64,000 nt of DNA, taken from positions 1 through 64,000 of the forward strand of contig JAKCDU010000018.1 of assembly GCA_021838445.1 (NCBI GenBank). The letters run 5' to 3'. Shown piece by piece: positions 1 through 64,000 of the stretch (positions are counted from its first letter, which is position 1; each line of letters starts with the position of its first letter). The DNA is from Actinomycetes bacterium. Its GTDB lineage: Bacteria > Actinomycetota > Acidimicrobiia > Acidimicrobiales > Palsa-688. The position numbers were made by a program, and so were the translations under genes. A model generated the notes under the pieces. That model was not told the origin of the DNA and did no database searches. It was given only the letters and a program-made list of their open reading frames with translations.

Positions 1-1269
1 CGACATCGGTGAGCTGCCCGCTCCAGTTTTGTCAGCGGGTGAAGGTTCCCAGCCGTCCGCGGTCATCTTGCGCCGGCGACGAGCTTCAGCTGTGAAACGC
101 GGCCCGGCTACCGCCACGAACACCAACTGAAGCGCTGCTGCGGCCATGAAGGTGTGGTCCAGCCCGATCACGGAGCCGAGGATTCCCCCGCAGATCGCCC
201 CAAAGGGCTGTGATCCGCGTATGAGCAGCGAGTAGGCACTTGCGGCGCGTCCTTGCATGGTCGGTGGCACGAGCTCCTGCCGCATCGAACGACCGGCGAC
301 GTTTCCGATCACGACGGCAGAAGCTTCGATCATGAGTGCTGGCGCCGCCACCAGCGGATCCGTGGTCAATGCCATGACCGGATACACCATTGCTGCCGCT
401 GCGCCAGCCGCAAATATGGTACGTGTGGGACCCAATCGGGCATGCACTCGCGGCGCCAGGAGACTGCCGAGGGGAAGGCCAATGCTGGAGACGGCTAGGA
501 GCAGGCCATATCCTGTATCACTCAGCCCAAGGTTGACTCGGGTATAGAGGGCGAGCAAGGCCAATACCAGAGACTGGCAGAAGGCCAGACTGGCCAGGAT
601 GATCGTGAGAAGTCTCAGCGACGGTTGGCCCAGGTACCAACGGATACCTTTGGAAGCTTCGCCCAGGAAGGAGTCGCTCGTCCGGACAGGAGCGTCCGGT
701 TTGATGGCCCTTCTCACCAGGGCGATTGATGCGGCCGTTCCGACGGTATCGGTCAGGAACGGGATACTGCTGCTCAGGCTGAGGGCTGCGCCGCCCAGAC
801 CGTGACCGATCAGATTCTCGGCTGACATCTCGGCGTTCATGAGTCGGGCGTTGGCCTGAAGGACCCTGTCCGGTTTGACCACACTCGACAGGCTCGAACC
901 GCAGATCACCTCGAAGGCCATGGCCAAGCCCCCGAAAGCAAACGCAGAGATGTAGATGAAAGGCAAACTTATGGAATGAAAGACCAAAGCCATGAAGAAG
1001 CTACCGCTGACCAGGAGTCGCGCGACCTGTATGCGTACCGCCAGTCGCTGCTTGTTGAAGCGATCCGCAGCCGTTCCGATCGGTACCGCTACGAGGAGGC
1101 TCGGGACCAGTTGAGCGACCAGAACCGCCGACAGCGCCACCGGACTCCGCGTGTACCTGAGGGCCAGCAGGGGATAGGCCACCGTGAGCATCCCGTCCCC
1201 GATGGCCGACACCCCGACCGAGGACCAAAGACTCCAGAATCGGCCGCCCAGTCTCCGCCTGTGTTCCAT
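1..1269 (-). CDS. MFS transporter, 3' end truncated by window edge
   Basis: Manual reverse-strand reading from ATG at 1269 (MEHRRRLGGRFWSLWSSVGVSAIGDGMLTVAYPLLALRY...) stays open to position 1; hydrophobic MFS-like protein with PIGTAADRFNKQRL loop. Not in the ORF track, probably because it has no stop inside the window. Confidence 0.8.
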   Translation of the reverse strand, partial: MEHRRRLGGRFWSLWSSVGVSAIGDGMLTVAYPLLALRYTRSPVALSAVLVAQLVPSLLVAVPIGTAADRFNKQRLAVRIQVARLLVSGSFFMALVFHSISLPFIYISAFAFGGLAMAFEVICGSSLSSVVKPDRVLQANARLMNAEMSAENLIGHGLGGAALSLSSSIPFLTDTVGTAASIALVRRAIKPDAPVRTSDSFLGEASKGIRWYLGQPSLRLLTIILASLAFCQSLVLALLALYTRVNLGLSDTGYGLLLAVSSIGLPLGSLLAPRVHARLGPTRTIFAAGAAAAMVYPVMALTTDPLVAAPALMIEASAVVIGNVAGRSMRQELVPPTMQGRAASAYSLLIRGSQPFGAICGGILGSVIGLDHTFMAAAALQLVFVAVAGPRFTAEARRRRKMTADGWEPSPADKTGAGSSPMS

Positions 1270-1373
1270 CGAACTGCGCCTGCCTCCGGGTCTGCCGGAA
1301 AATCGCGAAACCGAGCGACCAGGTCCGAAGAACTCCTTCAGATCCTGACCGCTCGGTCCGAGCTTAGAGATGT

Positions 1374-1418
1374 CCTAGTGCCCGGCCTCAGCTGACAATC
1401 CTTCGACCGGGGACTAGG
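1374..1418. promoter_or_regulatory. Imperfect inverted repeat upstream of MFS gene
   Basis: CCTAGTGCCCGG (1374-1385) and CCGGGGACTAGG (1407-1418): 11/12 complementarity, 21-nt loop. Confidence 0.4.
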
Positions 1419-1527
1419 TAGTACAAATGGGATTGAGTATTCGGCTCAGCCCCAGCCCCAGCCACGCTTGTTATTGGTCATTCGATCGGTCACCTCCTCC
1501 TAGCTCCGCAGTCGCAGTCACCCACCC

Positions 1528-1555
1528 CGAAAGAGCCGAATATTCGGCTCTTTCG
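1528..1555. promoter_or_regulatory. 28-bp perfect palindrome, operator candidate
   Basis: CGAAAGAGCCGAATATTCGGCTCTTTCG is identical to its reverse complement; lies between divergent MFS and GGDEF-EAL genes; a copy of one core half (TATTCGGCTC) is at 1438-1447. Confidence 0.6.
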
Positions 1556-1646
1556 CCCTTCCGCAGTAACCATAGCGAGTTCCCGAAAAATCCGAAACCA
1601 TGTGTATGCTCCGGTGTCTGTCGTGAAAACCGACTAAAGGTATGTA

Positions 1647-4226
1647 GTGGGCCTTTCTGCCGATCGTCCTCTAGAGCCAGACGAGGTGTCGCCGACATCT
1701 CGTCCGGGTAAGCGACTCCCACCTACGGTCTCCCTCGTCGTCGGCGGCGTTGCCGTCCTCGCCGGCGTGTCGGTGCTGTTCGTCGGCGATCTCCACGGAC
1801 CGTCCGAGCCGGCCGCTCTCCCCTGGGTCTTTCTGGTTTCCCTCGCGCTGTTCGGTGCTACCCGACTTCCAATCAGGTTGCCCATCGGCATGGACAGCCT
1901 CCACGTGGACTTCTCCCCCGTCCCGACGCTCGTCGGAGCAGCCCTGTTCTCGCCGCGAAACCTGGCTTTGGGAGTCCTCTTGGCCTATGTCTGCGACTAC
2001 GGCCTCCGGCGTGGACCAGCTATCAGGGCCTTGTTCAATACGTCCAATGCGATCCTCGGCGCCTGTGCTGCGTCCGCCGTCTTCTCTGCGCTCGACGGGA
2101 CGAGCACACCCAAGTCGCTGTGGATGTGGCTGGCTGTGCTTGCCGGGGATTACGCCCTGGAGATCGTCACCGGTCTTGGGGCACTCGCCGTGATGTCGGT
2201 GACGGGCGCCCCCCTTGGCAGGGCCTACCTCCGGCAGATGGGTATTCAGACCGCCGTGCTGCCTTTGATCACCTCAGAGCTGGCAGTGGTCGCGCTTTCC
2301 TGCTATTTCACTGTTCCTCTCGCCTTGGTGGCCTTGGCTATTCCATGTTTCGGACTTGCCTGGTGGTATTCGAGCTCCGAGAAGCTGAGGAACAGATTTC
2401 GCGACCTGCAGTCGCTGTATCAGTACAGCCAGTCCCTCTCGGACGCCAGCGAGAGGGAGGACATCCTTACCATCGCTTTACGGGAGACCACCAGGGTCCT
2501 GCATTGCCAACGGGCCGAGCTCTGCCTCTCCGGGCCCGAAGGACTCGTCAGGTTCCGGCTGGGTGAGTCCGGGCGACTGAGCGAGCAGCTGACTCAGTGG
2601 GAGGGTGCGGAGCGGCTCGTGCTCGAAACCCAAGAACCGGTGCGGTTCACCCACTCCGAGCGCAATGAGTACCTCATCGACCGGCGGCTCAAGGATGCCA
2701 TGATCACGCCCTTGACGGTCGGAGGTTCCCGATCGGCCGTCCTCGTGGTCGCCAACCGGGACGGCAGCGAGGCGACCAGCTTCGAGCGTGAGGATCTCGG
2801 CTTCTTCCAGGCGCTGGCGGCCCACTTGGGAACGGCCCTGACGGCGTCGGAGCACCTGGACCACCTGAGGCGGTCGGTCGCCGAGCGTGAACATCAGGCC
2901 TACCACGACGCTTTGACCGGTTTGGCCAACCGGACGCTGTTCATGAACGTCGTGGCCAAAGCCCTCGAGCACGGTGGGGGCACCCGCATGGTCGCCGTGG
3001 TGCTCATGGACCTCGACGGTTTCAAGGAGATCAACGACGCCCTCGGTCATCACACCGGTGACGAGGTGCTCAAAGTGGTCGCCCAGAGGGTCAGCACAGG
3101 TGTGCGCGAGTACGGCCTGGCGGCGCGGCTCGGCGGCGACGAGTTTGCGTTCATGGTGGGCGCTGCGGCGAGCGTCGACGAGGTGCTCTCGATCACCGAG
3201 AAGCTGATGGCCTCGGTCGGAGCGCCGATGGACATCGGAAACGTGGCCCTCACGGTCCGGGCCAGCGTCGGTATCGCCCTGGCGCCGGTCCACGGTCTGG
3301 ACGCCCCGACCCTGCTCAAGAAGGCCGACGTCGCCATGTACTCGGCCAAGAGCTCTTCCCGGCGTATCAGCGTCTACGACCGTTCGATGGATAACTCGTC
3401 GGCCCGCCGACTGGCCCTGGCCACCGATCTGGGCAAGGCCATCGAGCACGACGAGCTCGACCTGTGGTTCCAGCCGGTGGCCGACATGGCCTCGGGCCGG
3501 GTTGCGGGCTTCGAGGCCCTCCTCCGCTGGCCCCACCCGGCCCTCGGGTTCATCCCCCCCGACGAGTTCATCCCCATCGCCGAGCAGACCGGCCTGATCG
3601 AGCCGCTCACGTGGTGGGTGGTCAATCAGGCCCTGAGTGAGTTGCGCCGCTGGCGCGACGACGGGTTCGAGTTCGACATGGCCATCAACTTCTCGGCCCG
3701 CAGCCTGCTCGACCCGGCCATGGTCGACCACCTCCGCGCCATGGTGTCGAGTTTCGACCTGACCCCGAGCGCCATCACGCTGGAGATAACCGAGTCGTCG
3801 ATGATGGTCGAGCTGGAGCGTTCCGAGGCGGTGTTGCGCCGGCTGTCCGACATGGGTTTCCGGATAGCCATCGACGACTTCGGGACCGGCTACTCGTCGC
3901 TGTCACGCCTGAAGGTCCTGCCGGTCCACGTGCTGAAGATCGACCGGGCCTTCGTCAAGAACATCACCTTCGACAAGGGCGATCAGGCCATAGTCAAGTC
4001 CATCATCGAGCTGGCCCGGGTCATGGACCACCAGATCGTCGCCGAGGGCATCGAGGACCTCCAGACCTGGAGCCGGTTGGCCTCTCTCGGCTGCGACCTG
4101 GCCCAGGGCTACTACTTCGCCCGGCCCATGCTGGCCCGGGACTGCCGGCGGTGGGTCCTCGAGCGCCAGGGTCCCAACCTGGCCCCGGTGAGGTCGCTCA
4201 ATCTCAGAGTCGTCGACGGAGGCTGA
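1647..4226 (+). CDS. Membrane-anchored GAF-GGDEF-EAL c-di-GMP turnover protein
   Basis: Hydrophobic N-terminus, GAF-like region, RLGGDEFAFMVG (intact GGDEF) and GFEALLRWPHP (intact EAL), DDFGTGYSSL; GTG start. Confidence 0.92.
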   Translation: MGLSADRPLEPDEVSPTSRPGKRLPPTVSLVVGGVAVLAGVSVLFVGDLHGPSEPAALPWVFLVSLALFGATRLPIRLPIGMDSLHVDFSPVPTLVGAALFSPRNLALGVLLAYVCDYGLRRGPAIRALFNTSNAILGACAASAVFSALDGTSTPKSLWMWLAVLAGDYALEIVTGLGALAVMSVTGAPLGRAYLRQMGIQTAVLPLITSELAVVALSCYFTVPLALVALAIPCFGLAWWYSSSEKLRNRFRDLQSLYQYSQSLSDASEREDILTIALRETTRVLHCQRAELCLSGPEGLVRFRLGESGRLSEQLTQWEGAERLVLETQEPVRFTHSERNEYLIDRRLKDAMITPLTVGGSRSAVLVVANRDGSEATSFEREDLGFFQALAAHLGTALTASEHLDHLRRSVAEREHQAYHDALTGLANRTLFMNVVAKALEHGGGTRMVAVVLMDLDGFKEINDALGHHTGDEVLKVVAQRVSTGVREYGLAARLGGDEFAFMVGAAASVDEVLSITEKLMASVGAPMDIGNVALTVRASVGIALAPVHGLDAPTLLKKADVAMYSAKSSSRRISVYDRSMDNSSARRLALATDLGKAIEHDELDLWFQPVADMASGRVAGFEALLRWPHPALGFIPPDEFIPIAEQTGLIEPLTWWVVNQALSELRRWRDDGFEFDMAINFSARSLLDPAMVDHLRAMVSSFDLTPSAITLEITESSMMVELERSEAVLRRLSDMGFRIAIDDFGTGYSSLSRLKVLPVHVLKIDRAFVKNITFDKGDQAIVKSIIELARVMDHQIVAEGIEDLQTWSRLASLGCDLAQGYYFARPMLARDCRRWVLERQGPNLAPVRSLNLRVVDGG

Positions 4227-4330
4227 CGGCCCGGTCGGCCCCAGCCGTCCTGAGCCGTCCCATCGCCTCATCACCGGCTTCCGAGCGCCTCACCCGGGGT
4301 GCCCGCCTGGTGTCGCCCTGCGAGGGGCCG

Positions 4331-4744
4331 CTAGCGCCGTTCGAGGACGATCACCGGGATGACCCGGTCACCGGCCTTCTCCTCGTAGTCGGCGAAGCCC
4401 GGCATGGCGTCCTTCTGCGCGCCCCATATTGACTCGCGCTCCGATCCCTGCGCTTCCCGGGCCCGGACTTCCACGGTCTCGGCCCCCACCTCGATCGTCG
4501 TGTCGGGGGCGGCCATCAGGTTGGCGTACCAGGCCGGGTGGACGGGGGCGCCGGCGTAGGAGGCGAAGATGGCCCAGGCCTGGTCGCGCTTCTGGTAGGC
4601 GAGAGGAGTGACCCGGGCCTGGCCGCTCTGGCGTCCCCGGTGGTGGAGCAGAAGCAGCGGGACGCCTTCGAACGGACCCCCCACGACCCCGTCGCTGGCG
4701 CGGAACTCGGCGATGATCTTCTCGTTGAAGTCGTTGGGAGCCAT
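4331..4744 (-). CDS. Deazaflavin (F420)-dependent nitroreductase family protein
   Basis: LLLLHHRGRQSGQARVTPLAY... HPAWYANLMAAPDTTIEVG, typical of DDN family. Confidence 0.85.
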   Translation of the reverse strand: MAPNDFNEKIIAEFRASDGVVGGPFEGVPLLLLHHRGRQSGQARVTPLAYQKRDQAWAIFASYAGAPVHPAWYANLMAAPDTTIEVGAETVEVRAREAQGSERESIWGAQKDAMPGFADYEEKAGDRVIPVIVLERR

Positions 4745-4880
4745 GACCCAGAAAGCTACCCAAACACGCCCGTGGCCCGCACCGGTCCTCCGCCCCAGCC
4801 GCTCGACCGGGGTGGGCCCCTGAGGAGGAGTGGCGATCTGGGGAATTCGAGGGTGGCGGCCGGATGGGAGAGAATGGAGC

Positions 4881-6560
4881 GTGACCGACGCCCGTCGCTT
4901 GGCCGACCGCTTCCACGAGCGGTGGCTTCAGGTCCACCCCTTCGCCGCCTCGATGTACGGGATCAGCGGCTACGACCACCTGGTACCCGATGACAGCGAA
5001 GCGGGTGACTCGACCTGGAGGCAGGAGGTCGAGGCCATCCTGGCCTCCGCCGATCAGCTGGCCGACCAGGCACCCAAGCCCGGTGGGTCGATCGACGACC
5101 GGGTAACGCTCGGATGCCTGCGGTCGGCCGCTCGGCAGGAGTTGGACGCCATCGACTCGGCGGCCATCGAACACGCGGTGTCGGCCATGCCCTTCGTGGA
5201 CCCCGCCTCCTTCCTCGCCGTGGCGGCGCGCACAGTGCTCCTCGACGGGCGGGCCGCCGACGACTACGTCGCTCGTCTCGAGGCCGCCGGGCCGTGGATC
5301 GACCAGCTCTCCGGCCGTCTGAGGTCCGGCGCGGCCAAGGGTCGCACCTCGGTCGCCCCCCTGGTTCGCCAAGCGGTGGAGTGGGCCGACGAGCTGCTGT
5401 CCGACCCGGTTCCGGCTGCCCTTCTCGCCCCCCAGGCCCCCGCCGGGTGGGACGGGCAGGCGGCGTGGGAGGAGCGTCGCTCGGCGGCGGCCTCCGGGTC
5501 GGTTCGCCCGGCTCTGGCCCGATGGCGGGCCACTCTGCTGGAGCTCCTGCCGTCGAGCCGCGATGCCGACCACGGCGGGCTGTGCCACCTCCCGGGCGGG
5601 GAGGAGGACTATGCCCGGGCCATACGGGTCCACACCACCCTGCCGCTCACCTCCGAGCAGCTGCACCGGACCGGCCTGGAGGAGATCGCCGAGCTGGAGG
5701 CGAGGGCGCTCGAGCTCGGCGCCTCGCTCGGCCTGCGGGACCTCGAATCGGTCTACGGGGCGCTGCGGGCCTCAGCCGGCGCCACCTCGCCGCAGGAGTC
5801 GATGGCCCGCGCCGAGGCCGCCGTCCGACGGGCCGAGGCGGCCGCGCCCGACGTGTTTCCGCCGCCCCTGCCACTTCCGTGTGAGGTGACGCCCATGCCG
5901 TCGGTGGTGGCCCGGGCCCGGACCGCGCCCCACTACACGCCTCCCCGCCTCGACGGCGGCCGGGCCGGTACTTTCTGGTTCAACACCGAGTGCCCCACGG
6001 CGGGCACGGGCTGGGATCTGGAGGTCGTCGCCTTCCACGAGGCCGTCCCCGGACATCACCTGCAGCTCTCCCGGCTCCAGATGCTCGACGATCTCCCGGC
6101 CCTGCAGAGACAGCGCAGCATCACCGTCTTCTCCGAGGGCTGGGGTCTCTACGCCGAGCAGCTGGCCGAGGAGGCCGGTCTCTACCTCGACGAGCGCAGC
6201 CTCCTCGGCGCGGTGAGCGCCTCGCTGATGCGGGCCTGTCGCCTGGTGGTGGACACCGGTCTCCACGCCTTCGGTTGGACCCGGGACCGGGCCCTGGACT
6301 TCTACCGGGCCCACGCCCCCATGCCCATCGAGTTCCTCGCCGCCGAGATCGACCGCTACCTGGTGATGCCGGGCCAAGCTCTGTCGTACCTGACCGGCAA
6401 GCTGGAGATACTGCGCCTCCGCCGCATCGCCGGGGCTGAGCTGGGCTCCCGCTTCACGCTGCCGGCCTTCCACTCGGCGTTGCTCGACCGGGGATCTCTG
6501 CCCATGCCGGTGCTGGCCGAGACCCTCGATGCCTGGACCGCCTCCCAGCTCGCTTCGTGA
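4881..6560 (+). CDS. DUF885 family protein, putative metal-dependent peptidase-like
   Basis: VVAFHEAVPGHHLQLSRLQ motif and C-terminal DUF885 signature; likely GTG start at 4881 inside the 4830 ORF. Confidence 0.85.
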   Translation: MTDARRLADRFHERWLQVHPFAASMYGISGYDHLVPDDSEAGDSTWRQEVEAILASADQLADQAPKPGGSIDDRVTLGCLRSAARQELDAIDSAAIEHAVSAMPFVDPASFLAVAARTVLLDGRAADDYVARLEAAGPWIDQLSGRLRSGAAKGRTSVAPLVRQAVEWADELLSDPVPAALLAPQAPAGWDGQAAWEERRSAAASGSVRPALARWRATLLELLPSSRDADHGGLCHLPGGEEDYARAIRVHTTLPLTSEQLHRTGLEEIAELEARALELGASLGLRDLESVYGALRASAGATSPQESMARAEAAVRRAEAAAPDVFPPPLPLPCEVTPMPSVVARARTAPHYTPPRLDGGRAGTFWFNTECPTAGTGWDLEVVAFHEAVPGHHLQLSRLQMLDDLPALQRQRSITVFSEGWGLYAEQLAEEAGLYLDERSLLGAVSASLMRACRLVVDTGLHAFGWTRDRALDFYRAHAPMPIEFLAAEIDRYLVMPGQALSYLTGKLEILRLRRIAGAELGSRFTLPAFHSALLDRGSLPMPVLAETLDAWTASQLAS

Positions 6561-6585
6561 GGGGCATCTCGCCCTGCTGAACCCT

Positions 6586-6619
6586 CATGTGTCGGGCCGC
6601 TAGCTCATCCGGTAGAGCA
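6586..6619 (+). repeat. Duplicated 5' half of tRNA-Lys plus 8 bp upstream
   Basis: catgtgtcgggccgctagctcatccggtagagca matches 7833-7866 with one mismatch; sequence diverges after the D-arm. Confidence 0.85.
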
Positions 6620-6837
6620 CGTGCACAGTTACCAAGTCCCCAGGGCTTCGGGTCACCAAACACAGCGGACAAGTGCTGTTCAAAATGGGTTGTGGGTCGG
6701 ATCAGGCCCCATTTGGCTTGGCCTACTGGAGCCCAGTTGTAGCCAAGTTGCTAACTGGTTGCTGGCAATGGCCAACATCCCTGCCCGGGTAGCAGACCGT
6801 TCATGACCGTTGATGTCCACGCTCGCTGCCGGGCGGG

Positions 6838-7045
6838 TTGAGCGGCGACACCTACGAAATCGCCTGGTCCCCCATGGCGAGGCGCGATCTCGCGAAGCTC
6901 CCCGAGAAGTCGCAGACACCGATAGCGCCAAGCGGGCTACCGCACGAGGAGGCGTGTCGCACCGACACAGAACGCCCGGAGCCCTCGCTCACGAGCCGTG
7001 TCGACCCGATCCCGAGGAACTTCCGGCGGTACGGGGGCCCGTCGG
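6838..7045 (+). pseudogene. Decayed RelE/ParE-type toxin remnant
   Basis: N-terminal TYEIAWSPMARRDLAKLPEK is RelE-like; conserved C-terminal part absent, with a possible remnant (ALAHEPCRPDP) in another frame. Confidence 0.55.
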
Positions 7046-7090
7046 CTGGTGTTGGACACCGGTCTCCACGCCTGACCGGCAAGCTGGAGA
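7046..7090 (+). pseudogene. 45-bp scar of the DUF885 gene with internal deletion
   Basis: 7046-7073 matches 6243-6270 (27/28) and 7071-7090 matches 6389-6408 (20/20); the two matches share a 3-bp CCT junction. Confidence 0.8.
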
Positions 7091-7123
7091 ACGACCGTTG
7101 GTGATCGGCCCCTCACGGTGGTC

Positions 7124-7465
7124 CTACAGGTCCAGGACGCGCCGGAGGCCCCGATCGACGTCTCCCATGAGCACACTCGGGACGTCGCCTGCGGCCTCGA
7201 TGAGATCGTCCTTGTTCAGGGTGACCAATGCGGTCATGTTCACGACCGAGTCGTGTGGGAGGCCCACCGCCGAGGAAGGGAGGAACACGTTGCCTGGCAT
7301 GGCCGCCAAACCGGTGTTGCTCGTAATCACCGCGGCCAGGACCGTGTTGAGGTTGCTTGCGTTGTACCCGTCGGCCTGGATGACGAGGACTGGCCGTCGC
7401 TTCGAGGGACGACTGCCGGGACCTTCGCCCAGGTCGGCCCAATGGATCTCCCCGCGTTTCACCAC
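7124..7465 (-). CDS. MazF/PemK-type endoribonuclease toxin
   Basis: MVKRGEIHWADLGEGPGSRPSKRRPVLVIQAD...NTVLAAVITSN; overlaps upstream antitoxin ORF. Confidence 0.9.
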   Translation of the reverse strand: MVKRGEIHWADLGEGPGSRPSKRRPVLVIQADGYNASNLNTVLAAVITSNTGLAAMPGNVFLPSSAVGLPHDSVVNMTALVTLNKDDLIEAAGDVPSVLMGDVDRGLRRVLDL

Positions 7466-7707
7466 TCCCCGTCCACCGCGGCAATGCGTCGCTTGCCGGC
7501 GGCGGCAGCCAAGGCCGAACTGTCGTCGAGGTGACCCTGCGCTGCCAGGGCGTCGTTGATCTGCTCGGTTGTGGTCTGTTCGTCCAAGGAGCGCAGGTAG
7601 TGGCGGACGGCGACGGTGTAGAACTCGGATCTGCTCATTCCGAGGGCCCGAGAGCGCTGTTCGGCCTCGCTGAAGGTGTCGTCCGGCACGGAGATCGCCG
7701 TCTTCAT
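7459..7707 (-). CDS. RHH-type antitoxin partner of MazF-like toxin
   Basis: MKTAISVPDDTFSEAEQRSRALGMSRSEFYTVAVRHYL ribbon-helix-helix; 7-bp overlap with toxin. Confidence 0.88.
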   Translation of the reverse strand: MKTAISVPDDTFSEAEQRSRALGMSRSEFYTVAVRHYLRSLDEQTTTEQINDALAAQGHLDDSSALAAAAGKRRIAAVDGEW

Positions 7708-7715
7708 GATTCCGA

Positions 7716-7732
7716 GTATAACTCAGTTATAC
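7716..7732. promoter_or_regulatory. Operator candidate of the mazEF-type module
   Basis: GTATAAC-TCA-GTTATAC perfect 7-3-7 inverted repeat 9 bp upstream of the antitoxin start. Confidence 0.65.
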
Positions 7733-7840
7733 CAGATTGGGCCCAAGGTGAGCAGCTCGTCGGGAAAATGCACGCGGGACATCACCATCGCGGAGAGAGC
7801 CCGTTCCCTAGCTTTCCACTCTGCTAGACACCCATGTGCC

Positions 7841-7916
7841 GGGCCGCTAGCTCATCCGGTAGAGCAGGGGACTTTTAATCCCAAGGTGCAGGGTTCGAGA
7901 CCCTGGCGGCCCACCA
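7841..7916 (+). tRNA. tRNA-Lys(TTT), CCA encoded
   Basis: GGGCCGC acceptor pairs with GCGGCCC; D-arm GCTCATCCGGTAGAGC; loop CTTTTAA gives anticodon TTT; T-arm CAGGGTTCGAGACCCTG; ends ACCA. Confidence 0.95.
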
Positions 7917-8019
7917 CATCAAGATCTTCACAGAAGTTGCGGGCAGCCACCGACATCCGACCACCGGGCTTGGCGTGATCACGGCTACGAGCGCGGTCAA
8001 CCTTCGCTCGCAACGCGGG

Positions 8020-8397
8020 TCAGTAGGGCGCCTGGAGAGCGGTGAACATTGGGAAGTGCCTGACATTGCGGGTCAGGAGTCGGGCGTTGGTGCGGGCGGC
8101 GGTGGCCGCGATTGCGAGGTCGGCGCTGTCGATGGTGTGGTGGCTAGGAAGCCACTCGCGGCCGAGGGCGCCGGCCTGTTCGGCGATCTCGGCGTCGACG
8201 GGGTGCCAAACGAGGGTGGATAGCAATGCGCGCGTGCCATCCTCTTCTGCGGGCCGCATGCCGGCGAGGATTTCGATGCGGGTGATTTCACTCGCATGAA
8301 GGACGTCCGCGGCTCGCTCCCGTTCGAGAAGGTCCCCGGCGGCTGCGTGTCCTCGCAGGTAGTCGATGAGGATCGAGGTGTCTACCAGGGCGGTCAC
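8020..8397 (-). CDS. VapC-type PIN-domain toxin
   Basis: MTALVDTSILIDYLRG... ITRIEILAGMR... HTIDSADLAIAATAARTNARLLTRNVRHF. Confidence 0.92.
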   Translation of the reverse strand: MTALVDTSILIDYLRGHAAAGDLLERERAADVLHASEITRIEILAGMRPAEEDGTRALLSTLVWHPVDAEIAEQAGALGREWLPSHHTIDSADLAIAATAARTNARLLTRNVRHFPMFTALQAPY

Positions 8398-8648
8398 GGA
8401 CGGCCGCGTTCCATGCGAGAGCCAGAGCGCAGCTGATCGACCCAGGCTGCGCCGTCGAGATCGTGGTCATTCCACGAGGCGAAGGAGCGGCGCATCGCTG
8501 CGAGGTCGTCATCGGTGGAGCGCTCCGAGCCATAGACCTGCTCGACCGCATCACGGATCAGCGAAGAAAGGGATCGACCAGTCCGCCGAGCGGCGGCATC
8601 CAGGGCACGACGCTCCTCATCGGTCAAAGAGATCTGAGTTCGCTGCAT
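8394..8648 (-). CDS. RHH antitoxin, VapB-type
   Basis: MQRTQISLTDEERRALDAAARRTGRSLSSLIRDAVEQVYG; 4-bp overlap with VapC. Confidence 0.88.
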   Translation of the reverse strand: MQRTQISLTDEERRALDAAARRTGRSLSSLIRDAVEQVYGSERSTDDDLAAMRRSFASWNDHDLDGAAWVDQLRSGSRMERGRP

Positions 8649-8665
8649 GATGTAAGTTTACATCA
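8648..8665. promoter_or_regulatory. Operator candidate of vapBC-1
   Basis: TGATGTAA-GT-TTACATCA perfect 8-2-8 inverted repeat abutting the antitoxin start codon. Confidence 0.6.
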
Positions 8666-8838
8666 CTTCCGGGAGCGGGCTGGTGTACGCCGAGGTGCTC
8701 TCGCACGTCAGCCAGGTGGTCTCCGCCGGGGGGCGGCGAGTGCGACCGACCGAAGCGTCCCGAGTCTTTCGCATCGGGCAATTCGCGCGCCCGAAGCAGT
8801 TCCCTATGGCCACCGGCTGCCCTCGGAGGAGAACGTGA

Positions 8839-8867
8839 CGGTTCGTATGCTGGGAGGTCAGGACCAC
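8839..8867. repeat. 29-bp direct repeat copy 1, flanks vapBC-2
   Basis: CGGTTCGTATGCTGGGAGGTCAGGACCAC; 28/29 with 9631-9659. Confidence 0.85.
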
Positions 8868-8891
8868 AACGGAACAGAATACGAACCCTGC

Positions 8892-9287
8892 TCATATCGC
8901 CACGACGGTCACCAGTCCTTCGAGGCCCATGAAGTCGCCGGCATTGCGCGTGTACAGGTCGAGCCCGTTGGCGTGTGCCGTCGCTGCGATCATGAGATCG
9001 GCGACACGTCGTCGATGCTTTCGTCCCGTGGCACTGACGGCGGCCACCACCTGCCCGTAGCTGCGTGCTGCGGCGGAGTCGAACGGAAGCGGTTCGATCT
9101 TCGATTCCACTTGTTGGACACGAGCCTGGCGCTCGGCCGCTTGTGCTGGATTTGACGCCAGGTGCGGGCCAGCTGCGAGCTCGGCCAGGGTCACGGCAGA
9201 GATGGCTATCTCGTCCGGGAGCGACTGGACCACGGCTGGATCGTCCCAATCAATGACGACTGACGTGTCCACCAGCCCGACGCTCAC
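8892..9287 (-). CDS. VapC-type PIN-domain toxin, second module
   Basis: From GTG 9287: VSVGLVDTSVVIDWDD...RVADLMIAATAHANGLDLYTRNAGDF; the longer 9467 ORF start overlaps the antitoxin and is unlikely. Confidence 0.88.
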   Translation of the reverse strand: MSVGLVDTSVVIDWDDPAVVQSLPDEIAISAVTLAELAAGPHLASNPAQAAERQARVQQVESKIEPLPFDSAAARSYGQVVAAVSATGRKHRRRVADLMIAATAHANGLDLYTRNAGDFMGLEGLVTVVAI

Positions 9288-9288
9288 C

Positions 9289-9537
9289 TCAGAGGCTCTG
9301 GTCGACGATCCCGTCGAGGTCGGCTCGGAACTTGCGCCGGTCGATGTGCGAAGTCCGCTCCGCCAGTGCCGTGATCTCGGCCCGGGGGACGAAGGTGCGG
9401 CGGCTGGGCCGGGCGGGGCGCAGCTCGGCGACCTGCTCACCATTCCGTGTGACGATGAATGTCTCACCGGCGATCACGGCGTCGATGACCTTGGCGTTGT
9501 TGTTTCGAAGCTCCCGCTGGGGGACGATCCTGGTCAC
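9289..9537 (-). CDS. Phd/YefM-type antitoxin
   Basis: MTRIVPQRELRNNNAKVIDAVIAGETFIVTRNGEQVAELRP, directly upstream of PIN toxin. Confidence 0.9.
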   Translation of the reverse strand: MTRIVPQRELRNNNAKVIDAVIAGETFIVTRNGEQVAELRPARPSRRTFVPRAEITALAERTSHIDRRKFRADLDGIVDQSL

Positions 9538-9546
9538 GGGATCACT

Positions 9547-9573
9547 GTAGCAGGGTGTGCTACGCGATGCTAC
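9547..9573. promoter_or_regulatory. Operator candidate of vapBC-2, three half-sites
   Basis: GTAGCA-GGGTG-TGCTAC inverted repeat (9547-9563) plus another TGCTAC at 9568-9573. Confidence 0.55.
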
Positions 9574-9630
9574 CCGCTCCTGATGGCTCGGTAGCCGAGG
9601 TTCACCGGTTGTCGTTCAATCGCGACCCGG

Positions 9631-9659
9631 CGGTTCGTATCCTGGGAGGTCAGGACCAC
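9631..9659. repeat. 29-bp direct repeat copy 2
   Basis: CGGTTCGTATCCTGGGAGGTCAGGACCAC; see 8839-8867. Confidence 0.85.
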
Positions 9660-9729
9660 CGAGCCGGCGCCTCGCCACGGTCGCCAGCCGACGGGTCGGC
9701 CGGAGGAGCGGTGCAGTTAGGCTCGGGGG

Positions 9730-10053
9730 GTGATGGCCCCGGACTTCGGCTCCTCGCCCGACTCGCCCCAATCTCTCGACTACTCCGCCGACGAGGCGGC
9801 CCTGGCCGAGGCCTCGGCGGAGCTCGACGCGGTCGAAGCGGCCCTGTCTCGCCTCGAGGATGGCTCGTTCGAGCGCTGCGAGGTGTGCGGCGACCGGGTC
9901 GGCCCGGAGCGGCTTCGCGCCGACCCCCTGCTCACCCGCTGCGGCCGCCACGCACAGACGGGGGAGTACGACGAGGGGTCCGGGCCGGCCACAGTCGAGG
10001 ACCGGCCGGGCGACACCGCCGGGGACGACACCGGCGATCCAGTCGAGGGCTGA
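9730..10053 (+). CDS. TraR/DksA-type zinc-finger protein
   Basis: AALSRLEDGSFERCEVCGDRVGPERLRADPLLTRCGRHA. Confidence 0.8.
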   Translation: MMAPDFGSSPDSPQSLDYSADEAALAEASAELDAVEAALSRLEDGSFERCEVCGDRVGPERLRADPLLTRCGRHAQTGEYDEGSGPATVEDRPGDTAGDDTGDPVEG

Positions 10054-10122
10054 CTGCCCCACGGGCCCGTCGGCCGGTCGGACCACCCGGGCGGCAACTG
10101 CGGCTCACTGCGGGGTCGCAAC

Positions 10123-11496
10123 CTACAGCGGGCCGTTGCCGTGCTTCCTCGTCACCAGCTTCTCCCGCTTGGTGGAAAGCAGGCGCAGCGCCGAGGCCAC
10201 CGCCCGCCGCGAGTCGGCGGGGTCGATGACCTCGTCGATGAACCCCCGTTCGGCGGCTACGTAAGGGTTGAGGTAACGGTCCTCGTACTCGACCTGGAGC
10301 CGGGCCTGGGTCTCGGCGTCCTCGCGCCGGTGGAGTATCTGCACCGCTCCCTGAGCTCCCATGACGGCCACCTGGGCCGACGGCCAGGCCAGGCAGATGT
10401 CGTTGCCCATACCCTTCGAGTCCATGACGATGTAGGCGCCGCCGAAGGCCTTGCGCAGGATGAGGCAGACCCGCGGGACCGTGGCCTCGGCGTAGGCGAA
10501 GACGAGCTGGGCCCCGTGGCGGATCATCCCCCTCCACTCGAGATCCTTGCCCGGCATGAACCCGGGGGTGTCGACCAGGGTGAGCAGCGGCACGTTGAAC
10601 GAGTCGCAGAACGCTACGAACCGGGCCCCTTTCTGCGACGCCGCGATGTCGAGGGTGCCGGCCATCGACTGGGGCTGGTTGGCGACGACTCCCACCGGGA
10701 ACCCGTCTATCCGGCACAGGGCGGTCACCAGCTGCGGGGCCCAGGCGGCCCGCAGCTCGAGGAGCTCGCCGTCGTCGGCCACCTCGCGCACCACGTCCCG
10801 CACGTCGTAGGAGCCGGTGGCGGTCATGGGCAGGAGGTCCCGGAGGTCCGGGGTGCTGCGCTCCCGGGGGTCGCCACTCGGCCAATAGGGCGGTTCGCAG
10901 TCGGCGTGGTCGGGCAGGTAGTCGAGCAGCGCCGCCACCTCCTCCAGCGCCCCTCCGACATCGGCCGCCACCATGGCCGCCACCCCCGAGGAGCGGGTGT
11001 GGACCCTCTGGCCGCCCAGCTCCCCCGGGGCCAGACGCTGCCCGGTCCACTCCCGCACCGCGGCGGGACCCGACACGTAGGCCACCGCCGCGTCGGTCAT
11101 GACCACGGCGTCGGCCATTCCCAGCAGGAGGGCCGGTCCGGAGACGGCCAACCCGTAGGTGACGACCACCACCGGGACGATGCCCGAGCAGCCGGCCAGG
11201 GCCCGGGCCGCTCGCCCCCAGCCGTCGAGGGAGGCCACCCCCTCGACGATGTCGGCCCCCGACGACGCCAACACCACGACCAGAGGCAACCGCTGGGCCA
11301 GGGCCATGGCCGCCGCCGCGGCGACGGTCTCGCTGTCGGCGGCGGCCAACGCCCCCCGGCGGACGTCCTCGTCGACCGAGACCAGGACCACCTTGCGGTC
11401 GGTGCCGGGGAGCCGGCTGAGCCCGGCGCGGGTGCCGCCCGGCACACCCGCCCTCAGCGACAGTAGGGGGGTCCCGGCGTTGCTCGAGGTTGACAC
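10123..11496 (-). CDS. Acyl-CoA (propionyl/acetyl-CoA) carboxylase carboxyltransferase subunit
   Basis: VANQPQSMAGTLDIAASQKGARFVAFCDSFNVPLLTLVDTPGFMPG... RKAFGGAYIVMDSK. Confidence 0.9.
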   Translation of the reverse strand: MSTSSNAGTPLLSLRAGVPGGTRAGLSRLPGTDRKVVLVSVDEDVRRGALAAADSETVAAAAAMALAQRLPLVVVLASSGADIVEGVASLDGWGRAARALAGCSGIVPVVVVTYGLAVSGPALLLGMADAVVMTDAAVAYVSGPAAVREWTGQRLAPGELGGQRVHTRSSGVAAMVAADVGGALEEVAALLDYLPDHADCEPPYWPSGDPRERSTPDLRDLLPMTATGSYDVRDVVREVADDGELLELRAAWAPQLVTALCRIDGFPVGVVANQPQSMAGTLDIAASQKGARFVAFCDSFNVPLLTLVDTPGFMPGKDLEWRGMIRHGAQLVFAYAEATVPRVCLILRKAFGGAYIVMDSKGMGNDICLAWPSAQVAVMGAQGAVQILHRREDAETQARLQVEYEDRYLNPYVAAERGFIDEVIDPADSRRAVASALRLLSTKREKLVTRKHGNGPL

Positions 11497-11545
11497 GACG
11501 TTCAGACTCCCACGGCGGGACGGCGGTTACGGAGTGGCCTGAACT

Positions 11546-12112
11546 TCACCAGCCCGGTCCGACCGCCTCCCGGGGCTGCTCGGCCGCCCCGAGAGGGGCC
11601 TCGCCGGGCTCGTCCGGTGCTTCGTCGCCGGCGTCGGGCTCGCCCGTCTCGAGCCCTCTGGCCATGAGAAACCCCCGGGCCCGTTCGGACAACGGGTAGC
11701 GCGCCACCAGTTCCCAGAACCGCGGTCCGTGACCGGCGACGCTCAGATGGGCCATCTCGTGGACGATCACGTAGTCGACCACCCACAGGGGTTCGCGGGC
11801 CAGACGGGCCGAGATGCGGATGGTGCGCTGGGCCGGGGTGCAACTCCCCCAGCGGCTCTCCTGATTCTCCACCCAGCGGATGGAGTCGGGTGTCTCCAGG
11901 CCGTACTGGCGGGCCAGGAACCGGGCCCGGGCGGTGAGGTCGATACCCGACGTGGAGGCCCGGCGCTCGAAGCGGGCGACCATCTCGGTGACCCACCGCT
12001 GCTCCTCGGCCTGGCTCATCCGGGCCGGTATGTGCACCCGTAGCACGCCGTCCGCGAGCCGGGCCTGCACCGTCTTGCGCCGCCGGGGGCTGCGTATCAC
12101 CTCTACCTTCAT
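11546..12112 (-). CDS. YgjP-like/DUF45 (SprT-like) metallopeptidase
   Basis: VIVHEMAHLSVAGHGPRFWELVARYPL (HExxH). Confidence 0.85.
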   Translation of the reverse strand: MKVEVIRSPRRRKTVQARLADGVLRVHIPARMSQAEEQRWVTEMVARFERRASTSGIDLTARARFLARQYGLETPDSIRWVENQESRWGSCTPAQRTIRISARLAREPLWVVDYVIVHEMAHLSVAGHGPRFWELVARYPLSERARGFLMARGLETGEPDAGDEAPDEPGEAPLGAAEQPREAVGPGW

Positions 12113-12206
12113 GACGGCGAAGGTAGCCCCGGGCAGTGACGGTCAGCGACGATGACCGCTTCCCATCCCGCCCGGGGCCGCGGGTTGGGGCCGTCCCGGC
12201 GGTCGG

Positions 12207-12899
12207 TCAGAGGCGGTTCGGGTCGGGGTCGCCGTCGCGGCCCGGGGACCGGCCGCGGTCGCCACCGCCGCCGGGCTCGGGGGCCCCGTCGAGCAGGTCC
12301 ACGGCCTCCTCGAGGGCCAGCGTGTCGTCTTGGGCCCGGGCCCGGTAGCCGCAGAGGTGCTCGACGTGGTGGTCGGCCCGGCCGAGCAGGCGGGCCAGGG
12401 CTCGCACCACGCCCCCGTGGCTGACCACCACGGCCCGGACCGGGTCGCCGTCGAACGAGGGGCGCGACGGGTGCTGCGGCCGTCCCTCGGATGCGCAGAT
12501 GGTGGCCACCCGGCTCGCCGCGGCCAGCACCCGGGCGTCGAAGTCGGCCCGGCTCTCCCCGCCGGGAGGGCGGCTGAGCTGACCGGCGTCGAAGGCGGCG
12601 AGCTCATCGGGCCATTCCTGCATGATCTCGGCGCGCGTCCGGCCGCTCCAGTGGCCGACGTCGAACTCGCGCAGGAGCGGCTCGATGCGATGGGTGGTGC
12701 CCGGCGCCAGGAGCTCACCGGTCTGGCGGGCGCGAGCCAGGTCGGAGGTGATGACCAGGTCCACCGGCCCCATCATCGACGCCGCCCACGAGGCCTGGGC
12801 CCGTCCCTCGGGGGACAGAGGCGGATCGGCCTGGCCCTGCCAGCGCCCCTCGACATTCCAGGCCGACAGGGCGTGCCGGATCAGGGTCACCCTCGCCAT
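12207..12899 (-). CDS. Histidine phosphatase family protein
   Basis: VTLIRHALSAWNVEGRWQGQADPPLSPEGRAQA. Confidence 0.9.
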   Translation of the reverse strand: MARVTLIRHALSAWNVEGRWQGQADPPLSPEGRAQASWAASMMGPVDLVITSDLARARQTGELLAPGTTHRIEPLLREFDVGHWSGRTRAEIMQEWPDELAAFDAGQLSRPPGGESRADFDARVLAAASRVATICASEGRPQHPSRPSFDGDPVRAVVVSHGGVVRALARLLGRADHHVEHLCGYRARAQDDTLALEEAVDLLDGAPEPGGGGDRGRSPGRDGDPDPNRL

Positions 12900-12957
12900 C
12901 TGGAGATGGTACCGGGCCGCTGAGCTACCCTGTGAGCCGGATCACCAGGAAAAAGGG

Positions 12958-13299
12958 ATGACGAATTCCGACATGGACGGAGGCCCGCTCCGGCCGCCTA
13001 CCGATGACAGCGTAGGGGTGCCGCCCGTCCCCGTCGCCTCGCATGGCGCCGATGCTGGTCCCGTCGTCCGCCTGCTGCTGTTCGCGGCGGCCCGCCAAGC
13101 CGCCGGCACCAGCCAGGTGGAGGTCGTCGCCTCCACCGTCGGGGAGGTCCTGGAGCAGGCCCGGAGCCGCTTCGGCCGTACTTTCTCCGAGGTCCTCGAC
13201 GGGTCGCGGGTCTGGCTCAATGGGGAGCCCTCCGAGCTGACGGCCCCTCTCCGCGGCGGCGACGAGGTGGCGGTCCTGCCCCCGGTGTCAGGTGGCTGA
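12958..13299 (+). CDS. MoaD/ThiS-family protein
   Basis: VRLLLFAAARQAAGTSQ...LRGGDEVAVLPPVSGG, C-terminal GG. Confidence 0.88.
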   Translation: MTNSDMDGGPLRPPTDDSVGVPPVPVASHGADAGPVVRLLLFAAARQAAGTSQVEVVASTVGEVLEQARSRFGRTFSEVLDGSRVWLNGEPSELTAPLRGGDEVAVLPPVSGG

Positions 13300-14182
13300 G
13301 GCCGTGTCGGTGGCCCCCTCCCCGGCCCGCCGCCCCCGACCGCCCCGGGGCCAGGCGTCGACCCGGTCGGGCGCCGCCGCCCCCCGGGCGCGCTCGGGGA
13401 TCAAGCGGCGGGTAACGACGCGACCGGTCCGGGCTGTGGTCCCGGCCGCGGCCGGGTTGGTCTGGGCCCTGGCCCTGCTCGGCGCGGTAGCCGCCTCTTC
13501 GCTCCTGACGGCACTGGTGATGCTCCCGGTGGCGTTGCTGGCCACCGCCACCGGTATCCGCGCCACCGAATCGAAGCGCAAGAAGCGCTCCCACCGGCCC
13601 TCCACGCTGCTCCTGGTGGCTCTGGCGGTGTGCGTCGTGGACCCCGTGGCGGCGCTCGGGGGACCGCTCGTCGGCCTAGCCGTGGGGCTGGCGTCGGCCG
13701 GGGCGTTGGCGGTGATGGTGATGGTGTCGGTGTTCACCGTGTCGGTTCGTCCCGCCCGGACGGCCGCCTCCCGGCTGCTCGTGGTGCTGGCTCCGGCATC
13801 GGCGGCGACGGGACTGGTGCTGGCCCGCCATCAAGGTTCGACCCTCGCCCTGTTCCTCGTTCTGGCCGTCCTGGCCTACGACGTGGCGGCCTTCGTCATG
13901 GGTAACGGGCGCAGCGCCTGGGGGGGGCCGGTGGGCGTCGGTTTCGCCGCGGTTGGCGTGGCGGTAGTGGCGGTGTTCGCCTCGGCCATCCTGGACCCTC
14001 CCATGTCGGGGTCGAGGCCGTGGCTGATGTTTGCCGTGCTGGCCGCCGCCGCTTTCCTCGGCGTCCGCCTGTGCCAGTGGGCCGTGGGCGCCCAGCGTCT
14101 GCCGGCCCTGCGCCGGTTGGACTCCCTGTCGGCGGCCGCCCCAGCGTGGTTCGTGATGGCCGCCGTGGTGCTCCACCGCTAG
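13292..14182 (+). CDS. Polytopic membrane protein, possibly CdsA-like
   Basis: Multiple hydrophobic segments; YDVAAFVMGNGRSAWGGPVGVGFAAVGV weakly resembles the CdsA signature; starts within the MoaD-like ORF. Confidence 0.6.
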   Translation: MAEAVSVAPSPARRPRPPRGQASTRSGAAAPRARSGIKRRVTTRPVRAVVPAAAGLVWALALLGAVAASSLLTALVMLPVALLATATGIRATESKRKKRSHRPSTLLLVALAVCVVDPVAALGGPLVGLAVGLASAGALAVMVMVSVFTVSVRPARTAASRLLVVLAPASAATGLVLARHQGSTLALFLVLAVLAYDVAAFVMGNGRSAWGGPVGVGFAAVGVAVVAVFASAILDPPMSGSRPWLMFAVLAAAAFLGVRLCQWAVGAQRLPALRRLDSLSAAAPAWFVMAAVVLHR

Positions 14183-14234
14183 CGGTAGTTCCCGAGGCAA
14201 GCTTCGGCCGGCTTCTGCGGTACCCTCGGTTCAG

Positions 14235-14762
14235 ATGGCTCAGCTTTCGGAAGTCACCGAACCGGGGTTCCTCGAGGGTCTGGAGGTGTGGCCCATCGAG
14301 CAGGTGCGGGTCCATCGCGAGACGGCGACGGCGCTCGAGACGGCGCTGTCGTTCCTGCGCCGCATGACCCAGGGTCGGCTCGACATCGTCCTGGCCGAAC
14401 GCGATCAGCGGGCCAGCGGTCAGCCCGCCGACCTGCACGACCTGGTCGAGCGGCTACCGAGCATCCTGAGCGGCAACGTCCACGCCCCCGGCGCCGGACG
14501 CCTTTCCGCGGTGTTCGCCCCCGGCGGGGCCGAATCCGGTCTCGAAGAGGACTTGGAGGAAATCCTCCCCTCCGGCCGGATCGGCTCCCTGCCCGACCTC
14601 TCCGATGAGGAGCTCGACGAGGTGGCCGGCCGGCTCACCGAGTTCGAGCACACGGTGTCGGCGCGGCGGCGCGCCGTGCTCGACGTGCTCGACCGCTTGC
14701 AGGACGAGATCGTTCGGCGTTACCGCACCGGCGAGGCGACGGTAGACACTCTGTTGTCGTGA
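14235..14762 (+). CDS. rsiG: RsiG-like c-di-GMP-binding anti-sigma factor
   Basis: Helical protein with exact E(X)3S(X)2R(X)3Q(X)3D at residues 35-50 (ETALSFLRRMTQGRLD) and near-copy at 138-153 (EHTVSARRRAVLDVLD); neighbours are XRE, mshA, proC. Confidence 0.75.
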   Translation: MAQLSEVTEPGFLEGLEVWPIEQVRVHRETATALETALSFLRRMTQGRLDIVLAERDQRASGQPADLHDLVERLPSILSGNVHAPGAGRLSAVFAPGGAESGLEEDLEEILPSGRIGSLPDLSDEELDEVAGRLTEFEHTVSARRRAVLDVLDRLQDEIVRRYRTGEATVDTLLS

Positions 14763-14934
14763 CCGGGACCGGCCCACCCCGCTTGGTCCTGGTGGTCGAC
14801 GACGACGGGATGACCCCCAGGCCGTGCCGGTGCTCGACGCCGAGGCCCGGCCGGCGCGAGCCGGCGCTTTGCTCCCCGAGCCCTCAGCGCCTTTCGAGCT
14901 GCTCGAGTTCGTCGGGGAGATGATCGCGCTGTGA
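14759..14934 (+). pseudogene. Small coupled ORF with apparent -1 frameshift (about 58 aa if corrected)
   Basis: GTG at 14759 overlaps the upstream TGA; VTGTGPPRLVLVVDDDG continues in the -1 frame as DDPQAVPVLDAEARPARAGALLPEPSAPFELLEFVGEMIAL, ending at TGA 14932-14934, which overlaps the XRE start. Confidence 0.45.
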
Positions 14935-15365
14935 CCTCGGTCTTCCCCGACCCCTGGCGGGAGCTCGGCGAGTTCATCCGCGAGCAGCGTTCGGTGGCCC
15001 GGCTCTCGGTCCGGCGGCTGTCCGACATGGCGGGTATCTCGAACCCCTACCTGAGCCAGATCGAACGAGGTCTGCGGCGGCCCTCGGCCGAGATCCTCCA
15101 GCAGATAGCCAAGGCCCTCGAGCTGTCGGCGGAGACCCTCTACGTGAGAGCCGGGATCCTCGACGCCAAGGAACCGGGTGGTGACCTGACCGAGGCCATC
15201 CTCGCCGACCCGCACCTGAACGCCGAGCAGAAGCACACCCTTCTGCGCATCTACACGTCGTTCCGCCGCGAGCACACCGATCCCGATGAGGGCCGCCCGG
15301 GCTCGCCGCCGTCGACTCCCCGGCCCGACGACGCGGTGATCGGCCCGGTAGGTGATCAGACGTGA
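14931..15365 (+). CDS. XRE-family HTH regulator
   Basis: VARLSVRRLSDMAGISNPYLSQIERGLRRPSAEILQQIAKAL. Confidence 0.92.
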   Translation: MTSVFPDPWRELGEFIREQRSVARLSVRRLSDMAGISNPYLSQIERGLRRPSAEILQQIAKALELSAETLYVRAGILDAKEPGGDLTEAILADPHLNAEQKHTLLRIYTSFRREHTDPDEGRPGSPPSTPRPDDAVIGPVGDQT

Positions 15366-16627
15366 CCCCCCGGCGCCTGGGCATCCTGTCCATGCACACG
15401 TCCCCGCTGGCCCAGCCGGGCACCGGCGACGGGGGAGGGATGAACGTCTATGTCCGGGAGCTGGCCACCGCACTGGCCCGCTCCGGTGTCGAATGCGAGG
15501 TGTTCACCCGGGCCGAGCGGCCCTCCGACCCGGCCGTGGTGACCGTCGAGCCCGGTTTCCGGGTGCACCACGTGCCTACCGGGCCGCTCGCCGAGGTGGC
15601 CAAGGAGGAGCTCCCCGGCCTGGTCGACGAGTGGACCGAGGCCGTCGGCTGGCGCCTCGAGCGCCTAGAAGCCGAGGGTCGCCCGGTGGCCGCCCTCCAC
15701 GCCAACTACTGGCTGTCGGGCGTGGCCGGTCACCGGCTCAAGCACCGGTTGGAGTTGCCGCTGCTCGTCACCTTCCACACCCTGGACCGGGTCAAGGCCG
15801 ACGCCAGCCCCGAGGCCATCTCCTTCGCCGAGCCGGCCCGGCGGGCGACGGCCGAAGCCGAGATAGTCGGCTGCTCCGACGCCGTCCTGGCGTCGTGTTC
15901 GGTGGAGGCCGACCAGCTGATCGAGCTGTACGGGGCGCCCCCCGAGCGCATCGCCCTCGTCGCACCGGGGGTCGAACACGCCTTCTTCGCTCCCGGTGAC
16001 CAGGTCCAGGCCCGTCGGGCCGTCGGCCTGCCCATCGAGGTGCCGCTGGTCCTGTTCGTGGGCCGCATCCAGCCCCTGAAGGGGCCCTCCCTGGCGGTGG
16101 ACACCCTGGCCGCGGCCCGCCGTTTCGGGGGTCGGGCCGGTCGGGCCTCCTTGGTGCTCGTAGGAGGCCCGAGCGGACCTCACGGCGCCGACGAGCTCGA
16201 CGCCGTCCAGCGCTCCATCGAGCGTCACGGCCTGCAGCGCCAGGTGCGCATACTGGCCCCGCAACGCCACGAAACTCTTTCCACATATTTTCGGGCCTGC
16301 GATCTGTGCCTGGTGCCCAGCCACTCCGAGTCCTTCGGCCTGGTCGCGCTGGAGGCCGCGGCATGCGGACGGCCGGTCGTCGCGGCCGCCGTGGGGGGCC
16401 TCACCACCATCGTTGAGGACGCCCGGACCGGGTTCCTCGTGGACGGCCGAGACCCCGCTGACCTGGCCCGACCCGTGGCGTCGATACTCAACGACGCCGA
16501 TCTGGCGGCCCGTCTCGGCCGCCACGCGGCCCGGTCCTCGCGGGCCTACACCTGGCGTCAGGCGGCCACCGACCTGTGGTCGCGGGTGGTCGAATTGACC
16601 CGTTCCGAGCTGGTCGCCTGCGGGTAG
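15362..16627 (+). CDS. mshA: D-inositol-3-phosphate glycosyltransferase (MshA-like, GT4)
   Basis: GDGGGMNVYVRELATAL... FVGRIQPLKGP... PSHSESFGLVALEAAACGRPVVAAAVGGL. Confidence 0.88.
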   Translation: MTPRRLGILSMHTSPLAQPGTGDGGGMNVYVRELATALARSGVECEVFTRAERPSDPAVVTVEPGFRVHHVPTGPLAEVAKEELPGLVDEWTEAVGWRLERLEAEGRPVAALHANYWLSGVAGHRLKHRLELPLLVTFHTLDRVKADASPEAISFAEPARRATAEAEIVGCSDAVLASCSVEADQLIELYGAPPERIALVAPGVEHAFFAPGDQVQARRAVGLPIEVPLVLFVGRIQPLKGPSLAVDTLAAARRFGGRAGRASLVLVGGPSGPHGADELDAVQRSIERHGLQRQVRILAPQRHETLSTYFRACDLCLVPSHSESFGLVALEAAACGRPVVAAAVGGLTTIVEDARTGFLVDGRDPADLARPVASILNDADLAARLGRHAARSSRAYTWRQAATDLWSRVVELTRSELVACG

Positions 16628-16873
16628 CCGTTCCCCCCTGTAGGCCGCGCCGGGCCCTTGCCCGCCACCGGGTCCCCCGATACCCTCGGCCTCGCTGCCG
16701 CCCGCGGCCCTGGCCGAACGGCGAGTTCGCTCGGGGAAGTGCGAACCAACCGATCGGCTATCCCGGGCGGTGGCGTCGCGGCCCGCGAATCGGACCCGAG
16801 CCGCGGAGCGGTCCGGGGGCGCCCGGACCGCCAGGGGCGAGCCCGCGGGCGGCCGCCACCTAAGGTTTCCACC

Positions 16874-17752
16874 ATGTCCAACTCGGTGTCGGAGCCGCTC
16901 CTGCTCATCGGCGGGGGGCGGATGGGGGAGGCTCTGGCCGCCGGCCTGACCCGCAACGGGTGGGACCGGGCTGCGCTGGTGGTCGTCGAGGCCGTGGCGG
17001 CCCGGCGGGAGGCGCTGGGGCAAGCCGGTCTGCAGACCGCGGCGACCATCGGGGACGGTCTGCGGGCGCTGTGCGAGGCGCGTCGGGAGGTGGCCGGCGC
17101 CGGGTCGGGCGTCGGTGCCGTCGTCGCCGTCAAGCCCCACGACGTCGAAGCCGTCAGCCGGGAGCTGGCCGGGCTGGTGAGCGGCGCGGCTGGAGGCGAC
17201 CTGCCCCCCGTCGGCCGGGTCCTGTCCATCGCCGCCGGGGTGACCCTCGAGGACCTTGATTCCTGGCTCGCGCCCATGGTCGCCCTGCGTGCCATGCCCA
17301 ACACCCCGGCCCTGGTGGGGGCGGCCGCGTCGGTGGTGTCGGCGGGGCGGCGAGCCAGCGAGGCCGATGTCGAGTGGGCCGCCGAGGTGTTGTCCGCGGT
17401 CGGCTCGGTGACGGTCCTGCCGGAGTCCGCGCTCGACGCCGTGACCGGCCTGTCGGGATCGGGGCCGGCCTACGTGTTCCTGGTGGCCGAGGCCCTGATA
17501 GACGCCGGGGTGCTGGCCGGCCTGGCCCGTCCGGTGGCCCGCGACCTGGCCGTGCAGACCCTGCTCGGCTCGGCTCGGCTCCTGGCCGAGACCGGTGAGG
17601 AACCGGCCGCTCTGCGGGCCGGGGTCACCTCCCCGGGGGGCACCACCGCCGCCGGTCTACGGGCCCTGGAGGGCGCCGGGGTGCGCTCGGCCCTGCTCGA
17701 GGCCGTCATGGCCGCCACCGAGCGGGCCCGCCAGCTCGGCCAGCGGCACTGA
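16874..17752 (+). CDS. proC: Pyrroline-5-carboxylate reductase
   Basis: LLIGGGRMGEALAAGL... MPNTPALVGAAASVVSAG... AVTGLSGSGPAYVFL... VTSPGGTTAAGL. Confidence 0.95.
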   Translation: MSNSVSEPLLLIGGGRMGEALAAGLTRNGWDRAALVVVEAVAARREALGQAGLQTAATIGDGLRALCEARREVAGAGSGVGAVVAVKPHDVEAVSRELAGLVSGAAGGDLPPVGRVLSIAAGVTLEDLDSWLAPMVALRAMPNTPALVGAAASVVSAGRRASEADVEWAAEVLSAVGSVTVLPESALDAVTGLSGSGPAYVFLVAEALIDAGVLAGLARPVARDLAVQTLLGSARLLAETGEEPAALRAGVTSPGGTTAAGLRALEGAGVRSALLEAVMAATERARQLGQRH

Positions 17753-17862
17753 GAAGCGAAGCTCGGCTGGTCGGCGGTTGGTGGGGACGGTCTTCGGAGC
17801 CCCGTAGTCCGCTCTTGGCCGGCGATCACGGGTGGCGTACTCTTTGTGAACGGAGAAGGGTG

Positions 17863-18066
17863 GTGCTGCGCGTGCCGAGAATCGAGTCCGAGTCCAGCTT
17901 CGTCACGGTCGCTGAGGTGGCCCGGCTGCTGCGGGTGTCCAACATGACCGTCTACCGGTTGGTCCAGGGCGGTCAGTTGCCGGCCGTGCGGATCGGCCGG
18001 TCGTACCGCATCCGCGAGGCCGACGTGGACCGCTACCTGGCCGACCAGTACACCCAGGCCGGCTGA
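17863..18066 (+). CDS. Excisionase-family helix-turn-helix protein
   Basis: SFVTVAEVARLLRVSNMTVYRLVQGGQLPAVRIGRSYRIREADVDRYL; next to proC as in mycobacteria. Confidence 0.9.
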   Translation: MLRVPRIESESSFVTVAEVARLLRVSNMTVYRLVQGGQLPAVRIGRSYRIREADVDRYLADQYTQAG

Positions 18067-18917
18067 CCCCGGGTCGGGCGGGGACGGGGGACGGCCCACC
18101 GGCCCGTATCTCCTTCCTCAGCGATTTCGGCCTCGACGACGAGTTCGTGGGGGTCGTGCACGCGGTCTGCGACCGGGTGGCTCCGGGGGTGACGGTCATC
18201 GACGTCACCCACCGCGTCCCGGCCCACGACGTGCGCTCCGGCGCTCTCACCCTGTGGAGGGCCGTCCCGTGGCTGGTCCCCGGCGTGGTGCTGGGTGTGG
18301 TCGATCCCGGGGTCGGCACGGCCCGGCGGCCCGTGGCCTTGAAGGTGGCCGCGGCCGGCGCCACCCTGGTGGGCCCCGATAACGGTCTGCTGATCCCCGC
18401 GGCGTACCGCCTCGGTCCCATCACCGAAGCCGTCGAGATCGTTCCCGACGTCGAACTGAGGCCGCCGGGGGAGTGGGGGGCGACGTTCGCCGGGCGCGAC
18501 GTGTTCGCCCCCGCCGCGGCCCGCTCGGCTCTCGGTGCGACCCTGGACCGGATCGGGACGGCCATCGATCCCGCCTCCCTCGTCGGGGAGCCGGTGCGCC
18601 GCCCCACCCGGGCCGGGGACGTCGTCCACGCCGAGGTGCTGTGGGTGGACGGCTTCGGCAACGCCCAGCTCAACGCCACCGCCGCCGACCTCCCCGCCCC
18701 CTCACCCGCCGATGTGCTCGTCGAGGTCGGCGCCGCGAGTTGGGCCGCCCGCCTGGTCGGCTCCTACGGGGACATCGCCCCCGACCCCGTCGCGCTGGTG
18801 GTCGACTCCTACGGCCACCTGTCGATCTGCTGCGACCGGCGCTCGGCGGCCGCGGCCTACGGTCTGGTGGTCGGCCAGTCGGTCCGTCTCAGCCGGTCCG
18901 AACGCCACCCCCGGTAA
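18063..18917 (+). CDS. SAM hydroxide adenosyltransferase (DUF62)
   Basis: ISFLSDFGLDDEFVGVVHAVCDRVAPGVTVIDVTHRV... VVDPGVGTARRPVAL... GPDNGLL. Conserved N-terminus lies upstream of the track's GTG 18147; only a CTG at 18063 is a plausible start. Confidence 0.88.
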   Translation: MTPGRAGTGDGPPARISFLSDFGLDDEFVGVVHAVCDRVAPGVTVIDVTHRVPAHDVRSGALTLWRAVPWLVPGVVLGVVDPGVGTARRPVALKVAAAGATLVGPDNGLLIPAAYRLGPITEAVEIVPDVELRPPGEWGATFAGRDVFAPAAARSALGATLDRIGTAIDPASLVGEPVRRPTRAGDVVHAEVLWVDGFGNAQLNATAADLPAPSPADVLVEVGAASWAARLVGSYGDIAPDPVALVVDSYGHLSICCDRRSAAAAYGLVVGQSVRLSRSERHPR

Positions 18918-18928
18918 AATAGGGGGGT

Positions 18929-19576
18929 ATGGCCGCTGGGCGGAGAATCCCCGAAGCCACAGTCTCCCGGCTCCCGCTGTACCTGCGCGTCCTCAATGAG
19001 GCCAACGGCAGCGTGCAGACCATCTCCTCGGAGGTCCTGGCCCTCCGGGCCGGCGTCAACGCCGCCCAGGTGCGCAAGGACCTGTCCTACCTGGGGTCCT
19101 ACGGAACCCGCGGCGTCGGCTACGAGGTCGGCTACCTGGTCCGCCAGATCAACCGCCGCCTCGGCCTCGACGGGGAACGCCACGTGGTGATCGTGGGGGC
19201 GGGCAACCTCGGTCAGGCCCTGGCCTCCTACGGGGGCTTCCCGGGCAGGGGCTTCCAGGTGGTGGCCGCCTTCGACGCCGACCCGGCCAAGTTCGGCCGG
19301 GTGGTGGGTCCCACCCGGGTCGAGCCGGTCTCGTCGCTGGCCGAGGTCCTGCGCCAGCGCGCCGCCGACATCGCCGTGATCACCACGCCCGCCCCCGCCG
19401 CCCAAGCCGTCGCCGATGTCCTGGTGGAGGCGGGCATCAGGTCGATCCTCAACTTCGCGCCGACGACGGTGGTGGTCCCCGACCACGTGGCCCTGCGCCA
19501 GGTCGACCTCGGGATCGAATTGCAGATCCTGAGCTTCTACCAGCAGTCGCTGGCCACCCCGGTCGCCGGTTTCTGA
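18929..19576 (+). CDS. rex: Redox-sensing transcriptional repressor Rex
   Basis: SSEVLALRAGVNAAQVRKDLSYLGSYGTRGVGYEV... VIVGAGNLGQALASYGGF. Confidence 0.95.
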   Translation: MAAGRRIPEATVSRLPLYLRVLNEANGSVQTISSEVLALRAGVNAAQVRKDLSYLGSYGTRGVGYEVGYLVRQINRRLGLDGERHVVIVGAGNLGQALASYGGFPGRGFQVVAAFDADPAKFGRVVGPTRVEPVSSLAEVLRQRAADIAVITTPAPAAQAVADVLVEAGIRSILNFAPTTVVVPDHVALRQVDLGIELQILSFYQQSLATPVAGF

Positions 19577-19577
19577 C

Positions 19578-20198
19578 ATGCCCGTCGCTGAGCCTCTCTA
19601 CCCGGTGGGCCTGATCGTGTCGGGACGACGTTGCCTGGTCGTAGGGGGTGGCCAGGTGGCCGCCCGCAAGGTCCAGGGCCTGGTCGAAGCGGGCGCCGAG
19701 GTCACGGTGGTGGCCCCTTCCATTTGTTCGGAGATCCGCGCCCTTCCGGTAGAACTGGTCCAAAGGCCCTACCGCAAGGAGGACCTCGCCAGGTCATGGT
19801 TGGTGATCAGTGCGACCGACGATCCCGAGACCAACCGCCAAGTCCGAGCCGACGGTGATGAGGCGCGGGTTTGGGTCAACTCGGCCGACGAGCCCGAGGC
19901 CTGCTCCTTCACCCTGCCGGCTGTCCTACGGAGAGGTCCGGTGACGGTGGCGGTGGCCACCGGCGGTCACAGTCCGGCGCTGGCCGGGTGGCTGAGGGAC
20001 CGGGTGGCCGGGACCATCGGCCCCGAAGTCGCCCGCCTGGCCGAGTTGCTCTCCGAGGCCAGGGACGAGCTGCGCGCCGCGGGGCGCTCGACCGAGGGGC
20101 TCGACTGGCGGGGGGCGCTGGATTCGGACATGCTCGGACTGATTCGTAGCGGCCGGGTGGCCCAAGCAAGGGAGCGCCTGCAGGCGTGTCTGTCGTAG
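19578..20198 (+). CDS. Precorrin-2 dehydrogenase/siroheme synthase N-terminal type
   Basis: YPVGLIVSGRRCLVVGGGQVAARKVQGLVEAGAEVTVVAP. Confidence 0.9.
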   Translation: MPVAEPLYPVGLIVSGRRCLVVGGGQVAARKVQGLVEAGAEVTVVAPSICSEIRALPVELVQRPYRKEDLARSWLVISATDDPETNRQVRADGDEARVWVNSADEPEACSFTLPAVLRRGPVTVAVATGGHSPALAGWLRDRVAGTIGPEVARLAELLSEARDELRAAGRSTEGLDWRGALDSDMLGLIRSGRVAQARERLQACLS

Positions 20199-21448
20199 TA
20201 GTCGGACTCAATCACCGGACGGTGCCGCTGCCGGTCCTGGAGACCATGGCGGTGCCTTCGTCGCGCCTGGCCAAGGCGCTGCACGGCTTGGCCGCCGGCG
20301 GCCAGCTCGGCGAGGTGGTCGTGGTGTCCACCTGTCAGCGCACCGAGATCTACGCCGTGGCCCGCCGCTACCACCCCGCCGTCGCCGACATACGCACCTT
20401 CATGTCCGACTGGAGCGGTCGGACCCTGGAGGCTTTCTCCCCCCACCTCTACGAGTACCACGACGACATGGCCGTCAGCCACCTGTTCAAGGTGGCCGCC
20501 GGGCTGGATTCGGCGGTGCTGGGCGAGGGCGAGATCCTGGGCCAGCTGGGAGACGCGTGGGAGGTGGCGCGCGAGGAGGGCACGGCCGGACCGGTCCTGT
20601 CGGGCCTGTTCCGCCACTCCGCCGAGGTCGGCAAGCGGGTGCGCTCGGAGACGGCCATCTCCCGGGGCACCACCTCCCTGTCGCAGGCGGCCGTCGCCCT
20701 GGCCCGGGCCGAGCTCGGTTCGTTGACCGGCCGGACCATCCTGGTCATCGGGGCCGGGGAGATGGGCGAGGCCATGGCCCAGGCGCTGGCCGGCAACCTG
20801 GGGGACGGGCGGCTGCTCGTGGCCAACCGCACGGCCAGCCGGGCCGAGGAGCTGGCGGCCCGCTGCGGCGGACGCCCCATCGCCTGGTCGGAGCTGACCC
20901 GGGGGGTGGAGTCTGCCGACGTGGTGCTGGCTTCCACCGGTTCCCCCGAGGTGCTGCTCGAGTCGGCCCTGGTCGAAGGGGTGATGGCGGTCCGGCCCGA
21001 CCGGCCCCTGCTGGTGGTCGACATCGCCGTGCCGCGTGATGTCGACCCCGACGTGTCACGGATCGACGGTGTCCGCCTGTTCGACATGGACGACCTCTCG
21101 GCGTTCGTGAGCAGGGGCATGGAGGCCCGCCGCAGGGAGATCCCGGCGGCACAGGCCATCGTGGCCGCCGAGGTGGCCCGCTACAGCGACCTCGTCGCCG
21201 AGCGCCAGGTCGCGCCGCTCGTCACCGCCCTGCACGAGCGGGCCGAGGAGATCCGCCAGAGCGAGCTGGAGCGCTTCGCCCGCCGCCTCGGTGACCTCGA
21301 CGACGCCCAGCGGCGGGCCGTGGAGGCGCTGACCCGGGGCATCGTGGCCAAGCTGCTGCACGATCCCACCGTCACCTTGAAATCCTCGGTGGGGAGTCCC
21401 TCCGGCGATCAGCTGGCGTCGGCCCTGCGGCAGCTGTTCGACATCTGA
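20186..21448 (+). CDS. hemA: Glutamyl-tRNA reductase
   Basis: VVVGLNHRTVPLPVLE... VVVSTCQRTEIYA... GEGEILGQ. Confidence 0.96.
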   Translation: MSVVVVGLNHRTVPLPVLETMAVPSSRLAKALHGLAAGGQLGEVVVVSTCQRTEIYAVARRYHPAVADIRTFMSDWSGRTLEAFSPHLYEYHDDMAVSHLFKVAAGLDSAVLGEGEILGQLGDAWEVAREEGTAGPVLSGLFRHSAEVGKRVRSETAISRGTTSLSQAAVALARAELGSLTGRTILVIGAGEMGEAMAQALAGNLGDGRLLVANRTASRAEELAARCGGRPIAWSELTRGVESADVVLASTGSPEVLLESALVEGVMAVRPDRPLLVVDIAVPRDVDPDVSRIDGVRLFDMDDLSAFVSRGMEARRREIPAAQAIVAAEVARYSDLVAERQVAPLVTALHERAEEIRQSELERFARRLGDLDDAQRRAVEALTRGIVAKLLHDPTVTLKSSVGSPSGDQLASALRQLFDI

Positions 21449-21452
21449 CTCG

Positions 21453-22361
21453 GTGCTCCGCCTGGCGACCAGGGGCAGCCCGCTGGCCCTCTGGCAGGCC
21501 CGGTTGGTGTCCCGGTTGCTGCCCGGCGACACCGAGCTGGTGGTCCTCGACACGGCCGGTGACCGCAGGCAGGACCGACCGGTCTGGGAGCTCGGGGGCC
21601 AAGGGGTGTTCGTCAAGGAGATCCAGGCCGCGGTCCTCGACGGGCGGGCCGACGCCGCGGTTCACTCGGCCAAGGACCTGCCGTCGCGCCCCGCCCCCGG
21701 TCTGGTCATCGCCGCGGTAGCCGAGCGGGCCGACCCCCGCGACGTCCTCGTCGGTGGCCGGCTGGCCGATCTGGCGCCGGGCGCCCCGATCGCCACCGGC
21801 TCGGTCCGCCGCCGGGCGCAGCTCGCCTGGGCCCGTCCCGATCTCACCTTCGTCAGCCTGCGGGGCAACATCGCCACCCGCATGGGGAAGGTCCCCCCCG
21901 GGGGGGCCCTGGTGGTCGCCGCCGCCGCGTTGGACCGCCTCGGCCTGCAGCCTCCCCGCGCCGAGGCCCTCGATCCGGCGGTGATGCTCCCCCAGGTCGG
22001 CCAAGGGGCGATCGCCGTCGAGTGTCGTGACGGCGATCGGGCGGCCCTCGAGCAGCTCGGCGCGGTGGACCACCCTGACACCCGGGCCTGCGTCGAGGCC
22101 GAGCGGGCCTTCCTGGGCCGCCTGGGCGGTGGGTGCGACCTGCCGGTGGGGGCCCACGCGGTGATCGTGGCCGCTGAACCCGGCCCCCCGCAGTTGCACG
22201 TCGACGCGCTGGTGGCGTCGCTCGACGGTCGCTGCGTCTTGCGCTCGACGCGTCGGGGGAACGTCGCCGACGGCTCCCGACTGGGTCAGGACCTGGCCGA
22301 GGCGCTGCTGGCGGCGGGTGGGTCGGCCCTGCTCGACGACGCCGGCATGAGGCTGCCGTGA
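21453..22361 (+). CDS. hemC: Hydroxymethylbilane synthase
   Basis: LRLATRGSPLALWQA... VFVKEIQAAVLDGRADAAVHSAKDLPS. Confidence 0.96.
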   Translation: MLRLATRGSPLALWQARLVSRLLPGDTELVVLDTAGDRRQDRPVWELGGQGVFVKEIQAAVLDGRADAAVHSAKDLPSRPAPGLVIAAVAERADPRDVLVGGRLADLAPGAPIATGSVRRRAQLAWARPDLTFVSLRGNIATRMGKVPPGGALVVAAAALDRLGLQPPRAEALDPAVMLPQVGQGAIAVECRDGDRAALEQLGAVDHPDTRACVEAERAFLGRLGGGCDLPVGAHAVIVAAEPGPPQLHVDALVASLDGRCVLRSTRRGNVADGSRLGQDLAEALLAAGGSALLDDAGMRLP

Positions 22362-23830
22362 CGGTCTTTCTGGTGGGCGCCGGCCCTGGCGATCCGGGCC
22401 TTCTGACGTTGCGGGCGGCCGAGGTACTGGGCCGGGCCGACGCCGTGGTGCACGACCGCCTGGCCGACCCCCGGCTGCTCTCTTTGGCTCCTCCGGGGGC
22501 GGCCATGCACGACGTGGGCAAGGCCCCCGGCGGCCCGGTCCGCCAGGAGGAGATCGACCAGCTCCTGGTACGCCTCGGCCGCGTCCACCAGACGGTGGTG
22601 CGACTCAAAGGCGGGGACCCGTTCGTGTTCGGACGCGGGGGGGAGGAGGCCGTGGCGCTGGGCGCCGCCGGAGTCCCCTACGAGGTCGTCCCCGGTGTCA
22701 CGTCGGCGATCGCCGTGCCGGCCTACGCCGGGGTGCCGGTCACTCACCGGGGTCTGGCGACCTCCTTCACGGTGGTGACCGGCCACAGCCGACATGCCGT
22801 GGATCGCGAGACCGACTGGGAGTCACTGGCCCGGGCCGGGGGCACCATCGTGATCCTCATGGGTGTGGCCCACCGGGCCGAGATCGCCGCCCGGCTCATG
22901 GCGGGGGGACTCGATCCGGCTACCCCAGTGGCGGCGGTGCACTGGGGCACCCGGCCGGAGCAGACCACCGACCGCGTCCGGTTGGACCAGTTGGCCTCGA
23001 CGCCGTTGGAACCTCCTGTCACCATCGTCGTCGGCCAGGTGGCCGGACTGGAGCTCGCCTGGTACGAGCGGAGGCCGCTGTTCGCCAAGCGTGTGGTCGT
23101 CACCCGGGCCCGGGAATCGGCGTCGCAGCTGTCGTCGCGCCTGTCCGAGATGGGGGCCAGGGTGATCGAGGTGCCCACCATCCGCTTCGAGGGGCCCGCC
23201 GACGGCGGAGCAGCTCTCGAGCAGGCGGTGGCCGGCATCGCCGCCGGGAGCTACCGCTGGGTGGTGTTCACCTCGGCCCGGGCGGTGGACGCCCTCCTCG
23301 AGCGGGTGGCCGACGCCCGCCTCCTCGCCGGTTGCTCCATCGCCGCCGTGGGTCCGGCGACGGCGGCGGCGCTCGGCCCCTACCGCCTGGTGGCCGACCT
23401 CGTGGCCCCCGCCGGTCGGCGGGAGGCGGCCGGGCTGGTCGATCTGTTCCCGGCGCCGTCGGGGTCGGGCCGGGTCCTGTTCCCCAGGGCCACGCGCGGG
23501 CGCGAGACCGTGGTCGAGGGGCTGGCCGCGGCGGGCTGGCAGGTGGACCTGGTGGAGGCCTACCAGACGCTGACCGCCGAGGTGCCCGAAGCCCTGCGCC
23601 AGGAGGTAGCCGCCGCCGACGCCATCTGCTTCACCGCCTCGTCCACGGTCACGGGCTTCCTGGAGGCGGCCGGAGCGCAGGCCTTGCCCCCCGTCGTTGT
23701 CTGCATCGGGCCGGTGACCGCCGCGACCGCCCGGGAGGCCGGGGTGACGGTGAGCTCAGTGGCCGAGGACGCGTCGGTGGCCAGTCTCGCCGACGCGGTG
23801 GCGGCGGCCCTGTCGGCCCACCGGTCCTGA
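22358..23830 (+). CDS. Fused uroporphyrinogen-III C-methyltransferase / uroporphyrinogen-III synthase
   Basis: VFLVGAGPGDPGLLTLRAAEVLGRADAVVHDRL, VRLKGGDPFVFGRGGEE; C-terminal HemD-like KRVVVTRARESASQLSSRL. Confidence 0.93.
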   Translation: MTVFLVGAGPGDPGLLTLRAAEVLGRADAVVHDRLADPRLLSLAPPGAAMHDVGKAPGGPVRQEEIDQLLVRLGRVHQTVVRLKGGDPFVFGRGGEEAVALGAAGVPYEVVPGVTSAIAVPAYAGVPVTHRGLATSFTVVTGHSRHAVDRETDWESLARAGGTIVILMGVAHRAEIAARLMAGGLDPATPVAAVHWGTRPEQTTDRVRLDQLASTPLEPPVTIVVGQVAGLELAWYERRPLFAKRVVVTRARESASQLSSRLSEMGARVIEVPTIRFEGPADGGAALEQAVAGIAAGSYRWVVFTSARAVDALLERVADARLLAGCSIAAVGPATAAALGPYRLVADLVAPAGRREAAGLVDLFPAPSGSGRVLFPRATRGRETVVEGLAAAGWQVDLVEAYQTLTAEVPEALRQEVAAADAICFTASSTVTGFLEAAGAQALPPVVVCIGPVTAATAREAGVTVSSVAEDASVASLADAVAAALSAHRS

Positions 23831-23853
23831 TCGCCGACCCCGGACCTGCGGCG

Positions 23854-23904
23854 TTCAGGGGGCTGGGGGGTTCAGGGCGGCTGGGGGGTTCAGGGCCGCT
23901 CGGG
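23854..23904. repeat. About 3-copy 16-18-bp tandem repeat between convergent genes
   Basis: ttcagggggctgggggg / ttcagggcggctgggggg / ttcagggccgctcggg. Confidence 0.7.
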
Positions 23905-24345
23905 TTGCAGTGCGAACATCGGGTGGCGGCCGCCGGCGGCGGTGAGCTCGGTGTCGCTCGAGTCGGGCCCGACCCCCTCGAAGAACATTCCCACCTCGAA
24001 CTTCCAGCGCCGCAGGTAGGCGCGCAGCACCGGGGCTTTGGCCTCGTCGGCGAGCTCCACGGCCCGGAAGCGCTCCCGGTGCCGGCCCCGCCGGAGGGTG
24101 ATCTCACCGTCCGCGGCACGGACATTGCGCACCCACTCGGTCTCACCGCGTGGGGCCACCAGGTACCGGACACCGTCCAGGTCCAGCAGGTTTACCGGGG
24201 TCCGGCGGGTCTGGCCCGATCGACGCCCCCTCACCTCGAGCTCGCGGGAACCGAGGACGCTCACCCCGGCCCGGGTGGCGCCTGCCACCAGGCGGTTGAA
24301 CACGTTGCGGGTGAACCAATCCGGCGCTCTGTAGGTAGTGCTCAT
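23890..24345 (-). CDS. Deazaflavin-dependent nitroreductase family protein
   Basis: MSTTYRAPDWFTRNVFNRLVAGATRAGVSVLGSRELEVRGRRSGQTRRTPVNLL. Confidence 0.85.
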   Translation of the reverse strand: MSTTYRAPDWFTRNVFNRLVAGATRAGVSVLGSRELEVRGRRSGQTRRTPVNLLDLDGVRYLVAPRGETEWVRNVRAADGEITLRRGRHRERFRAVELADEAKAPVLRAYLRRWKFEVGMFFEGVGPDSSDTELTAAGGRHPMFALQPERP

Positions 24346-24376
24346 GAACACTGATCCTAAAGGAGAACAGTATTCA
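24345..24376. promoter_or_regulatory. Operator candidate between nitroreductase and TetR genes
   Basis: TGAACACTG-N14-CAGTATTCA, 8/9 inverted repeat in the divergent intergenic region. Confidence 0.5.
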
Positions 24377-24418
24377 CGTCAATGATGGGTGTTCTCGAAC
24401 TCTTGCTAGGTTGGCGTC

Positions 24419-25105
24419 ATGACCGCAGGCCAGTCGGCCCGGGCCCGGGTCCGGGCCGCGCTCACCAGGGAGATACTGCAGGCCGCTCGCGACGAGCTGG
24501 CCGAGGTGGGTCCGTCAGCTCTGTCGCTGCGATCGGTGGCGCGCCGCCTCGGGATGGTGCCGTCGGCCCTGTACCGCTATTTCCCGTCCCGGGACGCGCT
24601 GCTCACCGCCTTGATCCTCGAGGCCTATGAGGGCGTCGGCGCGGCGGCCCAGGCCGCAGTGGAGGAGGCCGCTGGGAGCCCGCTGGAGCGATGGCGGGCG
24701 CTGTGCCGGGCGGTGCGGTCCTGGGGTCACCTCCACCCCCAGCAGTGGGCGCTCATCTATGGTTCACCGGTGCCCGGCTACGCCGCGCCGGAAGCCACGG
24801 TGCGGGCCGCGCTGCGCATCACCGACGCGGTGACGGGCATCCTGCGCGACGCACCCGGGGCCCGACCCCCCGAAGTCGTGGCCCCACCCGCCCCTTTCCC
24901 CGATGCGGTGGTCGAGCCGATCCGGCAGGCCCTGCTACCCGGCCGCGACACCGCGACGGTGACCGCCGCGGTGCTGGCCTGGACCTCCCTGGTGGGGATG
25001 GTCAGCCTGGAGCTGTTCGGCCACTACAAGGGGGGAAGCACGGATTTCGAGGCTTTGTTCGGCTACGCCATGGACCTCGCCGGCCGGGCCGCCGGCCTGT
25101 CCTGA
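24419..25105 (+). CDS. TetR-family regulator
   Basis: ARDELAEVGPSALSLRSVARRLGMVPSALYRYFPSRDALLTALI. Confidence 0.92.
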   Translation: MTAGQSARARVRAALTREILQAARDELAEVGPSALSLRSVARRLGMVPSALYRYFPSRDALLTALILEAYEGVGAAAQAAVEEAAGSPLERWRALCRAVRSWGHLHPQQWALIYGSPVPGYAAPEATVRAALRITDAVTGILRDAPGARPPEVVAPPAPFPDAVVEPIRQALLPGRDTATVTAAVLAWTSLVGMVSLELFGHYKGGSTDFEALFGYAMDLAGRAAGLS

Positions 25106-25244
25106 CCGGGCCGCCGACCTGTTCTGGTCGGGTCGTGGCCGGCCCGTGACCGGGTCGCTGGACGGAGCCCCGACCGGGGCCCGGTACGTGTCATGGATCC
25201 CGCTGCGCCGGGCTCCCCCGTCGATGGCCCGGTGGGCCGGTTGA

Positions 25245-25541
25245 TCAGGCGGTTCCCGACAAACGGCGAATCTCGGACTCGAGCGCAGCCACCTGCGCTT
25301 CGAGAGCGAGGAGGCGCTTGATCCCGGCCAGGGTCATCCCCTCACCGGCCAGCTCGGTGACCCGCTGGACCAGGGTGATCTCGGCGCGGCTGTAGCGGCG
25401 CTGACCGCCCTCGGAGCGCCCCGGGCACACCAGCTGCTCGGAGTCGAGGCGGCGCAGGTAGGCCGGCTGAACGTCGAGCATCGAGGAGACCTGCCCCACG
25501 GTGTAGACGGGCGCATGTATGTCGTCGAAGGGAAGCGGCAT
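25245..25541 (-). CDS. MerR-family regulator, HspR-like
   Basis: PVYTVGQVSSMLDVQPAYLRRLDSEQLVCPGRSEGGQRRYSRAEI; adjacent to hsp20. Confidence 0.88.
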   Translation of the reverse strand: MPLPFDDIHAPVYTVGQVSSMLDVQPAYLRRLDSEQLVCPGRSEGGQRRYSRAEITLVQRVTELAGEGMTLAGIKRLLALEAQVAALESEIRRLSGTA

Positions 25542-25696
25542 GATGATGATCGCAGGGGTGGGCGGCCTGCGGACCACCCACCCCGGTTCCTGCTCCTTCC
25601 GTGCGTGATTATCTGTCTGGACGACCCGGCCTGGCACCGGTTGGGACCGGCTCCACACCGCCGACGGGTTCGACGGTGGGCCGGCCCCGGCGGCGG

Positions 25697-26116
25697 TCAG
25701 ACGGTGAGCGCCTCCCGGTTGCCCACCTGGACCTCGATCTTGCGCGGCTTGGCCTGTTCGGCCACGGGGATCTCGATGCGGAGAACCCCGTCCTGGTAAC
25801 GGGCCGAGAGGTGTTCGGCATCGAGGGTCTCACCGAGGAACAGCTGGCGGCTGAACGTGCCGTAGGACCGCTCGGCCACCAGCAGCTCGGCCGCTTCGGC
25901 GTTGTGACGCTCCCTCTTGGCGTGGACGGTGAGCACGTTGCGCTCGACGGTCAAGTCGATGGAGTCCGGTACGACTCCGGGCATATCCATCTCCACCACG
26001 AACTGATCGCCTGAACGGAAGGCGTCCATGGGCATGGCGGCCGGCCGGGCCGGGGTGCCGAACACCTGGCTCGTCAGGCGATCCAACTCGCGGAACGGAT
26101 CGGTGCGCATCAACAT
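25697..26116 (-). CDS. Hsp20/alpha-crystallin family chaperone
   Basis: MLMRTDPFRELDRLTSQVFG... FVVEMDMPGVVPDSIDLTVERNVLTVHAKRE; good RBS (AAGGAG) upstream of 26116. Confidence 0.93.
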   Translation of the reverse strand: MLMRTDPFRELDRLTSQVFGTPARPAAMPMDAFRSGDQFVVEMDMPGVVPDSIDLTVERNVLTVHAKRERHNAEAAELLVAERSYGTFSRQLFLGETLDAEHLSARYQDGVLRIEIPVAEQAKPRKIEVQVGNREALTV

Positions 26117-26189
26117 TTGATGACCCACTCCTTTCATATTCACTACCCAACTCTTCCGAACATAAGTGTAGCGTATGCAACAGAGAAGT

Positions 26190-26220
26190 TACAACTGAAC
26201 TTGCAGATTGTTAGGTTGTA
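26190..26220. promoter_or_regulatory. Interrupted inverted repeat between hsp20 and hemB
   Basis: TACAAC-nn-AAC-N9-GTT-nn-GTTGTA. Confidence 0.45.
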
Positions 26221-26231
26221 GCCTGCCCCCC

Positions 26232-27215
26232 GTGGGATTCCCCGAGACCCGTATGCGCCGCTTGCGCGCCCATCCGCGCCTGCGTCAGATGGTGGCCGAG
26301 ACGGACCTGTCGCCCGAGGACCTCATCGCCCCCCTCTTCGTCCGGGAGGGCATCGACATCCCCCAGCCCATCGTCTCCCTGCCAGGGGTGGTCCAGCACA
26401 CGGTGGACAGCCTGGTCGCAGAAGCCCGTCGCCTGCACTCGCTGGGGGTTCCCGCTCTCGTGCTGTTCGGCGTCCCGGAGACCAAGGACGCCATCGGGAG
26501 CGGGGCTTCCGATCCCCACGGGATCGTCCAGGTGGCCCTACGCCGCCTGGCCGAGGAGGTCGGCGGGCAGATGGTGCTCATCGCCGACCTGTGCCTCGAC
26601 GAGTACACCGATCACGGTCATTGCGGGATCGTCGACCGGCGCGGCGCGGTGGATAACGATGCGACCCTCGAGCGCTACCAGGCCGTCGCTCTGGCCCAGG
26701 CCGCGGCCGGAGCCGACATGGTCGCTCCCTCGGGGATGATGGACGGCCAGGTGGCGGCCATCCGCCGGGCCCTCGACGGGGGTGGCTTCGCGTCGCTGCC
26801 CATCCTCGCCTACGCCGCCAAGTACGCGTCCGCCCTCTACGGGCCCTTCCGCGACGCCGTGGACGTGACCATCGCCGGTGGCGGGGACCGCTGCGGTTAC
26901 CAGCAGGACCACCGCAACCGGCGCGAGGCCGTGCGGGAGGTCCTCCTCGACGTAGCCGAGGGCGCCGACATGGTGATGGTCAAACCCGCCCTGGCCTACC
27001 TGGACGTGATCGCCGAGGTTCGCCGGAGGGTCGACCTGCCCGTCGCCGCCTACCACGTCTCCGGGGAGTACTCGATGATCAAGGCCGCGGCCGCCCAGGG
27101 GTGGATCGACGGGCCGGCGGTGGCCCTCGAGCACACCATGGCCATCAAACGGGCGGGCGCCGATGTCATCCTCACCTACCTGGCCGGCGAGCTGGCGGAG
27201 GTGCTCAATGGCTGA
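26232..27215 (+). CDS. hemB: Delta-aminolevulinic acid dehydratase (porphobilinogen synthase)
   Basis: RPRR-like N-terminus, DLCLDEYTDHGHCGIVD, APSGMMDGQVAAIRRALD, MVKPALAYLDVI. Confidence 0.95.
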   Translation: MGFPETRMRRLRAHPRLRQMVAETDLSPEDLIAPLFVREGIDIPQPIVSLPGVVQHTVDSLVAEARRLHSLGVPALVLFGVPETKDAIGSGASDPHGIVQVALRRLAEEVGGQMVLIADLCLDEYTDHGHCGIVDRRGAVDNDATLERYQAVALAQAAAGADMVAPSGMMDGQVAAIRRALDGGGFASLPILAYAAKYASALYGPFRDAVDVTIAGGGDRCGYQQDHRNRREAVREVLLDVAEGADMVMVKPALAYLDVIAEVRRRVDLPVAAYHVSGEYSMIKAAAAQGWIDGPAVALEHTMAIKRAGADVILTYLAGELAEVLNG

Positions 27216-28482
27216 GCCGACGATGGGCGATCCGACCGGGACGACCCGCTCCGAAGCCCTCTTCGACCGGGCCCAGCGGGTGATACCCGGGGGGGTGAAC
27301 TCGCCGGTACGGGCCTTCCGCTCGGTGGGCGGCACCCCGTACTTCGTGGCCCGGGCCGAAGGGGCCTACGTGTGGGACGTGGACGGCCATCGCTACATCG
27401 ACTTCGTGCAGTCCTACGGGGCGTCCCTCCTCGGCCACGCCCACCCCAAGGTGGTCGAGGCCATAGTTGCGGCGGCGGGTGACGGCACCTCCTTCGGGGC
27501 TCCGACCGAGCGGGAGGTGCGCCTGGCCGAAGAGATATCGGCTCGGGTTCCCGGCTGCGACCTGGTGCGCCTCGTCAATAGTGGTACCGAGGCGACCATG
27601 TCGGCGGTGCGGGTGGCACGCGGCGCCACCGGGCGTGACCGGATCGTGCTGTTCTCGGGCTGCTACCACGGTCACAGCGACGGCCTGCTCGCCGGTGGGG
27701 GCAGCGGGGTGGCCACGCTGGGTTTGCCGGCGTCGGCCGGCGTGACCCGGGCCGCGGTGGCCGACACCCTGGTGGTTCCCTACAACCAGGTGCCGGCGCT
27801 CACCGGCGAGGAGGCCTGCGTCATCGTCGAGCCGGTCGCCGCCAACATGGGACTGGTGCCTCCCGCCCCCGGTTTCCTCGAGGGCCTGCGGGCCGAGTGC
27901 GACCGGACGGGCACGGTGCTCATCTTCGACGAGGTGATCACCGGATTCCGTTTGGCCTACGGGGGCGCCGCCGAGGTGACCGGGGTGCGCCCCGACCTGT
28001 GGTGCTTCGGGAAGGTGATCGGCGGGGGGCTCCCTCTGGCCGCCTTCGCCGGCCGGCGCGATCTGATGGAGCAGCTGGCCCCCGTCGGGCCCGTCTATCA
28101 GGCCGGGACCCTGTCGGGTAACCCTCTGGCTACCGCCGCCGGACTGGCCGTGCTCTCCCTCCTCGACCGGGCCGCCTACCGGGAGCTGACCGGGCGGGTC
28201 GGACGCCTGGCCGCCGGCCTGGGCTCCGCCCTCGGGGCCGGGGTGCAGGTGCCGCTGGCCGGGCCCCTGCTGGGCGTGTTCTTCGCCGCCGAGCCCGTGG
28301 TCGATTACGAAGGCTCCAAGGCCTCGGCCGCTACCGGGCGCTACCCGGGCCTGATGCACGGCCTGCTCGAGCGGGGAGTGGCGGTGGCCCCCGGGGCCTA
28401 CGAGGTCATGTTCCCCAGCCTGGCCCACACCGACTCCGACCTGGAGGCCACCGTCGAGGCGTTCGCGGCGGCCGCCGGGTAG
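27208..28482 (+). CDS. hemL: Glutamate-1-semialdehyde 2,1-aminomutase
   Basis: SEALFDRAQRVIPGGVNSPVRAF... FDEVITGFRLAYGGA... GKVIGGGLPLAAFAG. Confidence 0.96.
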   Translation: MAEPTMGDPTGTTRSEALFDRAQRVIPGGVNSPVRAFRSVGGTPYFVARAEGAYVWDVDGHRYIDFVQSYGASLLGHAHPKVVEAIVAAAGDGTSFGAPTEREVRLAEEISARVPGCDLVRLVNSGTEATMSAVRVARGATGRDRIVLFSGCYHGHSDGLLAGGGSGVATLGLPASAGVTRAAVADTLVVPYNQVPALTGEEACVIVEPVAANMGLVPPAPGFLEGLRAECDRTGTVLIFDEVITGFRLAYGGAAEVTGVRPDLWCFGKVIGGGLPLAAFAGRRDLMEQLAPVGPVYQAGTLSGNPLATAAGLAVLSLLDRAAYRELTGRVGRLAAGLGSALGAGVQVPLAGPLLGVFFAAEPVVDYEGSKASAATGRYPGLMHGLLERGVAVAPGAYEVMFPSLAHTDSDLEATVEAFAAAAG

Positions 28483-28485
28483 CGG

Positions 28486-29781
28486 TCAGGCAGCTTCTGG
28501 CACTAGACGCGACAGCTTGGTGAGGGCCCGGTAGGCGGCCTCGGCCGGTCCCAGCTCGTCGGGGCGCAGCAGGTTGGCCATGATGCGCAGGACCCACTCC
28601 ATGAGGCTGCGGCTGCGCATGCCGGTGCTGACCAGGACCCGCATGATCTCGGGATGGCCGATCACCCGGACGAAGGCGCGGGCCACGCGGTAGTACAGGT
28701 CGTACTCGGCGTGCAGGCGCTGCTCGTAGGAGGTCAGGGCCAGACCGTCTCCGCTGCTCAGAGCCAGGTCGACCGCTTCGGCGGCCCAGCGTCCCGACTC
28801 GTAGGCGTAGGCGATGCCCTCGCCATTGAACGGGTTGATGGTGCCCCCAGCGTCACCCACGACCAGCCAGGTCGGGCCCGAGTGGGGGCCGACCGACAGG
28901 CCCATGGGCAGGCGGCCGCCGGTGGCCGGCCCGCAGGCCGTCTCGGGGCGGATGTCCCACGACGGCGGCGCGTACTCGGCGAAGCTCTGCAGGAGGTGGG
29001 TGGTGTTGACGGCCTTCCACTGGTTGAACGTCGACAGCAGGCCCACGCCCACGTTGATCCGCCCGTCGCCCACCGGGAAGATCCACCCGTAGCCGGGCAG
29101 GACGTTCCCGGCTCGGTCCCGGATGTCGAGCCAGCTGTCGATCCACGGCTCGTCGTGGCGGGGCGACGTCCAGTAGCCCCGGATGGCCATACCCAGCGGG
29201 TAGGACCGGTTGCGGCTGGTGCCGAGGCTGCGCCCGAACCGGGAGTTGGCCCCGTCGGCCACCACGGTGTAGCGGGCTCTGACCTCGACCGGGCTACCGT
29301 CGCCGCTCTTGGGTTTGACCAGCGCACCACGGACCAGCCCATTGACGGTGATGGGCTCCACCGCCTCGGTGGCGTCCCACACCGTGGCCCCCGCCTTCGA
29401 CGCTCTATCAGCGACGAGGGCGTCGAGGTCCTTGCGGGTGATCACGTACCCGTAGCCCGGCAGGGTCGGGTGGCCGGGCCACTGCAGCTCCAGGGTGCGC
29501 CCGAAGCCGTGGGACCGCAGGCCGCTGTAGCGGTGCCCGGAGCCGGCGAGCTCCTCGGCCAGGCCCATATCCTCGAGCTGGCGGACCGAGCGGGGGGTCA
29601 ACCCGTCACCGCAGGTCTTCTCCCGGGGGTAACGCTTGCGCTCGACCATGACCACGTCGTGGCCGGCGCCGGCCAACCAGTAGGCGCAGGCCGAGCCCGA
29701 CGGGCCGCCCCCGATCACCAATACGTCGCACCGACGCGGTGCCGGGGGGTCGTAGCGGTGCTCGGCGTGGTCGTCGGCCAT
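28486..29781 (-). CDS. Geranylgeranyl reductase family flavoprotein
   Basis: CDVLVIGGGPSGSACAYWLAGAGHDVVMVERKRYPREKTCGDGLTPRSVRQL. Confidence 0.9.
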   Translation of the reverse strand: MADDHAEHRYDPPAPRRCDVLVIGGGPSGSACAYWLAGAGHDVVMVERKRYPREKTCGDGLTPRSVRQLEDMGLAEELAGSGHRYSGLRSHGFGRTLELQWPGHPTLPGYGYVITRKDLDALVADRASKAGATVWDATEAVEPITVNGLVRGALVKPKSGDGSPVEVRARYTVVADGANSRFGRSLGTSRNRSYPLGMAIRGYWTSPRHDEPWIDSWLDIRDRAGNVLPGYGWIFPVGDGRINVGVGLLSTFNQWKAVNTTHLLQSFAEYAPPSWDIRPETACGPATGGRLPMGLSVGPHSGPTWLVVGDAGGTINPFNGEGIAYAYESGRWAAEAVDLALSSGDGLALTSYEQRLHAEYDLYYRVARAFVRVIGHPEIMRVLVSTGMRSRSLMEWVLRIMANLLRPDELGPAEAAYRALTKLSRLVPEAA

Positions 29782-29906
29782 GTCAGAAACTTACCGGAAC
29801 CCCTCGCCTATACCTTCACCGTGGGCCGGGCCCGGGCGTGGGCCGGGCCCGGCCGGCTCGGCGCGATTGGCGGTAGCCGACCCCCCGGGCGGTAGCATCC
29901 CCGGTC

Positions 29907-30449
29907 GTGGTGCAGTACCTGCCGATTTTGCTCCTGATCGTCCTCGTGGCGCTCTTCGCCGGCGGTTCCGCCGCCGGATCGCGCGCGCTCGGTCCCAAGA
30001 GGCCGACCGCGGCCAAGCAGGGCCCTTACGAATCGGGGATCGCCCCCCGCTTCGGCCCGGCGGCCCGCTTCCCGGTGCGGTTCTACCTGGTGGCCATGAT
30101 CTTCATCATCTTCGACATCGAGGTGATCTTCCTGTACCCGTGGGCGGTGATGTACCACCAGCTGTCCACTTTCGGGCTGGCCGAGATGGCGGCCTTCGCG
30201 GTCGTGGTGTTCATCGCCTTCGCCTACCTGGTCTCCAACGGCGCCCTCGACTGGGGGCCCCGCCAGCGGCGCGGTGGGCGGGCACCCGTGCAGCTGGCCC
30301 GTAGCACGACCTCGTCGGTGCGTCGGGTGCCCCGCCCGGTCGAGCTGGTCAACGGGGTGGCTCCCCGGCCGCTCGACTCGCCGCCCGGGGCCCGACCCGC
30401 GCCGGCTGAGGCGCCGAACCCATACGACCAGCCCGTGAAGAGCGCATAG
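29907..30449 (+). CDS. nuoA: NADH-quinone oxidoreductase subunit A
   Basis: [44 protein letters not shown]. Confidence 0.95.
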
Positions 30450-30457
30450 GAGTTTCA

Positions 30458-31006
30458 GTGGGACTCGAGAACCTCCAGCACAACTTCCTCACTGGGACCC
30501 TCGAAGGTTTCGTCAAGTGGGCCCGGGCCTCCAGCTCGTGGGGCGCCAACTTCGGCTTGGCCTGCTGCGCCATGGAGATGATGGCCGCCGGGGCTGCCAA
30601 CTTCGATCTGGCCCGCTTCGGCATGGAGGTCTTTCGCGCCTCCCCCCGCCAGGCCGACGTGATGATCGTCGCCGGCCGGGTCAGCCAGAAGATGGCGCCG
30701 GTGCTGCGCCAGGTCTACGACCAGATGATGGAACCCAAGTGGGTCATCTCCATGGGGGTGTGCGCCAGCACCGGTGGCATGTTCAACAACTACGCCATCG
30801 TGCAGGGCGTCGATCAGATCGTCCCGGTGGACGTCTACGCCCCGGGGTGCCCGCCCGGGCCCGAGACGCTGATCCACTCCATCCTCACCCTCCACCAGAA
30901 GATCCGCACCGGCGAGATCACCCGCCGGGTGGCCACCGGCACCGGGGCCGGCATCCATCTAGACAGCTCCACGGTGCGCCCGCCCGTGCGGGTCCGCGTT
31001 TCATGA
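30458..31006 (+). CDS. nuoB: NADH-quinone oxidoreductase subunit B
   Basis: [12 protein letters not shown]... [18 protein letters not shown]... [14 protein letters not shown]. Confidence 0.96.
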
Positions 31007-31545
31007 GCGACCAGAGCGCCCCGGAGCCGACCGCACCCGAGACCGAGGCCCTGATCCCCCCGCCGGAGTTGCTGCACGGCTGCCCGCTGGTGGACTCCAG
31101 GGGAGCCAAGGTGGTCCACTGCAACCGGGAGGACTACCTCGAGCTGTGCCGGGCCCTCGAGGCCGACGGCCACAGCATGCCCATCGGTCTCACCGGGGTC
31201 GACTACCTCACCCACCCCGGTCGGGACCTGCCCGCCGGCATCCGCCCGGAGCGCTTCGAGGTCGTCGTCGAGCTGCAGGACATGGCCCACCACCGCCGCC
31301 TCCGGGTCCGCTGCCAAGTGCCCGCCTCGGACCCCCGGCTGCCGTCGCTGTTCGACCTGTGGCCCGGCACCGAGTACCACGAGCGGGAGACCTACGACAT
31401 GTTCGGGGTGGTCTTCGACGGCCATCCCGATCTGACCCGCATCCTCATGCCCGAGGACTGGGAGGGCCATCCGCTGCGCAAGGACTACGACACCGGGCAC
31501 GTGCCGGTGCAGTTCAAAGAGGCCCCGAGGGGGGCGACCATATGA
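31003..31545 (+). CDS. nuoC: NADH-quinone oxidoreductase subunit C
   Basis: [43 protein letters not shown]. Confidence 0.94.
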
Positions 31546-32993
31546 GCGAGACCGGCACCGAGCCCGAGCCCACCGACGGTCCGGCCGGCTCGGTCGCCAC
31601 CGGGCCGGTGCCCAAGCAGTCGCTGGTCGGCCGGCTCCTCGGCCGGCCCCGACCGGGGTCGGCGGAGATCGACGAGATGCTGCGGATGAAGACCGACGAG
31701 GGAAGCCAGGAGTTGGCGCCGCGGTCGCGTACCTCCCCCCAGGAGCTCGAGCTCGAGTCGGGTCGGGTCCTGAGGCTGCCCGAAGGGGTCCAGCTCGATC
31801 GGGGCGACATCGACGTGGAGACGCCCGAGGACGAGAGCATGATCCTCAACCTCGGCCCGTCGCACCCCTCGACCCACGGCGTGCTGCGCATCATGGTCGA
31901 GATCGACGGAGAGACGGTCCTGCGCTCCAAGCCGGTGGTCGGCTACCTCCACACCGGTATGGAGAAGACCGGCGAGGAGCTGATGTACCACCAGGGTTGC
32001 ACCAACGTGACCCGGATGGACTACCTGTCGCCGTTCTTCAACGAGTTGGGCTTCTGCCTGTCGGTGGAGCGCCTACTCGACATCGAAATACCGGCCCGGG
32101 CGGTGTGGATCCGGATGCTCATGTGCGAGCTGAATCGGATCTCGTCGCACTTCTTGTGGCTCGCCACCAACAGCGCCGACCTCGGTGCCATCAACATGCT
32201 GGTCTACGGGTGGCGCGAACGGGAGATGGTGCTGGCCTTCTTCGAGAAGGTGACCGGGCTGCGCATGAACCACAATTACTTCCGTCCCGGAGGGGTGGCG
32301 GCCGACCTGCCCGACGGGTGGCGCGACGACGTGCTGGCGCTGTGCGAGGCCATCCCCAAGCGGATGGACGAGTACGACGACCTGCTCACCGGTCAGCCCA
32401 TCCTGCAGAACCGCCTGGTCGGGGTCGGTCCCATCGACGCCGACACCGCCATCAGCCTCGGCCTCACCGGGCCGCTGCTGCGTTCCACCGGGGTGGCCTG
32501 GGACGTCCGGCGCGATGTCCCCTACCTGGCCTACGACAAGGTCGATTTCGACGTGATCGTCGGCACCAACGGTGACTGCTGGGACCGCTACGCCATCCGG
32601 TTCAACGAGATCCGGGAGTCCATACGGATCATCCGCCAGATCGCCGACGCCATGCCGGTCGGCGACTACCGCATCCAGGACAAGAAGATCACCCCGCCGC
32701 CGCGCAGCCGCATCGACGAGTCGATGGAGGCGCTCATACACCACTTCAAGCTCTACACGGAGGGTTTCCGGGTGCCGCCCGGCGACGCCTACGTGCCCGT
32801 CGAGAGCCCTCGCGGCGAGAGCGGCTGCTACATCGTGTCCGACGGCACGGCCAAGCCCTACCGGGTGCACATGCGCTCGGCCAGCCTGACCAACCTGCAG
32901 GCCATGGCCCCCCTGGCCCGCGGCGGCCTGCTCGCCGACACCATCGCCATCGTGTCGACCATCGACCCGGTCCTCGGCGACGTGGACCGGTGA
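31542..32993 (+). CDS. nuoD: NADH-quinone oxidoreductase subunit D, N-terminal extension
   Basis: LNLGPSHPSTHGVLRIMVEIDGE... GYLHTGMEKTGEELMYHQ; roughly 100-residue extension before the conserved start. Confidence 0.95.
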   Translation: MSETGTEPEPTDGPAGSVATGPVPKQSLVGRLLGRPRPGSAEIDEMLRMKTDEGSQELAPRSRTSPQELELESGRVLRLPEGVQLDRGDIDVETPEDESMILNLGPSHPSTHGVLRIMVEIDGETVLRSKPVVGYLHTGMEKTGEELMYHQGCTNVTRMDYLSPFFNELGFCLSVERLLDIEIPARAVWIRMLMCELNRISSHFLWLATNSADLGAINMLVYGWREREMVLAFFEKVTGLRMNHNYFRPGGVAADLPDGWRDDVLALCEAIPKRMDEYDDLLTGQPILQNRLVGVGPIDADTAISLGLTGPLLRSTGVAWDVRRDVPYLAYDKVDFDVIVGTNGDCWDRYAIRFNEIRESIRIIRQIADAMPVGDYRIQDKKITPPPRSRIDESMEALIHHFKLYTEGFRVPPGDAYVPVESPRGESGCYIVSDGTAKPYRVHMRSASLTNLQAMAPLARGGLLADTIAIVSTIDPVLGDVDR

Positions 32994-33025
32994 GGGACTT
33001 GTATTCGGCATCGTCGAAGTCCCTC
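32992..33025 (+). other. Stem-loop at the nuoD/nuoE junction
   Basis: GAGGGACTT (32992-33000) and AAGTCCCTC (33017-33025), perfect 9-bp stem, 16-nt loop, overlapping the nuoD stop codon. Confidence 0.6.
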
Positions 33026-33063
33026 GGTTGGACCCGAGCCACCTACCTGGGCAAGGATCGGGC

Positions 33064-33774
33064 GTGCCTCGGCTGAACCCGGACAACCTTCAGCGGGCGT
33101 TGGACCTCATCGCCCTCTACCCCCAGCCTCGCTCGGCGCTGATCCCCATCCTGCACATCCTGCAGGAACAGGACGGCTATCTGAGCGAGGACGGAATGAA
33201 CCATGTCGGCGAGCTGGTCGGCCTCGAAGCCGTCGAGGTCCGCGGCACGGCGTCGTTCTACGACATGTTCCACTTCGAGCCGGTCGGCAGGTACCTCATC
33301 GCCGTCTGCACCAACATCGCCTGCATGCTTCAGGGCGCCTACCGGCTGCTCGAGCACGCCGAGGAGCGCCTCGGGGTCGCGCCGGGAGGTACCACGGCCG
33401 ACGGCATGTTCACCCTCGAGGACGCCGAGTGCCTGGCCCTGTGCGGGAACGCCCCGTGCCTCACGGTCAACTGGCGCTTCTTCGGCGATGTGGACCCCGA
33501 GGGCTTCGACGCCCTGACCGACGACCTGCGCAACGGCCGCCTCGACGACGAGGTGCCCCCGCACGGCACCTTGATCCGGGTCCGCCGCTCGGTAGGTCTG
33601 GCCGCCGCCGGGCCGACCGATGAGGCCACCCCGCAGAGCGCCGAGGTCGGTGCCGACGTCGATGCCGGTCCGGCCCCCCACCGCTCGACCGGCCCCGCTG
33701 TCGAGCTGTCCACCCACCGCACCACCACCGCCACCAACGTGGTCGACGCCGCCCATCTGGAGGGGCGTCAGTGA
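33064..33774 (+). CDS. nuoE: NADH-quinone oxidoreductase subunit E, C-terminal tail
   Basis: LIALYPQPRSALIPILHILQEQDGYLSEDGM... CTNIACMLQGAYRLLEH... ECLALCGNAPCLTVN. Confidence 0.93.
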   Translation: MPRLNPDNLQRALDLIALYPQPRSALIPILHILQEQDGYLSEDGMNHVGELVGLEAVEVRGTASFYDMFHFEPVGRYLIAVCTNIACMLQGAYRLLEHAEERLGVAPGGTTADGMFTLEDAECLALCGNAPCLTVNWRFFGDVDPEGFDALTDDLRNGRLDDEVPPHGTLIRVRRSVGLAAAGPTDEATPQSAEVGADVDAGPAPHRSTGPAVELSTHRTTTATNVVDAAHLEGRQ

Positions 33775-33816
33775 CGTTGCACCCCCGGCGGCCGAACTGG
33801 GAAAGGGCCTGAGCCA

Positions 33817-35154
33817 GTGCCCGTCACCGACGCACCCAAGATCGTCACCCGACGTCTCCGCCAGGACCGCTCCTGGACCCTCGAGTCGTACCTCGCCGAC
33901 GGCGGCTACCAAGGCCTGCGCAAGGCCTTGACCATGACCCCGCAGGAGATCCACGACTCGGTCAACACGGCCAACATCCTCGGCCGGGGCGGGGCCGGCT
34001 TCGAGGCCGGGCGCAAATGGGGCATGCTGCGCCAGGAGTCGCCGGTCTACCTGACCATCAACGGCGACGAGAGCGAGCCGGCCACCTTCAAGGACCACGC
34101 CCTCATCGAGGGTGACCCCCACCAGCTGATCGAAGGGGCGTTGATCTGCGCCTACGTCATCGGGGCCGCGCAGATCTTCCTGTACGTGCGAGGCGAATTC
34201 CCGCTCGCCCTGGAGCGGCTCCAGGCCGCGCTCAACGACGCCTACGGCTACGGGGCGGTCGGTCACCGCATCTTCGGCAGCGACTTCTCGGTGGACATCG
34301 TCGTGCATCCCGGGGCCGGTGCCTACATCTGCGGGGAGGAGACCGCCCTGCTCGAGAGCCTGGAGGGCAAGCGCGGCTATCCCCGCATAAAGCCCCCCTT
34401 CTTCCCGGCGGTGATGGGCCTCTACGGCGCCCCGACCATCGTCAACAACGTCGAGACCGTCTCCAACCTCCCCTGGGTCCTGCTCAACGGCGGGGACAGC
34501 TTCGCCGCTCTTGGCGACGGCCGCTCCAAGGGGACCAAGCTGCTCGCTCTGGCCGGGCACGTGAAGCGCCCGGGCAACTACGAGCTGGAGTGGGCCAAGG
34601 TCACCTTCCGCGACCTCATCTTCGACCCCCGCCTCGGGGGTGGCATACGCGATGACAACAATCTGAAGGCGATCATCCCCGGCGGGGTCTCCTCCCCGTG
34701 GATCGGGCCCGAGCACCTCGACGTGTCCCTGTCCAACGAGGCCATCGCCGGGATCGGGAGCATGGCCGGGTCCGGGTCGGTGATACCCATGGACCACACC
34801 ACCTGCACGGTGCGGGCGGCGTGGCGCATCGTCCGGTTCTTCCACCGGGAATCCTGCGGCCAGTGCACTCCCTGCCGGGAGGGCGGCGGGTGGCTCGAGA
34901 AGGTGCTGGAGCGCATCGAAGCCGGCCGCGGTCGAGAAGCCGACCTGGACCTGCTCATGGACATCTGCGACAACATCTCCCCGGGCGTTGCCTGGCCCCC
35001 CGCCCAGACCACCATCTGCGTCCTCGGACCGTCCATGCCGCCGTCGGTCGCGGCCGGGCTGCGCATGTTCAAAGACGAGTACCTGGCCCATGTCCGGGAG
35101 GGTCGCTGCCCGTTCCCGCCCGACCGCCTGCCGCGGAGGTTGGCACGTGTCTGA
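33817..35154 (+). CDS. nuoF: NADH-quinone oxidoreductase subunit F
   Basis: GRGGAGFEAGRKWGM... ESCGQCTPCREGGGW. Confidence 0.96.
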   Translation: MPVTDAPKIVTRRLRQDRSWTLESYLADGGYQGLRKALTMTPQEIHDSVNTANILGRGGAGFEAGRKWGMLRQESPVYLTINGDESEPATFKDHALIEGDPHQLIEGALICAYVIGAAQIFLYVRGEFPLALERLQAALNDAYGYGAVGHRIFGSDFSVDIVVHPGAGAYICGEETALLESLEGKRGYPRIKPPFFPAVMGLYGAPTIVNNVETVSNLPWVLLNGGDSFAALGDGRSKGTKLLALAGHVKRPGNYELEWAKVTFRDLIFDPRLGGGIRDDNNLKAIIPGGVSSPWIGPEHLDVSLSNEAIAGIGSMAGSGSVIPMDHTTCTVRAAWRIVRFFHRESCGQCTPCREGGGWLEKVLERIEAGRGREADLDLLMDICDNISPGVAWPPAQTTICVLGPSMPPSVAAGLRMFKDEYLAHVREGRCPFPPDRLPRRLARV

Positions 35155-37966
35155 GGACACCCGCAACGAAGTCCCGGTTCGCCTCGTGCGTCGCCCGCTC
35201 GTGACCGAGAGCGCGGTGGGGACCCCCCCTCCCGCCCCGGCGGCGAGCGGCGAGACCGTCAACATCACCATCGACGGCCGTTCGGTCGAGGCCAAGGCCG
35301 GCCAGTGGATCATCGACGCCGCCGACGAGGCCGGCGTCTACATCCCGCGGTTCTGCTACCACCCCCGGATGAAGCCGGTCGGTATGTGCCGCATGTGCCT
35401 CGTCGAGGTCGAAGGCCCGAGGGGACCCACCCTCATGCCGGCCTGCTACAACCCCGTGGCCGACGGTATGACGATCCACACCAAGAGCGACAAGGCGGTG
35501 AAGGCCCAGGAGGGGGTGCTCGAGTTTCTCCTGGTCAACCACCCGCTCGACTGCCCGGTGTGCGACAAGGGGGGTGAGTGCCCCCTCCAGGACCAGACCC
35601 TGGCCTACGGCCCGGGCGAGTCGCGCTTCGTGGAGGAGAAGCGGCACTGGGAGAAGCCCATCCCCATCTCCGACCTGGTGTACCTCGACCGGGAGCGCTG
35701 CATCCAGTGCGGCCGCTGCGTCCGATTCGCCGACGAGGTGGCGGGGGACCCGTTCATCGACTTCGCCGAGCGCGGCGACCGCACCGAGGTGGCCATCTTC
35801 GCCGGCCAGCCCTACGGGTCCAACTTCAGCGGTAACGTCGTGCAGATCTGCCCGGTGGGGGCGCTGACGGCCAAGCCCTACCGCTTCAAGGCCCGCCCGT
35901 GGGACCTTCAGCAGGTGGAGAGCACCTGCACCACCTGCGCCGTCGGCTGTCGCAGCGCCGTCCAGGCCAGCTCCAACGAGGTGACCCGGCTGATCGGCGT
36001 GGACTCCGACCCGGTGAACTGGGGCTGGCTGTGCGACAAGGGGCGTTTCGCCTTCCCCGCCGCGGCCGGATCCACCCGCCTGTCGGTCCCTCTGGTACGC
36101 GAGGGCAACGAGCTGGTAGAGGCGACCTGGGGCGCCGCTCTGGCCCGGGCCGCCGAGGGTCTCGCTCGGGCCCGTCGCAGCGGGGGTATCGGTGTCATCG
36201 GCGGCGCCCGGCTGCCCAACGAGGACGCCTACGTGTGGTCCAAGACGGCCCGCATGGTGTTCGGCACCGACTCCGTCGACGCCCAACTGGGCGACGGGGT
36301 GCCGGCCGAGACCATCCTCGGACTGCCCCGCGCCACCATCGACGAGGCGGCCCGCGCCGCTTTGGTGATCACTGTCGCTCCCGACATCAAAGAGGAGCTG
36401 CCGGTCCTGTACCTCCGCCTGCGTCACGCCGTGCGTGAGCAGGGCACCCAGCTGGTCGAGCTGACCCCGGCGCCCACCGGTCTCACCCCCTACGCCGCCG
36501 AGACGGCCTTCTACCGGCCGGGCGAGCTGGCCGCCCTGGCGGCCGCAGTCGCCAGTTCGGAGCCGGTCACCGGGGACGTGGCGGGAGTGGCCGGGGCCAC
36601 CATCGAGGCGGTGCGGGCCCACGTGGCCCGGGCCGCGGAGGTGGGGTCGCCGTCGGGCCCGCCGGTGGTCGTGGTCCTGGGGCGGCCCTCGCTGGCCGAG
36701 TCCGAAGCCCAGGTCGCGGCGGCGGCCCACGTGCTGGCCGGGCTGCCCGGCGTCAAGTTCCTGTCGGCCCTGCGCCGGGGCAACATCCACGGCGCCCTCG
36801 ACTTCGGCCTCTCCCCTGGCGTCCTGCCCGGCCGGGTCGGGCTCGACGCCGGCCGGGAGTGGTTCGAGTACCAGTGGGGTGCCCCCCTACCGGCCGAGCG
36901 GGGCTTCGACACCGCGGCCATGCTCAACGAGTCCAGCCGGGGCCGGATGGGCGCGCTGGTCCTGGTCGGGGCCGACCCGCTCACCGACTTCCCCGATTCC
37001 AACCTGGCCCTGCGGGGCCTGCTCGGCGCCCGTTTCGTGGTGGCCGTGGACACCCACCTCAACGCCTCGGTCCGTCACGCCGACGTCGTCCTGCCCGCCT
37101 CGGCATGGGCCGAGCGGCGGGGCACCTTCACCAACGTCGAAGGGCGGATCACCTGGCTGAGCCAGCTGGTCGTGGAGCACTCGGTGTCCTGGCCCGACTG
37201 GATGATCGCCTCGGAGCTGGCCGAGCGCATGGGCGTAAACCTCGCTTTCACCTGCCTGGAGGACATCTGGGCCGAGATCGAGCGGGTGTCACCGTTGCAC
37301 CACGGGGTCCACTACGAGCTGCTCTCCGGCATCCGGGCCCGGGACGGGGTGGTCGTCCCCGCCGACGCCGCGACCATCGCCCAGACGGTGACCTCCCGGC
37401 CGCTCGACCCCATGGCCGACCCCGGCATCGCCTCGGCCGAGCTGCACCGGATCGCCCCGAGTGCCCTGCTCGTCACATCGGTGGAGATGACGCCCGAGCC
37501 CGACAGCATCGACCCCTCCGACCACGTCGCCTACCCCGAGCCGCCCCCCTCAGGGGCGTCGGGTGAAGGCGTGCCCGCCGTACCCCGCCCCCTCGGCGCC
37601 CCCCCGGTGCCCGCACCGTCGGGCGCTGCTCCCCTCGCCCAGGGGCTGCGCCTGGTCACCCGCCGAACCATGTGGGATGGAGGCACCCAGGTACAGGCCG
37701 CCGCTCAGCTCGCCGGTCTGGCGCCTGATCCTGCGGTGCGGGTCAACCCGGCGGTCCTGGCCGAAATGGGTACAGCCGAGGGCGAGATGGTGGTGCTGCG
37801 CTCGTCGCGGGGCAAGCTCACGGTGCCGGCGGCGGCCGACGCGTCGCTCCCGGCCGGCACCGCCGTCCTCACCTGGAACCTGCCCGGCGGCTCGGCCGGG
37901 GACCTGGTGGACTCGGCGGCAGTGGCGACGACGGTGACCATAGAGGCTCACGGAGGTGGCAGCTGA
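35147..37966 (+). CDS. nuoG: NADH-quinone oxidoreductase subunit G
   Basis: VNITIDGRSVEAKAGQWIIDAADEAGVYIPRFCYHPRMKPVGMCRMCLVEVEG; HPLDCPVCDKGGECPLQDQ; GTG start at 35147 rather than 34988. Confidence 0.95.
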   Translation: MSEDTRNEVPVRLVRRPLVTESAVGTPPPAPAASGETVNITIDGRSVEAKAGQWIIDAADEAGVYIPRFCYHPRMKPVGMCRMCLVEVEGPRGPTLMPACYNPVADGMTIHTKSDKAVKAQEGVLEFLLVNHPLDCPVCDKGGECPLQDQTLAYGPGESRFVEEKRHWEKPIPISDLVYLDRERCIQCGRCVRFADEVAGDPFIDFAERGDRTEVAIFAGQPYGSNFSGNVVQICPVGALTAKPYRFKARPWDLQQVESTCTTCAVGCRSAVQASSNEVTRLIGVDSDPVNWGWLCDKGRFAFPAAAGSTRLSVPLVREGNELVEATWGAALARAAEGLARARRSGGIGVIGGARLPNEDAYVWSKTARMVFGTDSVDAQLGDGVPAETILGLPRATIDEAARAALVITVAPDIKEELPVLYLRLRHAVREQGTQLVELTPAPTGLTPYAAETAFYRPGELAALAAAVASSEPVTGDVAGVAGATIEAVRAHVARAAEVGSPSGPPVVVVLGRPSLAESEAQVAAAAHVLAGLPGVKFLSALRRGNIHGALDFGLSPGVLPGRVGLDAGREWFEYQWGAPLPAERGFDTAAMLNESSRGRMGALVLVGADPLTDFPDSNLALRGLLGARFVVAVDTHLNASVRHADVVLPASAWAERRGTFTNVEGRITWLSQLVVEHSVSWPDWMIASELAERMGVNLAFTCLEDIWAEIERVSPLHHGVHYELLSGIRARDGVVVPADAATIAQTVTSRPLDPMADPGIASAELHRIAPSALLVTSVEMTPEPDSIDPSDHVAYPEPPPSGASGEGVPAVPRPLGAPPVPAPSGAAPLAQGLRLVTRRTMWDGGTQVQAAAQLAGLAPDPAVRVNPAVLAEMGTAEGEMVVLRSSRGKLTVPAAADASLPAGTAVLTWNLPGGSAGDLVDSAAVATTVTIEAHGGGS

Positions 37967-39183
37967 TGGGCAGCGACCCGCTCTTCGCCAACGGTCTCAA
38001 CCTGGCCGTGTGGCTCATCCTGTTGGGGAAGGTGCTGGTCATCTTCCTCATCGTTCTGCTGTCGGTGCTGTTCATGGTCATGTACGAGCGCAAGGCGGTG
38101 GCCTACCTGGGGGTCCGCTACGGTCCCAACCGGGCCGGGCCCAAGGGCTGGTTGCAGTCCCTCGCCGACGGCACCAAGCTGCTGTTCAAGGAGGCCTTCA
38201 CGCCCCGCAACGCCGACAAGGCGGTGTACAAGGCGGCGCCGTACCTGATGCTGGTGCCCATCATGGTGGCCTTCTCCATCGTCCCCATCGGAGGCCGGAT
38301 CACCATCGCCCACCACACCACCGAGTTGCAGCTGGCCGACCCGCAGTGGGGGATCCTCTTCCTGCTCATGACCTCGGGCCTGGCCGTCTACGGGGTGATC
38401 CTCGCCGGTTGGGCGTCGGGGTCCAAGTACCCGCTGCTCGGCTCGGTGCGGGCCAGTGCCCAGATGGTCTCCTACGAGGCCGTCCTGGGGCTCACCACCG
38501 CGACCGTCGTGCTGGTGACCGGATCGCTCAGCACCAGCACCATCGTGGCCGCCCAGAGCGGGCACTGGTCCTTCGTGCACTGGAATCTGATCCACACCGC
38601 GGTCATCCCTTTCATCCTGTTCTCGATCGCCATAACGGCTGAGATGACCCGGGCCCCCTTCGACCTGGTCGAGGCCGAGGAGGAGCTCTCCGGTGGCTAC
38701 AACCTCGAGTACTCCTCGATCGACTTCGCGTGGTTCTACCTGGCCGAGTACGCGGCGTTGGTGACCAACTCGGCCATCATCGTCACCCTCTGGTTCGGTG
38801 GTCCCAACGGCCCGACCATCGACGGCCACTCCGTCGGCCCGCTCTGGTTCACCGTCAAGGTGCTCGTGGTCCTCTACATCTTCGTGTGGATCCGGGCCAC
38901 CCTTCCCCGGTTCCGCTACGACCAGCTGATGGACCTCGGCTGGAAGCGCCTGATCCCGGCGTCGCTCATCATGTTGATGGTGGTGGCCGGCTTCCAGGCC
39001 ACCAGCACCTCCGGCGGTAACGGCGCCGGCCACTGGTTGGCCCAGCGGGAGTGGGGCCTGGCCGCGGTGGGCGGAGCTTTCGTGCTCGGCGCGCTCCTCT
39101 GGCGGGCCATAGACGTCGGCCGCCAGGCCAGCGAAGTCGAAGAAGCCCGGGAGAGCCGGCTATCCCTGGAGCGTGAGTCATGA
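37966..39183 (+). CDS. nuoH: NADH-quinone oxidoreductase subunit H
   Basis: YERKAVAYLGVRYGPNRAGPKGWLQSLADGTKLLFKE; RAPFDLVEAEEELSGGYNLEYSS. Confidence 0.96.
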   Translation: MGSDPLFANGLNLAVWLILLGKVLVIFLIVLLSVLFMVMYERKAVAYLGVRYGPNRAGPKGWLQSLADGTKLLFKEAFTPRNADKAVYKAAPYLMLVPIMVAFSIVPIGGRITIAHHTTELQLADPQWGILFLLMTSGLAVYGVILAGWASGSKYPLLGSVRASAQMVSYEAVLGLTTATVVLVTGSLSTSTIVAAQSGHWSFVHWNLIHTAVIPFILFSIAITAEMTRAPFDLVEAEEELSGGYNLEYSSIDFAWFYLAEYAALVTNSAIIVTLWFGGPNGPTIDGHSVGPLWFTVKVLVVLYIFVWIRATLPRFRYDQLMDLGWKRLIPASLIMLMVVAGFQATSTSGGNGAGHWLAQREWGLAAVGGAFVLGALLWRAIDVGRQASEVEEARESRLSLERES

Positions 39184-39905
39184 GGTTCGCCGATCTGGTC
39201 CCCGGACCGCTGCGCGGCTTCGTCGTCACCGGCAAGCTCCCGTTCAAACCCCGCCTCACCGTCCAGTACCCCGAGGAGAAGCGCCCCAAGCCCGAGCGGT
39301 TCCATGGCCGCCACGTCCTCAACCGCTACGAGGACGGCATGGAGAAGTGCATCGGATGCGAGCTGTGCGCCGGCGTGTGCCCGGCCCGCTGCATCTACGT
39401 CCGTGGCGCCGACAATCCGCCCGACACGCCGATCTCGCCCGGTGAGCGCTACGGCTTCGTGTACGAGATCAACTTCTTGCGCTGCATCCACTGCGACATG
39501 TGCGTCGAGGCCTGCCCGACCGAGGCCATCACCGAATCGAAGCTGTTCGAGTTCTCCTTCGCCAACCGCGAGGACGCCATCTACACCAAGGCCGAGCTGC
39601 TCGTCGATGACGAGGGCATGCCCCAGCAGCTGCCCTGGGAGGACTGGAAGCCCGGCGACGACCGCCACACCTCGGCGTGGGTGCGGGCCACCGCCCCGGC
39701 GGGTTCGGCGGCCATGGAGGGCCGTCCCCTCTGGTCGGGCGAGCTGGGCTACGGGGTGCGCCCGGCCCAGAAGGGGCAGAGCGATCCGACTTCGGCCGAC
39801 TACTCGGCCGACACCGATGTGTCCCTGCGCGAGACCCTCTCGGCGGCTCTGCGCGGCATCGGGGTGAGCGACCGGCGACCGGTGCGCGACGGGGAGGAGG
39901 GCTGA
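39180..39905 (+). CDS. nuoI: NADH-quinone oxidoreductase subunit I
   Basis: [18 protein letters not shown]... [19 protein letters not shown]. Confidence 0.96.
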
Positions 39906-40555
39906 TGCTCGCCGCCCTCCTGGCCGACAGTTCCGGGCAGGCCCTGGCCCACGCCTCGGCCTGGGCGGTGTTCGCGGTGGGAGCGGCCATGATCCTCACC
40001 GGGGCGCTCGGAGTGGTACTCCTCCGCAACCCGGTGCACTGCGCCCTGATGCTGGTGATCACCCTCTTCGGCATCGCCCTCGAGTTCATCGACCAGTCGG
40101 CCGACTTTCTCGCCGCGGTGCAGATCATCGTCTACGCCGGGGCGGTGGTGATCCTCTTCCTGTTCGTCATCATGTTCCTCGGGGTGGACCGCAAGGAGGC
40201 CATCAGCGCCGAGCCGACCCGGTTCCAGAGGCCCCTCGCCGTCCTGCTCGGCGTGGTCGCGCTGGTCGAGATCCTCGCCCTGTCCCGCATCGACCACTGG
40301 TCGGCCGGGACGCCCAGCCAGTCCGGTGCGCTCAGCGGGCCCGGCTCCAACGTGCAGAAGCTGGGTCAGGCCATCTACACCGGCTACCTGCTGCCGTTCG
40401 AGATGACCGCGGCGCTGCTGGTGATCGCAGTCGTCGCCGCCGTGGTGCTCTCCCGCCGGCACCAACCCAGCGCCAGCGAGATGAGCGAGCTCGACCAGGA
40501 GGAGCTCCTGTCGGCCCGACGGTTCACACCCCCCGACCAGGGAGATCAATCGTGA
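39905..40555 (+). CDS. nuoJ: NADH-quinone oxidoreductase subunit J
   Basis: [21 protein letters not shown]...[21 protein letters not shown]. Confidence 0.94.
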
Positions 40556-40857
40556 GCGTACCCAGCGCCTGGTATCTGGTCCTGGCCGCCGTACTGTTCG
40601 GTCTCGGGGCCACCGGCCTCCTCATAAGGCGGAACGTGCTGGTGATGTTCATGTGCATCGAGTTGATGCTCAACGCCGTGAACCTCACCTTCGTGACCTT
40701 CTCTCGCGACCTCAACGACATCGGCGGTCAGGTGAATGTGTTCTTCGTGCTCGTGGTGGCCGCCGCCGAGGTGGTCGTGGGGCTGGCCATCATCGTCGCC
40801 ATGTTCCGCCGCCGAGCCGCTGCCACCGCCGACGACATCCACATCTTGAAGGGCTGA
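40552..40857 (+). CDS. nuoK: NADH-quinone oxidoreductase subunit K
   Basis: [23 protein letters not shown]. Confidence 0.95.
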
Positions 40858-40864
40858 CGTCTCT

Positions 40865-42778
40865 GTGAACGCCGCCTATCTGATCCCCGCCCTGCCCCTC
40901 ATCGGAGCCATCGTCCTCCTCTTCGGAGGGCGTCGCCTGCGCGAGCCCCTGTCGGGCTGGTTGGCCACCATCATGGCCGTCGGCTCGTTCGTGGCCACGG
41001 TCATCGTGTGGGTGTCCCTGCTGGGCAAGCAGGCCTCGGCCCGCAGCATCGACAAGAACATCTTTACCTGGGTTCCGGTCAACTCCCTGCACGTGAACGC
41101 CGGTCTGCAACTGGACCCGCTCTCGATCCTCTGGTGCCTGTTCGTCACCGGTGTCGGGTCGCTCATCACCCTCTACTCCATCGGCTACATGCACGGCGAC
41201 CCGAGCTTCAGCCGGTTCTTCTTCCTGCTGAACGCTTTCGTCTTCTCCATGATCGTGCTGGTGTTGGCGGACAACTATCTGTTCAGCTTCTTCGGCTGGG
41301 AGGGAGTGGGATTCTGCTCCTACGGGCTGATCGGCTTCTGGTTCGACCGGGACACGGCGGCCGTGGCGGCCAAGAAGGCCTTCGTCACCAACCGGGTGGG
41401 CGACTACGGCTTCATGATCGCCCTGTTCCTCCTCTTCCAGCACTTCGGCTCGTTCAACTACCGCGACGTGCTGCACAGCCACCTCTCGGGGAGCTTCGCC
41501 ACCGGCCTGGCCCTGATGCTCTTCCTCGGTGCCGTCGGCAAGTCGGCGCAGATCCCGCTGTACATGTGGCTGCCCGACGCCATGGAGGGCCCTACCCCTG
41601 TGTCGGCGCTGATCCACGCCGCCACCATGGTGACCGCCGGGGTCTATCTGGTCGCCCGCTCCGCCCCCATCATCCATTTCAGCTCGGCGGCCCAGTGGAC
41701 CATCTCCATCATCGGCGCCGCCACCGCCCTGCTGGCCGCGACCATCGCCTGCAACCAGAATGACATCAAGCGGGTGCTGGCCTACTCGACGGTCTCCCAG
41801 CTCGGCTACATGTTCCTGGGTGAGGGCTCGGGTGACTACGGCGCGGGCATCTACCACACGGTGATGCACGCCTTCTTCAAGGCTCTGCTGTTCCTCTCCG
41901 CCGGTGCGGTCATCCACGCCCTGCACGACGAGCAGAACATGAAGCGGATGGGCAACTTGCGCCGCTACCTGCCGATCACCTTCCCGGCGTTCATGATCGG
42001 GTTCCTGGCCCTGGCCGCCATCCCCCCCTTCGATGGTTTCTGGTCCAAGGACGCCATCCTGGCCGCGGCCTGGCACAAGAGCCCGGCGCTGTGGGCCGTG
42101 GGAGTGCTCACCGCCTTCCTCACCGCCTACTACATGACCCGGCAGGTGGTCCTGGTCTTCTTCGGCCAGTCCCGCTGGTTCGACCATGCCAAGGAGCGGG
42201 GCGCGGCCGGTGACCATCACGTCTACGAAGCCGGGGGGGTGCCCCACGAGGCGCCCGCCACCATGACCGTGCCGCTCGTGATCCTGGCCGCGGCCTCGGT
42301 GCTCGGCTGGCTCCTCGACGCTCCTTTCGGGGGGCTGGACTTCATAAACAAGTGGCTGGCCCCGCTGTTTCCCCCGACGGTGGCCCCCGCCTTCTCCGTC
42401 GCCACCGGCACCAAATGGCTGATCGGCCTGGTGTCGGTCGCCTTCGCCCTCGCCGGCCTGGCCTCCGGGGTCGCCGCCTGGCGTCGGGCCGTCGACCGGC
42501 CCCGCCTCGAGCCGGCCGTCCTCGAGCACGCCTGGTACATCGACGAGGGAGTGTCGCGGACGGTGGCAGGGCCGCTGACCCGGATGGCCAACACCTTCAG
42601 CTTCGTCATCGACGGGCGGCTGGTGGACGGGCTGGTGCGGGCCGTGTCCGGCAGCTTCGCCGCTTCGGGACGACAGCTGAGGCGGGTGCAGACCGGGTAC
42701 GTCCGCAACTACGCCCTGGGAATCAGCGCCGGAGCGGTAATCATCCTCTTCTACGTGTCCCTGCGGGCCGGGAGCTGA
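40865..42778 (+). CDS. nuoL: NADH-quinone oxidoreductase subunit L
   Basis: FFGWEGVGFCSYGLIGFWF... KSAQIPLYMWLPDAMEGPTPVSALIHAATMVTAGVYL. Confidence 0.96.
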   Translation: MNAAYLIPALPLIGAIVLLFGGRRLREPLSGWLATIMAVGSFVATVIVWVSLLGKQASARSIDKNIFTWVPVNSLHVNAGLQLDPLSILWCLFVTGVGSLITLYSIGYMHGDPSFSRFFFLLNAFVFSMIVLVLADNYLFSFFGWEGVGFCSYGLIGFWFDRDTAAVAAKKAFVTNRVGDYGFMIALFLLFQHFGSFNYRDVLHSHLSGSFATGLALMLFLGAVGKSAQIPLYMWLPDAMEGPTPVSALIHAATMVTAGVYLVARSAPIIHFSSAAQWTISIIGAATALLAATIACNQNDIKRVLAYSTVSQLGYMFLGEGSGDYGAGIYHTVMHAFFKALLFLSAGAVIHALHDEQNMKRMGNLRRYLPITFPAFMIGFLALAAIPPFDGFWSKDAILAAAWHKSPALWAVGVLTAFLTAYYMTRQVVLVFFGQSRWFDHAKERGAAGDHHVYEAGGVPHEAPATMTVPLVILAAASVLGWLLDAPFGGLDFINKWLAPLFPPTVAPAFSVATGTKWLIGLVSVAFALAGLASGVAAWRRAVDRPRLEPAVLEHAWYIDEGVSRTVAGPLTRMANTFSFVIDGRLVDGLVRAVSGSFAASGRQLRRVQTGYVRNYALGISAGAVIILFYVSLRAGS

Positions 42779-42781
42779 CCT

Positions 42782-44566
42782 TTGAAAACGACCGGCCTAC
42801 CGATCCTCAACATCATCGTGTTCCTGCCCCTCGCCGGGGCCATCATCTGCCTGCTCCTCCCCTCGGCGTCGTGGTCGTCGACCTCGCTCCGCCGGTCCTC
42901 GTGGTCCACCGGCCGGCCGGCTCCGGCCCCGGGTCCGGTGTCCACCCTCGGCCCGGCCGGAATCGTCGGGTTGGTGGTCGCTCTCCTGGAGTTGGCCTTC
43001 GTCATCTTCCTGGTCATCGACTATCCGACGTCGGGGCACGCCGCCGGCTTCCAGTTCGTCTCCCGGCACTCGTGGATCGGGGCTTTCGGTATCGACTGGA
43101 GCCTCGGGGTGGACGGGATATCGCTGTTCCTCGTGGCCATGACCGCCCTCCTGTTCCCGATCGCCATGTTCGGGCCGACCCTGAGGGGTAACAGCCGGGC
43201 TTTCATGGGGTGGATGCTGCTGCTCGAAGCGGCGTGCATGGGGACGTTCCTGTCCCTCGACCTGTTCGTCTTCTTCGTGATGTTCGAGATCACCCTGGTA
43301 CCCGGCTACTTCCTGGTGGCGGGATGGGGCGGAGCGCGCCGCAACTACGCGGCCATGAAGTTCTTCATCTACACCTTCGCCGGATCGGCGTTCCTGTTCG
43401 TCGCCATCATCGCCCTGGTCGTCCTCGCCGCTCCCCGCAACGGGGGTCACCAGACCTTCGACCTGATCACCCTGGCCCGCATCGCCGGCTCGCTGCCCCA
43501 CGCCGATCAGGTCCTGATCTTCTGCGGCTTCGCCGTCGCCTTCGCCGTGAAGATCCCCCTGGTGCCGTTCCACAGCTGGCTGCCCGACACCTACACCGAG
43601 GCGCCGACGGCGGGCTCGATGATCCTTGCCGGCATTCTCTTCAAGCTCGGCGCCTACGGCCTGCTGCGACTGGGCATCTACGTGGTACCGGTCGGCGCCG
43701 CCGACATGGCCCCGGTGCTGCTCACCCTGGCCGCGGTCGGCATCGTCTACGGGTCGCTGATCACCATCATGCAGAAGGACCTGAAGCGCCTGGTGGCCTA
43801 CGCCTCCATCGTCGACGTGGCGTTCATCGTGCTCGGTTTCTTCGCGTTCAGTTCCCAGGGCGTGACCGGCGGGGTGCTCGAGATGGTGAACCACGGTCTC
43901 ACCACGGGGGCCATCTTCTTCCTGGTCGGGATTGTCTGGGAGCGGCGTGGCACGCTGCGATTCTCCGATCTGGGCGGACTGCAGAAGTCCATGCCGATCA
44001 TGGCCGCCGTCTTCCTGGCCGTGGTGATGAGCGCCATCGGCCTGCCGGGGCTCAACGGGTTCGTGGGTGAGTTCCTGGTGCTGGTCGGCACCTTCGCCAC
44101 CCACCGGTGGTGGGCGGTGGTGGCCACCGTGGCGGTCATCACCGCGGCTGTCTACATGCTCTGGGCCTACCAGCGGGTGTTCCACGGCCCGGTCCTCAAC
44201 CCTGCCAACGACGCCGTGGCCGACATCAGCTGGCGGGAACTGGCGGTGGTGGCCCCCCTGCTGGTGGGCATCGTGTTCCTCGGCGTCTACCCGAGGCCCT
44301 TCCTCGAGCGGGTCACCCCGTCGGTCAATTACCTGCTCGACCGGGTGGAGCAGGCCGCCCCCAACGCCCACGTGCCCAAGACCCACAACGTCACCTACTC
44401 GCTCCCCGCCAACCAGGACGTCCGGGGAGGTCCCCCAGGCGCCGCCGGTGCGGCGTCGGCCTCGGGTTCGGGTGGTGCGGGGTCCGGCGGGAGTTCCGGT
44501 TCGGTGCCGTCGGCGGCGGGGTCCACCCCGGGGTCGGCCACAGCCAGCGCAGGAGGTTCGAAGTGA
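42782..44566 (+). CDS. nuoM: NADH-quinone oxidoreductase subunit M, low-complexity tail
   Basis: FVMFEITLVPGYFLVAGWGG... AVKIPLVPFHSWLPDTYTEAPTAGSMILAG. Confidence 0.95.
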   Translation: MKTTGLPILNIIVFLPLAGAIICLLLPSASWSSTSLRRSSWSTGRPAPAPGPVSTLGPAGIVGLVVALLELAFVIFLVIDYPTSGHAAGFQFVSRHSWIGAFGIDWSLGVDGISLFLVAMTALLFPIAMFGPTLRGNSRAFMGWMLLLEAACMGTFLSLDLFVFFVMFEITLVPGYFLVAGWGGARRNYAAMKFFIYTFAGSAFLFVAIIALVVLAAPRNGGHQTFDLITLARIAGSLPHADQVLIFCGFAVAFAVKIPLVPFHSWLPDTYTEAPTAGSMILAGILFKLGAYGLLRLGIYVVPVGAADMAPVLLTLAAVGIVYGSLITIMQKDLKRLVAYASIVDVAFIVLGFFAFSSQGVTGGVLEMVNHGLTTGAIFFLVGIVWERRGTLRFSDLGGLQKSMPIMAAVFLAVVMSAIGLPGLNGFVGEFLVLVGTFATHRWWAVVATVAVITAAVYMLWAYQRVFHGPVLNPANDAVADISWRELAVVAPLLVGIVFLGVYPRPFLERVTPSVNYLLDRVEQAAPNAHVPKTHNVTYSLPANQDVRGGPPGAAGAASASGSGGAGSGGSSGSVPSAAGSTPGSATASAGGSK

Positions 44567-46461
44567 GCGGCGTGGTCCTGGCGACGGTGTCGGGGCTCGT
44601 GGCGCAGACCTCGGGCGGCAGCAACCCGTCGGGTTGCGCGATCGGCAAGGCCGGAGACTCGGTCTCGGGCCTGTGCCGCGCCGCTAACTCGCTGCACATC
44701 TCGGTGGCCTACAGCGCCATCCTGCCCGTCCTGATCCTGTCCATCGGCGGCCTGGTCCTGCTTGCCGTGTCGGCGGTGCTGCCCAAGCGGATCTACCCCG
44801 GCCTCTACCCGGTGCTCAGCACCGTCGTGGGCGGCGTCTCGCTCGTCGCCTCGGTCTGGCAGTGGTACAACGTGCCCGGCCACGGCCAGGGGATGGTGGA
44901 GATCGGCGGGCAGATCTTCTTCGACCACTTCGCCGTTCTGTTCGCCATCCTGGTCTCGGTGGCGGTGATCCTCAGCTCCATCGCCAGCGACAGCTATCTG
45001 CGCCGGGAGGGCCTCGACGGCGTCGAGGCCTATGTGCTGATCCTCATGTCGGGGACCGGCGCGGTGCTGATGGCCGAGTCGGCCAGCCTCATCTCCTTGT
45101 TCCTCGGCCTCGAGATCATGTCCATCGCCCTCTACGTGATGGCCGCCTATCACCGCCGCCGGGCTGAGTCGGGCGAGGCCGGGCTCAAGTACTTCCTCCT
45201 CGGGTCGTTCTCCTCGGCCATCTTCCTGTACGGCATCGCCTTGGTCTACGGGGCCACTGGATCCACCGAACTGGTCCTCATCGCCAACCACCTGGCCACC
45301 AACGTCCTGTCCAACGGAGGGGTGCTCCTCGCCGGCATGGCCCTGCTCATCGTCGGACTGGGCTTCAAGGTGGCTGCCGTGCCGTTCCACCTGTGGACCC
45401 CCGACGTCTACCAGGGATCACCGACGCCCTTCACCGGTTACATGGCGGCGGTGGCCAAGGCCGCCGGGTTCGCCGGGCTGCTGAGGGTGCTCGATCAGGG
45501 ACTGCTGACCCAGCAGACCGACTGGCGGCCGGTCATCTGGGTGATCACGGTGCTGACCTTGGTGATCGGTTCGGTCCTGGCCATCGCCTCGCGTGACCTC
45601 AAGCGGATGCTGGCCTACTCGTCGGTCAGTCAGGCCGGCTACGTCCTGGTGGGGGTGCAGGCGGCGACCGGCACCGGCAAATCAGCCGCCCTCTTCTACC
45701 TGTTCACCTACACCTTCATCGTCATCGGCTCGTTCGCCGTCGTCGACGCCATCCAGGGCCAGGGGGAGAGCCGCAGCACCATCTGGGCGGTCCGCGGCCT
45801 GTCCCGCCGCCAGCCCCTGCTCGCCGCGGCCATGCTGGTCCTGCTCCTGGCCCAGGCCGGGGTGCCCTTCACCAGCGGCTTCCTCGGGAAGTTCTACGTG
45901 ATCCAGGCCGCCGTCGGGCAGGGCCAGTACTACCTCGCCGTCATCGCCATGCTGACAGCGGCGGTGGCCGCCTTCTTCTACCTGCGGGTCGCCCTTCTCA
46001 TGTACTCCTCGGGTGTCCCCGCGGTGGCCGCCACGACGCCCCCGGCGCCGGAGCCGTCCGGCTCCACCGGGGACCTCCCTTACGGGGACGCCGGCGAGCC
46101 GACCGACGTCGGGGTCCCGGCCGAGCGGGTCGGGGCGGCATCGGCGATGACCACCACCGGGCTGGCGGCAGGTGCCGTCCCGTCAGAAGGGGGTCTCGCC
46201 ACCCCGGCGCGGGCCGGCGGGGCGTCGGCTCTCGACGTCGAGGCCGAGGAGGACGTCTTCGCCGCCGGCCTGGCGCCGGTGCCCGGTCTCGACCCCGAGA
46301 CCGCCGACCGGGCCTCGGCTCTCGACGCCGCCGCCGGCGACCCGCCCTACGTGTCGTCGACCAACGCCATGGTGATCTTCATCTCGGTGGCCTTCACCAT
46401 CGCCGCCGGGGTGTCGTCCTTCGCCGTGGACTTCGCCAAGGCGGCCACCACCCTCTTCTGA
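44563..46461 (+). CDS. nuoN: NADH-quinone oxidoreductase subunit N, long low-complexity insertion
   Basis: SLFLGLEIMSIALYVMAAYHRRRAESGEAGLKYFLLGSFSSA; AAVPFHLWTPDVYQGSPTPFTGYMA; GTG start at 44563. Confidence 0.94.
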   Translation: MSGVVLATVSGLVAQTSGGSNPSGCAIGKAGDSVSGLCRAANSLHISVAYSAILPVLILSIGGLVLLAVSAVLPKRIYPGLYPVLSTVVGGVSLVASVWQWYNVPGHGQGMVEIGGQIFFDHFAVLFAILVSVAVILSSIASDSYLRREGLDGVEAYVLILMSGTGAVLMAESASLISLFLGLEIMSIALYVMAAYHRRRAESGEAGLKYFLLGSFSSAIFLYGIALVYGATGSTELVLIANHLATNVLSNGGVLLAGMALLIVGLGFKVAAVPFHLWTPDVYQGSPTPFTGYMAAVAKAAGFAGLLRVLDQGLLTQQTDWRPVIWVITVLTLVIGSVLAIASRDLKRMLAYSSVSQAGYVLVGVQAATGTGKSAALFYLFTYTFIVIGSFAVVDAIQGQGESRSTIWAVRGLSRRQPLLAAAMLVLLLAQAGVPFTSGFLGKFYVIQAAVGQGQYYLAVIAMLTAAVAAFFYLRVALLMYSSGVPAVAATTPPAPEPSGSTGDLPYGDAGEPTDVGVPAERVGAASAMTTTGLAAGAVPSEGGLATPARAGGASALDVEAEEDVFAAGLAPVPGLDPETADRASALDAAAGDPPYVSSTNAMVIFISVAFTIAAGVSSFAVDFAKAATTLF

Positions 46462-46529
46462 TAGCGCGCCCCCGCCGGGGGTGCCGGTGTCGGTGCTACC
46501 GCTCGGGACGCTCTACGCTGCGGGAGCCC

Positions 46530-47141
46530 ATGGCGACTGTACGGACCCGAGCGAGTAGCGCGTCGCGTCGACGGGCGATTCTCGACGCCACCCTCGACGT
46601 GTTCATTGACGTCGGCGAGTCGGGGACCTTCATCCAGGAGGTGTGCGCCCGGGCGGCCATAAGTGTGGGGTCGCTGTACCACCACTTCGGGTCCAAGGAC
46701 CAGCTGATCGCCACCCTCCACTACACCCTCCTCGACGACTACCAGTCGGGGGCGGGCCCCATCCTGGCCGCCGACCCCCCCGCCGAAGACGGCATCAGGG
46801 ACACCGTGGCCTACCACCTGCGCTGGCTGGTCGGCCACCCCCGGCCGGCCACCTTCCTGCTGCAGCAGCCCTTCGCCGGCTACCGGTCGACGGGCGTGCC
46901 GGCCGATCTGCTCGAGGCCAACGAGGACTTCCTGCACACGGTGCACGGTTGGCTGGACCGGCGGATGGAGGAAGGCCAACTGCAGCGCCTGCCCTTCGAC
47001 GTGGTCGTGGCCCTGCTCATCGGGCCGGTCCACCACTGGGCGCGCAGCGCCCTGTTCCTCGATCCGGCCCGGGCCCCGGCCAAGGCCGAGGCCACCATCG
47101 AGCAGTTGGCCGCCGGGGCCTGGCAGTCCCTGCGGCCCTGA
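46530..47141 (+). CDS. TetR-family regulator
   Basis: SRRRAILDATLDVFIDVGESGTFIQEVCARAAISVGSLYHHFGSKDQLIATL. Confidence 0.92.
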   Translation: MATVRTRASSASRRRAILDATLDVFIDVGESGTFIQEVCARAAISVGSLYHHFGSKDQLIATLHYTLLDDYQSGAGPILAADPPAEDGIRDTVAYHLRWLVGHPRPATFLLQQPFAGYRSTGVPADLLEANEDFLHTVHGWLDRRMEEGQLQRLPFDVVVALLIGPVHHWARSALFLDPARAPAKAEATIEQLAAGAWQSLRP

Positions 47142-47180
47142 GCCGGGGCCGCCCTCCAAGGGCGGGCCTCGGACCGGGCC

Positions 47181-47221
47181 CCACCCCGGGGCCGCGCCGG
47201 TGGCGGCCGACCCCGGGGTGG
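47181..47221. terminator. Putative bidirectional terminator between convergent genes
   Basis: CCACCCCGGGG ... CCCCGGGGTGG, perfect 11-bp stem, between TetR and acyl-CoA dehydrogenase stops; no U-tract. Confidence 0.5.
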
Positions 47222-47226
47222 CCGGT

Positions 47227-48444
47227 TCAGACCAGCATGTCCTCGAGCGGCTCGCCCATGAGCCACGCGCCGTAACCGGTCAGGGCCTGATCGGACCCGT
47301 TGACCACGTGGTGTGACCCGGCCTGGGCGTCGCGCCACAGGCGCTGCACCGGGCTGCTCAGCGTCAGGCCCCGCCCACCGGCCAGCGAGAAGATGGTGTT
47401 GGCCGACTCGGTCGCCCGCTTGGCCGCCATCACCTGGTCGCGCCGGGCCCGGGCCCGTATCTGGAGCGGTACGGCGGCTTGTCCGGCCAGGTCGGGGTTG
47501 GCCACGACGTGCTCGTAGACCTCGCCCAGGTTGTCGAGCATCTGGACCCGGGCGGCGTCGATGTCGGAGGACACCTCGGCCAGCTTGGCCATGCTGACCG
47601 CCGGCCAGATGCGCTTGGCGTCGAAGGGCCCCGATGTCGGGCCCGGCGGCAGGTAGTTGGCCATGCGACCCTTGACCATGGACAGCGACTCGTTGAGCAT
47701 GCCCCGCGCCATGCCCACGAGCGGGGCGGTGACGGCGTTCAGGAACATGGAGCCCCACGGGACCCGGAACAGCGGCGCTGTGTTCACCTCGGTCCCCGGG
47801 ACCTTGTGGGCCTGCAGGTCCGGCCAGCTCATGCTGTGGAGGTCGGGCACGAAGGCGTCTTCGACCTTGATGTCGTTGCTGCCCGACCCACTGAGGCCGG
47901 CCACGTTCCACACGTCGATGATCTCGTAGTCGGAGCGGGGGAGCAGGAAGTGACGCATCTCCATCGGTTGGCCACCCTCGCCGTAGACGATCCCGCCGAC
48001 GAACACCCACTGGGAGTGCTCGCAACCCGACGAGAAGCTCCAGCGGCCGGTCAGGCGGTACCCGCCATCGACACGGGTCGCCTTTCCGACGTAGTTGTAC
48101 GACGAGCTGATCCACGTGTCGGGATCCTCCCCCCAGACCTCCTGCTGGACCGAGTCGGCGTACAGCCCGATGTGCCAGTTGTGCACACCCACGACGCCGA
48201 GCACCCAGCCCGCCGCCCCGTCGTACTCGGCCGCCGCCATCATGGCTTCGACGAAGCAGCGGGGATCGGCCTCCAGCCCCCCATAACGGGCCGGCTGAAT
48301 GAGCCGCATGACCCCCGTCTCACGCAGGATCTTGGCCGTGGTCTCCGACAGACGGCGTTCGTCGGCGCAGACGGCGGCCTGGGTTCGTAGCTCCTCGCCG
48401 GCGTCCCGGAGAGCGGCGATGGCCGGATGAGAGAATTCGCGCAT
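47227..48444 (-). CDS. Acyl-CoA dehydrogenase-fold flavoprotein (HsaA-like monooxygenase type)
   Basis: MREFSHPAIAALRDAGEELRTQ... RETGVMRLIQPARYGGLEADPRCFVEAMMAAAEYDGAAGWVLGV; ATG 48444, not 49011. Confidence 0.85.
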   Translation of the reverse strand: MREFSHPAIAALRDAGEELRTQAAVCADERRLSETTAKILRETGVMRLIQPARYGGLEADPRCFVEAMMAAAEYDGAAGWVLGVVGVHNWHIGLYADSVQQEVWGEDPDTWISSSYNYVGKATRVDGGYRLTGRWSFSSGCEHSQWVFVGGIVYGEGGQPMEMRHFLLPRSDYEIIDVWNVAGLSGSGSNDIKVEDAFVPDLHSMSWPDLQAHKVPGTEVNTAPLFRVPWGSMFLNAVTAPLVGMARGMLNESLSMVKGRMANYLPPGPTSGPFDAKRIWPAVSMAKLAEVSSDIDAARVQMLDNLGEVYEHVVANPDLAGQAAVPLQIRARARRDQVMAAKRATESANTIFSLAGGRGLTLSSPVQRLWRDAQAGSHHVVNGSDQALTGYGAWLMGEPLEDMLV

Positions 48445-48510
48445 ACCAGAAAAATATTCTAGAAACGTCGGTCCGTCAAGCCCCCTTCCCGGTTGCCTAG
48501 GGTGGGGCCG

Positions 48511-48966
48511 GTGACCTCGAGCGAAGTGGCCGTCACCAACCTCCTCTACACCTACGCCGAGATGATCGACGCCGGGCGTTTCGAGGAGCTCGGCGACGGA
48601 TTGTTCGCCCACGCCGAGTTCATCGTCGCCGCGCCCCCCGCGCCCCGCCTCGACGGGCCGGGCATGAGCCGGTTGCTGGTGGCGACGACCATCCGCCACG
48701 GGGATGGAACGCCCCGCACCAAGCACGTCCTCACCAACCCGATAGTCGAAGTCGACGAGGAGGCCGGTACCGCGACCTGCCGCTCGTACTACACCGTCCT
48801 CCAGCAGACCGATACCCTGCCTCTGCAGCCCATCGTGGCCGGCCGCTACCACGACCGCTTTGCTCGCATCGACGGGCAGTGGTGCTTCGCCGAGCGGGAC
48901 TACACCATGCTCGACATGATCGGTGACATCAGCCAGCACCTGAGGATCAACCCCACCCGGTCCTGA
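48511..48966 (+). CDS. SnoaL-like/NTF2-fold protein
   Basis: VTNLLYTYAEMIDAGRFEELGDGLFAHAEF... RYHDRFARIDGQWCFAERDY. Confidence 0.85.
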   Translation: MTSSEVAVTNLLYTYAEMIDAGRFEELGDGLFAHAEFIVAAPPAPRLDGPGMSRLLVATTIRHGDGTPRTKHVLTNPIVEVDEEAGTATCRSYYTVLQQTDTLPLQPIVAGRYHDRFARIDGQWCFAERDYTMLDMIGDISQHLRINPTRS

Positions 48967-49079
48967 TTCGGTTCCGGCTCGGCACTGGACCCGTTTAGAA
49001 GTTGGTATCACCCGGGTAGATCCACGAACGGCAGCGGGTAGAGACCGACCCGCTGATCACCGTAAAGGAGCGAAGATCA

Positions 49080-49331
49080 ATGGGTGTAGGCACCAGCATC
49101 GTCATTTTCGCCATCGGGGCGATTCTCAAGTTCGCAACGACGGTATCGTCGTCGAGCTTCAACATCCACACCATCGGCGTGATCCTGATGATCGTGGGTG
49201 TGGTGGGTTTCCTGGTATCGCTGGCCTTCTGGGGCTCGTGGGGCGGCTTCGGCGGCTACAGCCGCCAGCGACGGGTCTACCGTGACGGGACCGGCACGGT
49301 AGTCGACGAGACCCACCGCACCACCTACTGA
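49080..49331 (+). CDS. Small two-TM membrane protein (DUF6458-like)
   Basis: MGVGTSIVIFAIGAILKFAT... IHTIGVILMIVGVVGFLVSLAFW. Confidence 0.8.
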   Translation: MGVGTSIVIFAIGAILKFATTVSSSSFNIHTIGVILMIVGVVGFLVSLAFWGSWGGFGGYSRQRRVYRDGTGTVVDETHRTTY

Positions 49332-49433
49332 CCCGGCAAGGTCGCCCGTGGGTTCGAACCGTCCGGTTCGCCTCCCGCTGGCGCTTGTAGGGTCAGAACC
49401 GGGATCAGGGACGAACCCGGTGATGTCCCCCCC

Positions 49434-49462
49434 GGCGGGCGCCGCGTCAAGCGGCGCCCGCC
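49434..49462. terminator. Strong GC hairpin, terminator candidate
   Basis: GGCGGGCGCCGC-GTCAA-GCGGCGCCCGCC, perfect 12-bp stem with 5-nt loop between convergent genes. Confidence 0.6.
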
Positions 49463-49601
49463 GTAGTGTGGCCGGGACTTCGGTCCCGTCCGTCGGGGTG
49501 GTCCGACCGTGGCCGCCGCTCGGCGGTCTCACGACAGCGGTCGCGGTCGGCGCCCCGAGCCCGGGTCCCGCCGAGAGGCCGAGGCCGGAAGTCGGGCCGG
49601 C

Positions 49602-50735
49602 TCAGCCGGCGCGGCGAAGGAAGTGCTTGCCGAGGGCCTGCGTCTGCTGCTGGTAGTTGGAGGCCGGCTCCCGCCCGTAGAGGATGGTGGGCTGTTCGAG
49701 CATCCGCTCGAAGGTGAGCTTGCAGACCTTCTGGCCGTGCTCGATCATGAAAGGCACGTCGTGGGCCCGAACCTCGAGAGCCGCCTTGGAGCCGAAGAAA
49801 CGTCCGTCGGAGTCGAATCCGAATCCGGGATCGAAGAAGCCGGCGTAATGGGTGCGCAGCTCTCCGCTGGTGGGGTCGTAGGCGGTCATCTCGGAGGCCA
49901 GGCCGGGCGGTATGCACGCCGCCTCCTCGGACATGAGCAGGTAGAACTTCTTCTCGGTCAGCACGACCCGGTCGGCGGCCTCCCGGCGCACCGGCTCCCA
50001 GAAGGGCTCCGGGTCGAGCGGTTCGGTGCGGGTCAGGTCGAGCAGGGGGGCGTTCTCCCGGGCCCGGTAGCCGACATGGCCCTCGGGGTCGCCGTGCAGG
50101 TCGAGGCTGAGGAACAGCCCGTTGGAGATGGTGATGGCCTCGGCCGCCAGCGGGGCGCCGTCCACGTACAGGAGCGGGGTGGCGAGGTGGCGCTCGAGTA
50201 TCTCGGCGTCCGACAGCTCGCTCCGCCCGACCGACAGGCGCAGCTGGTTGAGGGTCAGATCCTCCCTGACCCGGATGGCGAAAGACAGCGGCACCACCTC
50301 CAGGAACAGCTCACCGTGGTAGCCCGGTGCGATCTCGTCGAAGCGGTAGCTGTGATCGGTGATGACCCGGGTGAATACGTCTAGGCGACCGGTGGAGCTC
50401 TTCGGGTTGGCTTTGGCCCGCACCCCTCCGGGCAGAGCGAGGCGCTCTTTGAGCGGGATCAGGTAGGGCCGGTTGGTCTCGAGGACCACGCCTTCGCCGC
50501 GCAGATCGAGGCGGTCGATGGCCAGCTCTTTGATGCGCACCGCCACGTCCTCGTTGCCGGGAAGGAAGCTGCAGCGCATGCGGTAGGCCACCTCGCCGAG
50601 ACGCAGGTCGAGGCTGGCCGGCTGGACGTTCTCGGCGGGGATCTTGAACCGTCCGGCGTCGATGATCCCCTCGTCGATGGCGGCCACCAGGTACGAGTTC
50701 GGCAGGACCCCCGCCCCTCCCTGGGGGATCAGCAC
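49602..50735 (-). CDS. dCTP-deaminase-like (Dcd superfamily) protein, duplicated-domain form
   Basis: PASLDLRLGEVAYRMRCSF... ANPKSSTGRLDVFTRVITDHS... GYHGELFLEVVPLSFAIRVREDLTLNQLRL; about twice the usual Dcd length. Confidence 0.8.
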   Translation of the reverse strand: MLIPQGGAGVLPNSYLVAAIDEGIIDAGRFKIPAENVQPASLDLRLGEVAYRMRCSFLPGNEDVAVRIKELAIDRLDLRGEGVVLETNRPYLIPLKERLALPGGVRAKANPKSSTGRLDVFTRVITDHSYRFDEIAPGYHGELFLEVVPLSFAIRVREDLTLNQLRLSVGRSELSDAEILERHLATPLLYVDGAPLAAEAITISNGLFLSLDLHGDPEGHVGYRARENAPLLDLTRTEPLDPEPFWEPVRREAADRVVLTEKKFYLLMSEEAACIPPGLASEMTAYDPTSGELRTHYAGFFDPGFGFDSDGRFFGSKAALEVRAHDVPFMIEHGQKVCKLTFERMLEQPTILYGREPASNYQQQTQALGKHFLRRAG

Positions 50736-50751
50736 GGGCAGCCGGATCCTG

Positions 50752-52002
50752 TCATGCCGCCACTGTATCTGTGGGTCGCCGGGGTGTCCGGGCCGGACCG
50801 GGGCGACGGCGCAGACCGGCGTGGCCCGCCCACAGGCCGAGGGCTACGACCCCGAAGGCCGCCCCCACGGCCGCCGAGCCGGTCCAACCGGCCGCCGAGT
50901 AGGCCGCTGAGGCGCCCACCGAGCCGATGACCCCGCCCACGAAGTAGCACGACATGTAGGCGGAGGTGATGCGGCTGCGAGCCTCCGGACGGACCCCGTA
51001 GATGATGCTCTGGTTGGTGATGTGAAGGCCCTGCACGGCGAAGTCGAGGACGACTATGCCCACGATCAGGGAGGCCAGCGAGCGGTGACCGAAGGCGATG
51101 GGCAGCCACGATGCCAGCATGGTCGCCGCCGTCAGCACGGTCATGAGGTTGGCGTGGCCCCGGTCGGCGATACGCCCGGCGAACGACGCGGCCAGCGCGC
51201 CAGCCACCCCGAGCAGGCCGAACAGTCCGATGGTGCTGGTCGAATAGTGGTACGGCGACGAGGACAACATGAAGGCGAGGGGCGTCCAGAGGGCGTTGAA
51301 CGCGCCGAAGGCCGAGGCGCCGTAGGCTGACCGCAGCAGGATGACCGGCTCGTCCCTGAGCAGCGACGGCACCGACGCCAGGACCCTGGCGTAGCGCACC
51401 GCCGGGCGCCGGCCCTCGCGGGGCAGGGTCCGCCACAGCACCACGGCCAGCACGGCCATCACCACCGCGGCCACCCGGAACGGGGTCCGCCAGCCCCCCA
51501 ACTGGGCCAGGTAACCAGAAGCGGTGCGGGCCAGGAGGATCCCGAGAAGGAGGCCGCTCATGACCGTGCCGACTATCCGTCCCCGTTCGGCGTCGCTCGC
51601 CAGCGACGCGGCGAGGGCCACGGTGATCTGGGCCGCCACCGAGAGCGCCCCCACTATGAACGACCCGGCCAGGAGCAGCCCCACCGAGGGGGAGGTCGAC
51701 ACCAGCACCAGGAACAGGGCCAGCCCGGCGACCATGGTGGGCAGGAGGACCCGCCTCACGATCATGTCGCCGAGGGGGACGAGCAGGACCAGACCGGTGA
51801 TGTAGCCGATCTGGGTGATGGACACCACGAGCCCGGCGGTGCCGGTGCTGGTGTGGAAGGCCCGGCGTATGGAGTCGAGGAGCGGCTGGGCGTAGTAGAG
51901 GCTGGCGGCGGACAGCCCGGTGCACACCGACATCAGCAGCACCAGGCTGTGCGACAGGGACCGAGCGGGATTCGGCGCTTTCTCGATAGTCGGGTTATCC
52001 AC
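50752..52002 (-). CDS. MFS transporter
   Basis: LSAASLYYAQPLLDSIRRAF... GLVLLVPLGDMIVRRVLL; GTG 52002 preferred over TTG 52083. Confidence 0.88.
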   Translation of the reverse strand: MDNPTIEKAPNPARSLSHSLVLLMSVCTGLSAASLYYAQPLLDSIRRAFHTSTGTAGLVVSITQIGYITGLVLLVPLGDMIVRRVLLPTMVAGLALFLVLVSTSPSVGLLLAGSFIVGALSVAAQITVALAASLASDAERGRIVGTVMSGLLLGILLARTASGYLAQLGGWRTPFRVAAVVMAVLAVVLWRTLPREGRRPAVRYARVLASVPSLLRDEPVILLRSAYGASAFGAFNALWTPLAFMLSSSPYHYSTSTIGLFGLLGVAGALAASFAGRIADRGHANLMTVLTAATMLASWLPIAFGHRSLASLIVGIVVLDFAVQGLHITNQSIIYGVRPEARSRITSAYMSCYFVGGVIGSVGASAAYSAAGWTGSAAVGAAFGVVALGLWAGHAGLRRRPGPARTPRRPTDTVAA

Positions 52003-52090
52003 CTGGCCCAGTATGGCCAGAAATCGCCGTCCTACAGGTGTGGGCGGGGCTCCCCGAGGTTTACCCGTAGGGCGCTCCCCCAACGGTGGG

Positions 52091-52130
52091 CGGGCTGCGG
52101 AGACGACAATGAGGTCGCGTCCGCAGCCCG
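52091..52130. terminator. Hairpin between P450 and MFS genes
   Basis: CGGGCTGCGGA (52091-52101) and TCCGCAGCCCG (52120-52130), perfect 11-bp stem. Confidence 0.45.
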
Positions 52131-52168
52131 GCCCGACCGCCGGAGGGCGCCCGAGGACCAGACGCCCC

Positions 52169-53443
52169 TCAGCCCGCTCCGGTACCCACCGGAGCAGTCG
52201 GGGTGAAGCGGACGGGGAGGTGCTTGATGCCTCCCACGAGGGGTATGCCGAGCGAGGCCAGGGGGACGACCGGGCCGGCCACCTCTATGTCGGGGAGACG
52301 GGCGAGAAGCTGGCGGAAGGCCACCGCGACCTCCCGCCGGGCCAGGTGGGCGCCCAGGCAGAAATGCGGGCCCGGGCCGCCGAAACCGACGTGGGGGTTG
52401 GGGTCGCGTCGGACATCGAAGCTCTCGGGGTCGGGGAACACGCGGGGGTCCCGGTTGGCCGCCCCGTAGAACAGCACGAGCCGGTCGCCCTCTCGGAACT
52501 GCCGTCCCGACAGCTCCAGGTCGTGGGTCACCGTGCGGCGCATGAAGACCACCGGGGCGCTGGTCCGCACGATCTCCTCGACCGCGCTGTGGGTGACACC
52601 ACCGAGATCGGCCTGCCAGACGGCCCGCTGCTCGGGGTTCAGCGAGAGCAGGTTCATGCCGTGGCTGATGGCCGTGCGGGTGGTGTCGTTGCCGGCCACC
52701 GACAGGAGTATGAAGAAAGGGGCGAGCTCCTCGGGTGCCAGCACGTCCTCACCGACGTCGGTGTGGATGAGGGCGGTCGTCAGGTCGTCGCCGGGGTTGG
52801 TCCGGCGGAACTCGGCCAGCTCGTTCATCAGGCCGGCCAACTCCATACCGGCGTCGATGAGAGCTCCGAGGACATCTTCGCGGCCACCGATCATGTCGGG
52901 GTCGCCCGCGCCGAGGATGACGTTGGTGGCTCTCAGCACCGTGTCGAACTCGCTCCTCGGGATACCCATCATGTCGCAGATCACCAGGAGCGGGAACGGT
53001 TGCGACAGGGCCTCCACGAGGTCCCCCTCGCCCTGTTGGCAGAAGCCGTCGATCACCTCGGCGCAGATCCGCTCCACCGAGTCGAGGACTCCCTGGAGCT
53101 GCTTGGGGGTGAAAGATCGGGCCACGATGGCTCTCTGGCGGGCGTGGCGGGGGTCGTCCATGACGATGAACGACCCGAAGAACTCCATGGCCTCGGTCGG
53201 TATATCGGTGATCGAGGTGGACCCCCGGCCCGAGCAGAAGTCCAGGGGCCGGCGGCTGATCTCGGTCACCTCGGCGTACCGGGTGACGGCGTGGAAGGAG
53301 ATGTCGTGGCCGACGAGGGGGTCGAAGGCGGTCACCTCGAGGAACGGGCCCTGCTCCCGCAGGTCGGCGAACTGGAGCATGCGCTCGGCGAGCGGCTGGT
53401 GCCAGAACTCAGGCGTGGCGATGATCTGGGGGTCGAGGGGCAT
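52169..53443 (-). CDS. Cytochrome P450
   Basis: EEIVRTSAP (ExxR), VAGNDTTRTAISHG (I-helix), HVGFGGPGPHFCLGAHLARRE (heme loop). Confidence 0.95.
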   Translation of the reverse strand: MPLDPQIIATPEFWHQPLAERMLQFADLREQGPFLEVTAFDPLVGHDISFHAVTRYAEVTEISRRPLDFCSGRGSTSITDIPTEAMEFFGSFIVMDDPRHARQRAIVARSFTPKQLQGVLDSVERICAEVIDGFCQQGEGDLVEALSQPFPLLVICDMMGIPRSEFDTVLRATNVILGAGDPDMIGGREDVLGALIDAGMELAGLMNELAEFRRTNPGDDLTTALIHTDVGEDVLAPEELAPFFILLSVAGNDTTRTAISHGMNLLSLNPEQRAVWQADLGGVTHSAVEEIVRTSAPVVFMRRTVTHDLELSGRQFREGDRLVLFYGAANRDPRVFPDPESFDVRRDPNPHVGFGGPGPHFCLGAHLARREVAVAFRQLLARLPDIEVAGPVVPLASLGIPLVGGIKHLPVRFTPTAPVGTGAG

Positions 53444-53567
53444 GGTCACTCCTTCCCGGCGTTGGGCGAACATCCTGGCAGAGCCCGAGCCGAGCGGGCA
53501 TCCTGGCCGAGCCCGCCGAGCGGGGCGCACCGGGCGCACCGGGCGCGTCGCGGGGTAGAACTGGGTC

Positions 53568-55178
53568 GTGCCATCCAGCGCCGACCGACGGCCGCTCGGC
53601 GAGTACCGGGCCAAGCGGGACTTCGCGCGGACTCCCGAGCCGGCGGGAGGCGCCGAACCGGTCGCCGGCGACGGCGAGCAGCGAGGGTTCGTGGTGCAGC
53701 TTCACCGGGCCCGCCGCCGCCACTACGACTTCCGACTGGAGCTGGGCGGTGTACTGGTCAGCTGGGCCATGCCCAAGGGGCCGAGCCTGGATCCCACGGT
53801 CAAGTCTCTCGCCGTGCACGTGGAGGATCACCCGCTGGAATACCGGGATTTCGAGGGGGTCATCCCCCGCCCCGAGTACGGCGGGGGGGACGTGACGGTA
53901 TGGGATCGCGGGATGTGGACGCCGTCCCCGGGGACCGACCCCGGGCGGGCCCTCGAATCGGGGGAGATCCACTTCGACCTGTACGGGGAGAAGCTGCGCG
54001 GACGCTTCCTGCTGGTCCGGATCCGCGCTGAGAAAGGCCGGGAGCCGTGGTTGATGCTGCACAAGCGCGACGAGTGGTCGGTGGAGGGGTGGAACCCCGA
54101 TGACCACCCGCGGTCGGTCCGCTCCGGCCGTACCAATGAGGAGGTGAGCCGGGACCCCGAGGCCCGGTGGCACCGCGGCCGCCCGCCGAGCCGGGCCGAG
54201 GAGCGCCTGGGTCCTGGCCGCCCCGGGGGTCCACCCCAGCCGCCTCCGTCGGGTCCCACCCCCGAGGAGATGGACGCCCTGAGCCGGCTCGGCCCCGAGG
54301 GGCTCTGGACGCTGCAGGGTCGCGACGTGAAGCTCACCAATCTCGACAAGGTGCTCTTTCCGGCGAGAGCGGGGGAGACCCCCGTGACCAAGCGGGACCT
54401 CATCGCCTATTACGCGGCGGTCGCCGCTTACATGCTTCCCCACCTCGAGGCCCGACCGGTGAACCTGCACCGCTTCCCCAACGGGTCGGACCGGCCCGGC
54501 TTCTGGCACAAGCAGGCTCCGGCTCACGCACCGGAGTGGATCACCAAATGGAACTACGGCCAAGTCCCCTACTTCGTGGTCGACAGCGTCGCGTCACTGG
54601 TGTGGATGGCCAACTACGGGGCTTTGGAACTGCACCCGTGGACCTCGAAGGTGCCCGATGTCGACCAGCCCACCTGGGCTCTGATCGATATCGACCCCGG
54701 GAGTGGAACCAGTCCCGGGGAGGTGCTGGTGCTGGCCCGGTTGTTCCGGGCCGGTCTTGACCATCTCGGTGTCAACGCGTCGGCCAAGGTCACCGGCCAG
54801 CGCGGTATCCACATCTACGTGCCGATCCGCTCGGGGTACAGCTTCCATCAGACCAGCCAGTGGGTCGAGAAGCTGTCGAGGGCGGTCGGTGCCACTGTGC
54901 CCGACCTGGTGAGCTGGACCTGGCAGAAGTCGGCGCGGGGAGGGCGAGCCCGCCTCGACTACACCCAGAACGCTCTCAACAAGACCCTGGTGGCTCCTTA
55001 CAGCACCCGGCCCGCCGCCGGAGCCCCGGTGTCCGCCCCGATCGCCTGGGACGAACTCGATGACGATTCGCTGACCAGCGACCGCTGGACGGTCCGGTCG
55101 CTTCCCGCCCGATTGGCCCAGGTAGGGGACCTCTGGGCCGGCGTGGCTAGCCGGCCGCAGAGTCTCCCCGACCTGTGA
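53568..55178 (+). CDS. LigD-like protein: 3'-phosphoesterase plus polymerase/primase domains, no ligase domain
   Basis: RGFVVQLHRARRRHYDFRLELGGVLVSWAMPKGPSLDP (PE) then VKLTNLDKVLFPARAGETPVTKRDLIAYY... TALIDIDPGSGT-like ... SAKVTGQRGIHIYVPI (Pol). Confidence 0.9.
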   Translation: MPSSADRRPLGEYRAKRDFARTPEPAGGAEPVAGDGEQRGFVVQLHRARRRHYDFRLELGGVLVSWAMPKGPSLDPTVKSLAVHVEDHPLEYRDFEGVIPRPEYGGGDVTVWDRGMWTPSPGTDPGRALESGEIHFDLYGEKLRGRFLLVRIRAEKGREPWLMLHKRDEWSVEGWNPDDHPRSVRSGRTNEEVSRDPEARWHRGRPPSRAEERLGPGRPGGPPQPPPSGPTPEEMDALSRLGPEGLWTLQGRDVKLTNLDKVLFPARAGETPVTKRDLIAYYAAVAAYMLPHLEARPVNLHRFPNGSDRPGFWHKQAPAHAPEWITKWNYGQVPYFVVDSVASLVWMANYGALELHPWTSKVPDVDQPTWALIDIDPGSGTSPGEVLVLARLFRAGLDHLGVNASAKVTGQRGIHIYVPIRSGYSFHQTSQWVEKLSRAVGATVPDLVSWTWQKSARGGRARLDYTQNALNKTLVAPYSTRPAAGAPVSAPIAWDELDDDSLTSDRWTVRSLPARLAQVGDLWAGVASRPQSLPDL

Positions 55179-55187
55179 GTGGGACGG

Positions 55188-55337
55188 TCACACGACCGTT
55201 CTACCCCGTCCGGCGTGACGCCCGAAGAGGAATATGACCGCCAGAATGACGATGAGGAAGAGCAGGGGGTGGACGGTTATGCCCAGTACCACCGCCACCG
55301 CTGTTATGAGCAGGGCAATGAGGATGTCGAAGAGCAT
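55188..55337 (-). CDS. Small hydrophobic protein
   Basis: MLFDILIALLITAVAVVLGITVHPLLFLIVILAVIFLFGRHAGRGRTVV. Confidence 0.55.
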   Translation of the reverse strand: MLFDILIALLITAVAVVLGITVHPLLFLIVILAVIFLFGRHAGRGRTVV

Positions 55338-55936
55338 TTGACCCAACCTTTCGGTAATGCAACTGAAGTGGTGCTCGTCGCAATCCCTTCCCAAACCGGA
55401 CAGGAGTCAATCGCCGCCCTGCGTTCGGTGGCCGGCCAAGAGGGGCTCGTCGGCCGTCCCGGCGGGGGCTCAGCGGCCGGCCGGAAAGGGGATCAGATGC
55501 CGGCCGGGTTGGCGTAGAAGCGAAGTACCGGGGTGGTGGGGACGGAGTCGGTCAGGTCGATGACCGGGGGCCTGACCGGGGATGGCGCACGGGTCGGCTG
55601 AACGACCGGCGGTTCGAGGGAGCCAGCGTCGCCGTCCCAGCGGAAATCCGCGGCGGGGCGGTTCGATTCTTCGTCCGTGGGACCATCTTCGAGTTTCCCA
55701 GCTTGATCCACCGCGACCCCTGCTTCGTCTACGCGCCCGCAACCATCGTCATCGCCCGCACCCACAGCCGAGCCAATCTCGCCCCAAGAGTCGGTCAACT
55801 GCTTCCTCGATCTCAGCGGACATCAGCATGCCATCTTTTCCTCGTCAGGCCCCGAGAAGGGCTTTCAAGTGAACAACAGGTTAACTAGAGTTGTCTTCAG
55901 GGTAAACATCTTCGGTCAGCAGAGGAGGGGGTCCCC

Positions 55937-56140
55937 GTGAGCATTCTGGACAGAACGAGCGAACCGGCCGTAGCTGCGGCCTCGTGGGTGGACCACTCGG
56001 AGGCCTGGACCGACCTGGTCGACCGACTGCAGGACGGGCTGACGACCGTCGTTCCCGCCGCCAATCCGGATGAGCTGCGCTGCCACTGGGAGCGTGATTC
56101 GGCCCGGGGCGGGATGATCTGCTCGTGGACCACGCGCTGA
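55937..56140 (+). CDS. Small hypothetical protein
   Basis: GTG start with GGAGGGGG ribosome-binding site; MSILDRTSEPAVAAASWVDHSEAWTDLVDRLQDGL... Confidence 0.55.
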   Translation: MSILDRTSEPAVAAASWVDHSEAWTDLVDRLQDGLTTVVPAANPDELRCHWERDSARGGMICSWTTR

Positions 56141-56164
56141 TCGCTTCGCCGGCCTCGTAGTCGA

Positions 56165-57028
56165 TCAGTTGCGTAGGGCGGCGAGGACCGCCAGCGCCGA
56201 CGCCAGTTCGGCCACGGAGTCGGCGGGAACCCCGACGGCGAGACGGTCCACGCCGGCGTCGGCGCATTCCGACGCCACCCGGCGCAGATGGGTGAGCGCC
56301 TCCCGGTCCTGCGAGTACCAGGGCCCGCTGCGCTGACCGGCCATCTCGACCACAGTGACCGAGGGGCGCATGGGGTCGCACGCCTCCTTCAGCCGCACGA
56401 TCTGCTCGCCGATCCCGGGCTGGTACAGCGGGTACCAGCCGTCTCCCAGTTGGGCCACGTCGGCGAAGGTCGACGGGCCGGCGGCGGCGCCGATGAGGAC
56501 CGGCGGTCGGGGCTTCTGCACGGGCTTGGGCAGCGACCAGCTCTCGCTGAAGCGGACGAGCTCGCCATCGAAGGCGGTGGTCTCCTCGCTCCACAGCCGC
56601 TCCAGCACCGCCAGCTTCTCCCTGAACGCCTGTCGCTTCCTGGCCGGGTCGATCCCGTTGTTCAGCATCTCGAGGCGGTTCCAGCCGTAGCCCACACCGA
56701 CGTCTACCCGACCCCCCGAGACGACGTCCACACTGGCCACCGCCTTGGCCAGTTCGAGGGGGTTGCGCTCGGCGACCAGCAGCACGCCGGCGCCCAGGCG
56801 GATGGTTCGGGTCACCGCGGCTGCCACCGACAGTTGCACGAAAGGGTCGAGGAACCGCTTGTAGAACTCCGGCAGCCCCGAGGGGTAGGCCGGGTGCGAG
56901 GTGGCCACCGGGGTGTGGGTGTGCTCCCCGATGAAGAGCCCGTCGAGGCCGTGCTCCTCCACCATCGGGGCCACCGTGGCCATGGGCAGGGTGGTGTCGT
57001 TGAGGATCAGATTGGCCGAAATGCGCAC
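56165..57028 (-). CDS. LLM-class F420-dependent oxidoreductase
   Basis: EEHGLDGLFIGEHTHTPVA... GRVDVGVGYGWNRLEMLNNGID. Confidence 0.9.
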   Translation of the reverse strand: MRISANLILNDTTLPMATVAPMVEEHGLDGLFIGEHTHTPVATSHPAYPSGLPEFYKRFLDPFVQLSVAAAVTRTIRLGAGVLLVAERNPLELAKAVASVDVVSGGRVDVGVGYGWNRLEMLNNGIDPARKRQAFREKLAVLERLWSEETTAFDGELVRFSESWSLPKPVQKPRPPVLIGAAAGPSTFADVAQLGDGWYPLYQPGIGEQIVRLKEACDPMRPSVTVVEMAGQRSGPWYSQDREALTHLRRVASECADAGVDRLAVGVPADSVAELASALAVLAALRN

Positions 57029-59475
57029 TAGCGCTCCTCCCGATTGGTGACCAGCACTCCGGCGCCGACCAGGTCTGACATTGAAGCGGTGTCGATCCCG
57101 AGCAGCGAGGCACAGATCTGCGCGGTGTGCTCGCCGATGACGGGAGCCGGGCCGCAGCGCGGTGAACCCATGCGCGTCCCGGTGAAGGCGGTGCCCTCCA
57201 CGATCAGCGGACCACATCCGGGCTGCTCCAGCCCGGTCGGGTAGCCCCGCCCGGCGAAGACGGGATGGTCGATCTCGAGGCGGGGGTGCACGGCCCGCCC
57301 GGCCGCCACACCGGCGGCTTGGAGGCGGCCCTCGATCTCGCCACCGTCCTGATCGCGCAGCCACGAGGCGAGGAGCCGGTCGATGTCGTCGCGGTGCTCG
57401 AGCCGACCGGTCGCACCCCGCCAGGCCGGCCGATCGGGGACGGCGCCATCGGAGACGCCGAGCAGGGCCCGCCAGGCGTCGTCACCGGTCACGGTCAGCG
57501 CCAGCCAGGTCTCGTCGCCACCCTGGTCGTCGGCACAGCGGTACAGGCCCCAGGGGGCGTGCTCCCGGCTGCGGTTACCCGTGGGCTGGAGGGTCCCGGG
57601 GTTCAGGCTCTCGGCGGCCAGCAGGTCGCCCAGGAGGAACGACACCACTTCGAACTGCGCCAGGTCGATGTGGTAGCCGGTGCCGGTGAGCCGCCGGGCC
57701 CGGACCGCGGCCAGGGCAGCCAGCGCCACCAGCCGCCCGGCCAGATGGTCGGGGTGGATGGACATGACCCCCCTGGGGGCGTCCGGTCCGTGGGACCACA
57801 GCCAGGTGAGACCGCCGGCGGCGCGGGCGCTCGGACCGTAGCCTTTGCGCGCCGCCCAGGGCCCCCGGTTGCCGTAGAGCTGGGTGCTCACCATGATCGC
57901 CGCCGGGTGGGCGGCGTGCACCGCGTCCCATCCGAGCCCGAGCCGCTCGATGACGCCGGTGGCGTTGTTCTCGAGGATCACGTCCACCGAGGGCAGGAGT
58001 TGTCGCACCAGGCGGCGCCCCTCCGCGTCGCCCAGGTCGACTCCGAAGCCCAGCTTGCCGCGGGCCACGGTGGCGAAGGCCGGGTTCATCTCCCCGCCCA
58101 TCACCATCCGCTGGAAGTCCGGCCGGCGGGGGTGCTCCAACTTGATGACCTCGGCGCCCCATTCACCGAGGAGCCGCGCCGCCTCGGGGACGGCGACGCC
58201 GGAGCCGATCTCGAGGATGCGCAGCCCCGCGAGGGGAAGGGTGGCACCCGCAGCGGTACCTCCGGCGGCACGACCGGTGCCGGTGGTGCCGGTGGTGCCG
58301 GTGGTGCCGGTGGTGCCGGTGGGGGCGGTGGCGTCGGGGGCGGGCCGCGGGCCCGGTCGCGCCGGCCAACTCGGGGGGTTGCCCGCATCGGCCGGGCGGA
58401 AGTCGACCCTTTCGCCGTTGACGCTGAACAGACCCGACTGCAGCCGGCACCGGCCCTCGGCAAGGCCGACCTCGGTGAAGGTCCGGCGGGCGGCCACGTG
58501 CTCATTGCCGAGCACCTCGGCCGGGGTCAGCACAGCGGTCACCCGTACCCCGGCCCGGTCCGCGTCGGCGGCCACTTCGGCTCGGGTGCGCGACGCGAAC
58601 ATGGAGGGGAGCCGGGCCATGACCAGCTCCCGCTGCTCGGGTCCGAGCATGGGCTGCTGCCAGTCCGGGCCCGTCCACTCCGGTGGCGAGCCCATCCACG
58701 CGATCAGGCTGCGCCAGTCCGCCGGAGACATCGGCAGCACTATCCGGGCCAGGCCGTCACGGCAGGGGAACAGCGGGTACAGACCGGCCCCCCACCGGGC
58801 CTGATCGCTGTGGTTCTGGCTCCACAGAGGAAGGGCCATGTCGGTGCACCCGGCGAGCGCCAGGACCGACGAGACATCTACCAGCTCGCCCCGGCCGTCA
58901 TCCCCGGCCCGGTGCAGGGCGATGAGACCGGCGAGCAGCGCGACGATGGCTCCTACGTCCTCGCAGTAGCCACCAGGGGCGGACACCGGAGGCAGCTCCG
59001 GCACGCCCGACCGGTAGACCACCCCGGCCAGGCTCTGAGCCACCAGTTCGCTGGCTGACCAGCCGGCCGCCGGCCCGGCGAGACCGAATGGCGTCACCGA
59101 CACCACCACCAGGTGGGGGTGTCGTTCGGCCAGCTCGGCTGCCGACCACCCGGCGAGCCCCGCCGCCCATCCCCCGGCCACGAGCGCCAGATCGGCGCCG
59201 GCGAGGAGGCCGTCCACCGTGCCCCGATCGTCGGGCCGGTCAGGGTCGGCCGACACGATCAGCTTGCCGCCATTACGAAAAGTGTGGTGCAGGCTGGTGC
59301 CGTCGGGTCCGACCGGGCCCCGACGGCGACCCCGCCCGCCGTCGGGCGGCTCGACGCGGACCACTTCGCCACCGAGATCGGCCAGGGCCCGGCCGGCCAT
59401 GGACCCGTAATCGTCGGTCAGGTCGACGGCGCGCACATCTGCGAGCAGAAAGGCGCAGTTCGCATCGATGGCCAA
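57028..59475 (-). CDS. Tandem-fused CaiB/BaiF (family III) CoA-transferase
   Basis: Two family III N-terminal-type modules: VRAVDLTDDYGSMAGRALADLGGEVVRVEPPDG and LRILEIGSGVAVPEAARLLGEWGAEVIKLEHPRRPD; start near TTG 59475. Confidence 0.87.
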   Translation of the reverse strand: MAIDANCAFLLADVRAVDLTDDYGSMAGRALADLGGEVVRVEPPDGGRGRRRGPVGPDGTSLHHTFRNGGKLIVSADPDRPDDRGTVDGLLAGADLALVAGGWAAGLAGWSAAELAERHPHLVVVSVTPFGLAGPAAGWSASELVAQSLAGVVYRSGVPELPPVSAPGGYCEDVGAIVALLAGLIALHRAGDDGRGELVDVSSVLALAGCTDMALPLWSQNHSDQARWGAGLYPLFPCRDGLARIVLPMSPADWRSLIAWMGSPPEWTGPDWQQPMLGPEQRELVMARLPSMFASRTRAEVAADADRAGVRVTAVLTPAEVLGNEHVAARRTFTEVGLAEGRCRLQSGLFSVNGERVDFRPADAGNPPSWPARPGPRPAPDATAPTGTTGTTGTTGTTGTGRAAGGTAAGATLPLAGLRILEIGSGVAVPEAARLLGEWGAEVIKLEHPRRPDFQRMVMGGEMNPAFATVARGKLGFGVDLGDAEGRRLVRQLLPSVDVILENNATGVIERLGLGWDAVHAAHPAAIMVSTQLYGNRGPWAARKGYGPSARAAGGLTWLWSHGPDAPRGVMSIHPDHLAGRLVALAALAAVRARRLTGTGYHIDLAQFEVVSFLLGDLLAAESLNPGTLQPTGNRSREHAPWGLYRCADDQGGDETWLALTVTGDDAWRALLGVSDGAVPDRPAWRGATGRLEHRDDIDRLLASWLRDQDGGEIEGRLQAAGVAAGRAVHPRLEIDHPVFAGRGYPTGLEQPGCGPLIVEGTAFTGTRMGSPRCGPAPVIGEHTAQICASLLGIDTASMSDLVGAGVLVTNREER
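58276..58320. repeat. 5x GGTGCCGGT in-frame tandem repeat
   Basis: Encodes the Thr-Gly-Thr linker between the two CoA-transferase modules on the minus strand. Confidence 0.9.
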
Positions 59476-59638
59476 GCTCCATCCCCTTCGCGCCGGGGCG
59501 GCGCCCCGAGGTGGCCGCGATGGTAACCGTGGACGCCGAGCCGCGACCGACCGCAGGGCCAGGTGAGGGGACGATCGGCCCTTTACCGGTGGCCGGCGGC
59601 GGTCCAAAGTGGGAGGCAGTGATCGATCGATTGAGGTG

Positions 59639-60697
59639 ATGGTGATGCGTGCGTTGCGTCTGCTCGAGTGGAAGACCGAACCCGAGATCGTCGAGGTCGA
59701 AGATCCCCACCCCGGTCCGGGGCAGGTGGTCATCCGGGTGGGGGGAGCCGGGGCCTGCCACTCGGACCTGCACCTGATGCACGACTTCGGTGGCGACACG
59801 CTTCCGTGGGGTCCCCCCTTCACCCTCGGCCACGAGAACGCCGGTTGGGTCCACGAGCTGGGCGAGGGGGTCACCCACCTGCGGGTGGGGCAAGCCGTGG
59901 CGGTCTACGGCCCGTGGGGTTGCGGCACCTGCGCCCGCTGCCAGCTCGGGATCGAGATCTACTGCGACAATCCGGCCGGGGCGCCGGTGCCCGGAGGGGG
60001 CGGCGGCCTCGGTCTCGACGGCGGCATGGCCGAGTACCTCCTCGTCCCCTCCGCCCGCCACCTGCTGGTCCTGCCCGAAGGGCTCGACCCGGTGCGCGCC
60101 GCCCCACTGACCGATGCCGGCCTGACCCCGTACCACGCGGTGCGCCGCTCTTGGCCCAAACTGGCGCCGGGTGCCACCGCCGTGGTGATCGGCGTGGGCG
60201 GCCTGGGGCACCTGGCGGTGCAGATACTGAAGCAGACCACGGCGGCCCGGGTGGTGGCGGTGGACACGAGGCGCGAGGCGCTCGATCTGGCGACGGCGCT
60301 CGGCGCCGATACGACAGTGCTCGCCGGTGGGCAGGCCGCCGAGGAGATCCGGGCCGCCACCCATGGGATGGGCGCCGACGTGGTCCTCGATCTGGTCGGT
60401 TCGGACGACACCCTGCGGCTCGGCGCAGCCGTTTCCCGTCCCCTCGGTGACCTGACGCTGGTCGGCATCGCCGGGGGCAGCTTGCCCTTCTCCTTCTTCT
60501 CCCAGCCCTACGAGGTGTCGCTGCAGACGACCTACTGGGGGACGAGACCGGAGTTGGTGGAGGTGCTCGACCTGGGGGCGCGCCGTCTGCTGCAACCGCG
60601 GATCACCACCGTCGGCCTCGACGACGCCCTCGACGCCTACCGGCGGATGGCCGCCGGCCAGGTGGAGGGAAGGGTGGTGGTGGTCCCGACCAGTTGA
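59639..60697 (+). CDS. Zn-dependent alcohol dehydrogenase
   Basis: GACHSDLHLMHDF... GHENAGWVHELGEGV... GCGTCARCQLGIEIYC. Confidence 0.93.
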   Translation: MVMRALRLLEWKTEPEIVEVEDPHPGPGQVVIRVGGAGACHSDLHLMHDFGGDTLPWGPPFTLGHENAGWVHELGEGVTHLRVGQAVAVYGPWGCGTCARCQLGIEIYCDNPAGAPVPGGGGGLGLDGGMAEYLLVPSARHLLVLPEGLDPVRAAPLTDAGLTPYHAVRRSWPKLAPGATAVVIGVGGLGHLAVQILKQTTAARVVAVDTRREALDLATALGADTTVLAGGQAAEEIRAATHGMGADVVLDLVGSDDTLRLGAAVSRPLGDLTLVGIAGGSLPFSFFSQPYEVSLQTTYWGTRPELVEVLDLGARRLLQPRITTVGLDDALDAYRRMAAGQVEGRVVVVPTS

Positions 60698-60740
60698 CCG
60701 CCGCCGCCGGCCCACCCCGTTCGAGCCCCCGGCGCGCTGC

Positions 60741-61661
60741 TCAGGTGGTGTAGTGGCCGGCTTCGATGTCTTCGAGCAGGGTCGGCCCGGTGGGCTCCCA
60801 ACCGAGCAGCTGCCGGGTCGCATCGGAAGCGGCCGAGAGGTCATTACCAGCGAAGAGCCCCAGGAAGCCGAAGTGGTCGAGGGCCTGATCGGGTGGCACC
60901 GACGCCGCCGATACCCCGAGTCGGCGCCCTATGGCATTTGCGATGTCGCGGAACGCCACGGCGTCCTCGGCGGTGGCGTGCAGTACGGCGCCCGGAAAGG
61001 CGGACTCGGCGGCCAGGCGAACCAGGCGGGCGGCATCTGACACGTGCACCGCCGACCAGACGTTGGTGCCATCGCCGACGTAGCCCGAGACCCCCTTGCG
61101 GCGGGCGACGTCGACGAACGTGGCGATGAAACCTTCGTCGCCTCGGCCGTGCACGGTGGGGGCGAAGCGCACCACTGAGGACCGCACACCGGTTCCGGCC
61201 AGGGACAGGGCCAACAGCGAGTTGGTGAAGCGCCCCATGAGGGGTGTGCCGCGGATGGCCTCGGGCGGCATCAGGCCGTCGGTTTCGACGGCTGGGCGTC
61301 CGGTGGCGAGACCGGCCACCCCGGACGCGATGACGAGCGGGCGGTCCGAGCCGGCCAGAGCCTGGCCCATGGCCTCCACCGCCCGCCGGTCGGTGGAGGC
61401 GGCCCCGGCAAAGTCGCCCTGCTCGAAGGCCACTTGGTGGTTGAAGGCGAGATGGATGACCCCGTCCGAGTCGGCCGCCGCGGCGGCCAGGCCGGCAGTG
61501 TCGTCCAGGTCGCCGCCCAGGGGGACGGCGCCGGCGGACCGGATGCGATCGGCCGATTCATCGGAGCGGGCCAAGCCCACCACGTCGTGGCCTGATGCGC
61601 GCAGTTCCGGGATGACGGCGGAGCCGATCCAGCCGGACGCGCCGGTGACGAAGAACTTCAT
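60741..61661 (-). CDS. NAD-dependent epimerase/SDR family protein
   Basis: [45 protein letters not shown]. Confidence 0.92.
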
Positions 61662-61681
61662 GGTGACACTCCTTGATCGGG

Positions 61682-61708
61682 GGTTGATGTCAGCTTATGA
61701 CGTCAACC
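61682..61708. promoter_or_regulatory. Operator candidate between SDR and TetR genes
   Basis: GGTTGATGTCA-GCTTA-TGACGTCAACC, 10/11 inverted repeat; related half-sites downstream (TGATGTCAG, CTGTCAAC). Confidence 0.65.
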
Positions 61709-61740
61709 TACCCGTGATGTCAGTAACTGTCAACAGTAGT

Positions 61741-62346
61741 ATGGGCGGCGTGGGACGTTGGGAGCCGAACAGCCGGGGCCGTTTGCAGGCCGCCGCGCTG
61801 ACCCTGTTCGCTGAACGGGGTTTCGACCAGACGACCACGGCGGAGATCGCCGCCCGGGCCGGGGTGACCGAGCGCACCTTCTTCCGTCACTTCGCCGATA
61901 AGCGGGAGGTGCTCTTCGGGGGACACGAGGAGCTGCGCAATCGCATCGTGGCGGCCGTCGCCGAGGCTCCCGCCCCCGCTGGTCCCCTCGACGCGGTCAT
62001 GGCCGGGCTGGAGTCGGCGGCCGGGATGCTGGGGCAGTTCCCCCGGGAGCTGTCGTGGCGGCGCCAGACGGTCATCGCTTCCAACCCAGAGCTGCGCGAG
62101 CGGGAGCTGGCCAAACTCGCCGACTACGCCGCCGCGGTTGCCGGGGTGCTACGCGACCGGGGGGTGAAGGACCCAGCTGCCGTCCTGGCCGCCGAGGTTG
62201 GCATGACGGTGATGCGCGTCGCCCTCGAGCGCTGGGCCGGAGGGGCCGACGGTCGGCCACTGGTCGATGTGATGAACGACTGCATGTCCGAGATGAGCGC
62301 GGTTACGGCCGCCGCCCGATCGGAGGCCGGAGACCGGTCCGGCTAG
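61741..62346 (+). CDS. TetR-family regulator
   Basis: [47 protein letters not shown]. Confidence 0.93.
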
Positions 62347-62440
62347 ACCCCACGCGGGCCGGTCCCGGGTCGGGGCGCCCGGCCCCGATGGTTCGGCTAC
62401 CTGACGAGCGGTGGGAGCGGCAAAGCCACGCCCGACCCCG

Positions 62441-63739
62441 CTACCGGTCCTCGAACTCGTAGACGGGGCGCACTCTGCTGTGGACCTCGCCGGGGATGGA
62501 ATGAAGGGTGGCCAGGTCCGGCGCCGCGCCCTGCACGCCGAGGACGTACTCGAAGAAGCCCCGGCGCCAATCGAGGTCGTCTCCCCCCACCTTGTTGGTC
62601 GCCACCCTGGTCACGCCAGGGATCGTCGCGGCATCCGACACCCCCTCGACCGCCACCAGCCGGCGTGCCCCGACCGGAGGTTGGAGGAAGTACTCGAACT
62701 GGTAGGGGCCGACTCCGGCCAGGGCCGGGTCGATCACCGGGGCGCGGGACGGGTCGAACGCGTGAGCCCCGCCCAGCGCGCTGCGGACCGTCAGCTCCAC
62801 GAGCGGAACCCCGGCCGAGCGGTAGAGATCGGACATCCCTCGGCCGGCCATGCGCCCGTTGACCTCGATGACCCGCAGGCCGGCGTCGGTGAGCTTCAGC
62901 TCGGTGTGGGTCGACCCCCACGACACGCCCAGAGCGGTGGCGGCCCGGGCGGCGAGGGTGGCGGCCTCCTCCCATGCGTCGAGCTGGATGGGGGCGGGAA
63001 GCACGTCCCCGGTCTCGCGGAAGGGAGGGGCCAGCGGGAACTTGGCCATGACGCCGATGGTGGTCGGCTCACCGTCGGTGAAGACGGTCTCCACCGACAG
63101 GAAGTCTCCGAGAGGTGACCAGGGCACCTCCCTCGGTGGGAGCAACCGGCCCTCGACCACGAAGTCCTCGTCCACCCCTCCCGCGGCCGCCGCGGTGAGG
63201 TGCTCAACCACTTCGCGTGAATCGGCCACCGCGGCGGTTTGGCGGCTCGCCGCGCTAGCCACGGGCTTTACCACCGCCGGCCAAATCATCCCCGCCAGCT
63301 GCGCCGCCAGTTGGTCCGGGGGCGACTTTGGTGACACGCGAACCACCGGGGGCGTGGGGATGTCCGCGGCCCGCAGGGCGCTCCGCTGAAGGTACTTGTC
63401 GGTGAGCCGCTGGGCTGTAGCCGAGGTGTGCGAGGGGAGGCCCAGGCCCAGGGCCAGTTGGCTGGTCAACTCCAGGTCCGAATCGTTGAATGTCACGATG
63501 CCGTCGAGGTGAAGGTCGGCCAGCCGCTGGCAGACCGTCGCGGGGTCAACCTCCTGGGCGTCCACCACCGGCCCGAGGCGGGACATGATCCTACGATCGG
63601 GTTCGGCCAGCGGGCGGCTGACCACCCAGATCAGATCGCAGAAGTGGCTTACCGCGTCGCGCAGGCGGAACGTCCCCGACGAGCCCACGCCGAAGACGAC
63701 CGCCAGCCTGGGCCGCCTGTCCGTACCCGCTTCGGCCAC
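62441..63739 (-). CDS. ATP-grasp domain protein
   Basis: GLGLPSHTSATAQRLTDKYLQRSALRAADIPTPPVVRV... PAVVKPVASAASRQTAAVADS... LRVIEVNGRMAGRGMSDLYRSAG. Confidence 0.85.
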   Translation of the reverse strand: MAEAGTDRRPRLAVVFGVGSSGTFRLRDAVSHFCDLIWVVSRPLAEPDRRIMSRLGPVVDAQEVDPATVCQRLADLHLDGIVTFNDSDLELTSQLALGLGLPSHTSATAQRLTDKYLQRSALRAADIPTPPVVRVSPKSPPDQLAAQLAGMIWPAVVKPVASAASRQTAAVADSREVVEHLTAAAAGGVDEDFVVEGRLLPPREVPWSPLGDFLSVETVFTDGEPTTIGVMAKFPLAPPFRETGDVLPAPIQLDAWEEAATLAARAATALGVSWGSTHTELKLTDAGLRVIEVNGRMAGRGMSDLYRSAGVPLVELTVRSALGGAHAFDPSRAPVIDPALAGVGPYQFEYFLQPPVGARRLVAVEGVSDAATIPGVTRVATNKVGGDDLDWRRGFFEYVLGVQGAAPDLATLHSIPGEVHSRVRPVYEFEDR

Positions 63740-64000
63740 CGCACCCCCAGTGTGTGTCGTCCCCGCCAAGGCCACCGTGAAAGCTAACAGAGGTCGTTCC
63801 CGGTGCGAGCTGTCAGGTCGCCGTTGGGTTGGATGCGGCTGCCCGGCAGATCGACCGGGGCGCCGTGGGTAGGTAGCGGCGATCTGCAGGACGAGTCGGA
63901 GCTGGCGGCAGTACATCGACGCCATGGCGGGCAGCATGCAGATGTACTTCGAGCTCCGGGATCGACATGACCGACGCTACTGAGAAGCCGTCCGCCGGGT

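Follow-up and report, generated by a model that had tools for sequence, protein, structure and literature searches.

A predicted twin-motif RsiG and WhiG-type promoters before pilus, flagellar and GGDEF genes in an Acidimicrobiales genome

Judged from its sequence, the product of the open reading frame (ORF) 14235-14762 is a genuine RsiG, and we consider it likely that it is a functional twin-motif protein whose c-di-GMP switch on WhiG governs pilus, flagellar and GGDEF promoters. The predicted outputs of this switch here are pili and flagella, not spores. RsiG-WhiG was described in 2021 as the sole sigma/anti-sigma complex known to be a target of c-di-GMP; its known outputs were spores in Streptomyces and pili in Rubrobacter. 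The window (the whole stretch of 64,000 nucleotides analyzed) comes from an assembly of 3.99 Mb that is 96% complete. Its nearest named relatives are metagenome assemblies of Acidimicrobiales/Acidimicrobiaceae; judging by these relatives, Acidiferrimicrobium also appears to fall in its family group. The genomes compared in this work are metagenome assemblies.

The RsiG homologue and the fourth residue of motif 2

The Pfam family RsiG (PF22802) matches two stretches of the ORF product (E = 2.9e-19; 68.9 bits compared to a cutoff of 27 bits) and phmmer relates residues 21-174 to RsiG of S. venezuelae (6pfj_T, E = 5e-15); the single-motif RsiG entries 7lq2-7lq4 show weak similarity. Therefore, the occurrence of the two motifs in this ORF is not due to chance. 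The AlphaFold model, a ligand-free monomer based on an alignment of 43 sequences, is an antiparallel coiled coil with one motif per helix (mean pLDDT 84, pTM 0.77). It resembles 6pfv/6pfj in Foldseek (E about 1e-5, TM 0.64-0.74), and no PDB chains other than four of S. venezuelae RsiG match it at E below 0.001. The profile search and the fold comparison proposed in the initial annotation thus both lead to RsiG. Its description of the motifs was also borne out: motif 1 is an exact match to E(X)3S(X)2R(X)3Q(X)3D, motif 2 keeps four of the five residues with Leu149 in place of Gln, and both motifs thus contain the ligand residues E, S, R and D (Table 1). The published consensus has Gln or His as the fourth residue in both helices; motif 1 agrees with it (Gln) and motif 2 departs from it (Leu). 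Since two motif helices lie within 175 aa, the protein does not belong to the single-motif homodimeric class of RsiG.

Table 1. Features of the rsiG locus in the window, and exact WhiG-type sites found in the same genome
Feature	Position	Strand	Basis or remark
rsiG, 175 aa, predicted twin-motif c-di-GMP-responsive anti-sigma factor	14235..14762	+	Pfam, phmmer, Foldseek; ATG start
Predicted coiled-coil helix 1, residues 21-60	14295..14414	+	AlphaFold, block pLDDT 89-93
Motif 1, residues 35-50 ETALSFLRRMTQGRLD, canonical E-S-R-Q-D	14337..14384	+	read directly; within predicted helix 21-60
Predicted coiled-coil helix 2, residues 124-165	14604..14729	+	AlphaFold, block pLDDT mostly 95-97
Motif 2, residues 138-153 EHTVSARRRAVLDVLD, E-S-R-L-D	14646..14693	+	read directly; within predicted helix 124-165
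CTC codon (Leu149), guanine-stacking position in motif 2	14679..14681	+	His/Phe/Leu/Gln among relatives
GAF-GGDEF-EAL protein, possible c-di-GMP source or sink (candidate)	1647..4226	+	EAL 1.1e-77, GGDEF 3.9e-40
XRE-type HTH regulator, conserved rsiG neighbour	14931..15365	+	Pfam HTH_3 7.1e-12
MshA-like glycosyltransferase, conserved rsiG neighbour	15362..16627	+	Pfam Glycos_transf_1
WhiG-type site	41 bp before pilM		exact
WhiG-type site	31 bp before DUF4388-pilB operon		exact
WhiG-type site	91 bp before flhA		exact to refined pattern; TCAAG, not TAAAG
WhiG-type site	7 bp before tandem-GGDEF gene		exact
WhiG-type site	28 bp before gene of 106-aa protein		exact
WhiG-type site	35 bp before repeat surface protein gene		exact
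WhiG-type site	before methyltransferase-like gene		exact

Motif 2 has His (n = 68), Phe (n = 33), Leu (n = 6) or Gln (n = 3) as its fourth residue among 110 aligned RsiG sequences, which include near-duplicates shared between two sources; in motif 1, the fourth residue is Gln (n = 108) or His (n = 2). The remaining motif residues hardly vary: in motif 2, E, S and R are invariant and D is almost so. In a phylum sample, Streptomyces-like sequences have Gln at the fourth position of motif 2 and the others have Leu, Ile, Met, Phe or His, and an aliphatic residue in helix 2 does not evidently go with either Q or H in helix 1; this sample cannot speak for the conservation of the other motif residues since the pattern used for its selection required them. 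In a tree built leaving out the fourth-residue column, and in which several forks are weakly supported, the Leu of the window is nested in a Phe group that itself lies within His, and aliphatic residues were gained at least three times. The codons fit single steps, CAC and TTC each being one base away from the Leu codon CTC. All the genomes that have Leu at this position and a WhiG sequence belong to one genus. The 2021 paper (PMC8325347) mentions Gln/His variation for motif 1 only and does not note this variability of motif 2.

The replacement of Gln by Leu had been proposed to mark a transitional or altered ligand stoichiometry. This proposal is not supported, since the position varies freely and Leu derives from Phe and His. 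Because of this variability and of the repeated aliphatic gains, we rather read Leu149 as a tolerated change of the stacking residue: apparently a recurrent, derived state of the twin-motif RsiG and not an intermediate between single-motif and twin-motif proteins. In the Streptomyces complex, whose RsiG and WhiG contacts to c-di-GMP are described in PMC8325347, Leu149 would take the place of a residue stacking on a guanine. Binding of two c-di-GMP would then be kept through hydrophobic packing at Leu149 and is probably preserved, since motif 2 has lost none of its hydrogen-bonding residues; the affinity could differ, as Leu cannot stack like Gln, His or Phe. Alternatively, Leu149 might disable the half-site formed by motif 2, leading to the binding of a single c-di-GMP or to another stoichiometry and hence to a one-site or weakly responsive switch. 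The contacts described in PMC8325347 lend this some weight, the stacking residue being gone and Leu, Met and Ile being unable to pi-stack. However, a dead half-site would not be expected to keep E, S and R invariant and D nearly so whatever the fourth residue, as found in the 110 sequences, nor to keep the rest of the motif through at least three aliphatic gains (although the pattern that selected the phylum part of the sample required those residues), and we therefore regard this loss as unlikely. Since Q, H, F, L, M or I occurs at the fourth position of motif 2 in clear homologues, this residue does not define the family and Leu does not exclude membership. The motif used to recognize RsiG should be corrected to Q/H/F/L/M/I at this position, as searches that accept Gln and His alone would overlook true RsiG proteins.

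Other motif residues differ in some related sequences. In a related family (f7; L319, L320, L322, L326), the first Glu of motif 1 is replaced by Asp (DDVVSYARRVAQARVD type). Another group (L026, L036, L058, L077) carries Ala at this first Glu and Asn instead of the last Asp of motif 2.

WhiG and its predicted promoters

A search for a WhiG/FliA-type sigma factor, suggested by the initial annotation, retrieved a single WhiG orthologue, the only sigma factor of the genome above the FliA_WhiG cutoff (271 bits compared to 189.6; next best 121). Its gene is located between rpsB and dprA. Within the PDB, the protein is most similar to S. venezuelae WhiG (1.5e-93), and K57, G61 and R62 are kept, leaving the contacts to c-di-GMP intact. 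Together with the family profile and the predicted coiled coil, this partner supports the initial reading of the protein as an RsiG homologue from outside the lineages that sporulate; none of the three refuting outcomes named in the initial annotation was obtained. Among 35 relatives, each at least 90% complete, rsiG and whiG are both present in 30, both absent in five and never found singly (Fisher 3e-6), and the c-di-GMP-contacting Lys, Gly and Arg are kept in 30 of the 30 relatives' WhiG sequences compared. It could be argued that the RsiG-like protein no longer acts on WhiG and has instead turned to another protein, for example the XRE regulator encoded next to it, since rsiG is not adjacent to whiG and its conserved surroundings include the XRE and mshA-like genes. 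The perfect co-occurrence in near-complete relatives and the conservation of the WhiG residues touching c-di-GMP make such a change of partner most improbable.

The WhiG/flagellar promoter consensus given in PMC8325347 is TAAA/GCCGATAA. A first pattern modelled on this consensus, TAAA-N14-16-GCCGATA, matches the genome exactly at two places, including the site 41 bp before pilM. Refined to T[AC]AAG-N14-15-GCCGATA, it gives seven exact matches (Table 1) compared to none for the reversed pattern used as control. Promoters of the TAAA-N-GCCGATAA form thus stand ahead of target genes, as in a WhiG/FliA regulon. The ATPases of the DUF4388-pilB operon carry MshEN domains. Less perfect sites are found before flbD-motA-motB-fliL and fliS (one mismatch) and before a type IV pilin gene (two mismatches); no clear site precedes the flagellin gene, and the pattern scan found no WhiG promoter within the window.

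The 106-residue protein (L290:2323-2643, contig C18 of the same genome) has no Pfam match and is a candidate pilus or motility protein; in each of three genomes (L202, L223, L224), a WhiG-type promoter lies 26-28 bp before it. The GGDEF genes found behind WhiG-type promoters (L291, at C60:9628 of the same genome, and L146, L150, L204, L213, L222, L346) start 7-9 bases past the -10 box, which suggests that this class of WhiG targets has leaderless mRNAs.

The switch mechanism that we infer is carried over, by analogy, from the Streptomyces, Rubrobacter and Actinoplanes systems. High c-di-GMP would arm RsiG to hold WhiG inactive and falling c-di-GMP would release it, allowing transcription from TAAAG/TCAAG-N14-15-GCCGATA promoters. 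Freed WhiG would switch on the pilM and DUF4388-pilB (MshEN) operons for type IV pili and probably flagellar genes, namely flhA and, from weaker sites, flbD-motA-motB-fliL and fliS; the GGDEF gene, as a member of the regulon, could act back on c-di-GMP levels. As these promoters were assigned by consensus alone, another sigma factor might read the pilus and flagellar ones, the RsiG switch then controlling something else. This seems quite unlikely because TAAA/GCCGATAA is the WhiG/flagellar consensus published in PMC8325347 and because WhiG alone of its class exceeds the family cutoff in this genome.

Control by WhiG remains the preferred reading, and its pilus part is also borne by the relatives: 18 of the 31 genomes compared have a site with at most two mismatches upstream of pilM, its distance to the gene varying rather little, compared to 0.05 expected from shuffles. 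Among 71 distinct promoter matches in the family, 24 precede homologues of the regulon of the genome studied or other GGDEF proteins, compared to one on the opposite side, and 47 are without assigned target. Further regions add DUF4388 and GGDEF cases behind WhiG-type sites and, by inspection, a prepilin-peptidase-like gene in one relative. Exact flhA sites occur in two genomes only, and the evidence for flagellar targets is thinner than that for pili. No site was found upstream of rsiG (0/28) or whiG (0/30).

The genome encodes FlhA, FliD, FlgK and FlgL (Pfam) as well as flagellin and MotA/B, recognized by inspection. The FlgM-FliA pair resembles RsiG-WhiG in that an anti-sigma factor restrains a flagellar-class sigma factor. 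FlgM is exported through the flagellum and its sequence is unrelated to that of RsiG. Unlike in that system, a profile search found no FlgM in this genome, a result in which a protein so short could be missed in a metagenome assembly. Given the WhiG-type promoters before pilus and flagellar genes and the lack of a FlgM match, pili and flagella are probably expressed according to c-di-GMP through this switch. A broader proposal, to which we give even chances, is that in flagellated Acidimicrobiaceae devoid of FlgM a twin-motif RsiG replaces the usual flagellar anti-sigma factor, c-di-GMP gating flagella and pili directly with a GGDEF feedback loop, and that the aliphatic helix-2 residue is tolerated with the second ligand kept.

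A cluster of promoters in the related assembly G046 was considered as a flagellar locus and rejected, as the contig carries phage structural genes. This contig (C7, L340-L345, 115.7 kb) encodes phage tape-measure, portal and head proteins and has nine exact WhiG-type promoters, compared to none in 30 trials of a first-order random model. In seven of the nine, an ATG lies 7-8 bases after the -10 box, which suggests that these transcripts lack a leader. The contig yielded no WhiG homologue and the G046 assembly none above the cutoff; therefore, the true host may be another bacterium. Viral contigs scanned for the leaderless WhiG-type promoter mostly have one match each, which chance could explain since the collection is so large.

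Relation to known systems

The presence of twin-motif RsiG in Acidimicrobiales has already been published (three of four species in PMC8325347). This protein is thus an added member of a known family. The open-access literature searched gave no targets of Acidimicrobiales RsiG and, as a single paper in it joins Acidimicrobiales, WhiG and c-di-GMP, the predicted regulon and the variability of motif 2 appear undescribed in this literature.

The system studied shares with that of Streptomyces (S. venezuelae) the twin motif, full-length similarity, the predicted fold and a WhiG partner with the three c-di-GMP contact residues. It differs by (i) the helix-2 stacking residue, Leu instead of Gln, and (ii) its predicted targets, which are pilus, flagellar and GGDEF genes instead of spore genes. 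According to PMC8325347, WhiG promoters also precede type IV pilus and dgc/pde genes in Rubrobacter radiotolerans, whose complex is (RsiG)2-(c-di-GMP)2-WhiG (PDB 7lq2-7lq4). However, its RsiG is a single-motif homodimer, whereas the protein studied here is twin-motif, and no flagellar target is given for the Rubrobacter switch in the sections read, whereas flagellar targets are predicted here. As proposed here, the WhiG-like sigma factors of Actinoplanes are WhiG-class factors for type IV pilus and flagellar genes, but Actinoplanes is devoid of RsiG (PMC8325347). If the proposed switch is confirmed, a further class with a twin-motif RsiG tied to pili, and probably to flagella, would link the Streptomyces and Rubrobacter cases, which suggests that surface motility could be the older role of RsiG-WhiG.

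Genomic surroundings of rsiG

The initial annotation had pointed to a GGDEF-EAL protein about 10 kb upstream as a possible supplier of the signal. This protein is real, with both GGDEF and EAL motifs intact, but nothing singles it out as the source since the genome has 19 GGDEF matches. A special link with rsiG was therefore dropped, the conserved neighbours of rsiG being the XRE and mshA-like genes. Among 80 related loci, the XRE gene lies within 2.5 kb of rsiG on the same strand in 55, and the mshA-like gene lies 3′ of rsiG, on the same strand and within 2.5 kb, in 70. Directly upstream of rsiG, a membrane protein gene (window 13292-14182, +) with a sub-threshold CTP_transf_1 match adjoins rsiG in 19 of the 80 loci. 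About 3 kb downstream, a small HTH_17 protein (window 17815-18066, +), which we take to be of the BldC type, is encoded near rsiG in 33 of the 80 loci; two relatives of Streptomyces developmental regulators would thus lie together in this lineage.
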